This document shows, in pieces, positions 1 through 39,799 of a stretch of 39,799 nucleotides of DNA. The position numbers were made by a program, and so were the translations under genes. Where the stretch lies: IMG/VR virus record IMGVR_UViG_3300042691_019595, positions 1 to 39,799 of that record; one strand, given 5' to 3'. Source of the stretch: a virus. The notes beneath the pieces were generated by a model that searched no databases, was not told the DNA's origin, and saw only the letters and a list, made by a program, of their open reading frames with translations. The stretch's first letter is position 1. Every line of letters starts with the position of its first letter.

Positions 1-69
1 GCGAGGTCATGCGGTCATAGTCCGCAGGCGGATGAGAGGACTGCACCTGAGTGGCGGTCGGCGTGAACG
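1..69. repeat. 69-bp terminal direct repeat, left copy
   Basis: Bases 1-69 are identical to 39731-39799. The adaptor gene reads through the joint in frame without a break, so this is the overlap of a circularly closed assembly. It most likely reflects a circularly permuted or terminally redundant genome rather than a gene duplication. A genuine short terminal repeat cannot be excluded from sequence alone. Confidence 0.93.
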
Positions 70-244
70 TCTCGACGTCCATCAAGGCGCTCCAGTCGTG
101 TTCCTTGATGAGCTGCTGGCCCGCCTCGTTGAGGAGAGCCAGCATGCGCAGGGGTGTTTCCGACGTTGCCGAGGCGACGATGGACGGGCGGGGCTGGCCC
201 ACCCTCTCCGTGACTTCGACCACCATCTCCAGCAACGTCTTCAT
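1..244 (-). CDS. Head-tail adaptor (connector) protein, N-terminal part crossing the circular joint
   Basis: Translation starts at 244 (ATG) behind a strong Shine-Dalgarno, AGAGGTGAT, three bases upstream. It runs left to base 1 and continues in frame at 39730. Across the joint the protein is 234 residues. This part gives residues 1-81, beginning MKTLLEMVVEVTERVGQP, with a leucine/asparagine-rich helix (LRMLALLNEAGQQL) and EHDWSAL. That start is typical of the gp4/gp6-like adaptor placed between portal and tail in podoviruses, which bind under the portal and receive the tail. The preceding gene ends at 249. The family call rests on sequence style and position, not on a search. Confidence 0.72.
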   Translation of the reverse strand, partial: MKTLLEMVVEVTERVGQPRPSIVASATSETPLRMLALLNEAGQQLIKEHDWSALMDVETFTPTATQVQSSHPPADYDRMTS

Positions 245-248
245 GGGA

Positions 249-473
249 TCACCTCTTGCGCTTCAGCTTTGCGTTCTCAGCCTCGGTCTGCTGGGCGAGA
301 AACTCCGCCCACAGATCATCGTGGTTCTGCTTGTCGATCTTCGTCGCCTCGCGCGGCCCGATGCAGGCGCTGGCCGAGATGCGGTGTTCAAACATGACAC
401 GCCCCTTCTCGTCGCGGAAGAAGCGCGGACCGTAGCCCGACTTGGGATTGATGATGCGCTCGATGTTCTTCAT
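249..473 (-). CDS. Small conserved-type virion-operon protein, unknown function
   Basis: This 74-residue, lysine/arginine-rich protein begins MKNIERIINPKSGYGPRFF and ends in a basic tail (KLKRKR). Its ATG overlaps the stop of the preceding gene (ATGA, 470-473), so it is probably translationally coupled. Its last codons also supply the ribosome binding site of the adaptor. The stretch GRVMFEHRISASACIGPREA has no motif I recognise. The place between head genes and adaptor suggests a head-completion or assembly role, which is inference. Confidence 0.75.
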   Translation of the reverse strand: MKNIERIINPKSGYGPRFFRDEKGRVMFEHRISASACIGPREATKIDKQNHDDLWAEFLAQQTEAENAKLKRKR

Positions 474-1051
474 GCCGTCACCTTCTTCGTCAGCTCATCA
501 AAGCGCGCAGCCATGTCGGCCATCTGCTTCTTGAGCATCGAGATTTCGCTGTCGCGCTGCTCCAGCTCACCCTGCAGGCGGGTGACGATGGCGGTGTCCT
601 TGGCGCTCTCCAGATAGGCCTTGGCCTTCTTCTGCAAGGCCACGGAACCCATCATGCGCTGCTTGGCGGTGTCGGGCAGCTCCGCGAGCTGCTCCAGCGT
701 GGCGACATTGATGGCGCGCAGCTCGGCCACCTGCGCCTTGTTGAGGAATGGCACCGTGTCGAGCGGCGTGCCGGAGACCGGCTGCTCCTGCGTGGCCTTC
801 CATTTGCGATAGGCCCACGCGATGAACTCGTCCTCCTTGGCTTTGTCCTCGGCGCGCCTGACCACCTCGTCGCGCGAGCCGGGATTGGTGATGCCGACGA
901 AGTCGCGGCTGATGAAGACCGGGCGGCCTTCCTTGGCGCTCTCGCCCGGCAGCTCCACCGCGTCGGTGAAAAAGCGCAGCAGCGGACGCGGGCCGCGCTG
1001 TTGGCCCGGCGGACCGGCGTCGAAGAAGGTATTGTCGAGTGGATCAAGCAT
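470..1051 (-). CDS. Virion-operon protein with helix-hairpin-helix-like and coiled-coil segments
   Basis: This 193-residue protein starts at 1051 behind AAAGGAAAG, overlapping the preceding gene by 8 bases. Residues about 100-150 (PFLNKAQVAELRAINVATLE, then LAELPDTAKQRMMGS) look like a small helix-hairpin-helix/SAP-type fold. Residues about 155-190 form a heptad-patterned coiled coil (LQGELEQRDSEISMLKKQMA). Proteins of this kind occur beside capsid genes in related podoviruses, but I know of no proven function. A role in head maturation or DNA contact is only a guess. Confidence 0.75.
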   Translation of the reverse strand: MLDPLDNTFFDAGPPGQQRGPRPLLRFFTDAVELPGESAKEGRPVFISRDFVGITNPGSRDEVVRRAEDKAKEDEFIAWAYRKWKATQEQPVSGTPLDTVPFLNKAQVAELRAINVATLEQLAELPDTAKQRMMGSVALQKKAKAYLESAKDTAIVTRLQGELEQRDSEISMLKKQMADMAARFDELTKKVTA

Positions 1052-2435
1052 TGATGCTTTCCTTTCGTGTGACGATGAACAGCGAGTTGCCTTCGTTCTT
1101 CCAGCTCGTCGTGACGTGCAGGTCGAGCGTGTGGAACATCGCCATCCACCACTGGTGATCTCGCACTGTCAAGTGCAGCTCTGTGCCGAGCAGCGCACCG
1201 AAGCTGTCCTTGACCGTGGAAATCTGGAACAGCACCGTCTTCGCGGCCTCAAGGATGTTCGTCAGCACCTGCGCCACGTCATTGGGCGGGATATGCTCCA
1301 TGACGTCCGTGCACAGACCATAGTTGGCGCGCACCGGAACCGGGCGCACCAAGTCCCACTCAAGGAACGGCAGGCTCATGGCCTCCTCGTCGCGGCAGTT
1401 GTCGGCGAAGTCGATCAGGTAGACGCGATAGCCGCGTTTGTGCAGCTCGATGGAGGCGCGGCCCGTGCCGCAGCCGAAGTCCACCACCAGATCGCCCTTC
1501 TCGGGCTTCAGCGTGGTCAGGAAGGTCTCCACGAGGTGTTCGCCCGGCGCATACTCGCGGTAGGCATCGAACTGCCACATGAGCTTGTACTTGTTCTGCT
1601 CGCTCAGGCTGGTGACCGGCGTGTTCCACATGGTGGGCAGCAGGCCGTCACCATGGACACTGACCTTGCAGCCTGCCTGCTCCAGCGCGCGGCCCGTGAT
1701 GATGAACTTCTCCGCCTGCGCCTTCATGGCGACCGAGCTGATGAAGCTCCTGTCGGCCCAGTCCACGCGGATGGTGGGGATGAAGCGGTTCATGGGCTGG
1801 TCATAGGCGTGGCTGGCCTCGCCCCGGTGCGAGCTGTCGAGACCGAAGATTTCCAGCGTGCGGTAGCCCATGACATAGGCCAGCGCGCAGGCGGAGTTGC
1901 CGACCGCAGCGCCGCCGCCGACGAGGGCATAGCCGCCGCGCTTGCGCCGCTCCTCGGGGAACGCGTCCTCCATGTTGTCCATGTGCAAATGCCACAGCAT
2001 GGCAGATGGCACCTTCTCGAAGCAGGCCGGATCGACTTGACTGGCGAACAGGTGCAGCACGGCGCGCGGCTCGACCAGCGTGGCGGTCTCGGGCTTGGCG
2101 TCGGCGATGACTTGGTAGTGCGGCGTGATGCCGTTCTCGATCAGGAAGGTGGCTGCGGCGTTGCAGGCGTAGATCACGCCACCGGCTTCGGACAGCCTGC
2201 GGATGTCATCGAGATGATCGGCCACGGACGGGCCACCGCCCACAATGATGGCCGCATTGTCCTTCACCGGCTTGAAGCCGATCCAGCGGCCTTCGCGCGC
2301 CGCGTTGGTCTTGATGTTGGAGAGGAGTTGCTCGTCGGATGTATTGCACACCACCAGCACCGGGATTTTCAGCACGCCCTCGGCATGAGGGTTCTGGTAG
2401 TCCATCTGGTAGAGGGTCGAAGAAGGGCTCGTCAT
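1044..2435 (-). CDS. DUF115/MptE-like domain fused to a class I SAM methyltransferase
   Basis: The protein has 463 residues and its ATG at 2435 follows AGAGGA. Residues about 60-250 carry the features of the DUF115 (MAF/6-hydroxymethylpterin pyrophosphokinase-like) fold: AIIVGGGPSVADHLDDI, ACNAAATFLIENGITPHYQV and DAKPET, then GYALVGGGAAVGNSACALA. Residues about 300-455 are a Rossmann methyltransferase with the SAM-binding motif VVDFGCGTGRASIEL near 315 and an acidic residue after the next strand (YLIDFAD). DUF115 proteins are linked to sugar-nucleotide or pseudaminic-acid transfer in bacteria. The gene sits in the head operon between a head accessory protein and adaptor-region genes, so it may modify a virion or host surface glycan. 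The substrate is unknown. Confidence 0.8.
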   Translation of the reverse strand: MTSPSSTLYQMDYQNPHAEGVLKIPVLVVCNTSDEQLLSNIKTNAAREGRWIGFKPVKDNAAIIVGGGPSVADHLDDIRRLSEAGGVIYACNAAATFLIENGITPHYQVIADAKPETATLVEPRAVLHLFASQVDPACFEKVPSAMLWHLHMDNMEDAFPEERRKRGGYALVGGGAAVGNSACALAYVMGYRTLEIFGLDSSHRGEASHAYDQPMNRFIPTIRVDWADRSFISSVAMKAQAEKFIITGRALEQAGCKVSVHGDGLLPTMWNTPVTSLSEQNKYKLMWQFDAYREYAPGEHLVETFLTTLKPEKGDLVVDFGCGTGRASIELHKRGYRVYLIDFADNCRDEEAMSLPFLEWDLVRPVPVRANYGLCTDVMEHIPPNDVAQVLTNILEAAKTVLFQISTVKDSFGALLGTELHLTVRDHQWWMAMFHTLDLHVTTSWKNEGNSLFIVTRKESINA

Positions 2436-2502
2436 CGTGGTCCTCTTTGAGAAGAGGGCGGAGCCCGTGAGCCCCGCCCCTATTTCGTCAGCCTACGGAG
2501 CG

Positions 2503-2997
2503 TTAGCTCACGTCAGACGGGTCATGCGGACGGTTGATGGCGATTGCCACCGTGGTCACGCCGGACTTGGCCGACGCCACGGTGCGCACCACCGCGCCCT
2601 GAATGACCGTGCCGGTGGCGACTGCCACCGCAAGACCGGCACCAGCGCCCAGACCCGCGCCATCCGCGAAGGACACGGCGGCGTCCTTCTTGGCAACGGC
2701 GAGACCCGAAATCTGATACCAGCCGTAGCGGTCTGCAACGCAGGCCGCCATGGCAACCGCCAGCGGGCGCGACGGCCCGGCGACGGCGGAGGTGTCGAGC
2801 GCCGTCTGGAAGGCATCATCGTAGTTCACGATGTGCCCCACAGCGGTGTTCGCCACGCCCTTGAGGTAGATGAATTCACCCTCACCCAGCGTCTCGTCGT
2901 AAGCACGAACGATGGTGCCGAGCGGGTGGTTCTTGACGGTGTCGATGTCAGCGATAGGCTGAACACCGATGCGCGTGTCAGTGATACGGAAAGTCAT
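2503..2997 (-). CDS. Putative head decoration/accessory protein
   Basis: This 164-residue, alanine/glycine/valine-rich protein lies directly downstream of the major capsid gene. It begins MTFRITDTRIGVQPIADIDT and continues HPLGTIVRAYDETLGEGEF. The rest alternates short hydrophobic strands with glycine turns and is likely all beta. Small proteins of this pattern follow the coat gene in many podoviruses and siphoviruses and are thought to decorate or stabilise the capsid. There is no signal peptide or membrane segment. The start at 2997 has a GAGGG ribosome site. The assignment rests on position and pattern. Confidence 0.62.
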   Translation of the reverse strand: MTFRITDTRIGVQPIADIDTVKNHPLGTIVRAYDETLGEGEFIYLKGVANTAVGHIVNYDDAFQTALDTSAVAGPSRPLAVAMAACVADRYGWYQISGLAVAKKDAAVSFADGAGLGAGAGLAVAVATGTVIQGAVVRTVASAKSGVTTVAIAINRPHDPSDVS

Positions 2998-3012
2998 GTT
3001 TCTGTCCCTCCG

Positions 3013-3981
3013 TTACTTCTTCAGCACGCCCTGAAGCGCGCAGTTGGAGGCGGTCATGTTGCCCGCCCAACCGATCAGCTTCACGATGGCGTCCTGATTG
3101 GTGTTCATGCGCTCCCCGCCGAGGACAACCATGTTGCGCTCGCTGTGCGGGCGGTAATGGATGTAGTCGGAGTTCAGGAAGTACATGTGATCAGCCGGGC
3201 AGTTGCCGCCCTGACCACCGTCAAGCACCACGTCCGCCGACATGAACTTGAGGTTCTCGAAGCCCGCCTGAGCCATCTTGTCATTGGTGATGCGCTGGAT
3301 GGTCTGGAGGGAGGCGAGATACATCAGCCACAGATTGTTGTCCGTGATGATGAGGTCGGGGCGATCCGTACCGCGCACGAGGCGCGAGTACATGATGTTC
3401 ATCTCCGACTGGATGGTGGTCGAGGACAGGGTGACCGAGTTGTCCGAGCTGTCCCGGTATTGGTTCTGCCAGAACGACCACGTGGCGCGGTTGATGCCGC
3501 CCACGGTGCCGCTCGTGGGCAGGTCAGCCACGAGATGCTGGAGACCACCGATCTCCTTGCCACCGTTGCCGGTGCCGTCTGCATAGCAGCCGAGCGCCAG
3601 CTTGTTCATCATGGTCTTTTCCGCGATGTCGATGCGGTTTTCCATGAGGTCAAGGATTTTCTCCTTGCCCGAGTTCTGGAGCTGCTCCAGACCGCTGATG
3701 GTGACAGCGACTGCAGCCTGCTTCCAATCGAACTCCGCAGCAGACATGACATCCGTCGCGCTCACGTCGAGCGGGTCATATCCACTGTACCACGTGAAGG
3801 TCGAGTTCTCCTGATAGGAGAGTTCCTGCACGAGGGTACGTCCGCCGGAGGCGGGCTTGGTCCGACCGCGCTGCTTCAAGCGATACAGGATCGCGTTGTT
3901 GTCAGTCACGTTGTCGGCAAGCTTGCCGGTGCGGTTGCGGAGGGTGGTCGTGATGATTTCGCTGAGATTGGGCGAGGTCAT
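3013..3981 (-). CDS. Major capsid (coat) protein
   Basis: The protein has 322 residues. The ATG at 3981 is preceded by AGGAG, formed over the stop of the scaffold gene. It begins MTSPNLSEIITTTLRNRTGK, with SFWQNQYRD around residue 170 and a long central region. It includes DLIITDNNLWLMYLASLQTI and ends in hydrophobic strands (AIVKLIGWAGNMTASN). Length, the absence of membrane segments and the position after the scaffold fit an HK97-fold podovirus coat protein. It would form the icosahedral shell around the scaffold. I see no protease gene, so scaffold removal is probably by release rather than cleavage; that is inference. Confidence 0.88.
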   Translation of the reverse strand: MTSPNLSEIITTTLRNRTGKLADNVTDNNAILYRLKQRGRTKPASGGRTLVQELSYQENSTFTWYSGYDPLDVSATDVMSAAEFDWKQAAVAVTISGLEQLQNSGKEKILDLMENRIDIAEKTMMNKLALGCYADGTGNGGKEIGGLQHLVADLPTSGTVGGINRATWSFWQNQYRDSSDNSVTLSSTTIQSEMNIMYSRLVRGTDRPDLIITDNNLWLMYLASLQTIQRITNDKMAQAGFENLKFMSADVVLDGGQGGNCPADHMYFLNSDYIHYRPHSERNMVVLGGERMNTNQDAIVKLIGWAGNMTASNCALQGVLKK

Positions 3982-3993
3982 CTCTCACTACTC

Positions 3994-5028
3994 CTAGAGT
4001 GCGCTGGAGCCCCAAGCATCTTCGAGGGCAGCGCGGATTGAGTTGTTGGAGCTTGGCGAGGACGTGCCTGCGGGCGCTCCGGTTGGCAGGGAACCAGACG
4101 CACGGCGCGCTTTTGAAACGCGGGCTTCGGCTTCCTGTGGAGCGGCTCGCTCTTTGATCAGCAAGTCGCGGATTTCCGGGTTCATCCAGCATGCCTTGTC
4201 GTAGGCATCTTCAAGATCATTGGCCCTACCTGACCTGATGAGGTCGGCCATGTCCTGCCGGACGTTCTCGAAGTACATCTTGTTCTCTGCGAACGACTGC
4301 AGGTGGGCGTTGATGGCCTCCTGCTCCTGCTGTTCCCGTTCAGAGATCAGTGTACGGACGGTTTCCTTCATACCAGCAAGCTCGCGCGCGATCAAGCCGG
4401 TCTGCGGGTCCATGGCCGGGGCACGCGGTGCGCCCCTCTGGCCGGTGAACATCGCTGCGAACTCGTTGGCGAGCTGCATGGGGTGGACCCCGTACATCTC
4501 GCAGAGCTGCATCACGCCGCCCCGGAAGTCGCGGTCGAGCAAGTCCTCCGCCGCCTTGTAGCGGTCGAAGGCCTCCTTCAGCGTGGTGCCGGACGAGCGC
4601 GCGATCTCGGCGTACTCTTCGAGGCCCTTGAAGTCCTTCAGCTTGGCGAAGCCGTTGTTGATCTCGACCTCGCGCCGGGCGACGGCCTCCTGCACTTCGG
4701 GAGGCAACTTCGCAAAGGCGGCCTTGGCGGCAGGGCTCCAGCCGTGCGGCGGGGCCATGCGCAGCTCCTGCTGCTGGCCCTGCTGCTCCTGCTCCTGCTG
4801 CTGCTGTTGCTCCTGCTGCTCGCGCTGCTGGGCCTCGTAGTGTTCGCGCTGCGCCTTCGTCCAACGCCCACGCTCGTCGCGCGGCTGGCCGTTCTCGTCA
4901 ACGTCCTGATCGTCCGTAGGCTGATCGTCCTGCTGCTCAGCCGGTTCGGCGGCTTCATCGAAAGCGCTCTCCAGTGCGGAACGCAGGGAGACTTCTTCGT
5001 TTTCGAGCTGGTCCTGTTCGGGTGGCAT
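3994..5028 (-). CDS. Scaffolding protein, glutamine/glutamate-rich
   Basis: I choose the ATG at 5028 because AAAGGAGG lies at the right distance; an in-frame ATG at 5064 sits inside the preceding gene. The protein has 344 residues. Residues about 30-90 are a highly charged low-complexity stretch with long Gln/Glu runs. Then comes MAPPHGWSPAAKAAFAKLPP, a motif common in phage scaffold proteins, and long helices with a coiled-coil pattern. The C-terminal tail is Ser/Pro/Ala-rich. The place directly before the coat gene and the elongated helical make-up support an internal scaffold for procapsid assembly. Confidence 0.85.
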   Translation of the reverse strand: MPPEQDQLENEEVSLRSALESAFDEAAEPAEQQDDQPTDDQDVDENGQPRDERGRWTKAQREHYEAQQREQQEQQQQQEQEQQGQQQELRMAPPHGWSPAAKAAFAKLPPEVQEAVARREVEINNGFAKLKDFKGLEEYAEIARSSGTTLKEAFDRYKAAEDLLDRDFRGGVMQLCEMYGVHPMQLANEFAAMFTGQRGAPRAPAMDPQTGLIARELAGMKETVRTLISEREQQEQEAINAHLQSFAENKMYFENVRQDMADLIRSGRANDLEDAYDKACWMNPEIRDLLIKERAAPQEAEARVSKARRASGSLPTGAPAGTSSPSSNNSIRAALEDAWGSSAL

Positions 5029-5045
5029 TGATGCCCCTCCTTTGG

Positions 5046-5372
5046 TTAGCTGTTGGCGTCCCATGCGGACTTCAGGTCATCCTTCAGGCCGGTTGGGACT
5101 TTGGGCTGCACGGCTTTCTCGTGGGCGCGGGTGATCGAGCTGTCGTTCCCGGCAATCTCGCACCCGGCGTCCTTCACCGCCCGGTAGTAGGCGGACTTGC
5201 TGTCGTAGGTCTTGCCGTTCACCGGGTTCCACACGTCATCCAGACCGTCGCGGATGAGGCGGGGCGTCGGCATGTCGGAGCGCGCCATGTTGCGCTCGGG
5301 GCGGCAGTTGTCGGGCCATGGCAGATCGAGATCGTGCCAGCCCCTGCAAACCTTACAGAACCTCTGCGTCAT
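5046..5372 (-). CDS. Small CxxC protein between portal and scaffold, unknown function
   Basis: This 108-residue protein starts at 5372 behind GGAGGG. It opens MTQRFCKVCRGWHDLDLP, with a CxxC pair and a third cysteine (DNCRPERN), suggesting a small zinc knuckle. It continues YDSKSAYYRAVKDAGCEIAG. Proteins with the YDSKSAYYRA segment are common between portal and scaffold genes of related phages, but their function is not established. It lacks membrane segments. A DNA- or portal-binding helper in head assembly is possible. Confidence 0.72.
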   Translation of the reverse strand: MTQRFCKVCRGWHDLDLPWPDNCRPERNMARSDMPTPRLIRDGLDDVWNPVNGKTYDSKSAYYRAVKDAGCEIAGNDSSITRAHEKAVQPKVPTGLKDDLKSAWDANS

Positions 5373-5394
5373 GTTTCCCTCCGTACACGGACCG

Positions 5395-7587
5395 TTATTG
5401 CGGAGGCAAGCCCGGAGTGCGCGAGGCCTCCTCGATCATCTCCTGAAGGATTTGCTCGCGGAGCTGCTGGCGGGTCTGGTTGGTCTGCAGCTCGCCGCGC
5501 TGGCCCATGATGGCCTGCTCGATCATGGCGCGCTTGTTGGTAACCTCGATGTCGGCCTCCGCCCTGCGCATCATCTGCTGCAGGTCCAGCTCGTTCATCT
5601 GGGCCTTGTGGTCACGCTCCATGCTCCAGAGCTGGCCCTTGTGTTCGGTCTCCAGCTCCATCTGCTTGGCCTTTGCCGCGTTCATGGCGGCGTTCGGGTC
5701 CTGCGGCTGCTGGCTCATCTGCTGGGTCAGGCGCTCCTGCACCGCCTTCATCGCCTTCTCGATCTCCTCTTCGAGCTGGCGGCCCGCACGGAAGCCGCGC
5801 GCCGTGAACAGCAGCGTCTCGCCCACCATGGGTGCCAGCTCCGGCACCTGCATCACCATGGGTACGGCCTGCTGCAGGAGCCCGCCGATGGCGGTCACGA
5901 ACTCGGTGCGGCGCTGCTTCTCCGCGTCCTCGTCCGGCTGGATGGTGCTGTCGGTCTCGATGTCGATCCTGAAGCCCCGGAGCTTCTCGTCCCTGAGCAG
6001 GGCGAGGGCTTGATCGATCTTCTGGTTTTCCGCCTGTGCGGCCTGCATCGCGGCCTGCGCCTGCTGCTGCATGGCCTGCGCCTGCTGCTGGGCCTGCTGA
6101 TAGGCCATCATGGCCTGCTGGTCCTGCTGTGGGTCGCCGGTCTGCGGCGGAGGCGGCGGGGGCTCCGGCATGGGCGGCATCTGCGGCATCTCGGGACGCG
6201 GCATGTTCGCCATCTGCAGGAGGTACTCGGGATCGAAATGTTCAGCGATGATCTCGCACGTCATCCGGGTGATGTCGCGCGCGAGGCGGGCCATCTCCTG
6301 CTGCCGGTCCCTGATGCGCACTGATCCCCACTGCGCCTTGATCGACTGGGCGGTTGCCGTCTCGCTGGCTTCCGACTGGCCGCGCAGGATGTCGCTGATG
6401 CCGGTGATCTGATACGTGTCTTGGATGATTTGGTTTCTGAGTTCGACGCATGCCCTGATGGTTTCCGCAACATCCTTGATGGGGAGCCACACGATGGAGT
6501 TCCCGCCGCCGCGCTCACTGAACGCCGCCCAGCTCGCCACCGGGATCATCTGGTTCTGGGTATTGGGCGACAACGCCTTCTCGATGGCAGAGCTGACGTC
6601 ACCCTCGGCACCAGCGGGATAAAATCCTACCAGCTTCAGCGTGTCCATCAGCTTGTCGATGCGGTCGGTGAGGTGATCGATCTCCTCGGCCTGATCCTGA
6701 TAGTATTTGTAGTCAGGCGTCGGCAGCAGCGAGTTGTTGGTGAGCGTGGCGTAGACCGGCTTGGGGCACGGGAAGAAGCCCTCGAAGTCGATCAGCGGCT
6801 CTTCCTCGGCCAGCACGTGGTCGCAGCTCTTGGCGATGAAGATGGTCTTGCGCTTTGTCTTGCACCAAATCTCGTAGACCGTGGCCTTGGCGAACTGGGC
6901 GTTCTCCAGCGCCGGATCGCGCACACTGTCGCTGTCGGACACGCTGTCGGCCTTGTTGTCGAGCTGCACGTTGGTCCAGCTCTCGCCGAAGCGCTTCTTG
7001 CCCTCCTCGTCGGTCATGTAGGCGATCTTCGCCACCCACGGCACCTCCTCCCAGCGCCGCGCCGGGCCGTGCAGGAACTGGCGATAGTGGATGTAGTCGC
7101 ACACCGCGCGGTGCGCCTTCACGGTCTCCATGCCGCTCACCGGATCGGTCTCGATGTCGGCCTCGTAGCGCAGCCATGCCACGCCACGCCCCGGCAGCAG
7201 CAGGTCATCGCGGGTGGCGCGCAGGGCGCTGTCGATGTTCATGCGTTCGAACTCGAAGCTGGAGGCGCGCTCCAGCAGCTCGGCGGCCACGCGGCCCACT
7301 GGATCGGCGTCCTTGTAGCGGCGCGAGACCTGCGGCAGCGGCGGGCGGGCGTAGACTGAGGGCTTCAGCACCTCGGTATTGGCCCACAGCATGGCGAACT
7401 TCTTCTTGCCGTCCGTCTCCTCCTGCTGCTTGGCGTAGAGCTTGTAGAGCTTGTCGGCCTTGGTCCAGAAGGAGTTGCCGAAATACTTTTCAGCGCGCTC
7501 GATCTCGCGCTTCCAGTAGGTGTAGTCCTTGTCAACGGGCTTGCCATCGCCGCCCGATGCGCCCATGGGAACAGTGTTCACGTCCAT
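5395..7587 (-). CDS. Portal protein (head-tail connector ring)
   Basis: The 730-residue protein starts at 7587 behind AAGGGT. Residues 20-110 contain YWKREIERAEKYFGNSFW and LWANTEVLKPSVYARPPLPQ, followed by KDADPVGRVAAELLERASSF. These are hallmarks of large podovirus portal proteins. Residues about 475-515 are proline-, methionine- and glutamine-rich (PPPPPQTGDPQQDQQAMMAY), followed by a long helical tail with LDLQQMMRRAEADIEVTNKR. Such glutamine-rich tails are frequent in this portal type and may form the barrel. The portal would be the dodecameric DNA gate at one capsid vertex. Confidence 0.9.
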   Translation of the reverse strand: MDVNTVPMGASGGDGKPVDKDYTYWKREIERAEKYFGNSFWTKADKLYKLYAKQQEETDGKKKFAMLWANTEVLKPSVYARPPLPQVSRRYKDADPVGRVAAELLERASSFEFERMNIDSALRATRDDLLLPGRGVAWLRYEADIETDPVSGMETVKAHRAVCDYIHYRQFLHGPARRWEEVPWVAKIAYMTDEEGKKRFGESWTNVQLDNKADSVSDSDSVRDPALENAQFAKATVYEIWCKTKRKTIFIAKSCDHVLAEEEPLIDFEGFFPCPKPVYATLTNNSLLPTPDYKYYQDQAEEIDHLTDRIDKLMDTLKLVGFYPAGAEGDVSSAIEKALSPNTQNQMIPVASWAAFSERGGGNSIVWLPIKDVAETIRACVELRNQIIQDTYQITGISDILRGQSEASETATAQSIKAQWGSVRIRDRQQEMARLARDITRMTCEIIAEHFDPEYLLQMANMPRPEMPQMPPMPEPPPPPPQTGDPQQDQQAMMAYQQAQQQAQAMQQQAQAAMQAAQAENQKIDQALALLRDEKLRGFRIDIETDSTIQPDEDAEKQRRTEFVTAIGGLLQQAVPMVMQVPELAPMVGETLLFTARGFRAGRQLEEEIEKAMKAVQERLTQQMSQQPQDPNAAMNAAKAKQMELETEHKGQLWSMERDHKAQMNELDLQQMMRRAEADIEVTNKRAMIEQAIMGQRGELQTNQTRQQLREQILQEMIEEASRTPGLPPQ

Positions 7588-7601
7588 GCGTTGAGACCCT
7601 T

Positions 7602-7775
7602 ATGAAGAAAACCCTGATTGAGCAGATGTCGCCGGATTACGGCTACGATGAGAACGGCCTGTGGCGCGGCATGACCCGCGAGCAGGTGGCCGAGATGTTG
7701 GCCGAGATGCGCCAGAAGTCCGAGCGGCGGATGGCCCTGTTCCATTGGGATCACCGCTCCTCGCCCGCCAACTGA
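7602..7775 (+). CDS. Isolated + strand small ORF inside the - strand late block
   Basis: This 57-residue frame (MKKTLIEQMSPDYGYDENGL, then WRGMTREQVAEMLAEMRQKS) fills the 163-base gap between the portal start and the next gene's end. It overlaps the latter tail to tail by 25 bases. Its composition (acidic, methionine, helix-forming) looks more like a real protein than the opposite strand, which gives low-quality His/Leu-rich sequence. A weak GAGA lies 8 bases before the ATG. No promoter is evident, so it would need one within the portal gene. Function unknown; the lone orientation suggests a late acquisition or an antisense-type regulator. Confidence 0.45.
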   Translation: MKKTLIEQMSPDYGYDENGLWRGMTREQVAEMLAEMRQKSERRMALFHWDHRSSPAN

Positions 7776-10700
7776 TCGCCGCCCATCTGCTGGTACACCG
7801 CCCCGGCCACGAAGGCCGGGATGACGCCCTTGCGCACCGCCTCGTCCAGCGCCTGCGGCCAGTTGCGCCCGGCAGTGGACAGGATGCGGCGCACCCGGTC
7901 GGGGATGGTGTCGGCAGTGGTGCCGAGCTGCTTGGCCCAGTCCTCGGAGGTCTGCTGCACCACACCGGCACGCGGCTGGACCTTCTCCTCGAAGGTGGCG
8001 CGGATCGCGGGGTTGGTGCGGGTCTCGTCCAGCAGGCGGTGGTAGCTGCCCTCGTTCGGGAAGATTTCGCCGCGCTGGTCGAGGCCGGGTTGATAGGCCC
8101 GCTTCCACACGTCCGGCGCATAGCGTGAGGCCGAGGGCTCGTTGAACTGGACGAAGCTGAAATCGTTCGCCACGTCCCGCTGCATGCCAGCGCCGGTGCC
8201 GCCGAGCAGGCGGTGGACCTCCGCTGCCGCACCGTGGAACTCCTTGCCGCCACCGCCGAGGCTCTTGATCATCAGGCCGTCGCGCGTCGGCTGCACCACC
8301 ACGCTGTCGGCCCAGCCGGGACCGAACACCTGTTCCACCGCGTTGAAGGCCCTCTGGTAGTCGCTCTCGCTCTTCAGCGGCACGCCCCTGATGGTGGCGA
8401 GATCGGCGGCGTTGGCCGTGGCCCCGTCGCTGCGCGGCGCGGTGCGGGCCGCACCCTCCTGCCCGAGGAAAAGCTGGGTCTGGTTGCGGGCGGCGCGCTC
8501 CACCACGTCACTGGCCGGGTCGATGGCCTTGCTCTTGCCTGAGCCGGTCGAGCCGATGGCGTAGTCGATGCGCCGGTTGGGCTCCATCATGCCCTGCCAC
8601 GGGCCGAAGCCCTCCTGCATGGCGGGCGACATGCCATAAGCGCGGTGGATGGCGCTGGCCCCGTCCGGCGTCGAGATGGCACGGAACATATCGTCCGTGT
8701 ACTGACGCTTGGTGGACATGGGCGCGTTGAGCAGCTCCGGCCCGACGCCGGTTGAGGGACCGGGGATGGCGGCCATCTGGGTGAATGACGTGTTCTGGTC
8801 GAAGATGTCCGCGAAAGGCAGCACGTCGAACTTGCCCTGTTGGCGGCGCTCGATGTCCCACAGGGCGGCCTGCACCGTCTCATAGGTCATGGGGCCGGTG
8901 CCGTACTTCTGGCGCAGCGCCGGATCGCGCCGCACCTCGCGCACCACCTTGTTGTAGACGCGGTCCATGAACAAATGCTGGGTGTCGGAGGCCGCGTTCT
9001 GCTTGCCACCGGCACCGGGCGCATAGCGGAATGCCTCCTTGTCCCACGTGTCATGCACGGCCCTGCCGGGGCTCACCGCGCGCTCGCCGCCGAAGGCGTA
9101 GTCGCCGAAGTTTTCGGGCCGGTACTCAGGCGGCACCAGATGGTAGCTGTACTGGCCGGTCTTCGGGTCCGGCGACAGCGTGTCGGTCGCCATGCTCTCC
9201 GCCGCCTTGGCTCCCGAGGCATTGGGATACAGCCCGGCCTTCACCGGCTGGCCTGCGGCGTACTGGTTCATCGCCTTGAGGGCGTGCGTGGTGTTCGGCA
9301 GCGGGCTCATCTGGTTTGACGTGTGCCCGGAGGCCGAAGCGAAGCGGCGGGCCATGACCGGGTCATCCGTCCACTGACGGACGGTATCCTGCGCGTCGGT
9401 GTAGAAGCCCTCGCCGCCGCCCTCATAGGTGCGGATGCGCTCCAGCAGGTCATCGATCAGGGCCTGCTCGGCCTCGGGCGATCCGATGCCGGGCGGTGCG
9501 CCGATGTAGTTGCCCTGAAGCTGCTTGCGCGGGGTGCCGACCGCCTGCGCCAGCAGCTCCTCGTCGGTGAAGGTCGGACCGCCATTATCGCCCATGCCGC
9601 GCGACAGGCCAGAGATGGCCCCACGGCGGCGCGGGCCGTTGCGGGGTGCTGGGGTAGCGGCCTCCTCGACCGAGCCCATCACCGGCTCACGGCTGGCCCC
9701 GCCATAGCCGCCTGACGGGCCACCCCACAAGTAATCGGGGCGCGGCGCATTTGGGTTGGCTGGATCGAAGGCTGGACGCGCCACGGTGCGGGTGCCGCGC
9801 GGGTCATCCCACGAGCTGCCGGGATGCATGGTCTCGGACCACTGCTCCGAGCGCGGGAACTGCTCCTGATAGCCGCTCAGCGGGCCGGAGCCCGAATGGT
9901 AGGGCGAGATCGCGCCGCGCATGTCATCGTCCAGATAGGCGCGGGCCGCCGTGGTGTTCGCCAGCGTCTCGCCCCCTGCGCGCCGGTAGAGCTGGTAATC
10001 CGTCACTCCGGGGAAGGCGTCCATCACTTCGCGCGGCACGTTGGCGGGCATCGAGCCCATGGAGGCGTTCTCGATGTCATCGACCGCGTGCTGGCCCTCG
10101 TGCAGGATCACCTGCTGCAGGTTCTTCGGGGCCTTGTAGTTGGGTGCGGCAGGGCCTTCCACCAGCCCATAGGCCTCGACCTGCGGGTTTTTGCCGCCAT
10201 AGGCCGGATAGAACGCGCCAGCCGGGCCGCCATCGTCAGCGAAGCGCGTCGGGTAGTCCATGAGCTGCGGGTAATTGTCGAACAGCTCCGGGTGATCATA
10301 GGCCACGCCGAACGGCATCATGGGCGAGCGGCTGTCGATGGCCCCGCCCTTGGCGAAGCGTTCGCCCTTGGGCGTCAGCTTGGCGTTGGCGTCGGAAATC
10401 TCGAAGCGCGGGATGCCCTCGGCGTCGAACACGATGCCGGTCTGGGTGCGGATGGTTTCGGGATCGACGCCCTGCCGCAGCATGTCCATGGCGTCCGCCG
10501 CGCGGTTGTGCGGGAAGTTCTTGGCCTTGGGGCCGATGAAGATGGCAGGCAGCAGGGTGGAGCCCGCGAGGCCGACGTTCATGGCGGCGGAGCCGTACTC
10601 ACCGGCCATGAGGTCATCCACCGCCTCGACGCCCAGCGTGGTCATGTCGCGGATGTCGCCCAGCACGGGCGTCATGGAGGCCGCGATGTCACCGGCCTGA

Positions 10701-11125
10701 CCGGCACGGCCCAGCGCCTCGGAGGCGTGCGGACCGGCGTAGTAGTCCACGATTTTGCCCAGCTTCTGCACCGGCTTGTCGATGGCCGATGCCACCTTCT
10801 GGCGCGTCTGGTCCCAGCCGGACGGCACGCGCGACTGGTCCTTCTTCGGCTTGCGCTTGCGGCTGAAGGCGGCGAGGTCCTCGGTCTCCTTGTCCTTCGA
10901 GGCGATCTGACCCCACGTGCCTGCCACCATGCCCGGCTGCAGCGGGAGCTGGCCGGTGTCGGAATAGGCCTTCTCGATCTCCCGGCGCTTCGCCTCTGCG
11001 GCCTCCAGCTCGGCCTTCTTGCGGGCACGGCGTTGCATGTCCGCATTGAACGGGTCCGCCGCCTCCGGCATGGGCGCACTCGGCAACCCTGAAATCCTGC
11101 CCGCCCTCGGTCCGTACCTGTCCAT
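7751..11125 (-). CDS. Very large polyvalent virion-operon protein with HEGQH metallopeptidase-like motif
   Basis: The protein has 1,124 residues from the ATG at 11125, which forms TGATG with the preceding stop; a GTG lies one codon upstream. The N-terminus is charged and helical. Around residues 220-245, MLRQGVDPETIRTQTGIVFD followed by GIPRFEISD resembles segments of phage large polyvalent proteins. Near residue 340, QQVILHEGQHAVDDIENASM contains HEGQH, a zincin-like HExxH variant. Near residue 855, IGSTGSGKSK resembles a P-loop. The gene sits between terminase/LysM and portal, so it is probably packaged or ejected with the DNA. Its biochemical activity is not established. Confidence 0.75.
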   Translation of the reverse strand: MDRYGPRAGRISGLPSAPMPEAADPFNADMQRRARKKAELEAAEAKRREIEKAYSDTGQLPLQPGMVAGTWGQIASKDKETEDLAAFSRKRKPKKDQSRVPSGWDQTRQKVASAIDKPVQKLGKIVDYYAGPHASEALGRAGQAGDIAASMTPVLGDIRDMTTLGVEAVDDLMAGEYGSAAMNVGLAGSTLLPAIFIGPKAKNFPHNRAADAMDMLRQGVDPETIRTQTGIVFDAEGIPRFEISDANAKLTPKGERFAKGGAIDSRSPMMPFGVAYDHPELFDNYPQLMDYPTRFADDGGPAGAFYPAYGGKNPQVEAYGLVEGPAAPNYKAPKNLQQVILHEGQHAVDDIENASMGSMPANVPREVMDAFPGVTDYQLYRRAGGETLANTTAARAYLDDDMRGAISPYHSGSGPLSGYQEQFPRSEQWSETMHPGSSWDDPRGTRTVARPAFDPANPNAPRPDYLWGGPSGGYGGASREPVMGSVEEAATPAPRNGPRRRGAISGLSRGMGDNGGPTFTDEELLAQAVGTPRKQLQGNYIGAPPGIGSPEAEQALIDDLLERIRTYEGGGEGFYTDAQDTVRQWTDDPVMARRFASASGHTSNQMSPLPNTTHALKAMNQYAAGQPVKAGLYPNASGAKAAESMATDTLSPDPKTGQYSYHLVPPEYRPENFGDYAFGGERAVSPGRAVHDTWDKEAFRYAPGAGGKQNAASDTQHLFMDRVYNKVVREVRRDPALRQKYGTGPMTYETVQAALWDIERRQQGKFDVLPFADIFDQNTSFTQMAAIPGPSTGVGPELLNAPMSTKRQYTDDMFRAISTPDGASAIHRAYGMSPAMQEGFGPWQGMMEPNRRIDYAIGSTGSGKSKAIDPASDVVERAARNQTQLFLGQEGAARTAPRSDGATANAADLATIRGVPLKSESDYQRAFNAVEQVFGPGWADSVVVQPTRDGLMIKSLGGGGKEFHGAAAEVHRLLGGTGAGMQRDVANDFSFVQFNEPSASRYAPDVWKRAYQPGLDQRGEIFPNEGSYHRLLDETRTNPAIRATFEEKVQPRAGVVQQTSEDWAKQLGTTADTIPDRVRRILSTAGRNWPQALDEAVRKGVIPAFVAGAVYQQMGGDQLAGEER

Positions 11126-11784
11126 CACACCCTCACCTTGCTGCCGACCTTGAGACGCCGCGCACGCTTGATGATGCCGGGGTTTTTCCGCTCCAGTTCT
11201 CTCAGGCTCAGGCCCATGGCCCGAGCGATCTCGGATGGCGTGTCGCCCGCCTTCACCGTGTAGGTCTCGGGCCTCGGCCTCGGGGTGGGCTTGGGAGGCC
11301 GCGCCGTGGCCGCAGGGAAGCCCGTGGCGGCCATCTCGGGACGGGCCGCCACCATGGTGGCCCCCGGAGCTGCCGGGCTCTGGCGGGCCTCTGGCGGGGC
11401 CAGCAGGGCCTTCACCAGTGCGTCCTGCCGGGCAATGTCGCTGTCGATCCCCTGCCCCAGCCGGTCGAGGCGCTGGCGGGTCTCGGCCCCGAAGCCGGGC
11501 TCCGGCCCGGTGTAGGCCATGGGGCTGTTCGCGCCGGTCGCAATGTCGGTGTTGCTGCCCACGTACTGGGCGCGCGGATCGGCCACGCTCTGGCCGGGCC
11601 GGAAGCCCATCGCCTGCCAGTCCTCGGAGATGCGGGCGTCGATGCCGTCGAGGCGCTGGCGGGTGGACATGCGCGAGCCATCCGGGTTGAGACCCTTCTC
11701 GGCCAGTGCGCGGATGACACTGTCGGGGATGTCGGGGTTGGTGTAGCCGCCCTGCTGCCAGCTCACGCCGGAAATCTTGCCCAT
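11125..11784 (-). CDS. LysM-domain protein next to terminase
   Basis: I start at 11784, where ATG overlaps the terminase stop (TGATG), giving 219 residues. Residues 1-160 are mostly disordered with arginine/aspartate-rich helices; RQRLDGIDARI and RQRLDRLGQGID look like an internal repeat. A proline linker (PPKPTPRPRPETY) leads into a C-terminal LysM domain at about 172-219: YTVKAGDTPSEIARAMGLSL, then LRELERKNPGI and LKVGSKVRV. LysM binds peptidoglycan glycan strands. There is no signal peptide, so it is more likely a virion or ejected protein that touches the wall than a secreted enzyme. No catalytic domain is visible. Confidence 0.82.
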   Translation of the reverse strand: MGKISGVSWQQGGYTNPDIPDSVIRALAEKGLNPDGSRMSTRQRLDGIDARISEDWQAMGFRPGQSVADPRAQYVGSNTDIATGANSPMAYTGPEPGFGAETRQRLDRLGQGIDSDIARQDALVKALLAPPEARQSPAAPGATMVAARPEMAATGFPAATARPPKPTPRPRPETYTVKAGDTPSEIARAMGLSLRELERKNPGIIKRARRLKVGSKVRV

Positions 11785-13235
11785 CAAATCCTCCCGGCGC
11801 GGGACGGCTCCCGCAGGTGCTTCCACGCCTCGTCCATGGTCATGTTGTGGATGGTGCGCCCGTCCTCGGGCTTGGGCTTCGCCTTGGGCACCCATGGGCG
11901 GCTCATCACGGCGTAGCGCAGCTCGTCCGCCGCATGGTCCTCCTGCCGGGTGTCGAGGTCCTCGGGCCGGTCAGGATCATGCTGCAGCACCGGCAGGGTG
12001 CGGATCAGCTCCGTGCAGGTCGAGAACACCCTCAGCATGGGCTGTCCGTCCTCGCCGATGATCCGTGCGCGGACCATGTCCCAGCCGCCCATTGCCCCGC
12101 GTGCGCCGAGGCGTCGGTTGTCAGCACGGCGGAACTCCACTTTGCTGCGAGCAAAGCGCTCAGCAATGCTCGGGCCTCCGCTCTCCGCGAAAGCCGCTGG
12201 ATCGATGATGCTGTAGGCGTAACGCTCACCCCGGCTGCGCTCCTTGATGCCTTCTGCAAGTTCCTCAGTGGTCAGACGAATGCCCACATTGGGCTGGCCG
12301 GGTTTGATGCCGTACCACTCCCTATAACGCAAAAGCGCACCGCGCGGTAGACCGTAGTCCGGCCCGTCATCGCCAGCGACCGCGTACCAGCCGATTGAGA
12401 AGGGTGCGGAGTAGCCCCAGTCCATCGCCCTGAACTTCAGCCACTCGCCCGGCACCTCGAAGGGGCGGATGATATTCCTGTGCGACCAGCTATCGAAGAA
12501 CGCGCCCTCGACAATGTCCCAGTCGCCCATCAGCCACGCCTTGACGAGGTTGTCGTTGCCGGTCTGCTGCAGCGTGGCGACATACTCCGCGCCGAGGTAC
12601 TTGTTGTCGGTCACGTAGCTCGGGATGAACACCCGCGCCTTGGTCACCTTCTCGCCTGTCCACGGATTGGTGAACACGTCTTCGATGGGCTTGTAGCCGG
12701 TGCGGCAGGGATCGATGTAGCGCGCCTTGACCCACTGGTGGCCGGGGCCGCCGGGGTTGCCGGTCAGGATCATCTTGCACGGCACGCCCGCACCCGAGCG
12801 CAGCGTGCCCATCAGCTTCAGGATCGGCGTCGGCAGGGGGAAGTTGCCAGCCTCTTCGATGTAGACGCGGGTGTAGCTGTGGCCTTGGTAGCCGTTGGCG
12901 TCCTGATCCCGCTCCAGATAGGCGAAGCGCAGGCGCGCCCCGTTGGGGAAGGTCCACATCTTCGAGGCCTCGTTGAAGGTCGCCCCGATTGGCCCGTAGA
13001 TCAGCTTGGATCGCTCGATGGTCTCCACCAGCTCGGTGCGCTGGCGGCGCACCATCAGGCCGATGGCATTGGCCCCGTACTCGGCGGCATGGCTGGCGAA
13101 CTCGCCCAGCACCCCGTCCGTCTTGCCGCCACCGCGCGCACCCCCATAGAAGATTTCCGGGATGGGGCAGGTCAGCAGGGCTGTCTGGGGGCCTGCCTGC
13201 GGGCTCCAGACGGTGATCAGGCTGTCAGGTGCCAT
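11784..13235 (-). CDS. terL: Terminase large subunit (packaging ATPase and nuclease)
   Basis: From ATG at 13235 (11-base overlap with the small subunit) it has 483 residues; a second in-frame ATG at 13283 would add 16. Walker A is GGARGGGKT near residues 31-39, followed by the adenine/arginine-motor segment LMVRRQRTELVETI. Walker B is RVYIEEAG near 123-130, and the coupling motif LTGNPGG follows. The C-terminal RNase H-like nuclease shows MDWGYSAPFSIGW near 272, IIDPAAF, and DHAADELRYA near 433 as acidic metal ligands. It belongs to the terminase 6 type. It pumps DNA through the portal and makes the packaging cuts. Confidence 0.95.
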   Translation of the reverse strand: MAPDSLITVWSPQAGPQTALLTCPIPEIFYGGARGGGKTDGVLGEFASHAAEYGANAIGLMVRRQRTELVETIERSKLIYGPIGATFNEASKMWTFPNGARLRFAYLERDQDANGYQGHSYTRVYIEEAGNFPLPTPILKLMGTLRSGAGVPCKMILTGNPGGPGHQWVKARYIDPCRTGYKPIEDVFTNPWTGEKVTKARVFIPSYVTDNKYLGAEYVATLQQTGNDNLVKAWLMGDWDIVEGAFFDSWSHRNIIRPFEVPGEWLKFRAMDWGYSAPFSIGWYAVAGDDGPDYGLPRGALLRYREWYGIKPGQPNVGIRLTTEELAEGIKERSRGERYAYSIIDPAAFAESGGPSIAERFARSKVEFRRADNRRLGARGAMGGWDMVRARIIGEDGQPMLRVFSTCTELIRTLPVLQHDPDRPEDLDTRQEDHAADELRYAVMSRPWVPKAKPKPEDGRTIHNMTMDEAWKHLREPSRAGRI

Positions 13236-13635
13236 TGGCCTTGCGCTTGCCGCCTGTGGCCTTCCCTGTGGCTTGGGGGGCATGCTCGATGGTCTTCGGG
13301 CCGTACTGGGCGAGCCAGTCCTCCGCCGTCTTGGCTGGCTCCGGTGCCCTGATCACATAGGTCTTTGTTTCCTCGGCGTTAACTTCCACTGACTGCAGGC
13401 TGGGCAGGGCCTTGTCGAGGAGGAGCTTGGCGAGGGTGACCTGCTCCTTGGTCATGGGCCACACGCGGTCGCCGTTCTCGTCGGTGAAGGTGACCCTCAT
13501 GCCTGTGGTGCCGGGCACGATGGTGATGGTCGGCTGGGCGAGGGCGAACTTCTGGATGCGGTCGATCAGGCGGGCGGCCTGTATCTTGGCGCGGGTGTTC
13601 TCGTCGTGCCTGATCTTGCGGATGCGTGCTGGCAT
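13225..13635 (-). CDS. terS: Probable terminase small subunit
   Basis: The 136-residue protein starts MPARIRKIRHDENTRAKIQA, a basic N-terminus followed by ARLIDRIQKFAL. Then come VTLAKLLLDKALPSLQSVEV and YVIRAPEPAKTAEDW. The run KxxxTRxxIQAxxLIxRIxKFAL with a later LAxxLLxKxLPxLxSVE is the pattern of small terminase-type proteins in alphaproteobacterial phages. It overlaps the large subunit gene. It is expected to recognise the packaging start and load the large subunit. Unusually, about 25 residues (TITIVPGTTGMRVTFTDENG) are inserted between the two conserved parts. Confidence 0.75.
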   Translation of the reverse strand: MPARIRKIRHDENTRAKIQAARLIDRIQKFALAQPTITIVPGTTGMRVTFTDENGDRVWPMTKEQVTLAKLLLDKALPSLQSVEVNAEETKTYVIRAPEPAKTAEDWLAQYGPKTIEHAPQATGKATGGKRKANGT

Positions 13636-13705
13636 GCCACCCCCTTGATAGGATTGGTCCGTGAGCGGAGCATTACCCTCAGTCCACGGAAGATGCCAGA
13701 GGGTG

Positions 13706-13798
13706 CTACCGCGACCGGCGGAACGTCATGCCGATGATGATCCCGAAGAGCAACCCATAGAGCGCCGGGATCACCACCACGAGGGCCTGCGACAGCAT
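13706..13798 (-). CDS. Tiny membrane peptide B (30 residues)
   Basis: From ATG at 13798 the peptide is MLSQALVVVIPALYGLLFGI plus IIGMTFRRSR: one hydrophobic helix with a basic C-terminus. It follows peptide A after 8 bases and shares its YGLxFGxIxG core, so the two look like a tandem duplication. There is no clear ribosome site beyond GAG in the stop region of peptide A, suggesting translational coupling. The basic tail predicts C-terminus in the cytoplasm. Function unknown; small membrane-active or holin-accessory peptides are possible. Confidence 0.55.
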   Translation of the reverse strand: MLSQALVVVIPALYGLLFGIIIGMTFRRSR

Positions 13799-13806
13799 CT
13801 CGGGGC

Positions 13807-13899
13807 TCACAGCATCGAGCCCAGAATGACCCCGAAAGCGAGGCCGTAGAAGAAGCTTGCCACCAAGGCGGCCACCAGATGCCGGTTCTCGGGGATCAT
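13807..13899 (-). CDS. Tiny membrane peptide A (30 residues)
   Basis: ATG at 13899 overlaps the stop of the zinc-ribbon gene (AAATGA). The peptide is MIPENRHLVAALVASFFYGL plus AFGVILGSML, with one predicted membrane helix. Together with the following 30-residue gene it shares a (F/L)YGLxFGxIxG core, which is evidence that both are real, since chance frames would not share it. It is too short for ordinary gene callers. Function unknown. Confidence 0.58.
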   Translation of the reverse strand: MIPENRHLVAALVASFFYGLAFGVILGSML

Positions 13900-14120
13900 T
13901 TACCATCCTCCGGCTCATCCAGCGGCCAGCGGAACTCGCGCGGCATCTTCGGCTTCGGCGTGCCGCTCGACAGCGCGGCATTCAGGTTCGTTATCAGGTT
14001 CTGGACGAGGCTGGGGCGGCAGGAAGGGCAATACGATGCGCCATCTGCCGTCCAGACCGCCCCATCGTGCGGAAGAATGGAATTTCCGCAGTCATCGCAG
14101 ATCGTGTACTGCACCCTCAT
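13896..14120 (-). CDS. Small zinc-ribbon protein
   Basis: This 74-residue protein starts MRVQYTICDDCGNSILPHDG and continues DGASYCPSCRPSLVQNLI. Two CxxC pairs at about residues 8-11 and 30-33 form a likely zinc ribbon. ATG overlaps the previous stop (ATGA, 14117-14120). The C-terminal half has PKPKMPREFRWPLDEPEDGK and no further domain. Zinc ribbons of this size commonly bind nucleic acid or proteins. The gene belongs to a chain of small coupled genes upstream of the terminase, and its role is not known. Confidence 0.72.
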   Translation of the reverse strand: MRVQYTICDDCGNSILPHDGAVWTADGASYCPSCRPSLVQNLITNLNAALSSGTPKPKMPREFRWPLDEPEDGK

Positions 14121-14380
14121 GTCCGGGGCTCCTGAGATGGGATGAGCGATGAGATCAGGTTGGCGAACGATTTTCCGCCGACCTTCGCCTCACACACCTC
14201 CACCGCCGCTCTCAGCGCCACGGTGACGGGGCCGATGACGCGGGCGTAGTGCCTCTCACGGATTTCCTGTGTGAGTTCTTCCCACGGCGTCCATTTCAGT
14301 CCGCTGTCTGTTCCCCATGAGTTCAGCCGCTCATAGTGGACCTTCGCCGCTGCATCGATAAGCTTCTGTGAGGGTGTCAT
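14117..14380 (-). CDS. Small protein of unknown function (87 residues)
   Basis: I start at 14380 (ATG in ATGA with the upstream stop), giving MTPSQKLIDAAAKVHYERLN, then WTPWEELTQEIRERHYARVI and VALRAAVEVCEAK. It is mainly helical. The segment with aromatic and acidic residues (PWEELTQEIRERHY) recalls small phage proteins found near replication or packaging genes. It ends in EPRT, like the preceding gene, because both gene ends contain the same GGAGCCCCG ribosome site for the next start codon. No catalytic motif is seen. Confidence 0.65.
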   Translation of the reverse strand: MTPSQKLIDAAAKVHYERLNSWGTDSGLKWTPWEELTQEIRERHYARVIGPVTVALRAAVEVCEAKVGGKSFANLISSLIPSQEPRT

Positions 14381-14676
14381 GTACGGGGCTCCCGCTTCAG
14401 GGGCATGATGAGGGACGAAGGCGTTTCCCCGAGGCCGTTCTGCACACCGGGAGATACAGATGCCCCCGGCCATGCCGCGAGGCCAACAGCAAGCGTGGCG
14501 CGCGCCCTCACCCTCCATCTCGGCTTGATGCTTTCAGGGGCGGCTAACCACAAGGCCCACGCCTCTTTCGATTTGTTCCCGCCCCGCCGCATTGCGATGT
14601 AGGCCTCATATGCATCCGCAGCAGCGGCCTCCACCACATCATCCGGGATCAGCTTGGCGATCTCGTCAGCGGTCAT
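14377..14676 (-). CDS. Small protein of unknown function (99 residues)
   Basis: Starts at 14676 (ATGA overlap with the 32-residue membrane peptide): MTADEIAKLIPDDVVEAAAA, then DAYEAYIAMRRGGNKSKEAW and IKPRWRVRARATLAVGLAAW. The first 65 residues are helical and resemble the neighbouring 87-residue protein in layout (short helix, aromatic residues, then an Ala-rich helix). The two may be diverged relatives. I see no known domain. It belongs to the coupled cluster of small genes before the terminase. Confidence 0.65.
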   Translation of the reverse strand: MTADEIAKLIPDDVVEAAAADAYEAYIAMRRGGNKSKEAWALWLAAPESIKPRWRVRARATLAVGLAAWPGASVSPGVQNGLGETPSSLIMPLKREPRT

Positions 14677-14771
14677 GCGCACCCCATCAGGATGCGCAGC
14701 ACCTCGACCAGACCCACGATGGCAAGGGCGTGCAGGGCGATGAGCAGGACGAAGCCAAGCCAGTCCGGCAT
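14673..14771 (-). CDS. Tiny single-helix membrane peptide (32 residues)
   Basis: The frame MPDWLGFVLLIALHALAIVG plus LVEVLRILMGCA begins at 14771 in a TGATG overlap with the previous gene and ends in ATGA with the next. It therefore fits the coupled chain exactly and closes an otherwise empty gap. One membrane helix spans about residues 5-25. Function unknown. Confidence 0.6.
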   Translation of the reverse strand: MPDWLGFVLLIALHALAIVGLVEVLRILMGCA

Positions 14772-15178
14772 CACTCCCTCCCCATGCTTTCGAGGGCCGC
14801 ATCGCGCTGATCAACCGGCGGCTCGCTGAAGATGCTGTCGCGCTGCGCCTTCACCCGCTTCGGCTCCTTGGCCTTGGGAGCCTCTGCCACCTCGACCTGC
14901 GGCAGCATGCGGTGCCGCGTCACGTAGAGCCCGGCATCGAGCTGGGCATCCGACACGTCATCCATGTCGCCGAAGCGCGCCGTCACGATCACGGCACCCG
15001 AGGCTTCGAGCTGCACGTTGCGCAGGCGCATGCCATTGAGGCTCAGCGCCAGCCCCTCATCGCTCTGCACGTCCCGGTCACGCCGGGCGAGGCGCGCGAA
15101 CATCGCCACCCAGCCACCGGCTGCACCCAGCACGAAGAACGCAAACCACATCCACTCAATCAATCCGTTCGGCGTCAT
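14771..15178 (-). CDS. Membrane-anchored small protein, unknown function
   Basis: This 135-residue protein has an N-terminal membrane helix (IEWMWFAFFVLGAAGGWVAM) followed by basic residues (RLARRDRD), so the rest should lie in the cytoplasm. The middle shows beta-type sequence (LRNVQLEASGAVIVTARFGD) and the tail is charged. It follows the coiled-coil gene after a 3-base gap. It could be an inner-membrane accessory protein. I do not recognise a family. Confidence 0.66.
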   Translation of the reverse strand: MTPNGLIEWMWFAFFVLGAAGGWVAMFARLARRDRDVQSDEGLALSLNGMRLRNVQLEASGAVIVTARFGDMDDVSDAQLDAGLYVTRHRMLPQVEVAEAPKAKEPKRVKAQRDSIFSEPPVDQRDAALESMGRE

Positions 15179-15181
15179 GTC

Positions 15182-15664
15182 TCAGGTCTCCTTGTGTGAT
15201 CCGCCATCCAGCTCTCTGGTGGCTCGGTAGATACGGCGGGACAGGCGCTCAGCTTGCGCCTCAAGCTTCAGGGTCATTTCCTTGAGCTGCTCGATCTGCA
15301 CGTTCTTGCCCTCGATCTGCTCGCGCAGCTCGTCAATCTCGCGGTCGCGCGCGAACAAGTCCTGCCTCAACTTCTCCACCTCGCGCTTCAGGTCGCTCAC
15401 CGTGTCATCGCGGAACACGGCGGCAGCAGCGCGCTGAGAGGCCCGCGTCGTCAGATACCGATAGGCATCGCGCCCGAGGTCCTGCAGGTGCTGGCTCTGG
15501 TGCTGCTTGAGGTTCGACGCGATGTGATCGGCGGTGATGGCGTCAACCGCACCCGGATCATCACTCAGGTGCTTGGCAAGCGTCCGGCACCACACGGCAC
15601 TGGACGGGTAAACGTTCTCGTTGACGCTCTCCAGCACCTCGATCAGTCGGCGAAGTTGCATCAT
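15182..15664 (-). CDS. Coiled-coil protein, unknown function
   Basis: The protein has 160 residues with an ATG at 15664 in ATGA with the upstream 49-residue gene. Residues 1-85 are a helical domain (MQLRRLIEVLESVNENVYPS and SAVWCRTLAKHLSDDPGAVD). Residues about 88-150 are a continuous coiled coil with heptads (VSDLKREVEKLRQDLFARDR and EIDELREQIEGKNVQIEQLK). No enzyme motif is visible. It may be a structural or regulatory scaffold protein expressed ahead of the packaging genes. Confidence 0.68.
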   Translation of the reverse strand: MMQLRRLIEVLESVNENVYPSSAVWCRTLAKHLSDDPGAVDAITADHIASNLKQHQSQHLQDLGRDAYRYLTTRASQRAAAAVFRDDTVSDLKREVEKLRQDLFARDREIDELREQIEGKNVQIEQLKEMTLKLEAQAERLSRRIYRATRELDGGSHKET

Positions 15665-15810
15665 GCCTTGCCATCCTTGTCGGCCCGCCGCTTTGACGGC
15701 TGGCGCATCATCATCGCCTCCACAATATTCCGTACACGGACGGAATACGGGTCATCCAGCTCCTCGGCCAGCTTCAGCAGCAGCCTGCGCGCCAACGGAA
15801 TGTTGCTCAC
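15661..15810 (-). CDS. Small basic protein with GTG start (49 residues)
   Basis: The GTG at 15810 overlaps the stop of the preceding gene (GTGA) and its own stop overlaps the next ATG (ATGA). The frame (SNIPLARRLLLKLAEELDDP, then YSVRVRNIVEAMMMRQPSK) exactly fills the gap. It is helical, amphipathic and basic at the end, compatible with a small DNA-binding or adaptor protein. Its coupling on both sides is the best evidence that it is real. Confidence 0.62.
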   Translation of the reverse strand: MSNIPLARRLLLKLAEELDDPYSVRVRNIVEAMMMRQPSKRRADKDGKA

Positions 15811-16124
15811 GCGCGCCTCCACAGCATGGCGCGCTCGACCATGGCCGAGGCCAGCATCACCTGCGCGATGGCCTGCTCAATCACCAGACGGTGGTCGATG
15901 TCCAGCATCGCGCCCTTCGATCCAGCCACCACGTTGATCGGCATGTCGGCCAGCTCATCGATCACCTTGGCGAGGCGGTGCTTGGCGAGGCGCAGGTTGA
16001 TCGGGTCACCATCCACCGGCAACTGGTTCACCAGCCGCTCGCCGCGCGTCGGCAGGCGGGGCTGGGCCTCGTCCGTGTCGTTCAGGCCCGGCGGGCAGAA
16101 GCTCAGGACGTTCTCTTCCGACAT
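15807..16124 (-). CDS. Small protein of unknown function (105 residues), start after a structured leader
   Basis: I start at 16124 (AAGGAG six bases upstream), giving MSEENVLSFCPPGLNDTDEA, then RGERLVNQLPVDGDPINLRL and IDHRLVIEQAIAQVMLASAM. The rest is helical with an alanine/isoleucine-rich second half. The 156 bases upstream hold four hairpins, the last resembling a terminator, so expression may be controlled by attenuation. It is the first gene of the tight chain leading to the terminase. No domain is recognised. Confidence 0.68.
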   Translation of the reverse strand: MSEENVLSFCPPGLNDTDEAQPRLPTRGERLVNQLPVDGDPINLRLAKHRLAKVIDELADMPINVVAGSKGAMLDIDHRLVIEQAIAQVMLASAMVERAMLWRRA

Positions 16125-16139
16125 GCAAAACTCCTTGAG

Positions 16140-16174
16140 GAAAATGGCCCGGCGATCTGGTTTGCGCCGGGCCA
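16140..16174 (-). terminator. Terminator-like hairpin just before the 16124 start
   Basis: On the - strand TGGCCCGGCG (16174-16165) pairs perfectly with CGCCGGGCCA (16154-16145) around a 10-base loop, followed by TTTTCC. This has the form of a rho-independent terminator lying between two co-directional genes. It could separate the leftward early genes (17124-16281) from the later chain or act as an attenuator. Confidence 0.6.
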
Positions 16175-16253
16175 AGTCACGGCGTTGGGAGGACGCCCGT
16201 TGCTTCGGAAAGGGGTGACCAAAGCAACAGGGGCAGGATACCAATCCCGCCCC
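16145..16253 (-). ncRNA. Four-hairpin structured intergenic RNA element
   Basis: Read on the - strand, four consecutive inverted repeats occupy almost the whole gap between two genes. They are 16253-16230 (10 bp with one G-U pair, 4-base loop), 16228-16199 (GTTGCTT/AAGCAAC), 16197-16181 (5 bp GGCGT/ACGCC) and 16174-16145 (10 bp, terminator-like). The density of stems in a genome with almost no spare sequence suggests a functional leader or processed RNA. I do not recognise a known RNA family. Confidence 0.5.
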
Positions 16254-16280
16254 CGTCACATCAAAACAAAAGTGCGCAAG

Positions 16281-16703
16281 TCAGTGCAGGCAGGCAGGCT
16301 GCTCGGGCGTCTTCTCGTTGTCCTCGTCCTGCTGGCACGGCATCGCCTCCAGCGCGGCCTCGGTGATGGAGTAAACGTGCGACAGGGCCTTGTGCAGCAG
16401 CGTGTGCGCGATCTCCTCACGCTCCTCCGGCGTGGCGAAGGTGGACAGCGTGGTGATGTCCGTGCGCATGGCTTTCACCAGATTGTTCAGCGTTCCGCCC
16501 ATGGTATTGAGGGCCATCAGGCAGGGCGTCTTGAAGGACAGAACCTCCTTCAGGCGCTCCGGCGGCACCGGCTGGCCCGCGTCATTCTCCACGCCCACAT
16601 CCACCTGATAGATGCTGTCCAGCTCCAGCCCGGCGGGCGGCTCGGCCCCCACGCTCTTCAGGAACTCCGCCAGCTCCTTGCCGGTCATCTCGCGCTTAGA
16701 CAT
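16281..16703 (-). CDS. Small protein of unknown function (140 residues)
   Basis: Begins MSKREMTGKELAEFLKSVGA and continues LDSIYQVDVGVENDAGQPVP and RLKEVLSFKTPCLMALNTMG. The second half is helical (EEREEIAHTLLHKALSHVYS). The start overlaps the previous gene by 8 bases. The protein has no recognisable domain, membrane helix or catalytic motif. It is the last gene before the structured element and terminator at 16140-16253, so it may belong to an early leftward transcript with the gene at 17124. Confidence 0.68.
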   Translation of the reverse strand: MSKREMTGKELAEFLKSVGAEPPAGLELDSIYQVDVGVENDAGQPVPPERLKEVLSFKTPCLMALNTMGGTLNNLVKAMRTDITTLSTFATPEEREEIAHTLLHKALSHVYSITEAALEAMPCQQDEDNEKTPEQPACLH

Positions 16704-17124
16704 CAGCCACCTCCTTCTCGCTCAGGGCATACTCGGTCCGCAGCAGCTCCTGATCGAGCTGCGCCATGGCATTGATCGGCTTCACCATCAGCACCACGTG
16801 GCGCATCCAGCGGTCGAAGTCTTCCGGCGTCTTCCATGACGCCACCCAGCGCAGCACCGCGCGCAGGCCATAGAGCGGCTGGGGCGGATCGATGGACGCG
16901 CCGATCATGCCGCCATTGGCCCACGTCACCGCGCAGCCCGCCCACTGGTCGTCGCCGTCCGTCACTTGGATGTATGCCGGGCGATAGGCCTCGATGGCCT
17001 GCTCCGCCAGCTCGCGCTTCACCGCGCAGTAGCCGGTCCGGTCAGCCAGCTCGCGCTGCACCGCAGCCACCGCCCGCGCCTTGATGTCGCCACCCGGCGG
17101 GGTGGCCCAGATTTGTACCGTCAT
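16696..17124 (-). CDS. Unknown protein, first leftward gene of the divergent region
   Basis: The protein has 142 residues; the ATG at 17124 is preceded by GAGGAGA. It starts MTVQIWATPPGGDIKARAVA, followed by AYRPAYIQVTDGDDQWAGCA and LRAVLRWVASWKTPEDFDRW. The mixed alpha/beta composition with many tryptophans suggests a compact globular protein. It faces the + strand ribozyme-bearing genes across a 423-base intergenic region and is likely transcribed early from a divergent promoter. No family recognised. Confidence 0.68.
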   Translation of the reverse strand: MTVQIWATPPGGDIKARAVAAVQRELADRTGYCAVKRELAEQAIEAYRPAYIQVTDGDDQWAGCAVTWANGGMIGASIDPPQPLYGLRAVLRWVASWKTPEDFDRWMRHVVLMVKPINAMAQLDQELLRTEYALSEKEVADV

Positions 17125-17361
17125 CTTCAGGTCTCCTCTCCGCCGGAACCGCCCGGCGCAGGCACAAGTCTAGACGCCGGTCAACCGAAGAGCCACCCCT
17201 GAGCTATGCACTGAGCGGGAACCTGATCTGCGAGGGTGCCCGCTACCCATGGTGCCCAGACCCTTGCTGGCCGCTGGCGGCCCCTCTGAGGGCCTTGGTG
17301 GGCCATTGCAGTTTTTGCATACCACCGCGGCCTTCCCTAGCGTCAACACATATGCGTTGCG

Positions 17362-17378
17362 TGCATACCTGCTATGCA
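17362..17378. promoter_or_regulatory. Candidate operator dyad
   Basis: TGCATA-CCTGC-TATGCA is a perfect 6-bp inverted repeat with a 5-base centre. Its right half, CCTGCTATGC, recurs at 22332-22341 in the other divergent intergenic region. This looks like a regulator binding site; the regulator is unknown. Confidence 0.4.
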
Positions 17379-17388
17379 AAGTCTCTCG

Positions 17389-17417
17389 TTAACTTCGCTC
17401 TATGGAGCGGGCATATT
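17389..17417 (+). promoter_or_regulatory. Candidate sigma70-type promoter
   Basis: TTAACT (17389-17394) and CATATT (17412-17417) are separated by 17 bases, each matching 4 of 6 consensus positions. Transcription would start near 17424, about 40 bases before the first hammerhead. A TTGACA at 17448-17453 is a stronger -35 but has no matching -10. Confidence 0.35.
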
Positions 17418-17463
17418 TGGGTCTCGTTAGTGCATTGCTTCTGCTGATTGACATCGTGAGACA

Positions 17464-17531
17464 GATCGAAACCCCGCCGGGCGGCAACGCCCGTGCGCGG
17501 GTCCAGCCGTGAAGCGGCTGCTGATGAGATC
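17464..17531 (+). ncRNA. Type II hammerhead ribozyme, copy 1
   Basis: The order is stem II half GATC (17464-17467), GAAA (17468-17471), stem III 17472-17501, the GUC cleavage triplet (17501-17503), stem I CAGCCG/CGGCTG (17504-17509, 17515-17520) with loop TGAAG, CUGAUGA (17521-17527), and stem II half GATC (17528-17531). Stem III has 3, 3 and 6 bp separated by single-base bulges (17498, 17494) and a GCAA tetraloop (17484-17487). All core residues are present, including the A-U pair closing stem III. Predicted cleavage is after C17503. The element ends 6 bases before the AAGGAG ribosome site of the gene at 17548. Confidence 0.93.
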
Positions 17532-17547
17532 AACCAAGGAGACCACC

Positions 17548-17811
17548 ATGATAAAGCGCAGCAACAACTATCTCGCCACCTTCAAGTCCGTCAGTGATGA
17601 CGGCCACGGCATGGTCTGGCACGGCAAGGTCATAGAGGCCTTCAACTACGACGAGGCGCGCGACAAGGCGCTCGACGTAGCCAACGCGGAGCGCAAGCTC
17701 ATGTACTGCACGGTGCAGCGACTGCTGCGCCCTGAAGCGAACAAGTACCTCATCAAGAGCGGGCGCGACTTGTTCTTGCTGGACAGGCCGGGTGTCATGC
17801 CCGTCGCCTAA
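17548..17811 (+). CDS. Early protein of unknown function, bracketed by hammerhead ribozymes (87 residues)
   Basis: I start at 17548 because AAGGAGACCACC directly precedes the ATG; an in-frame ATG at 17509 would lie inside the ribozyme. The protein begins MIKRSNNYLATFKSVSDDGH, continues with the segment AFNYDEARDKALDVANAERK and ends LFLLDRPGVMPVA. Its alpha/beta pattern resembles small phage proteins that tag or bind other proteins, but no family is recognised. The second hammerhead begins 2 bases after its stop, so both ends of its RNA can be defined by self-cleavage. Expression would follow the early + promoter. Confidence 0.72.
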   Translation: MIKRSNNYLATFKSVSDDGHGMVWHGKVIEAFNYDEARDKALDVANAERKLMYCTVQRLLRPEANKYLIKSGRDLFLLDRPGVMPVA

Positions 17812-17813
17812 CA

Positions 17814-17865
17814 GATCGAAACCGGCGCGAGCCGGTCGCAGCGTGAGGCGCTGCCTGATGAGATC
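17814..17865 (+). ncRNA. Type II hammerhead ribozyme, copy 2
   Basis: The order is stem II half GATC (17814-17817), GAAA (17818-17821), stem III CCGGC/GCCGG with GCGA tetraloop (17822-17835), GUC (17835-17837), stem I GCAGCG/CGCTGC (17838-17843, 17849-17854) with loop TGAGG, CUGAUGA (17855-17861), and GATC (17862-17865). Stem I and stem III sequences differ from copy 1 yet pair perfectly, while core, GNRA loop, TGARG loop and GATC are kept. Predicted cleavage is after C17837. It lies between two early genes, 9 bases before the next Shine-Dalgarno core. Confidence 0.95.
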
Positions 17866-17885
17866 AGCAACCAAAGGAGACCACC

Positions 17886-18170
17886 ATGAACAAGCCCGTC
17901 CGCAACCCCGCCTACATGATCCCGGTTCAGTCCCACGCCTTCGGTCTTGCCGTGGCCTATGACGCCTATCAGGACGCCCTGAAGGTGCCATCCACCCAGC
18001 GTGGCTTCCTCGATTGGAACGGCATCGTGGTCTGGGGCTCTGCCTTGATGCAGCACCAAGAGTTCTTCGGCATCGAGATACTGCCCAAGGTGTCCGTCGA
18101 GCGCAGCGTGATCGAGGCGCGCGAGGTGCGCGACAAGCTGAACCCGCCCGTCATCGAGGCATCGTTCTGA
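17886..18170 (+). CDS. Early protein of unknown function downstream of hammerhead copy 2 (94 residues)
   Basis: The ATG at 17886 follows AAAGGAGACCACC. The protein begins MNKPVRNPAYMIPVQSHAFG, with DAYQDALKVPSTQRGFLDWN and IVVWGSALMQHQEFFGIEIL. It appears to be a small alpha/beta protein without membrane helices. Its mRNA 5' end is predicted to be created by ribozyme cleavage at 17837, leaving a stem I hairpin as the 5' cap-like structure. Its stop forms TGATG with the next gene. No family is recognised. Confidence 0.72.
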   Translation: MNKPVRNPAYMIPVQSHAFGLAVAYDAYQDALKVPSTQRGFLDWNGIVVWGSALMQHQEFFGIEILPKVSVERSVIEAREVRDKLNPPVIEASF

Positions 18171-18364
18171 TGGCCGCCGTGTTCTATGTCGTGCCATGGG
18201 GTGGATCGCTGGCGCAGGGCGGTGTGACGTTCAGCACGCTGGAGGAGGCCGTCAAACGCGCCCACGCCCGGCGTGACGCCACCGGCAAGCAATACCAAGT
18301 GATCAAGACCGAGATCGTCTGGCCAATCCTGATTGCCGACCTGCCCAAGGATGGGGGTGCGTGA
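18170..18364 (+). CDS. Small early protein (64 residues), unknown function
   Basis: ATG at 18170 overlaps the previous stop (TGATG), indicating coupled translation. The sequence MAAVFYVVPWGGSLAQGGVT continues TFSTLEEAVKRAHARRDATG and YQVIKTEIVWPILIADLPKD. The shape beta-helix-beta (YVVPW..., LEEAVKRAHAR, YQVIKTEIV) resembles small single-domain proteins of the DUF-type seen in phage early regions. No active-site motif is visible. Confidence 0.68.
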   Translation: MAAVFYVVPWGGSLAQGGVTFSTLEEAVKRAHARRDATGKQYQVIKTEIVWPILIADLPKDGGA

Positions 18365-18657
18365 TGGGCAACGGCATCACCGGGCGGGGCCGCCGAACCC
18401 GCGACAACTGGTACTATCTCGACAAGCTCCCGCCGCGCCTGCGGCTGGCGCTGTGCCACGCGGCCTTCACGTGGGACGCCAAGTGGTTCTACGACCGATG
18501 GAACAAAGGCAAGTCGGTGGACAGCCTGATCGCTGAGATCAAGCAGTCCGACCGGCACTGGGCCAGCAAGCCGGTCAAGACGCGGAAGGGCTTCAAGTGG
18601 ATGACCGAGCCCTCTCCGATGTGCCAGACAAAAGTGCCGCCTCTGTATCCCAAGTGA
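18364..18657 (+). CDS. Small basic early protein (97 residues), unknown function
   Basis: It begins at ATG 18364 in TGATG with the previous gene (a GTG at 18361 is also possible). The protein opens MGNGITGRGRRTRDNWYYLD and is followed by LPPRLRLALCHAAFTWDAKW and KGKSVDSLIAEIKQSDRHWA. It is rich in Arg, Lys and Trp and resembles small alphaproteobacterial phage proteins with the same LPPxLRxALxxAxxxWxA pattern. It may bind nucleic acid. It is the last coupled gene before the structured leader at 18658. Confidence 0.68.
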   Translation: MGNGITGRGRRTRDNWYYLDKLPPRLRLALCHAAFTWDAKWFYDRWNKGKSVDSLIAEIKQSDRHWASKPVKTRKGFKWMTEPSPMCQTKVPPLYPK

Positions 18658-18729
18658 CAGGAAACTCTTCCTGCATCCGGTGCGCCGGGTGCAGTGGGGG
18701 CAATCCTGCCCAACCCAATGGAGACCACC
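18658..18729 (+). ncRNA. Hairpin-rich leader of the DUF932 gene
   Basis: This contains CAGGAA/TTCCTG (18658-18663, 18668-18673), the 10-bp hairpin CTGCATCCGG/CCGGGTGCAG with UGCG loop (18671-18694), and GGGCA/TGCCC with ATCC loop (18698-18711). The first two share bases 18671-18673 and so compete. The end CAACCCAATGGAGACCACC matches the tail that follows both hammerheads. It lacks CUGAUGA and GAAA in hammerhead order, so it is not a third copy. Confidence 0.45.
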
Positions 18730-19608
18730 ATGACCTATATGCCCCGCGTCACGACCTTTGGCCGTCAGGCCGTCCGCATCGAGGCCCGCCCCGGCCAGTT
18801 CCTCGATCTCGACCAGCTCCGCTCGCTGGCTCCGGCGATCTTCGCCGAGCAGCCGCACGAGAGCCGCTCGGAGCGCTTCGCCCACATCCCCACCCACCAC
18901 ATGCTGGAGGCCCTGATCAAGGAGGGCTTCATGCCGACCGGCGTCAGGATCGGCGGCTCCAAGGACCCCGGCAAGCGCGCCTTCACCAAGCACATGATCC
19001 GACTGCGCCGGGTGGATGCCACGCCCTCGAAGGTCGGTGACCTGTTCCCCGAGGTGGTGCTGAAGAACGGCCATGACGGCACCTCGCAGTATCACCTGAT
19101 GGCTGGCCTGTTCCGCCTGATCTGCATGAACGGCATGGTCGCTCCCGACAGCCTCGTGGCGGACGTCAAGGTGCCGCACCGGGGCGATGCCATCGCCAAG
19201 GTGATCGAGGGCTCCTACACCGTGCTGGGCAGCTCCGGCGAGGTGCTGGAGCGGGCGCAGGAGATGAGCGCGGTGCAGCTCGCGCCGCGTGAGCAGCGCG
19301 CCTTCGCGCTGGCCGCCGCCGAGCTGCGCTTCGAGGCGGTGCCGGAGGCGATCAAGCAGGACCCCCTGCCGATCATTGGCCTGCGCCGCCGCGAGGACCA
19401 CGGCAATGATCTGTGGAAGGTGTTCAACCGGGCGCAGGAGAACCTGACCAAGGGCGGCCTCGAATACCGCGTGCCGTTCACCGACGAACGGGGCCGCGAG
19501 GACGTGATGAACCGCACCACGAGGCCGATCCAGTCGGTCGATGGCGACATCAAGATGAACCGCGCCCTCTGGGTGCTGGCCGAGGAGATGCGCAAGATCA
19601 AGGCCTGA
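18730..19608 (+). CDS. DUF932 family (phage/plasmid-like) protein
   Basis: The 292-residue protein starts at 18730 behind GGAGACCACC. Segments MEALIKEGF-type near residue 58 (HMLEALIKEGFMPTGVRIGG), then DLFPEVVLKNGHDGTSQYHL near 105, GLFRLICMNGMVAPDSLVAD and VPHRGDAIAKVIEG are characteristic of DUF932 proteins. Further along come LWKVFNRAQENLTKGGLEYR and NRALWVLAEEMRKIKA. This family is common on phages and plasmids and has a coat-like or DNA-modification-linked occurrence, but its function remains unproven. It ends the early + block and is followed by a strong terminator. Confidence 0.85.
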   Translation: MTYMPRVTTFGRQAVRIEARPGQFLDLDQLRSLAPAIFAEQPHESRSERFAHIPTHHMLEALIKEGFMPTGVRIGGSKDPGKRAFTKHMIRLRRVDATPSKVGDLFPEVVLKNGHDGTSQYHLMAGLFRLICMNGMVAPDSLVADVKVPHRGDAIAKVIEGSYTVLGSSGEVLERAQEMSAVQLAPREQRAFALAAAELRFEAVPEAIKQDPLPIIGLRRREDHGNDLWKVFNRAQENLTKGGLEYRVPFTDERGREDVMNRTTRPIQSVDGDIKMNRALWVLAEEMRKIKA

Positions 19609-19917
19609 CCTCTCGATCTGTCTCACGCACCAAAGGAAAGGGGGAGATGCCCAGCACCTCCCCCTTTTTGCGTTTACCGGCGAGACCCAAACCGGCACGC
19701 ACCCCACACAACTGACGGGTTGTCCCGCCACACCCAAGAGCCGAAGGACGGCAAACCTCAACGTCGAGAGCGGGCGGGACAGGCCGGACACTAGGCGATC
19801 CCGGCGCAGTCCTGCAAGCCCCAAGGCCCGCGCCTCAGAGAAGGCCGCTGGCGGCGTTTCTGGGGTTTCCGGCTCCCACCCTACCGGCCACCCCCGAGAT
19901 CGCCGCCCAGCGCCTTC
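19609..19917. other. Convergent intergenic region with terminator and unexplained 248-bp tail
   Basis: This lies between the ends of DUF932 (+) and VRR-NUC (-). It holds the terminator at 19637-19669. The rest (19670-19917) contains no convincing frame on either strand. It includes GGCCGCTGGCGGC at 19843-19855, a short palindrome-like motif also present at 17269-17281 and 31034-31046. Nothing else is recognised. Confidence 0.6.
19637..19669 (+). terminator. Strong rho-independent terminator, probably bidirectional
   Basis: AAAGGGGGAG (19637-19646) pairs perfectly with CTCCCCCTTT (19658-19667) around an 11-base loop, followed by TT. On the opposite strand the stem is followed by TTTCCTTT, so it can also stop leftward transcripts arriving from 19918. 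It separates the two convergent early blocks. Confidence 0.88.
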
Positions 19918-20379
19918 CTACGCGTGCTGCGGGGCCTTTGGACGGCGGGGCTTCGGGGGGATCACCTCGAAGCTGCCCCTGACCAGCAGACCGGCCATGC
20001 CGAGGCGCACGTCCTGCGGCCACCACTCCTGCAGGATGAGGATGGCATCGTCCATCGAGCGGGCCACCGCGTAGCGCCCGGTGGGCGACACGTCGAAGCG
20101 CGCTTTCCAGCCTTTTTGGGCGTCGGACAGGTGTTCGCCCTCGGCCTTGATCTCAAGGCAGTGCAGGTAGCCGGTGCGGGTGTCGTAGAGCAGGAAGTCC
20201 GGCACGCCGGGCTGGGTGCCCATGCTCTTGAGGATCGCCGCCGTGATCTTGTCCCGCTTCTCGCCATTGGGGGTATGCCACCACATCACGAACTTCGGTG
20301 CGGCGCGCACGAGCAACTGCGCAATCGAGCGGTGCAGCGTCTTCTCCGGCACCTTCAGCTTGCGCGTCCTGATCTTCAT
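19918..20379 (-). CDS. VRR-NUC domain nuclease
   Basis: I start at 20379 (ATGA with the upstream gene), giving 153 residues beginning MKIRTRKLKVPEKTLHRSIA. The PD-(D/E)XK core is visible: E12 region (PEKTLHRSIAQLL), HTPNGEKR at about 35-42, QPGVPDFLLYD with the Asp near 59, and CLEIKAEGEHLSDAQKGW with the ExK near 74-76. These match the VRR-NUC family, which cleaves branched or Holliday-type structures (single-domain phage forms act as dimers). It closes the - strand replication block and would process recombination intermediates together with the ERF protein. Confidence 0.9.
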   Translation of the reverse strand: MKIRTRKLKVPEKTLHRSIAQLLVRAAPKFVMWWHTPNGEKRDKITAAILKSMGTQPGVPDFLLYDTRTGYLHCLEIKAEGEHLSDAQKGWKARFDVSPTGRYAVARSMDDAILILQEWWPQDVRLGMAGLLVRGSFEVIPPKPRRPKAPQHA

Positions 20380-21041
20380 GTCCTGTTCCTCTCCTGCACA
20401 GCTTCCCAGTTTTCCTTCAGCCACTTCCTGAGCGTCTCGGTGGCGTCGGACGCGGAGGGCGGCTTCAGCTTCATCGCGCCCCGCACGGCCTCGAAGTCCT
20501 CGGCGGTCGGCGGCAGCAGCTCGTCGCGCTTGGTACGCTTCTGCGGCGCGGCGGGGTCATAGCCCAGCAGCTCCCGCACCTGCGCCTTGCGCCGCTCGCC
20601 CGGCGGCTGCTCGATCTGTTCCTCGACGCTCAACCGCCGGTAGCTGGTGGGTGCGGGCCGCACCGCCTCCAGCCGCCGCCGCCGGTCGCCCACCAGTTCG
20701 GCGATCTGGCCGATGCTGGGCAGGAACTTGGGGCTCCGCGCCACGAGGCCCTCGCGGCGATCCATGATCCAGTCCATCTCCTGCTGCGAGCAGGCGGCCA
20801 GCGCCTTCACCAGCTCCGCCACGTATTCCGGCGAGGCCCCGCGCTTGCCGTCAGGGTACGAGGTGAGGATGGTGTTCGCCATGTTGCGCGCCCGGTCCAG
20901 CCGCTGAATGTCCTGCAAGCTGAGCGCTGATGTCGGCGTGGACCCCGTCTGCAAACCGTGCGAGTTCGGCGTCGATGACGGCGTTGACGGCATCGAGGCT
21001 GCTGCGGATGGTGTGGGCAGGTTCTTGCTGACGTGTTCCAT
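20376..21041 (-). CDS. Probable replication accessory (helicase-loader-like) protein
   Basis: The ATG at 21041 has a good AAGGAAG ribosome site, so the 221-residue form is preferred although it overlaps the upstream gene by 191 bases. Residues 1-50 are Ser/Thr/Pro-rich. Then LDRARNMANTILTSYPDGKR, YVAELVKALAACSQQEMDWI and LVARSPKFLPSIGQIAELVG follow. The LxxxYPxxxxxPEYVAxLVxxLA...FLPSIxxI pattern recurs in phage proteins that sit next to replication initiators and may recruit or load the host DnaB helicase; that role is inferred. The C-terminal 60 residues are charged. Confidence 0.65.
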   Translation of the reverse strand: MEHVSKNLPTPSAAASMPSTPSSTPNSHGLQTGSTPTSALSLQDIQRLDRARNMANTILTSYPDGKRGASPEYVAELVKALAACSQQEMDWIMDRREGLVARSPKFLPSIGQIAELVGDRRRRLEAVRPAPTSYRRLSVEEQIEQPPGERRKAQVRELLGYDPAAPQKRTKRDELLPPTAEDFEAVRGAMKLKPPSASDATETLRKWLKENWEAVQERNRT

Positions 21042-21669
21042 GGTGGGGTCTTCCTTCTTCGATTGCCTTCATCATCCAGACGCGGAACGCTTGGTCCCAG
21101 TTCCGCTTCGTGGCCTTCTGCCCACTGGCGCTGGCCCAGTAAGCCTTGAACTTACCGAGTTCCCATTCCAGCCGGGAGGGGTCCGTTGCGCCGAGCGCCA
21201 TCAGGCTGTTGATGGTCTCGGGCTTGGGGCTCCAGTCATCCGGCAAAAGAGCCCCCCTCGCGCGCGCCTTATCTGTGGGTTCAGTTTTTGGTGTCTTTCC
21301 GTTTTTAGTAAGGGACGGTTTTACCGTCGCCGGTAATCCCGTCTCTGGTGCCGGAGACGGGATTTCCGTCTGCGGCTGCCGGGGGGTGTCGAGGACCACG
21401 TAGTGGTAGCCCTGCAGGGTGCCGTCCTCGGCTCTGACCTCCTCGCGGATGATCCACCCGGCCTCGATCAGCTCGCGCACGAGCTGCTGGCCCTTCTCAC
21501 GGCCCACCCCGCCCGCCCGGCTGATGTCGCCGGGCTGAACCACCCAGTCATCCGGCTTGGACAGCAGGTAGCCCAAGCACCAGCGCGCACCGATGCTCAG
21601 GCGCTGATCGGTGAACACCTCGTTGGGCATCACCGAGAACTGTGACGTGCGGCGCTTCCTGACAATCAT
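20851..21669 (-). CDS. Winged-helix replication-initiator-type protein
   Basis: This 272-residue protein starts at 21669 in ATGA with the gene before. Residues about 10-90 are a winged helix-turn-helix (NEVFTDQRLSIGARWCLGYL, then DISRAGGVGREKGQQLVREL and EAGWIIREEVRAEDGTLQGY), the organisation found in phage replication initiators and DnaT/DnaD-like proteins. A linker follows (residues 95-140), then WSPKPETINSLMALGATDPS and FKAYWASASGQKATKRNWDQ, a C-terminal helical region that matches the DnaT-type DNA-binding end (RNWDQAFRVWM). It probably opens or marks the origin. The last 63 codons overlap the following gene. Confidence 0.75.
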   Translation of the reverse strand: MIVRKRRTSQFSVMPNEVFTDQRLSIGARWCLGYLLSKPDDWVVQPGDISRAGGVGREKGQQLVRELIEAGWIIREEVRAEDGTLQGYHYVVLDTPRQPQTEIPSPAPETGLPATVKPSLTKNGKTPKTEPTDKARARGALLPDDWSPKPETINSLMALGATDPSRLEWELGKFKAYWASASGQKATKRNWDQAFRVWMMKAIEEGRPHHGTRQQEPAHTIRSSLDAVNAVIDAELARFADGVHADISAQLAGHSAAGPGAQHGEHHPHLVP

Positions 21670-21920
21670 GCCGCCACCATCAAGCGCACCACCATGCGGA
21701 AGGGGTTGCGCTCCTCGATGTTCAGCAGCCCCATCTTCACCAGCTCATGCACCGCGTCCATGAACTGGTCCGGCGGCATGCTGGCCTGCTCCGGCAGGGC
21801 GTCATCCGACAGCACCGCGCGGTGGTCGAAGCATGACCGCATCGCCAGCAGCAGCAGTACGAGGCGCTGCTCCGGCGTCTTGACTGGGGCGCTGGAGGCC
21901 CACGAGACAGCCTCCATCAT
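21666..21920 (-). CDS. Small winged-helix-like protein (84 residues)
   Basis: The ATG at 21920 overlaps the previous stop. The sequence VKTPEQRLVLLLLAMRSCFD, then LSDDALPEQASMPPDQFMDA and VHELVKMGLLNIEERNPFRM, reads as helix, helix, recognition helix and wing, so a small DNA-binding role is likely. It lies directly before the replication-type winged-helix gene and ends in ATGA with it. It could regulate the operon or assist origin binding; neither is shown by the sequence. Confidence 0.65.
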   Translation of the reverse strand: MMEAVSWASSAPVKTPEQRLVLLLLAMRSCFDHRAVLSDDALPEQASMPPDQFMDAVHELVKMGLLNIEERNPFRMVVRLMVAA

Positions 21921-22255
21921 GCCGCCACCCGGCGCTGCGCGTTGAGCCCGGCGACCAGCGCCTCGATCTCATCCAGCGCGGCCTGCCGCACAGCGAAGGC
22001 CTCGCCGCCATTGATGCGGCGAGACAGGCGCATTTCGAGCTGGGCCGCATAGCACGGCTCGCGCCGGGCCTTGGTCTTCGAGGCGACCGGCGGCACGGTG
22101 AGGCGCACCACCACCGGCACGTCATAGCCCCGGTGCAGCCAGTAGAGGCGCAGACGGCAGCCGGTGAGCATCGCGCCCAGCTCGCTGGACGGGTCAATCC
22201 CGATGCTGCTCAGGGGGCGGTCGGTGGTGGCGATTTCGAGGGCAGTCCTGTTCAT
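21917..22255 (-). CDS. First gene of the - strand replication block, unknown function (112 residues)
   Basis: I start at 22255, where AGGAGA sits 8 bases upstream, giving MNRTALEIATTDRPLSSIGI, then LGAMLTGCRLRLYWLHRGYD and VPVVVRLTVPPVASKTKARR. It has a beta-rich centre and a helical end (FAVRQAALDEIEALVAGLNA). A longer frame upstream would run into the intergenic region and is rejected. It begins the leftward operon from the divergent region at 22256-22410. No family is recognised. Confidence 0.68.
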   Translation of the reverse strand: MNRTALEIATTDRPLSSIGIDPSSELGAMLTGCRLRLYWLHRGYDVPVVVRLTVPPVASKTKARREPCYAAQLEMRLSRRINGGEAFAVRQAALDEIEALVAGLNAQRRVAA

Positions 22256-22410
22256 GGGTTGTCTCCTGTGGCCGAACAAGACCTGCAGGCTAGACGGGAA
22301 CAGAGCCGGTCCGTCATGCAAAGGCCGCAACCCTGCTATGCGTGGCGCGGTGATGTCCGGCGCGCCCCGGCTGTGGCATCCTGCCCGATGCTCAACCAAA
22401 GGAGACCCAC
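22256..22410. promoter_or_regulatory. Divergent promoter region between replication and recombination blocks
   Basis: This 155-base gap separates two start codons facing away from each other, so it must hold both promoters. I find no convincing -35/-10 pair. CCTGCTATGC (22332-22341) repeats the half-site of the dyad at 17362-17378, and GCATC/GATGC (22378-22382, 22389-22393) forms a small hairpin near the + start. Confidence 0.5.
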
Positions 22411-23199
22411 ATGAGCAACATCCACAAGGCCCTCGCCACGGCGCTGGGCGAAATCCACCGCCTGAAGAAGGACGACAAGAACCAGCACGGCGGCTACGCC
22501 TACGTGTCGGTCGATGACGTCAAGGACCACGTCCGCCCGATCCTGTCGAAGCACGGCCTGTTCCTGCAGGTGACCGAAGAGAGCTTCGAGATGGTGCAGG
22601 TGCAAGGCAAGAGCGGGTCCACCAGCTCTGCCCTGATCCGCTACGCCATCGCCCTGCGCCACGCGTCGGGCGAGGGCATGGAGCCCGACCTCATCACCAT
22701 CTGCCTGCCCTACACCGGGGCGCAGACGGCGGGTGCTGCGCGCTCCTACGCGGTGAAGGAGTGGGCCAAGGGCTCACTGCTGGTTTCGACCGGCGAGAAG
22801 GACGCCATCAGCGGCGGGGCGGATGCCGACGCCTACAAGCAGCAGGAATACGTGGCCCCGCGCGAAGAGCGCCCGACCGCTCACGCCGCGCGCCAGAACG
22901 GCGGCGACGAGGCCTTCAAGAAAATCCAGAACGGCCTGCGCCAGATCGAGCGCGAAGGATCGCTCGAAGACCTCGCGCTGTTCTGGAAGAACTCGCAGGC
23001 GGCGATGAAGAAGATGCCCGCAGGCTGGGTGTCGGAGCTGTCCAAGCAGAAGGACGAGCTGAAGTCCGCCTTCGAGAAGGCTGGCACCAAGCCGCTCCAT
23101 GCTCCGTCCACGGACGATCAGTCCACGGAGGAACATGACCCTGAGACTGGGGAGATCATCCCCGGCATCACCCACGATGACACGATGACCAACAACTGA
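22411..23199 (+). CDS. erf: ERF-family single-strand annealing protein
   Basis: The 262-residue protein starts at 22411 behind AAAGGAGA. It begins MSNIHKALATALGEIHRLKK and shows the ERF signature GGYAYVSVDDVKDHVRPILS followed by LPYTGAQTAGAARSYAVKEW, typical of ERF proteins (KDxxNxxxxYxYxsxxDVxxxVRPxLxxxGL; GAQxxGAAxSYAxKyxl). The C-terminal region is charged and acidic (DDQSTEEHDPETGEI). ERF proteins bind and anneal single-stranded DNA as rings and drive RecA-independent recombination. It heads the recombination block and probably works with the Gp157-like protein and the VRR-NUC nuclease. Confidence 0.93.
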   Translation: MSNIHKALATALGEIHRLKKDDKNQHGGYAYVSVDDVKDHVRPILSKHGLFLQVTEESFEMVQVQGKSGSTSSALIRYAIALRHASGEGMEPDLITICLPYTGAQTAGAARSYAVKEWAKGSLLVSTGEKDAISGGADADAYKQQEYVAPREERPTAHAARQNGGDEAFKKIQNGLRQIEREGSLEDLALFWKNSQAAMKKMPAGWVSELSKQKDELKSAFEKAGTKPLHAPSTDDQSTEEHDPETGEIIPGITHDDTMTNN

Positions 23200-23210
23200 G
23201 GAGAACAGCA

Positions 23211-23705
23211 ATGAGGATGGATTTGGAAGTGGCTGCGGCCAAGAAGCTGAAGGCGAAGCTGCTGTCGCTGGGCGAGGACGAGGATGACCTCGTGCGCGAC
23301 ATGATCGAGGGCGAGACCAAGCTGCACGAGGCCATCGCGCGCGTGGCCTTCGAGCTGGCGGCGGTCGAAGGCGAGGCCGCTGGCATCAGGGGCGCGATCA
23401 AGACCATGAGCGAGCGCCTCGACCGGCATGAGGCACGGGCCGAGAAGCTGCGCGAGGCGATCTTCGAGGCCATGCAGGTGGCCGAGCAGACCACCATGAA
23501 GACGCCTGCGGCCACGCTGTCGGTCAGGCCGACGCCGTCCAAGGTCGAGATCATTGATCAGGCCTCGATCCCGGCAGCCTTCATGCGGCAGGCGGACCCC
23601 GTGCCGGACAAGCAGCTCATCAAGTCGATGCTGCAGGCCGGTAAGGCGGTGGACGGCTGCACCCTGTCGAACGGCGGCCTCACCCTCGCGGTGAAGTTCA
23701 CGTGA
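23211..23705 (+). CDS. Gp157-like (Siphovirus Gp157 family) protein
   Basis: This 164-residue protein starts at 23211 behind GAGGAGA. It begins MRMDLEVAAAKKLKAKLLSL, then LVRDMIEGETKLHEAIARVA and LREAIFEAMQVAEQTTMKTP. The long helical N-terminal half and the EQTxxKTPxxTLSVRPxPxKVEI segment followed by IPxxFMRQADPVPDKQLIK identify the Gp157 family. Members accompany recombination genes, and in Streptococcus phages they have been connected to phage resistance. The acidic coiled coil would bind partners. Its stop overlaps the next GTG start. Confidence 0.9.
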   Translation: MRMDLEVAAAKKLKAKLLSLGEDEDDLVRDMIEGETKLHEAIARVAFELAAVEGEAAGIRGAIKTMSERLDRHEARAEKLREAIFEAMQVAEQTTMKTPAATLSVRPTPSKVEIIDQASIPAAFMRQADPVPDKQLIKSMLQAGKAVDGCTLSNGGLTLAVKFT

Positions 23706-24232
23706 GCCGGGTCTATCCCATGCGGTATGAGGGCAGCGGAATGTTCCGCTGCCTTCGTCCCGGCCTCATCGAAATCCAGCCCGGTGAGGTTCACGGCTGG
23801 CAGCTCGCGGAGGCGCGCTCCAAGGCCACCCACGACCACTTCTTCGCCTGCATCAATGATGCGTGGCTGAACCTGCCCGAGGAGCTGGCGGATGACTTTC
23901 CGTCTGCGGAGCATCTGCGCAAGTGGGCGCTCATCAAGGCGGGCTTCTGCACCATGACCACAGTGGTGTGCGCCACCAATGCCGACGCCCTCACGCTGGC
24001 GGCCCGCGCGCGCGAGCTGGACCGCTATGCCATGGCGGAGGTGGTGGCGGACGAGAAGTCACCCCTGAAGTCCCGCCGCATCGTGCGCATCTGGACCGCC
24101 GACAGCCAGCGCCGCGATGCCATGGGCCGCAAGGTCTTTCAGGAGGCGAAGGAGCGGGCCTTGCAGGCCGTCTCCGAATTGATCGGCACTGACATCACCA
24201 CACTGAGAAAGGAAGCAGGCAATGGCGCGTAA
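23702..24232 (+). CDS. Recombination-block protein, possibly DUF1367-like
   Basis: This 176-residue frame starts with GTG at 23702 in a GTGA overlap. It shows MFRCLRPGLIEIQPGEVHGW, HDHFFACINDAWLNLPEELA, FPSAEHLRKWALIKAGFCTM and SQRRDAMGRKVFQEAKERAL. The order (basic head, HDHFF, HLRKWALIKAGF, TADSQxxDAMGRKxFQEAKxRAL) is like a recurrent phage protein near ERF genes, some members of which are assigned to DUF1367. The function is not established. No catalytic motif is visible, and it may be a DNA-associated helper. Confidence 0.62.
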   Translation: MSRVYPMRYEGSGMFRCLRPGLIEIQPGEVHGWQLAEARSKATHDHFFACINDAWLNLPEELADDFPSAEHLRKWALIKAGFCTMTTVVCATNADALTLAARARELDRYAMAEVVADEKSPLKSRRIVRIWTADSQRRDAMGRKVFQEAKERALQAVSELIGTDITTLRKEAGNGA

Positions 24233-24542
24233 GGCGAAGACGGACCCGGCACAAACCTCGATCCTCGACTATGACACGGCGCATGCCCGGCGCGATGATC
24301 CAGACACATCGCACGCGGCTGCGGAGAAGATCACCCCGCAGGTCTCGGCCCTGCAGCAGGTTGTGCTGGGGGCTCTCAAGATTTACGGCCCCACCACCGA
24401 CCGCAAGCTGGTCACCATCCTCAAGGCCCGCCATGGGCGCACCGAAAGCACGTGGCGCACCCGCCGGTCCGAGCTGGTGGGCAAGGGCCTCGTGGTGAAG
24501 GTCGGCACCGTGGATGGTCAGTCGGTCTGGGGGGTGGCATGA
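24222..24542 (+). CDS. Winged-helix protein (106 residues)
   Basis: It begins at 24222 behind AAAGGAAG and overlaps the previous gene by 11 bases. The protein reads MARKAKTDPAQTSILDYDTA, then DPDTSHAAAEKITPQVSALQ, VVLGALKIYGPTTDRKLVTI and HGRTESTWRTRRSELVGKGL. The second half is a clear winged helix (KLVTILKA, STWRTRRSELVGKGLVVKVG). The DPDTSHxAA segment is common in phage proteins with this domain, thought to bind DNA or to regulate transcription. The last base group ATGA couples it to the next gene. Confidence 0.75.
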   Translation: MARKAKTDPAQTSILDYDTAHARRDDPDTSHAAAEKITPQVSALQQVVLGALKIYGPTTDRKLVTILKARHGRTESTWRTRRSELVGKGLVVKVGTVDGQSVWGVA

Positions 24543-24760
24543 GTACCACGTCACGGAAGCAACTGCGCGAGCTGAAGCGCCTGCTGGAGGCGGACGGCAT
24601 CGCGATACTGTCCGCCGACAGGGGCCGCAAGCACCGCAAGCTGCGGGTGTCGGACGGCACGCGCGAGGCCACTGTCACGGTGGCCTCAACGCCCAGCGAC
24701 TGGCGCGCGCTGCTGAACAATCTCTGCATTGCCCGCCGGGCGCTGCGGGGTGCGCCATGA
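24539..24760 (+). CDS. Small HicA-like fold protein, phage type (73 residues)
   Basis: The ATG at 24539 overlaps the previous stop (ATGA). The sequence MSTTSRKQLRELKRLLEADG, then GRKHRKLRVSDGTREATVTV and STPSDWRALLNNLCIARRAL, follows the helix-beta-beta-helix pattern of the HicA/dsRBD-like fold, with KHRKLRV and TPSDxRALxNxxxxxRR. No HicB partner is nearby, so a toxin function is unlikely. It may bind RNA. Proteins like this are frequent in phage early regions. Identity is moderately certain; function is not. Confidence 0.62.
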   Translation: MSTTSRKQLRELKRLLEADGIAILSADRGRKHRKLRVSDGTREATVTVASTPSDWRALLNNLCIARRALRGAP

Positions 24761-25035
24761 GCGAGTGGGATCGCAAGCACTGGGAAAAGAAGCTAGTCAC
24801 GCTGCCGCGTGTCTGGGGTATTGAGGGCGGTGTCGGCTATGTGACCGTGCCGTTCGTGCAGGAGGAGGATGGCAGGGGCGATCACATGCGCCTGCTCATC
24901 AAGAGGAGGAGGAAGGTCTATGGAGCAAACATTGTGGCTGGCGGCCTTGATGCTGGGTTGCGCGATGTCAGCAGGCTTCATCCTGCTGATCATTGCGGAG
25001 CTGCTGCAGATGCGGAGCCAGCAGCGGCAGTGTGA
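24757..25035 (+). CDS. Small protein overlapping the next gene (92 residues)
   Basis: ATG at 24757 forms ATGA with the previous gene. The first 54 residues (MSEWDRKHWEKKLVTLPRVW, GGVGYVTVPFVQEEDGRGDH) look like normal protein. The remainder (GANIVAGGLDAGLRDVSRLH...) is in a region also coding for the membrane gene at 24920 in another frame, and its composition is poor. Either this is a true 116-base overlap or the C-terminus is simply read-through drift without selection. No domain is recognised. Confidence 0.5.
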   Translation: MSEWDRKHWEKKLVTLPRVWGIEGGVGYVTVPFVQEEDGRGDHMRLLIKRRRKVYGANIVAGGLDAGLRDVSRLHPADHCGAAADAEPAAAV

Positions 25036-25099
25036 TGCCGAGGAGGCGGACCGCGAACTGGTGCGCCTTCAGGAATACCGGGACATGCCGGACAGGTGA
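24920..25099 (+). CDS. Small membrane protein, end of the + block (59 residues)
   Basis: Start at ATG 24920, directly after AGGAGGAGGAAGG, a strong ribosome site; an in-frame ATG at 24869 is not preceded by one. It begins MEQTLWLAALMLGCAMSAGF and continues ILLIIAELLQMRSQQRQCDA. One membrane helix is followed by a charged coiled tail (ADRELVRLQEYRDMPDR). The topology resembles small phage membrane proteins of the early region. A terminator follows at 25105-25128. Function unknown. Confidence 0.65.
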   Translation: MEQTLWLAALMLGCAMSAGFILLIIAELLQMRSQQRQCDAEEADRELVRLQEYRDMPDR

Positions 25100-25104
25100 G
25101 AGAG

Positions 25105-25128
25105 GGGCGGGGTCACTCCCGCCCTTTT
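25105..25128 (+). terminator. Terminator at the end of the + recombination block
   Basis: GGGCGGG (25105-25111) pairs with CCCGCCC (25118-25124) around GTCACT, followed by TTTT. It lies over the last codons of the convergent - strand gene (stop at 25113). The - strand lacks a T-run after the stem, so it acts for + transcripts; it may still pause late transcripts. Confidence 0.82.
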
Positions 25129-25385
25129 CGTTTGCGCCGGTCGAGCCATTCGCGCTCGCGGCCCTGCAGCACCGCCCTGCGCCACTCGGCCTCCTCCTCC
25201 GGCGGCATGCGCCGGAACAGCGGCAGCACGTACTTGATCAGCATGGGCTTCACATGCGTCCACAGCACCGGCAGCAGGCCACTGAGTAGGAACGGGTTGT
25301 GGTAGAGCCTCAGAGCCAAAACGGCCCCCATGGCGGCAAAGCCAAGGAGGCCGAAGATGATGGCGGCTGTCTCCAGCCAGCTCAT
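25113..25385 (-). CDS. Spanin-like or membrane lysis accessory protein (90 residues)
   Basis: The start at 25385 follows the holin-like gene after one base. An N-terminal membrane helix (WLETAAIIFGLLGFAAMGAV) is followed by a second hydrophobic stretch (FLLSGLLPVLWTHVKPMLIK) and a highly charged tail (EEEAEWRRAVLQGREREWLD). Position at the end of the lysis cassette next to amidase and holin suggests an inner-membrane lysis role. The charged C-terminal tail would be cytoplasmic, which fits a holin accessory at least as well as a classical Rz spanin. It is the last gene of the late operon. Confidence 0.58.
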   Translation of the reverse strand: MSWLETAAIIFGLLGFAAMGAVLALRLYHNPFLLSGLLPVLWTHVKPMLIKYVLPLFRRMPPEEEAEWRRAVLQGREREWLDRRKRKGRE

Positions 25386-25386
25386 G

Positions 25387-25566
25387 TCAGGCTTTCGGCT
25401 TGTTCGGGATCAGCCACGTCATGAAGCCGGTCGCCAGCGCGCCGAGGACGGCGGAGACCGCCTCGATCAGGTTCGGCGTGGCCCAGCCCGAGGCATCGAC
25501 GCCGAAGGCGGCGAGCAGGGTGACGAGGGACATCAGGAAGGCCGCGATGGCCTTGTGCATTGTCAT
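25387..25566 (-). CDS. Probable holin (59 residues)
   Basis: The start at 25566 is preceded by GAGGAGAG; the frame is not otherwise listed as a long ORF. The protein is MTMHKAIAAFLMSLVTLLAA, then GVDASGWATPNLIEAVSAVL and TGFMTWLIPNKPKA. Two membrane helices (residues 8-24 and 34-53) are joined by a short loop, with a lysine end. This arrangement, including WLIPNKP, is the usual form of small holins in alphaproteobacterial phages, next to an amidase. It would time lysis by forming inner-membrane holes. Confidence 0.78.
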   Translation of the reverse strand: MTMHKAIAAFLMSLVTLLAAFGVDASGWATPNLIEAVSAVLGALATGFMTWLIPNKPKA

Positions 25567-25579
25567 GGTCGTTCTCTCC

Positions 25580-26014
25580 TCAGACAGGAAACTTCAGTTT
25601 CTTTGCCCACGCCCGCGCATTGAAGCAGGGGCAGGCCTTCTGCACACCGGGGAAGTCCCGGTGACCAAGCACTTTCGCGCGAGGATACCTGATCGTCAGT
25701 AAACGGACAAGTTTCTCCAGCGCAGCCCACTGCGCCGGTGTGAAGTTGTTCTCCGGCTTCCACGTGCGCTCGTTGAGGCCGCCCGCCATGCAGATGCCGA
25801 TGCTGTCCATGTTGTGGTCGGCCACGTGCGCGCCGACCTCGTCCTCTGCCCGGCCACGCTCGACGCGGCCATCGCGCCGGATCACGAAGTGGTAGCCGAT
25901 GTCGGACCAACCGCGCTCCTTGTGCCACCTCCTGATGTCGGCAACGCCGACGTTCTGGCTGGGGCGGGTGGCGGCGCAGTGCAGCACGATCTTGTTGGTG
26001 GCCTTGCGTTTCAT
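25580..26014 (-). CDS. Endolysin: N-acetylmuramoyl-L-alanine amidase (T7 lysozyme type)
   Basis: I start at 26014 behind GAGGGT, giving 144 residues. The Amidase_2 fold is clear: IVLHCAATRPSQ with zinc ligand His12, GWSDIGYHFVIRRDGRVERG, DSIGICMAGGLNERTW and the second ligand pair in VLGHRDFPGVQKACPCFN (His near 117, Cys near 127). The GYHF tyrosine and the GRAEDEVGAHVADHN segment are also canonical. It cuts the amide bond between N-acetylmuramic acid and L-alanine in peptidoglycan. It has no signal peptide, so release depends on the neighbouring holin. Confidence 0.94.
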   Translation of the reverse strand: MKRKATNKIVLHCAATRPSQNVGVADIRRWHKERGWSDIGYHFVIRRDGRVERGRAEDEVGAHVADHNMDSIGICMAGGLNERTWKPENNFTPAQWAALEKLVRLLTIRYPRAKVLGHRDFPGVQKACPCFNARAWAKKLKFPV

Positions 26015-26021
26015 GTGACCC

Positions 26022-26381
26022 TCACGTTGATGGCGGCTCGAAGAAACAGTAGACGCCCTGCCGCGCGTCATTGCGCAGGCTGGGCATGATGCAGATGTGA
26101 TAGTTGCCGTCCATCGACGGCTGCACCCGCGACCACGGCACCAAGGCGTCGATGGGCGCGATGGCATTGGGGTTTATGCGCCGGGCCTGCTGCAGCGTGA
26201 GGCGGATGCGGTAGCCGCGCTCTTCCGCCGCCAGCACGCCGGGCGTCAGCACGAGCTGGGCGCAGTCCTCGCCACCGCAGCAGCTCTGGTTGGAGTAGAC
26301 CGGATCGCGCTTCTCGCTGTACCACTCGTGCGCCAGCGCCGGTGCGGTCATCAGCAGCAGGATTGTCAGCGCACGGATCAT
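26022..26381 (-). CDS. Secreted small cysteine-containing protein
   Basis: The gene starts at 26381 in ATGA with the upstream gene, giving 119 residues. Residues 1-17 are a signal peptide (MIRALTILLLMTAPALA, then HEWYS), with likely cleavage after ALA. The mature part has QSCCGGEDCAQLVLTPGVLA followed by GYRIRLTLQQARRINPNAIA and GNYHICIMPS. The HEWY...CCxxxDC pattern is frequent in exported alphaproteobacterial proteins of unknown function, suggesting origin from such hosts. In the lysis cassette it could act in the periplasm as a wall or outer-membrane factor. Confidence 0.72.
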   Translation of the reverse strand: MIRALTILLLMTAPALAHEWYSEKRDPVYSNQSCCGGEDCAQLVLTPGVLAAEERGYRIRLTLQQARRINPNAIAPIDALVPWSRVQPSMDGNYHICIMPSLRNDARQGVYCFFEPPST

Positions 26382-26626
26382 GTCGGCCACATCCAGTTCT
26401 TGATCTTGTCGATGACGAGGATGAACACGATGTTCAGCGCCAGCATGATGCCGATGATCTTGTTGCGCCATCCTTCGAGTTTGGTCAGTCGCGTTTCGTG
26501 GTCTTTGTGGTTCGCCACGCATGTTGGCGATGGCGGGAGCTTGTCGATCTGCGCAATCAGGATGTCCAGTTTGGTCTCAAGCCGGGTCAGACGTTCTGCC
26601 GTCACGATGTCGCCTTCGTGAACCAT
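26378..26626 (-). CDS. Coiled-coil membrane-anchored protein (hemolysin XhlA-like)
   Basis: I start at 26626 (GAGGA six bases upstream), giving 82 residues: MVHEGDIVTAERLTRLETKL, DILIAQIDKLPPSPTCVANH, KDHETRLTKLEGWRNKIIGI and a C-terminal membrane helix MLALNIVFILVIDKIKNW. The heptad coiled coil followed by one membrane helix matches the XhlA-type/holin-associated family that often precedes holin and amidase. It may regulate or join the lysis complex. The final ATGA couples it to the secreted protein. Confidence 0.7.
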   Translation of the reverse strand: MVHEGDIVTAERLTRLETKLDILIAQIDKLPPSPTCVANHKDHETRLTKLEGWRNKIIGIMLALNIVFILVIDKIKNWMWPT

Positions 26627-26633
26627 GCTGTCC

Positions 26634-27113
26634 TCACAACTGGGATGCTGCAATGAAGAAGCCGTCGATCTCTTTCTCGCTGAGCCCCATCAATGCCAAC
26701 AGCGAGTTGCTGCGGTAGTAGCCGATGGCCGCGAAGTCGATCTCGGCGAGGATGCGCTGCTCCGGCGTCCACACGCCGTTCGCCACCTGCGCGTCGAACA
26801 CTGCCGAGATCGCCGCAGGCACTGCCGCCGTCTTCGTCATGTCGAGGGCCTCCTGTGCCGTGATAACCTTCATGGCGAGGAGCTGCAGGGCGGCTTGGCG
26901 GCGGGTGATGCTCTCCGGCACGGGCGGCGGCAGCGTGGCCGGGTCCACCGTGCGGATCGTCCACACGCCATTGACAAGGCCCTCGAAGGGCTCTCCGTAC
27001 TCGCGCACGACATCGTGCCACGTCACACCCTTGTGCGGGATGTCCTCCGGTTTTTCGGTGTAGCGCCGGACTTCTTGAAAGGTGCCGTCGATCAACAATG
27101 CGTATTCGTTCAT
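26634..27113 (-). CDS. Tail-fibre-associated protein, unknown function (159 residues)
   Basis: The start at 27113 follows AAGGAAAC. The protein begins MNEYALLIDGTFQEVRRYTE, with GVTWHDVVREYGEPFEGLVN, VWTIRTVDPATLPPPVPESI and RRQAALQLLAMKVITAQEAL. The N-terminal beta part and a helical C-terminal part (TRRQAALQLLxxxx...EIDFAAIGYYRSNSLLALM) are characteristic of phage proteins directly after fibre genes, thought to act in fibre attachment or assembly. The final domain recalls ITRRQ/ALQLLA segments in many tail proteins. No enzyme motif seen. Confidence 0.65.
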   Translation of the reverse strand: MNEYALLIDGTFQEVRRYTEKPEDIPHKGVTWHDVVREYGEPFEGLVNGVWTIRTVDPATLPPPVPESITRRQAALQLLAMKVITAQEALDMTKTAAVPAAISAVFDAQVANGVWTPEQRILAEIDFAAIGYYRSNSLLALMGLSEKEIDGFFIAASQL

Positions 27114-27125
27114 TACTTTGTTTCC

Positions 27126-27866
27126 TTACGAGGGTCGAAGGGCGCATGAAATCGCAGCCCATGAAGCACTAGTGTTGTCGGCGCTAGAAAAACCAAACTG
27201 CGCGGCGTCAAACGCACCACCCTCCCAATTTGGATAATGACCGATGCCGACTGTCGCATCATTTGAAGTCCCGTCAAACCCATCGGTGAAGAACGCGGAG
27301 AGATCAGACGATGTAAAGGTATCTACTTGTGAAAAGTGTGCACCAGCAGCAGCGCAAACGATGAATGCACCGGGTGTAACCGGGAGAATAGACGGGGGGT
27401 TGGCAAGAACACTGTTAATGCCTGTGGCAGTTGTAGGAGTAACGTCAATTGGGTTTGCCACATTGACGCCCCTAAACACATAAACCGCCATTGCAGCCGC
27501 TTCAGCCGTGCCCCCTGTAGGGCCAAAGGTGGTGGCTGTGTCGCCAGAGATAACTTTGTAAGCAACCCTCAAGTTGGCATCCATAGTGTCGTCAGCGTAC
27601 AATTCGCTCCCGATAAGAGTATATGGATTTGCACCATCTGTGATGGAGAGTGTCCGGTCTGTGGCGGTAGCGGCGGCGAAAACGGCAATTACAAAATCCC
27701 CGTTTGAAACTGCGGAGGCAATACCTCCAGTTAGTCCGCTGTTAAGAGCAATTGTGCTTGTACCTGAAGTTGCGCCTGCTTTTGTCGCGGTTTTTCCGCC
27801 GACAAACTGGATGCTGCTGCTGACGCCTCCCGCTCCAAAACCAATCAACTGATTGACGTGCAGCAT
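27126..27866 (-). CDS. Putative receptor-binding/tail fibre tip protein, lower GC than its neighbours
   Basis: This 246-residue protein starts at 27866. It is rich in Thr, Ser, Ala and Gly, with beta-strand patterning (SSIQFVGGKTATKAGATSGT, AAAMAVYVFRGVNVANPIDV and SSADNTSASWAAISCALRPS), as in fibre or adhesin domains. The DNA is visibly more AT-rich and uses codons (ACA, GTA, TTT, AAA) rarely used by surrounding genes. This points to recent acquisition. It follows the main fibre gene after three bases, so it may be the terminal receptor-contacting protein. There is no collagen repeat or enzymatic domain. Confidence 0.66.
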   Translation of the reverse strand: MLHVNQLIGFGAGGVSSSIQFVGGKTATKAGATSGTSTIALNSGLTGGIASAVSNGDFVIAVFAAATATDRTLSITDGANPYTLIGSELYADDTMDANLRVAYKVISGDTATTFGPTGGTAEAAAMAVYVFRGVNVANPIDVTPTTATGINSVLANPPSILPVTPGAFIVCAAAGAHFSQVDTFTSSDLSAFFTDGFDGTSNDATVGIGHYPNWEGGAFDAAQFGFSSADNTSASWAAISCALRPS

Positions 27867-27869
27867 TGA

Positions 27870-28949
27870 TCAATTATCCTTCGCGGCGTCGATGGTATAA
27901 TGGATTTTCACGCCATGCAGGCGCGCATCGACGGCCATCGTATCGGAGCCATCTGCCGGAACGCGCTTGACCTGAAACACCACCCACTCCTCCGCGCCCG
28001 GAGTTCCGGCAACCGTGAGCGCGCCCGTCTCGTCGCTGATATAAATGTCATTGGTCGTGCCGCCCGTGTCAGCGACCTGAACCGCCGTGCCGAACGCGGT
28101 GTCGGCAGCATCGTCGTTTGCGAATGCCACCGCCTCGATGGCCCACACGACGCCGAAGTTGGTGGTCGTTGCCGGATGTGACCACACAAACTGGCAGATG
28201 AGAGTGCCCTCGTCCCAACTTTTTGGAAACTGCACGGCAAATTGTGAAAATTCCTGCGTGGTGGTGTCGAAATCCAGCGTCTTCAGCATCACCTTGTTGG
28301 TGGAGGTCTCGACGCTGCCGCTCGCCGCGCCATTGGTGGTGCGCGCGGTCATCGCGCCTGCGGGCACCCAGATCGTCTGCTGGCCGAGGATGGATGCCGT
28401 GGTGGCGTAGCTCGACAGGTTGATGACCGGGTCAAGCAGGATGAAGTCCGTGCCGTTGTACACTGCCTCGTGGATGGTGCCGGAGACGCCGAGATCGCCC
28501 GCGACGAGCGCCGCGCCGCCGGGGTTCTTCTTGATGGTTTTGGCCCCGAGACTTTCGACGTTGACGGTCGGAGCCACCACCGTGTTTGCGCCGCCTGACA
28601 CCCAGCGGATCACCATGCCTGTGGCATAGGCGGCGATGGCCGGGGTAAAGGCCAGCGTGATGGCGTCCGCCGTGCCGCCCACCGTGGTGGCCTGCTGCAC
28701 GCTGCCCGCCTGCACCTGCGACAGCCGCGCCGCGTCGGCGGCCAAGGTCGCAACGGCGAGGTTGGTCAGCTTGTTGCCGCCCATCGACTGGTTGGCCTCG
28801 AAGGCCTTCGAGCCGTCCTTGTTGATGCTGTCGGTCAAGGCCTGCGCGATGTCATCCATGATGGCATTCACGGTGGCCGAGCTGGCCTGCTGGTTCGCCA
28901 CAGCGAAAGTCGCAGGCAGTGAATAGTTTCCTGATCCGTCGCGCGCCAT
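27870..28949 (-). CDS. Tail fibre protein
   Basis: The start at 28949 forms TAATG with the preceding gene. The 359-residue protein begins MARDGSGNYSLPATFAVANQ, followed by QASSATVNAIMDDIAQALTD and SMGGNKLTNLAVATLAADAA. This N-terminal region is the particle-attachment domain common to podovirus fibres. The middle (AGSVQQATTVGGTADAITLA, LGQQTIWVPAGAMTA) is beta-rich and the end (EWVVFQVKRVPADGSDTMAV) is likely a jelly-roll carbohydrate-binding type domain. It should bind the tail and position the receptor-binding part. Identity as fibre is well supported; specificity is not. Confidence 0.82.
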   Translation of the reverse strand: MARDGSGNYSLPATFAVANQQASSATVNAIMDDIAQALTDSINKDGSKAFEANQSMGGNKLTNLAVATLAADAARLSQVQAGSVQQATTVGGTADAITLAFTPAIAAYATGMVIRWVSGGANTVVAPTVNVESLGAKTIKKNPGGAALVAGDLGVSGTIHEAVYNGTDFILLDPVINLSSYATTASILGQQTIWVPAGAMTARTTNGAASGSVETSTNKVMLKTLDFDTTTQEFSQFAVQFPKSWDEGTLICQFVWSHPATTTNFGVVWAIEAVAFANDDAADTAFGTAVQVADTGGTTNDIYISDETGALTVAGTPGAEEWVVFQVKRVPADGSDTMAVDARLHGVKIHYTIDAAKDN

Positions 28950-31096
28950 TATTCGTTCACCTCTCTTGCATCCAGATACACGTCAGCGCCGGTCGCCGGA
29001 AGGCCGCGCGTCAGGCTGCGCACGAGCTGATCCACAGCCTTGCCCGCCTGCTCCTTCGACAGCTTCCGTCCCGAGCGCACGATGATGTCTTCGATCAGCT
29101 TGTCGCGCGCCGGTCCCTGCCGCGTCAGGCGATCCGCCGTGGCATTGATCAGTTCCGACGCGGGGCCTTTCTGCAGGGCTCCCGCAATCATCTCGCGCAG
29201 CCTGCCCATGGCAGCACCCGAACCACCAGCCAGTGCGCCGGACGGACCGCCGAGCATGAAGCCAGCGCCCGCGCCCGCCATGGTGTCGATGGCCGCGTCA
29301 CCCAGACCAGCCCGGCCCTGCGGCCCCCAGTAGCGCGCGGCGGCCTGCCCGATGGGCGTGGTGCGCGAGTTGCGCGACGGCTCCGCGAGGTTCGACGTCT
29401 CCATAAAGGTCTGCTCGTTGTCGAGGCCCTGCGCCAGCCGCGCCCGGCGCTCCGGCGTGGTGAACAGGTCGAGCTTGTCGGAGTTCATGTTGCCGTCGAG
29501 GATGCGGTCCGCCTTGGTGGCCGGGTTGACGTTCGGCTGCGACATGCGCATCTCGATCTCGTCGCGCACGCCCGCGCGCATGGCGATCTCTTCAGGCTTG
29601 GTGGCCTTGCTGACCTTGGCCTTGACCTGATCGGGATGCGTGCGCCCGAGGATTTCGTCCTTGCCATACTGGTAGGCCTCATCGATCCGCGCCCCCTCCG
29701 CCCACAGGCGGTCGGCCTCATCGAAGCCGGGGATTTGCGTCTTCAGCACCTTGTCCAGCTCGCGCCGCACGTCCTGCAGGCGCGCTGCGGCCTTGCCCTC
29801 GCCCGCGCGGTACAGCTTGTTGATCTGGTCATCGAGCTGCTCGCGCACACCATGCACGATGTTGCCCTGACCGATGACGTTGCCCGCGTCATCCACGAGC
29901 TGCGCGCGATAGGTCTGCAGCATGCCGCCGAGCGGGCTCTTCGGGCTGTAGGTCTTCATCAGCTCATCGATCTTGAGCAGCGCGTCCTCGGGATCGACCA
30001 CGTGGCGCTTCGCCAGCTCATAGGCCGGGCCTGCGGGCTTGCGCATGTCGGCGATGCCGTCCTTCACGGCCTGCGGCCCCACGTACTTGCCGAAGGTGTC
30101 ATCCAGCATGCCGGTGACGCGCCCCTTGGCTCCGGCCCGGCGGGCTTCGAGGCGCGGGGCAATGACGCTCGCACCACCCGCCGCACTGGTGCCGCCGGTC
30201 GCCACCTGCATGCCCTCGTTGACGTCCGCCATCATGCCGAGCGGCCCCTGCTTCTGGGCCGTGGCCTTGGCCTGCTCCGGCGTCCAGCCGGTGTCCTCCA
30301 GCATGTCCGCGACCTTGCCGACAGACTTCTGGTCGAGGCCCTTGTCCTTCCAGCGACCGCGCAGGTAGCCCGCACCGGCACCGAGCAGCGGGAACAGGCC
30401 GCCCAGTGTGCCGCCGACCACGCCACCGTAGCCGCCCTGCTTCAGGCGATCCTCGGTGCCCTCGCCCGACAGGAAGCCGTAGATGCCGCCCTGAGCGCCG
30501 CCGAGGCCCATGCCGGTCAGCACGCGCCCGCCCAGCGACTTCAGGCCCTCCTGCGGCAGCAGCATGCTCTGCGCGATGCCACCGCCCACCTGACCGGCGA
30601 AATGCGACCACGGATTTTCTTCCTGCGAGACGTCGAGCAGCTCGCGCGCCTGATCGCGACCCTTCTCGTAGCCCGGCATGTAGCCTTCGCCGCGCATCAT
30701 GCTGCCGATGCCGCTCACCGCGCCGGTCAGCTCGTCGCCGCCGCCCATCGTCGCCATGTCGCCGCCGCCGATGATCATGCTGTCGAGGGGCGAGAGCTGC
30801 GGGTCCATGTGGCCGTAGAGCCGCCGGTCGGTGTCCTCGGGGCTTTCGCCCTCCATGGGCTTGGACAGCTCGCGCTCGATGGCGTCGGCCAGCGGATCAC
30901 CGCGCTTCGACGTGCGGTAGTAATCCACCATCTGTTCGCGCGTCATCTGGCGCACCGCGTCCTCGGCGGAAGGTGCCGACTGCCAGCCCGCCCCTCCCCC
31001 CGGCTGCGGAATGCCCCGCGCCGGGCCAGAGGAGGCCGCTGGCGGCGTTCCTGCACCCGGCTGGTAGATGGGTGCCTGCTCCCACGCGGCGGCCAT
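28949..31096 (-). CDS. Internal virion / DNA ejection protein (715 residues)
   Basis: I start at 31096 (AGGAGGAAG upstream; TGATG with the previous gene). The N-terminus is Ala/Pro/Gly-rich (MAAAWEQAPIYQPGAGTPPA), residues about 40-115 are charged and helical, and hydrophobic Gly/Ala-rich stretches follow (GGQV..MLLPQEG, GMGLGGAQGGIYGFLSGEGT, GGTLGGLFPLLGAGAGYLRG). Long helices continue (EDALLKIDELMKTYSPKSPL; REQLDDQINKLYRAGEGKAA; DELERVLK...). Such Gly/Ala hydrophobic segments plus long helices are typical of podovirus internal proteins that are ejected and may form a channel across the envelope. No lytic domain is visible. Confidence 0.72.
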   Translation of the reverse strand: MAAAWEQAPIYQPGAGTPPAASSGPARGIPQPGGGAGWQSAPSAEDAVRQMTREQMVDYYRTSKRGDPLADAIERELSKPMEGESPEDTDRRLYGHMDPQLSPLDSMIIGGGDMATMGGGDELTGAVSGIGSMMRGEGYMPGYEKGRDQARELLDVSQEENPWSHFAGQVGGGIAQSMLLPQEGLKSLGGRVLTGMGLGGAQGGIYGFLSGEGTEDRLKQGGYGGVVGGTLGGLFPLLGAGAGYLRGRWKDKGLDQKSVGKVADMLEDTGWTPEQAKATAQKQGPLGMMADVNEGMQVATGGTSAAGGASVIAPRLEARRAGAKGRVTGMLDDTFGKYVGPQAVKDGIADMRKPAGPAYELAKRHVVDPEDALLKIDELMKTYSPKSPLGGMLQTYRAQLVDDAGNVIGQGNIVHGVREQLDDQINKLYRAGEGKAAARLQDVRRELDKVLKTQIPGFDEADRLWAEGARIDEAYQYGKDEILGRTHPDQVKAKVSKATKPEEIAMRAGVRDEIEMRMSQPNVNPATKADRILDGNMNSDKLDLFTTPERRARLAQGLDNEQTFMETSNLAEPSRNSRTTPIGQAAARYWGPQGRAGLGDAAIDTMAGAGAGFMLGGPSGALAGGSGAAMGRLREMIAGALQKGPASELINATADRLTRQGPARDKLIEDIIVRSGRKLSKEQAGKAVDQLVRSLTRGLPATGADVYLDAREVNE

Positions 31097-32568
31097 CAGG
31101 GCTTCCTCCTGACGGTTCCGTCCGGTGCCATGAACCACGTGCCGGACGGCATCTGGGCATAGGCCGCGTCGGCCTGCGCCGGATCGGGCGGCAGGCGCAT
31201 CATGTCACCCTGCATGGGGGCCTCGTCCGGCACCTCATAGAGGGCGCGAGACCGTTGCACGCCGGGGTCAGTGCTGTCCGGCGGGTAGACCTTGTCGAGG
31301 CGGGCCTGATACTCGTCAATCGCCACCGCGTTGGCACGCTCCATGATGTCGAGCAGGCGCAGGATGGTGCCCTCGTTGAGGTCGATCTGGCCGCCCGCCG
31401 CCATCATGGCGAACTCGCGGTCGGTGTTCGAAATCTGCGACGAGCCGACCGTGGCCTTGATCATCGCCGAGACCTGCGGCGCGATGGCCGCGCGGAAGGT
31501 CTGGGTGTTCACAATCCTGTCGGGGTTTGCCACGCCGAGCGATGCGCCGATCTGCTGCATGAACAGGCGCTGTTCCGCGAACGGGCCGGTGATGGCTCCG
31601 TCGAGGATTGCCTTCTTTGCCTCGCGCATCGAACGCAAGCCCGTTCGCATGGAGGTGATGGTGTCGAAGTTCTGGCCGATGCGGTCAAAAACCTGCTTAT
31701 CGTTGCCGCCGGTCATGTCCAAGATGACCCCGCCGCCCGGCTTGTAGGGCGCGCGGCCCACCTCCTGCCAGCCCTCGGGCGTCCACTCGCGGGTGATCTC
31801 GATCACCTCGCCAGTCTCGGGGTCCTTCGTGCGATAGGTGTCGGTCTTGGGTGCGCTGGCCGGATCAGCTCCGCCATCGTAGATCACCTCGCCCGTGTCG
31901 AGATCGATCACCTTGTTGTTGACGGTTGCGGTGCGGCGGCCACGGCCTTCGCCGGGGCGCGGCGTGAAACCGGGCACAGCGGACACGCTGCCCTGACCCG
32001 GCACCTTCGGCACGTAGTACATCTGGCCGTCAGCACCCTGCTGCATGTCGTACTGCGGGTCATCCGCCTGATCGAGTTCGAGTTGGGCGCGCTGGCGCGA
32101 CAGCATCTGGTCCTCGGTCGGATTGTTCCGCTGCCACATATCCCACGCCATCGACTGCGACTGACTGTCCGCATACGGATCATTCATCAGGCCCATGAGC
32201 GTGGCATTGTCCGGCTTGCCCGCCAGCGCGTCGGCCAGCTTCGACTTGAAGGCCGTGGTGCCAGCCTCCTTCTCGCGTGTGGCCTTGCCCTGCCCGTAAC
32301 CGGCAAAGCCCATGCCTGCCACCTTCGCCAAGGCGCTGAGCGGATCGGGCGTGTTCACGCCGCTCATGCTGGACAGGGCGTTGGCCCATGCATCGCGGTT
32401 GTTGTCGAGGCCCTGCGGACCCATGGCACCGGGCCGCGAGCCGAGCGACAGGGCGTTCTTGAACTTGCCCATGGTGCCGGACATGGCGCTGGCGACCGGC
32501 TTCGCGGTCTTCTCGCGCACCAGCGAGACCGTGCGGGCCTGACCCGGCGTCTTCTGCGAAGCATACAT
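31096..32568 (-). CDS. Internal virion protein (490 residues)
   Basis: The start at 32568 forms TGATG with the preceding gene. The N-terminal half is Gly/Ala-rich and disordered, with SMAWDMWQRNNPTEDQMLSR and QLELDQADDPQYDM. The second half is helical: DTITSMRTGLRSMREAKKAI, GPFAEQRLFMQQIGASLGVA and NTDREFAMMAAGGQIDLNEG. This last segment recurs in phage ejection proteins and resembles internal virion proteins of related podoviruses. The gene lies between two other internal virion genes, so all three probably leave the capsid together. Fine function unknown. Confidence 0.7.
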   Translation of the reverse strand: MYASQKTPGQARTVSLVREKTAKPVASAMSGTMGKFKNALSLGSRPGAMGPQGLDNNRDAWANALSSMSGVNTPDPLSALAKVAGMGFAGYGQGKATREKEAGTTAFKSKLADALAGKPDNATLMGLMNDPYADSQSQSMAWDMWQRNNPTEDQMLSRQRAQLELDQADDPQYDMQQGADGQMYYVPKVPGQGSVSAVPGFTPRPGEGRGRRTATVNNKVIDLDTGEVIYDGGADPASAPKTDTYRTKDPETGEVIEITREWTPEGWQEVGRAPYKPGGGVILDMTGGNDKQVFDRIGQNFDTITSMRTGLRSMREAKKAILDGAITGPFAEQRLFMQQIGASLGVANPDRIVNTQTFRAAIAPQVSAMIKATVGSSQISNTDREFAMMAAGGQIDLNEGTILRLLDIMERANAVAIDEYQARLDKVYPPDSTDPGVQRSRALYEVPDEAPMQGDMMRLPPDPAQADAAYAQMPSGTWFMAPDGTVRRKP

Positions 32569-33797
32569 CAGGCAACCCTCCGTGCGCCGAGCCGCTGCAG
32601 CCCGCCCTTGGCGCGCGCGTCCTGATAGGTCGGGCGCGGCAGGGCCTTGCGGACATTGTAGTTGGGATCATCAGGATCGAGGCGCATGCCGCCCCGGCGA
32701 TGCATCTGGCCGTCCGGCAGGGCATTCATGCTCCAGCCCGGCTGGCCGTAGAGGCGCGGGTCCACCGTGCGCTCGCGCTCGATGTCGCGCATGTACTTCT
32801 CGCCCTGCGGCACGCGCTTCCAATCCACGTACTTGACGCCGCCGACCTCGGCCACGGCCTCGGGGATTTTCTTTTCGACGTCCTGCGCGGTGGGCGTGCG
32901 ATGCACCTGATTGGAACCCTTGTAGCTCCACTCCTTCTCGCCCAGCTTGGACAGGCCCTTCTTGCCGCCCTTGACGTTCTTCACGCGCTCGTCGGATGCC
33001 ATCCAGCCGCCCAGTGCAGCGCCGCCGATCTGGCCCAGAGCGCCCCACATGCCAGCCGAGGACTGGGCCTGCGAACGCGCGAGCTGGTTGGCGTAGCCCG
33101 CCTGCGTGATCCCGGCCACGTCGGTGTTTGCCACGCCCGACTGCGGACCCTGCAGCCACGAGGGCTCGGTGATCTGCCCGGTGCCCATCAGGGCAGCGCC
33201 CTCCTTGAGAGGCTGGTTGCGCAGCGTGAGCGCGGTACTCATGCCGGTGCCATAGCTGTCGAGCATGAAGGCATCGCGGGCGCGCTGGGTGCCCTCGGTG
33301 AAGTCGCGCATCGACTGGTCGTAGGCCTCGGTGCCGATGTTGAGGCCACGGTTGGCGAGCGACTGGCGCAGCTCCTCCTGATTGCGCGCAATCGCGCTGG
33401 AGTTCAGCTTGTCATAGAGCCCGCCCGCCCACTCCTCGTGGACGCCGGGGTTGTAGTTGAAGGGCGTGGACAGGGCGTCCTTGACGCGGCCAGCCTGATC
33501 AATCGCCATCTGGTTATAGCGCGCGTCGAACTGCTGCTCCTGATCCAGCAGCCCCTGCTGTGCCGGAGACAGCGAACTCTCCACCATGAACTTCGGCACC
33601 TCGACCATCTTGCCGGTGGTCGGGTCCTTGTAGGACCACATTCCTGCAGGCTTCCATGTCGCGGAACCGTAGGGCGTCTTCTGGTCCTGCATGTTGAGCA
33701 TCTGCTCATAGATCGCAGTAGACTGGTTCGCGCCGGTCTGGGCCGCTGCAGTCTTGATGGGGTTGGGCGGCGACGGAGAGCTCGATCCACGGTTCAT
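32568..33797 (-). CDS. Internal virion/tail protein with S74-like C-terminal chaperone segment
   Basis: I start at ATG 33797 (AGGAG before it; ATGA with the previous stop); a GTG at 33806 is possible. The protein has 409 residues. Residues 1-255 are helical with Gln-rich segments (EQMLNMQDQKTPYGSATWKP; RNQEELRQSLANRGLNIGTE). Near residue 267, ASDERVKN is the usual opening of the intramolecular chaperone (peptidase S74) domain. It is followed by LGEKEWSYKGS, HRTPTAQDVEKKIPEAVAEV and KYVDWKRV, matching the TxAQDVxxxxPEAV and VDW/VDY motifs. In fibres this domain aids trimerisation and is cleaved off. Here it is found in an internal virion protein. Confidence 0.68.
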   Translation of the reverse strand: MNRGSSSPSPPNPIKTAAAQTGANQSTAIYEQMLNMQDQKTPYGSATWKPAGMWSYKDPTTGKMVEVPKFMVESSLSPAQQGLLDQEQQFDARYNQMAIDQAGRVKDALSTPFNYNPGVHEEWAGGLYDKLNSSAIARNQEELRQSLANRGLNIGTEAYDQSMRDFTEGTQRARDAFMLDSYGTGMSTALTLRNQPLKEGAALMGTGQITEPSWLQGPQSGVANTDVAGITQAGYANQLARSQAQSSAGMWGALGQIGGAALGGWMASDERVKNVKGGKKGLSKLGEKEWSYKGSNQVHRTPTAQDVEKKIPEAVAEVGGVKYVDWKRVPQGEKYMRDIERERTVDPRLYGQPGWSMNALPDGQMHRRGGMRLDPDDPNYNVRKALPRPTYQDARAKGGLQRLGARRVA

Positions 33798-36547
33798 GCG
33801 TACCACTCCTCTCCGAGCATCCGGCGCAAGGCCTGCTCAGGCGTCATATTGCTGTAGGCTCCGTAATAGGCATCCGGCGGCATGGGCGTCAGCGAGAAGC
33901 CACTGCCGGACGGCGGCCTCGGCTCTGACGGCGTGCCAGCCAGTGCATCAGCCACCTTCTCACGCTTGCTGCGCGGCTTCTTGGTGTCGCGGTCATTGCT
34001 CTTCGGGAAGCGGTCATTGGTGCTGCGCGGGCTCCTGACGGGCGACCTGCGCGGTTCTTCCGTGGACGGAGGAGTGTAGGTCACCGTTTCGGCGCGCGGC
34101 TCTTCTGCGGCCGCCTCCGGCGCTGGCGCGCGCTGCTCCTTCTTGGGCGGCGGTGGGCGCAGGGCATCCTGCAGGCCGCGAATGGCGTCTCCAGCGCCCT
34201 TGCGGATGGTCTTGCCGTACACAGGCCCGAAAGCCGCGCCAGCAAGCGACTTCTGCCAGCCGGGCGCTTCGGCGTAGGCCTTGATGCCGGGCTGCACCAT
34301 CGCCTGCCTGATGGCATCGCCGTCGAGCCTGTAGTCGCCGCGCAGGATGTCGCGTGCCAACATCACGCCGCGATCCATCATGGTTGGACCAGCCGCTGCC
34401 GACGCGGGCTCCTCGCTTTGCTCGGGCTGGCCGAGGCCGTAGCGTTCGGCATAGCCCGGCGGCAGGTCGGGAGACCCGATGCCGCCCAGCGCGGGTGCGC
34501 GAGGGCCAGCCGCATCGTATGGCGCGGTGTAGGTGCCAGACGCCACGCGCCCCGGATAGTCGGGGAGCTGGTAGGGCTGCTGCGGACCGGGCGTCTGCTC
34601 CACCCGCCCATAGTATTTTTTCCCAGTCGGCTGAGATGCTCCGTACCCGGAGTATTCGGGCTGGGCGCGCTGGGTGTCGAAGGGGTTGCGCTCAAGGCCG
34701 GGCGGTGGGGGCGGCGTGAAGCTGCCATAGCCGGAATATCCGCCACCGCGCTGGATGTCGAAGGCATTGCGCTCGACATTGGCGTTGATGGCGGGCGGCG
34801 CGAAGCTGGTCACGCCGGAATACTGCGGAGGAGACCTGCCGGTGTCGAAGGGGTTGCGCTCAAGCCCCGGCTGCGGCGGCCTCGCACGCGGCACTCCCAC
34901 GGCGCGCTGGGTGTCGAAGGGGTTGCGCTCAAGGCCAGCCTGCGGCGGGCGAGGGCGAGGGCGCGCAACAGGGGCCGCAGGCGCGACAGGGGGCGTCTCG
35001 GATGCCGTCTGGAAGCCGCCGGTACGAGGGGGCTGGGAAATCATGCCGGGCTGCAACTCGCCGCCTGCCAGCCGCGTGGTGGGGCCGGAGGGTGCCTGTC
35101 TCGCGCGCAGCGTGGCAGCCGCGTGATTGTTCGGCTGGAAGCGGCCCGGCGTCACATCGTGGTGCATGTAGTCGCGGGCCGTCGTGCCGGACTGGAAGTC
35201 GCCACCATACCGCATGGTGCCGCGCACGCCGCTGTAGGCCTCGGGGTTCTGGTAGACGGTGTCATAAACATCGTTTGACCACTGTTTGTAGGGCGCGCCC
35301 AGCTCGGCAGCGATCTTGTCAGCAACGGACTTGGGCCTGCCGCCGAGCCTGTTCACACCAGCGATGGGAAAGGATGCCCACCGGCCAACCTGCGCCTCAC
35401 CGACCGGCCTGCCAGACACGGGGTCGCGCAGGAAGTTGTCGATGGCGTAACCCTTCGAGTGATTGCCCCTGTCGCCCTTGCCACGGCCACCGGAGAACAC
35501 GGTGATCGGCTGGTTGGTGCGCAGGGCGGTGTCCTCGATTGCGCGGTAGAGCTTGTCACCCTGTTCCGACAGCTTCCGCCGAGCTGCGCTGGCCGCGAAA
35601 CTGCCGCCCCACTCGACCATGGGCACCTGCGCGGCATTGACGAAGGAGGACGTGTACTTTCCGCTGGGCTGGCGCTCCATGCCCATCCAGCCGCCGGGCA
35701 TCATGGCGTCCTGAGAGGGCTCACCGCCCATGACGTCAGCGCCGGGAGCCGTCTGCCAGTTCTTGCCATTGGTGAACCGGCCATAGAGGCCCTGATCGGC
35801 CATCCCGCTCAGGGTGACCGGATCGCTGATGGCGGAGGCTTCCGCCTCGGTTTTCTTCTGGCTGGTCGTGGAAGCCTTTGCAGGGGGTGCTGCAGGCCCG
35901 ACAGGTGGGGCCGCAGGGGTAGTAGCGGCCAGCTTGCTGAAGGCCGCCCCAGCCGCCGCGTTGGGGCCGCGCGAGGTGGTTTCGACGCCGGAGGCCGAAG
36001 GCTGCTTGCTCTGGCCGCCCGCGCCGAACTGGGACTGGCTGAAGCCGCCCGAGGGCTTCGCGCCGGAGGACGGGGATTTGGATGCGGACTGAGCCTTGGA
36101 CGCGGCAGAGCTGGCCGCAGCGCCCACGCCAGAGGCCTTGGATGCGCCTCCACCGAAGTTGCCGCCCGAGGGGGCGCTGGGGGCCTTGCTGGCACCGCCG
36201 CCGAAGTTGCCCGAGGAGGACCCCGACTTGGAGCTGGAGGAAGGGGCCGACTTGGCCGCGCTCGACATGGAGGATGCGCCGGACTTGGCCGCCGCTCCGA
36301 CGCCGCCCACCGATGAGGTCTTCGAGGCGCTCGACGGTGCGGTGCGCGCTGGAGCATTCATCGAGTTGACGCCCGGCCCAGCGAAGGCGAAGGACGGGAT
36401 ACCCTTGGGGCCACGCTCCACCACTCCATCCGTCAGCACACGGAGCAGTTCGGCCTCGGCCTTGTTGATGTAGGCGAGACGCTCCTTCGGACGGCCCCCA
36501 CCCGGATCATAGGTCTTCGGGACCTTGATGTGCTTGCGGTTCAGCAT
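33794..36547 (-). CDS. Large virion protein with M15 peptidase-like domain and ERNPFDTQR repeats (917 residues)
   Basis: The start at 36547 forms TGATG with the gene before. Residues about 60-240 are an extreme Ser/Gly/Ala/Lys low-complexity region. Residues about 325-480 hold a peptidase-like domain: NHSKGYAIDNFLRDPVSGRP near 361 fits the HxxGxAxD motif of M15 DD-peptidases, and HHDVTPGRF near 461 offers the downstream metal ligand. Residues about 536-628 contain four ERNPFDTQR-type repeats separated by Pro/Gly linkers. The C-terminal 230 residues are charged. It is probably an ejected or tail-tip cell-wall-degrading virion protein. Confidence 0.72.
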   Translation of the reverse strand: MLNRKHIKVPKTYDPGGGRPKERLAYINKAEAELLRVLTDGVVERGPKGIPSFAFAGPGVNSMNAPARTAPSSASKTSSVGGVGAAAKSGASSMSSAAKSAPSSSSKSGSSSGNFGGGASKAPSAPSGGNFGGGASKASGVGAAASSAASKAQSASKSPSSGAKPSGGFSQSQFGAGGQSKQPSASGVETTSRGPNAAAGAAFSKLAATTPAAPPVGPAAPPAKASTTSQKKTEAEASAISDPVTLSGMADQGLYGRFTNGKNWQTAPGADVMGGEPSQDAMMPGGWMGMERQPSGKYTSSFVNAAQVPMVEWGGSFAASAARRKLSEQGDKLYRAIEDTALRTNQPITVFSGGRGKGDRGNHSKGYAIDNFLRDPVSGRPVGEAQVGRWASFPIAGVNRLGGRPKSVADKIAAELGAPYKQWSNDVYDTVYQNPEAYSGVRGTMRYGGDFQSGTTARDYMHHDVTPGRFQPNNHAAATLRARQAPSGPTTRLAGGELQPGMISQPPRTGGFQTASETPPVAPAAPVARPRPRPPQAGLERNPFDTQRAVGVPRARPPQPGLERNPFDTGRSPPQYSGVTSFAPPAINANVERNAFDIQRGGGYSGYGSFTPPPPPGLERNPFDTQRAQPEYSGYGASQPTGKKYYGRVEQTPGPQQPYQLPDYPGRVASGTYTAPYDAAGPRAPALGGIGSPDLPPGYAERYGLGQPEQSEEPASAAAGPTMMDRGVMLARDILRGDYRLDGDAIRQAMVQPGIKAYAEAPGWQKSLAGAAFGPVYGKTIRKGAGDAIRGLQDALRPPPPKKEQRAPAPEAAAEEPRAETVTYTPPSTEEPRRSPVRSPRSTNDRFPKSNDRDTKKPRSKREKVADALAGTPSEPRPPSGSGFSLTPMPPDAYYGAYSNMTPEQALRRMLGEEWYA
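34667..34938 (-). repeat. Four imperfect direct repeats encoding ERNPFDTQR
   Basis: Repeat units at about 34667-34700, 34748-34778, 34841-34869 and 34902-34938 encode GLERNPFDTQR, NVERNAFDIQR, GLERNPFDTGR and GLERNPFDTQR. Units are separated by 50-75 bases of Pro/Gly/Tyr-rich coding sequence. Two of the units share long identical DNA, so duplication or conversion is recent. Confidence 0.8.
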
Positions 36548-36837
36548 CAGCGGCGTGCCAGTGCGTTGGCGAGCTTGTCGCGCCAGCCCTGCATCATGCC
36601 GCCACCCCGGAAGGCCGGGTTGCCATAGGCGCGCGTGCCGTTGGACTGCCAGCCGGTGGCGAAGCCGGGGCGCGTCATGCTGGGCTGGCCGTAGCCGCCG
36701 GGTTTCGGCGTCGGTGTGACCGGCGGCGTCATGCCGCCAGCATTGGGCGGGATCGACGGGCGCTCAGGAATGGCATTGGTCGGCAAGCCGTTGCTGGGCT
36801 TGGCCGGGAAGCCTGAACTGGACGGAGGAAATCGCAT
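36547..36837 (-). CDS. Proline/glycine-rich small protein (96 residues)
   Basis: The frame (MRFPPSSSGFPAKPSNGLPT, then PPVTPTPKPGGYGQPSMTRP and AFRGGGMMQGWRDKLANALA) is disordered through most of its length and ends in a short amphipathic helix (GWRDKLANALARR). It lies between the GNAT gene and the large virion protein, overlapping the latter. Such proteins may link tail components. Nothing shows a specific function. Confidence 0.62.
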   Translation of the reverse strand: MRFPPSSSGFPAKPSNGLPTNAIPERPSIPPNAGGMTPPVTPTPKPGGYGQPSMTRPGFATGWQSNGTRAYGNPAFRGGGMMQGWRDKLANALARR

Positions 36838-36840
36838 CGC

Positions 36841-37287
36841 TCACCACCTGCATTCGCTTTTCAGCAGCCCGTACAGGATGGCGTCATCTCCGTCTGGGTA
36901 GTAGGACCGGAGGACGCCTTCTTGCTTGAAGCCCGCCTTCTCTATGAACCTACGAACCGGGAGGTTTGATGCTCTGGTCCGAGCCGTCACCCGGCGGCAG
37001 CGCAGATCACCGAAGGCGTACTGCGATGCGAGCCGGAGGAGGGCTCTTGAGAGAGGCCGGGTCGCCACCATGGACAACTCGACACTCGCCTCTTGGAGGT
37101 CGTTGAATAACACGGCACCGGAAATCTGTCCATCCGCCGCGACCGTCGCAAAGGCCGTGTACGGAGGAACGATTTCCTGCCCAGTCTTCAGGGTCATCCA
37201 CCGTGCCACCAGATCATCCGCGTACAGAAGTATCCGGCCCACGATGACCGGACCGCTACGCGCTGAAGGAGATGCCACCGGGCTCAT
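36841..37287 (-). CDS. GNAT-family acetyltransferase, phage type
   Basis: The 148-residue protein starts at 37287, overlapping the beta-propeller gene by 32 bases. It has VIVGRILLYADDLVARWMTL, then FATVAADGQISGAVLFNDLQ, ASVELSMVATRPLSRALLRL, RRVTARTRASNLPVRRFIEK and GFKQEGVLRSYYPDGDDAIL. The end ILYGLLKSECRW is characteristic of this phage group of GNAT proteins. The RxNxPxRRFIEKxGFKxEG part is the usual acetyl-CoA/acceptor arrangement. The substrate is unknown; a virion or host protein is possible. It is usual in this genomic position, which argues for conserved use. Confidence 0.85.
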   Translation of the reverse strand: MSPVASPSARSGPVIVGRILLYADDLVARWMTLKTGQEIVPPYTAFATVAADGQISGAVLFNDLQEASVELSMVATRPLSRALLRLASQYAFGDLRCRRVTARTRASNLPVRRFIEKAGFKQEGVLRSYYPDGDDAILYGLLKSECRW

Positions 37288-38824
37288 GCAGGACGTTCCA
37301 CCCGATCAGGCTGAAGTCGAAGTCAGGGGCGTTGGTGGCGTCGATGCGCACCTCGGAGTAGGGCGAGATGACATAGCCGATGCCGGTGGCGCTCTCCCAT
37401 CCGTCGTAGACCGCATCGCCGCCCCACACGTCGGGGCCATCCCACACCGACACGTCCCACGTGAAGATGCCAGCGGTGGCGGGAGAGCCCACGCCCAGTG
37501 CGCCGGGGATGTCGAAGTTTACCACGCACGCGAGGCCGAGCGAATAATCCGACAGGTCGGTCGAGAGCATGGGCTGGATCAGCTTGACGTGCTTCGTGCG
37601 GCCCGGCGTGCCCATGTGCGAGAAGGCAGGCAGGCAGCGCGCCACGATGGACGTGCCATTGTCGGTTCCGCTGCTCTCCGCCTTGCACACGCTGCCGCCC
37701 GGCGTGCCGAAGTAGATTTCGCCTTCGAACAGCTCCCAGCACGCGGCGTCCCAGCCGGTGAAGCGCGCCCACGCCTTGGTCGAGACGTTGTAGGCGAACT
37801 GCACCGCAGCGCCCGCCTCGCCAGCGCCGGGGATGTTGAGCAGCGCCATCGACGCCTTGGGCAGGGTGATGAGCTGCCAGCCGAACTCGTCGGAGTAGCG
37901 CTTGACCATGGCGAGATACTCGTCCACCACGCGCGATGACAGGGCCTTCTCCTTGGTGGTCAGGCGGTCGTAGCGCATCACCGTGGACAGCGCGAGAACG
38001 CCGTCCTCGGAGATCATGGCGAGATCGCCACCGATGGGAAACAGCGGCCTGTTGCCGATGGGGCTGCCGGTGGTGTAGCGCCCGACGATGGCGTAGTCCG
38101 TGCCGGGATTGGTGCCGGAGTAGATCAGCACCTCGCCCTTCGAGGACCACAGCACGAAGAGGTCATCGAGACCGTCGCCGCTGTCCACAGACCACGTGCC
38201 GATGCCGACAATCTTGCCGCCGCGCTTCAACTGCGCGCCGACGCGGAAGGCCGTGGCCGCGCCCGCGATGCTGTCCACCGGCAGATACCAGATGTTGGCA
38301 GAGTTCTTCTCGACAAAGAACAAGCGCGCCTTGTGCGAAGTGACGGCGATCAGGTCGCTTGAAGACACGCCCGTGATCGACGGCTGCACCCACGAGGTGC
38401 CGTCGAAATGGCGAGCCGGGTCCGCCCCGTTGACCATGTAGAGGTACTGGCCCGCGATGGTGGCGAAGTTCACATAGGAGAACTTGGTGGAGCTGAGCCC
38501 GCTCTGCACGGCAGCGCCGACCGCACCGGCGGAGGTCACGTCATAGATCGCGCCATTGCCCGCAGCGAACAGCTTCTGCGTCGAGCCTGACACGAAGGGC
38601 ATCAGCGTCTGCACCTCCGCACCGATGCCGGTGACATGCTCCTCGTAGCCCTTGCGCGGGCGGATCGAGGTGGCCTCGGGGAACCAGTTGTCCAGCACGA
38701 TGGCCGTGCCGTCCTCCGCCTGAATGGGTAGTGAGTTGGCGCTCCAGCCCTTGGTGGGGGCCTTGATGATGTCGGGCCGCGCGACCGCTGCGCGCGAACC
38801 GTTCTGCCTGAGAGCTTTGCGCAT
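37256..38824 (-). CDS. Beta-propeller tail/DNA-stabilisation protein (P22 gp10-like)
   Basis: The 522-residue protein starts at 38824 immediately after the HNH gene. It opens MRKALRQNGSRAAVARPDII, KAPTKGWSANSLPIQAEDGT and VLDNWFPEATSIRPRKGYEE, a standard start of these proteins. The body consists of repeated beta-strand units (KLFAAGNGAIYDVTSAGAVG, GQYLYMVNGADPARHFDGTS, HKARLFFVEKNSANIWYLPV, DDLFVLWSSKGEVLIYSGTN), consistent with a beta-propeller. P22 gp10-type proteins bind under the portal-adaptor and plug the DNA channel. The location after the adaptor fits this. The end (RIDATNAPDFDFSLIGWNVL) is a beta domain. Confidence 0.8.
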   Translation of the reverse strand: MRKALRQNGSRAAVARPDIIKAPTKGWSANSLPIQAEDGTAIVLDNWFPEATSIRPRKGYEEHVTGIGAEVQTLMPFVSGSTQKLFAAGNGAIYDVTSAGAVGAAVQSGLSSTKFSYVNFATIAGQYLYMVNGADPARHFDGTSWVQPSITGVSSSDLIAVTSHKARLFFVEKNSANIWYLPVDSIAGAATAFRVGAQLKRGGKIVGIGTWSVDSGDGLDDLFVLWSSKGEVLIYSGTNPGTDYAIVGRYTTGSPIGNRPLFPIGGDLAMISEDGVLALSTVMRYDRLTTKEKALSSRVVDEYLAMVKRYSDEFGWQLITLPKASMALLNIPGAGEAGAAVQFAYNVSTKAWARFTGWDAACWELFEGEIYFGTPGGSVCKAESSGTDNGTSIVARCLPAFSHMGTPGRTKHVKLIQPMLSTDLSDYSLGLACVVNFDIPGALGVGSPATAGIFTWDVSVWDGPDVWGGDAVYDGWESATGIGYVISPYSEVRIDATNAPDFDFSLIGWNVLHEPGGISFSA

Positions 38825-39273
38825 CAGGCCACCCTCCAGCTTTTGCGATGGTAGATTTCGGACACTCTCGATTGGCTGATACCATATTCTGCAGCGATGC
38901 TTGCCCCGGAGTATCCGGCAGCCTTCTTTGCGCGGATTTCCAGCACTTGCTGCTCGCTGAGTTTGGCGTTGTGATTGGCCTCTCCGGGTTTTGCCGGAGG
39001 CCTTACTGCGCGGCCCTTCGCGACCATGTCCCGCGTATTGTCAAGCTTGGTCCCGAGCCAAAGGTGCGCGGGGTTGATGCACAACGGCTCATCGCATGAG
39101 TGACATACGCAGAGACCGTCTGGGATCGGCCCCTTGTGCAGCATGTACGAAACGCGATGCGCCCTCTGCACTTTGCCGTTATGGCGAAGCTGTCCGTATC
39201 CGTTGGCCTTGGCTCCAGTCCAAAACCAACAGTCGCTGCCCTCGACCTTCTTAACCCTTTCCAAGATGGTCAT
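38824..39273 (-). CDS. Free-standing HNH endonuclease with HTH tail
   Basis: I start at 39273 (ATGA with the adaptor stop), giving 149 residues. The HNH/His-Me core spans residues 10-85: DCWFWTGAKANGYGQLRHNG, RAHRVSYMLHKGPIPDGLCV, CHSCDEPLCINPAHLWLGTK and LDNTRDMVAKGRA. The histidine in AHRVSY, CHSCDEPLCINPAHL and NTRDM are the usual HNH_3 residues. A helix-turn-helix follows (NAKLSEQQVLEIRAKKAAGY, IAAEYGISQSRVSEIYHRKS). It is inserted between adaptor and tail gene, slightly more AT-rich than neighbours, and resembles a homing endonuclease. It has no intron context here. Confidence 0.88.
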   Translation of the reverse strand: MTILERVKKVEGSDCWFWTGAKANGYGQLRHNGKVQRAHRVSYMLHKGPIPDGLCVCHSCDEPLCINPAHLWLGTKLDNTRDMVAKGRAVRPPAKPGEANHNAKLSEQQVLEIRAKKAAGYSGASIAAEYGISQSRVSEIYHRKSWRVA

Positions 39274-39799
39274 GGAGAAACCACCCCCGGCCAGAAACCG
39301 GAAGGCACGCCATCCCTGAAGGGCTGGGCCAGCGTGATGATGCGCGGGCCGCGATCCGCCGCGATCATCATCTCCTTCATGCGATTGCACGAGGCCATGT
39401 CCTCGCCGTAGTCGATGCCGATGGACTTCTTCCAGCGCCACACCAGCTCCAGCATCAGCAGCTCGTCAGGGAGCCTCGGCGTGTCATCGTCATTTGTGAA
39501 GGACGCCTTGCTGGTCGCGCCGTCCGATGCATATACCCAGTTCTTCGACTGGTAGGAGTAGACAAAGCTGTCGGTGGTGGCAGGCACCGGCAGGATGTTC
39601 ACCTTGTTGCCGATCAGCGCCCAATACTTGTCGATGGACTGCTGCGCATCCACCACGAGGCGCAGCCACTTGTCGATGGAGAGCGGCCCGACCAATGGGC
39701 GCTTGTTGCCGATGTCCCACATCTGGGTTTGCGAGGTCATGCGGTCATAGTCCGCAGGCGGATGAGAGGACTGCACCTGAGTGGCGGTCGGCGTGAACG
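39270..39799 (-). CDS. Head-tail adaptor (connector) protein, remaining part after the circular joint
   Basis: This continues the protein begun at 244. Bases 39731-39799 repeat 1-69, and the single gene occupies 244 to 1 and then 39730 to 39270 (705 bases, 234 residues). This part includes TQMWDIGNKRPLVGPLSIDK, QSIDKYWALIGNKVNILPVP and a C-terminal motif LPDELLMLELVWRWKKSIGI. The LxxxLxWRWKxSxGxDYxED segment is a mark of the adaptor family. It forms ATGA with the following HNH gene. As an isolated linear piece it would begin only at 39776. Confidence 0.75.
   Translation of the reverse strand, partial: FTPTATQVQSSHPPADYDRMTSQTQMWDIGNKRPLVGPLSIDKWLRLVVDAQQSIDKYWALIGNKVNILPVPATTDSFVYSYQSKNWVYASDGATSKASFTNDDDTPRLPDELLMLELVWRWKKSIGIDYGEDMASCNRMKEMMIAADRGPRIITLAQPFRDGVPSGFWPGVVSP
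39731..39799. repeat. 69-bp terminal direct repeat, right copy
   Basis: This is identical to bases 1-69. The adaptor reading frame enters here from 69 and continues without interruption, supporting circular closure of the sequence. Confidence 0.93.

Follow-up and report, generated by a model that had tools for sequence, protein, structure and literature searches.

Two hammerhead-like elements lie directly upstream of two small adjacent genes in the genome of an uncultured phage. This raises the question of whether they are genuine ribozymes and what they would do at such positions. The window analyzed here is the whole of IMG/VR virus record IMGVR_UViG_3300042691_019595 (positions 1-39,799; 39,799 nucleotides). 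Taken together, our results indicate that the two elements, HH1 and HH2, both on the coding strand, are very probably type II hammerhead ribozymes that serve as punctuation within an early transcript of the phage.

Core, fold and covariation of the two elements

HH1 (17464-17531, + strand) and HH2 (17814-17865, + strand) were each recognized as a complete type II hammerhead by sequence reading, the Rfam family RF02276 and a covariance model, R1, and HH1 by its fold as well. Both follow the order GATC-GAA-A(stem III)U-C-(stem I)-CUGAUGA-GATC. In HH1, GATC occupies 17464-17467, GAA 17468-17470, stem III 17471-17502, C17 position 17503, the stem I hairpin 17504-17520, CTGATGA (CUGAUGA) 17521-17527 and the second GATC 17528-17531. 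The corresponding parts of HH2 lie at 17814-17817, 17818-17820, 17821-17836, 17837, 17838-17854, 17855-17861 and 17862-17865. Both copies carry the full hammerhead core (C3 U4 G5 A6 N7 G8 A9 / G12 A13 A14 / A15.1-U16.1 / H17), and in sequence and folds stems I and III are loop-closed while stem II is open, which is the type II topology. The initial annotation had described two complete elements with all core bases, and this was borne out base by base, as were the loops and the change of stem I from CAGCCG/CGGCTG to GCAGCG/CGCTGC. Its account of stem III requires correction: the stem of HH1 is bulged, but in its minimum-energy fold it comprises 13 pairs, interrupted by two bulges, rather than 12 bp, and that of HH2 has 6 bp rather than 5 when A15.1-U16.1 is counted. 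In RNAfold, the minimum-energy fold of HH1 is exactly the hammerhead fold (z -4.0). That of HH2 contains stems I and III, with stem II displaced by a CUGAU-GAG-AUCAG triloop hairpin favored by merely 0.3 kcal/mol.

When a 501-nt segment was scanned, RF02276 (Hammerhead_II) was the top match among 4,227 Rfam families for both elements, with 28.3 bits (E 0.001) for HH2 and 22.8 bits (E 0.029) for HH1. Both scores fall below the gathering score of 37, which is the curators' threshold and not a structural criterion. Neither element was listed in a whole-window Rfam scan at E<=1, and a search of the phage's own genome with RF02276 returned nothing passing E 0.001. A plain Rfam run would therefore class the finding as background. 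Alignment A1 was assembled from 26 rows of relatives, including HH2 and excluding HH1, and R1 was built from it. Searched against the window, R1 gave exactly two matches up to E 10: HH2, a training row, at 75.5 bits, and HH1, which is independent of the training set, at 54.9 bits (E 2.4e-13). In A1, 99.8% of the cells in stems I-III are paired and both sides have changed in 13 of 16 pairs. The covariation score is 0.814, compared with 0.159 for shuffled and at most 0.113 for slid alignments. The alignment and the model thus describe three helices around the core that are supported by covariation. Compensatory differences between the two copies had been taken as a sign of selection on the fold. 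This argument carries little force with two copies alone, whose stems could be independent of each other, but it becomes strong with the alignment of relatives. By sequence and covariation, the assignment of HH1 and HH2 to the type II hammerheads is supported.

Placement of the ribozymes between phage genes

Each element is followed directly by the same arrangement, as the initial annotation had noted: an AAGGAG Shine-Dalgarno (SD) sequence, an ACCACC spacer and an ATG, at 17536-17550 for gene 1 and 17874-17888 for gene 2 (both + strand). Gene 1 (17548-17811, + strand; 87 aa) and gene 2 (17886-18170, + strand; 94 aa) are co-directional, and family and relative searches found no family or relative for either, including among the viral contigs and phages searched. 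The TAA stop codon of gene 1 (17809-17811, + strand) precedes stem II of HH2 by 2 nt. No gene lies between HH1 and the divergent genes of the - strand. A 36-codon open reading frame with a hydrophobic stretch (MERAYLGLVSALLLLIDIV...) at 17402-17510 crosses HH1 and ends in its stem I; it has no clear SD sequence and may be due to chance. The designation of the two genes as early is a fair inference, because the + strand arm carries the recombination genes Erf (22411) and Gp157/Gam-like (23211) together with a DUF932 gene (18694), and the portal, terminase and virion protein genes occupy the - strand. No sigma-70 promoter was recognized upstream of HH1, so its transcription is deduced from gene order. 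Blastn of the region against phages returned nothing, and a search for orthologous loci through the DUF932 neighbor gave relatives of only about 30%. By portal protein, the five nearest relatives among those searched all lack the element, which is consequently not essential to this type of phage.

Relatives of the elements are nevertheless numerous. When IMG/VR was scanned for the pattern of the GATC form, at least 120 stretches matched, and scans without the stem II constraint, one for each base at core position 7, returned at least 120, at least 120, at least 120 and 70; these sets are samples, and the abundances are lower bounds. After structural filtering, at least 614 elements were kept, at least 551 of them non-redundant, in at least 410 loci. 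Among the matches listed, the stem I hairpin is exactly 17 nt long in 525 of 551 relatives. This length was imposed in four of the five scans; in the GATC scan, where it was not imposed, 111 of the 117 elements listed have it. The five-nucleotide loop I of the listed GATC-scan elements begins with U in all 111 cases and has A at the third position in 89. Stem II is exactly 4 bp in 511 of the 551 listed relatives and is preceded by A in 507 of these 511. Its sequence varies (GACC, GTCC, GGCC, GCCT, GGTC and others), each version with the matching 5' strand. The loop I U together with the A flanks suggests a non-Watson-Crick contact between the stem I loop and the end of stem II. A pseudoknot between loop I and the tail was considered and rejected for these elements, as 37 of 235 relatives have helices of at least 4 bp, compared with 39.2 +- 4.9 after shuffling, which is not above chance. 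The relatives form one subclass, with an A-flanked 4-bp stem II, a 17-nt stem I, a U-first 5-nt loop and no pseudoknot. Across the 26 loci scanned with RF02276, the gathering score was reached by only three elements of a single record (none in the first 14 loci, three in the next 12), and the curated threshold mostly misses this subclass. With A flanks required, a scan of 257 Gb of genome sequence from bacteria and archaea gave the GATC form in only 2 contigs. It therefore looks rare in sequenced bacterial genomes, although prophages may be included in the IMG/VR set as well. Set against the at least 120 IMG/VR stretches, this scarcity suggests mainly non-integrating phages.

Among the matches listed, 524 had enough flanking sequence for a placement test. 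An SD sequence and start codon follow within 60 nt in 417 of them (80%), and the stop codon of an upstream reading frame of at least 40 codons falls between -4 and +25 in 459 (88%). Both features occur together in 368 of 524, against 11 on the antisense control, and in 150 relatives the stop codon is a TAG incorporating the conserved A-G at the margin of the ribozyme. In each of the 83 loci with several copies, all copies lie on the same strand. Single IMG/VR records hold 11, 9, 8 and 7 ribozymes, and at least 45 of 68 consecutive ribozyme pairs from the first two scans enclose a single open reading frame. One-stranded clusters of 7 to 11 copies were seen in L140 (G001:2568-7562), L129 (G002), L211 (G003) and L005 (G004), where many ribozymes come one per small gene. 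The relatives thus occupy the gap from a stop codon to the next ribosome-binding site, most likely as a uniform gene-separating device. The proteins encoded downstream are short, with a median length of 99 aa, and varied: 103 of them fall into 60 PHROG families, including DUF932 proteins, AAA ATPases, a helicase, a clamp loader and ArdC-like antirestriction proteins. No dominant family emerged from this survey, which is what a general processing device would lead one to expect. The tandem, SD-adjacent arrangement in the window had been regarded as unusual; with 80% of relatives followed by an SD sequence and start codon, up to 11 copies per record and prophage arrays published in 2011 (PMC3088659), it is instead typical.

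Hammerhead-like elements were also found in cultured phages, with two in Streptomyces phage Quantum (L124:2690-2750 and 2999-3056) and one in Burkholderia phage BcepF1 (L230:1461-1535). These have the core CUGACGA, an extra U ahead of a stem II of sequence GGCC and, further downstream, a GUCA(G) complement; they possibly represent a variant core in which a base is inserted after A9.

Proposed processing of the transcript and alternative explanations

The best reading of the two elements, drawn from their sequence, is that the 5' ends of early mRNAs are formed by predicted self-cleavage, as the initial annotation had suggested. By hammerhead numbering, cleavage would occur between C17 and stem I, at 17503/17504 in HH1 and 17837/17838 in HH2 (both + strand). 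A + strand transcript starting upstream and cut after 17503 and 17837 would yield a leader, a gene 1 mRNA and a gene 2 mRNA. The predicted excised gene 1 mRNA (17504-17837, + strand; 334 nt), encoding the 87-aa protein, would begin with the stem I hairpin of HH1 and end with the stem III hairpin of HH2, and the third product would be an mRNA starting at 17838 with gene 2 first. The downstream mRNAs would thereby carry a 5'-OH, a stem I hairpin and an SD sequence within about 40 nt, and the upstream pieces a stem III hairpin with a 2',3'-cyclic phosphate at the 3' end. Given what is established about RNA decay, ends of this kind should be protected from 3' exonucleases and from entry that depends on a 5'-monophosphate. 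The likely effect would be to unlink neighboring early cistrons and fix hairpin-protected mRNA ends without host RNases, and gene expression could change in turn. Since no gene separates HH1 from the divergent genes, its cut would trim the leader of gene 1 rather than separate cistrons. Points against this explanation include the scores of the window copies below the Rfam cut-off, the weak stem II of HH2 with its nearly isoenergetic competitor hairpin, the lack of a recognized promoter upstream of HH1 and the absence of the element from the five relatives searched.

In relatives, RUCAG, which complements the first five core bases (C3-N7), is over-represented in the tail immediately 3' of stem II. 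This was counted in elements not selected by stem II sequence and for complements lying wholly outside stem II. Among the matches listed, the 137 elements with U7 have AUCAG in 18 cases, GUCAG in 3, CUCAG in 0 and UUCAG in 1, whereas the 143 with C7 have GUCAG in 31, AUCAG in 2 and CUCAG in 2; with a purine at position 7, the complement occurs in 1 of 82 (A7) and 0 of 55 (G7). With related flanks collapsed into clusters, the ratios are 11:1 against 1:15 (Fisher p 6e-6), and 50 matched cases were observed against at most 32 in 10,000 permutations. About a fifth of the relatives with a pyrimidine at position 7 carry the complement. Its distance varies, with a loop of 6 in most and of 7-10 and more in others, as expected of a selected pairing rather than one inherited string. 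In RNAfold, with tertiary energy excluded, only 2% of the anti-core elements keep stem II, and another fold is preferred by a median of 2.8 kcal/mol. Carriers include L245, L248, L251, L266, L269, L208 and L162; the sequence of L251 reads CTGACGAGGCCGTCAG. The covarying segment is absent from HH1 and HH2. The CUGAU-GAG-AUCAG triloop of HH2 was rejected as a selected feature, as the triloop version (offset 8) draws on bases of stem II and shows no covariation with N7 (G:A counts of 24:5 with C7 and 7:2 with U7). Judged by its sequence pattern, RUCAG is a candidate natural off-switch, or a post-cleavage trap, for hammerheads: it might keep the ribozyme inactive pending the action of ribosomes or other factors, or it might act once cleavage has occurred, by refolding the product.

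These observations bear on whether the elements are constitutive scissors or regulated switches in which core-tail pairing, set by ribosomes at the stop codon or SD sequence, decides cleavage. The covariation of RUCAG with N7, the overlap of the upstream stop codon with the ribozyme edge in many relatives and the pairing of the core with AUCAG in the HH2 fold are in line with regulation. However, the window pair has the triloop version only, RUCAG occurs in only about a fifth of the relatives with a pyrimidine at position 7, and it may equally act after cleavage; we consider regulated switching unlikely here. Decayed ribozymes or structural leader hairpins that do not cleave in vivo appear less probable still. 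Such elements could account for the sub-threshold Rfam scores, and Perreault et al. found 4 inactive ones among the 18 consensus-like hammerheads that they tested (PMC3088659), but decay would strike the core too, and the core is intact in both copies and in hundreds of relatives while the stems vary. Short motifs also arise by chance in large collections, and low-information repeats might resemble hammerheads. Yet six scrambled cores under the identical structural rule gave 0 matches in 4.86 Mb against 614 for the true core, HH1 is recognized by a model independent of it, and the two copies, about 350 nt apart on one strand, have the same place relative to the SD sequence. Chance resemblance is refuted at the sequence level by the scrambled-core, R1 and placement evidence, and we give it almost no weight.

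Processing by self-cleavage is accordingly preferred for the window. As a tentative extension, whose chances we place somewhat below even, the subclass may be an intercistronic device of the stop-to-SD gap that in a sizeable fraction of members is combined with an anti-core switch or trap, the window pair being the simpler form. The anti-core segment would then act as a translation-linked off-switch or as a trap that renders cleavage irreversible.

Relation to known hammerheads and RNA processing systems

Early mRNAs of phage T7 are cut between cistrons by RNase III, resulting in hairpin-bearing mRNAs. That system relies on a host protein enzyme rather than RNA catalysis and leaves 5'-phosphate and 3'-OH ends. 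What hammerheads do in phages has been in question since 2011. Hundreds of copies of one uniform subclass, fixed between stop codons and SD sequences, lead to a concrete hypothesis, RNA-catalyzed separation of early cistrons, which can be tested in cultured phages with related elements, such as Quantum and BcepF1. The anti-core covariation in relatives suggests that a hammerhead may be naturally controlled.

Type II hammerheads as a kind and tandem prophage arrays are already known. Perreault et al. showed in 2011 that such arrays undergo cleavage both in vitro and in E. coli, and proposed processing into single-gene mRNAs (PMC3088659), an idea that the window pair fits. The RF02276 hammerheads of bacteria, prophages and metagenomes share the core, the permutation with an open stem II and the clustering of copies around single phage genes (PMC3088659). 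The present subclass differs in its 4-bp stem II flanked by A on both sides and its U-first 5-nt loop I. The loop I-tail pseudoknot is present in the majority of RF02276 members, common rather than universal or defining, whereas in the subclass it does not exceed chance. In the parts of the literature searched, we found no description of a pseudoknot-free, sub-cut-off subclass packed between stop codon and SD sequence, some members of which may be in the 2011 supplementary alignments, or of a covarying anti-core segment in bacterial hammerheads. A parallel in placement is HHphage of haloviruses HF1 and HF2, a hammerhead 13 nt before the start codon of an early helicase gene (PMC3088659). HHphage has core insertions near C3, whereas the window copies have the canonical core, and the 5' end of the helicase mRNA was mapped to within 3 nt of the cleavage site (PMC3088659).
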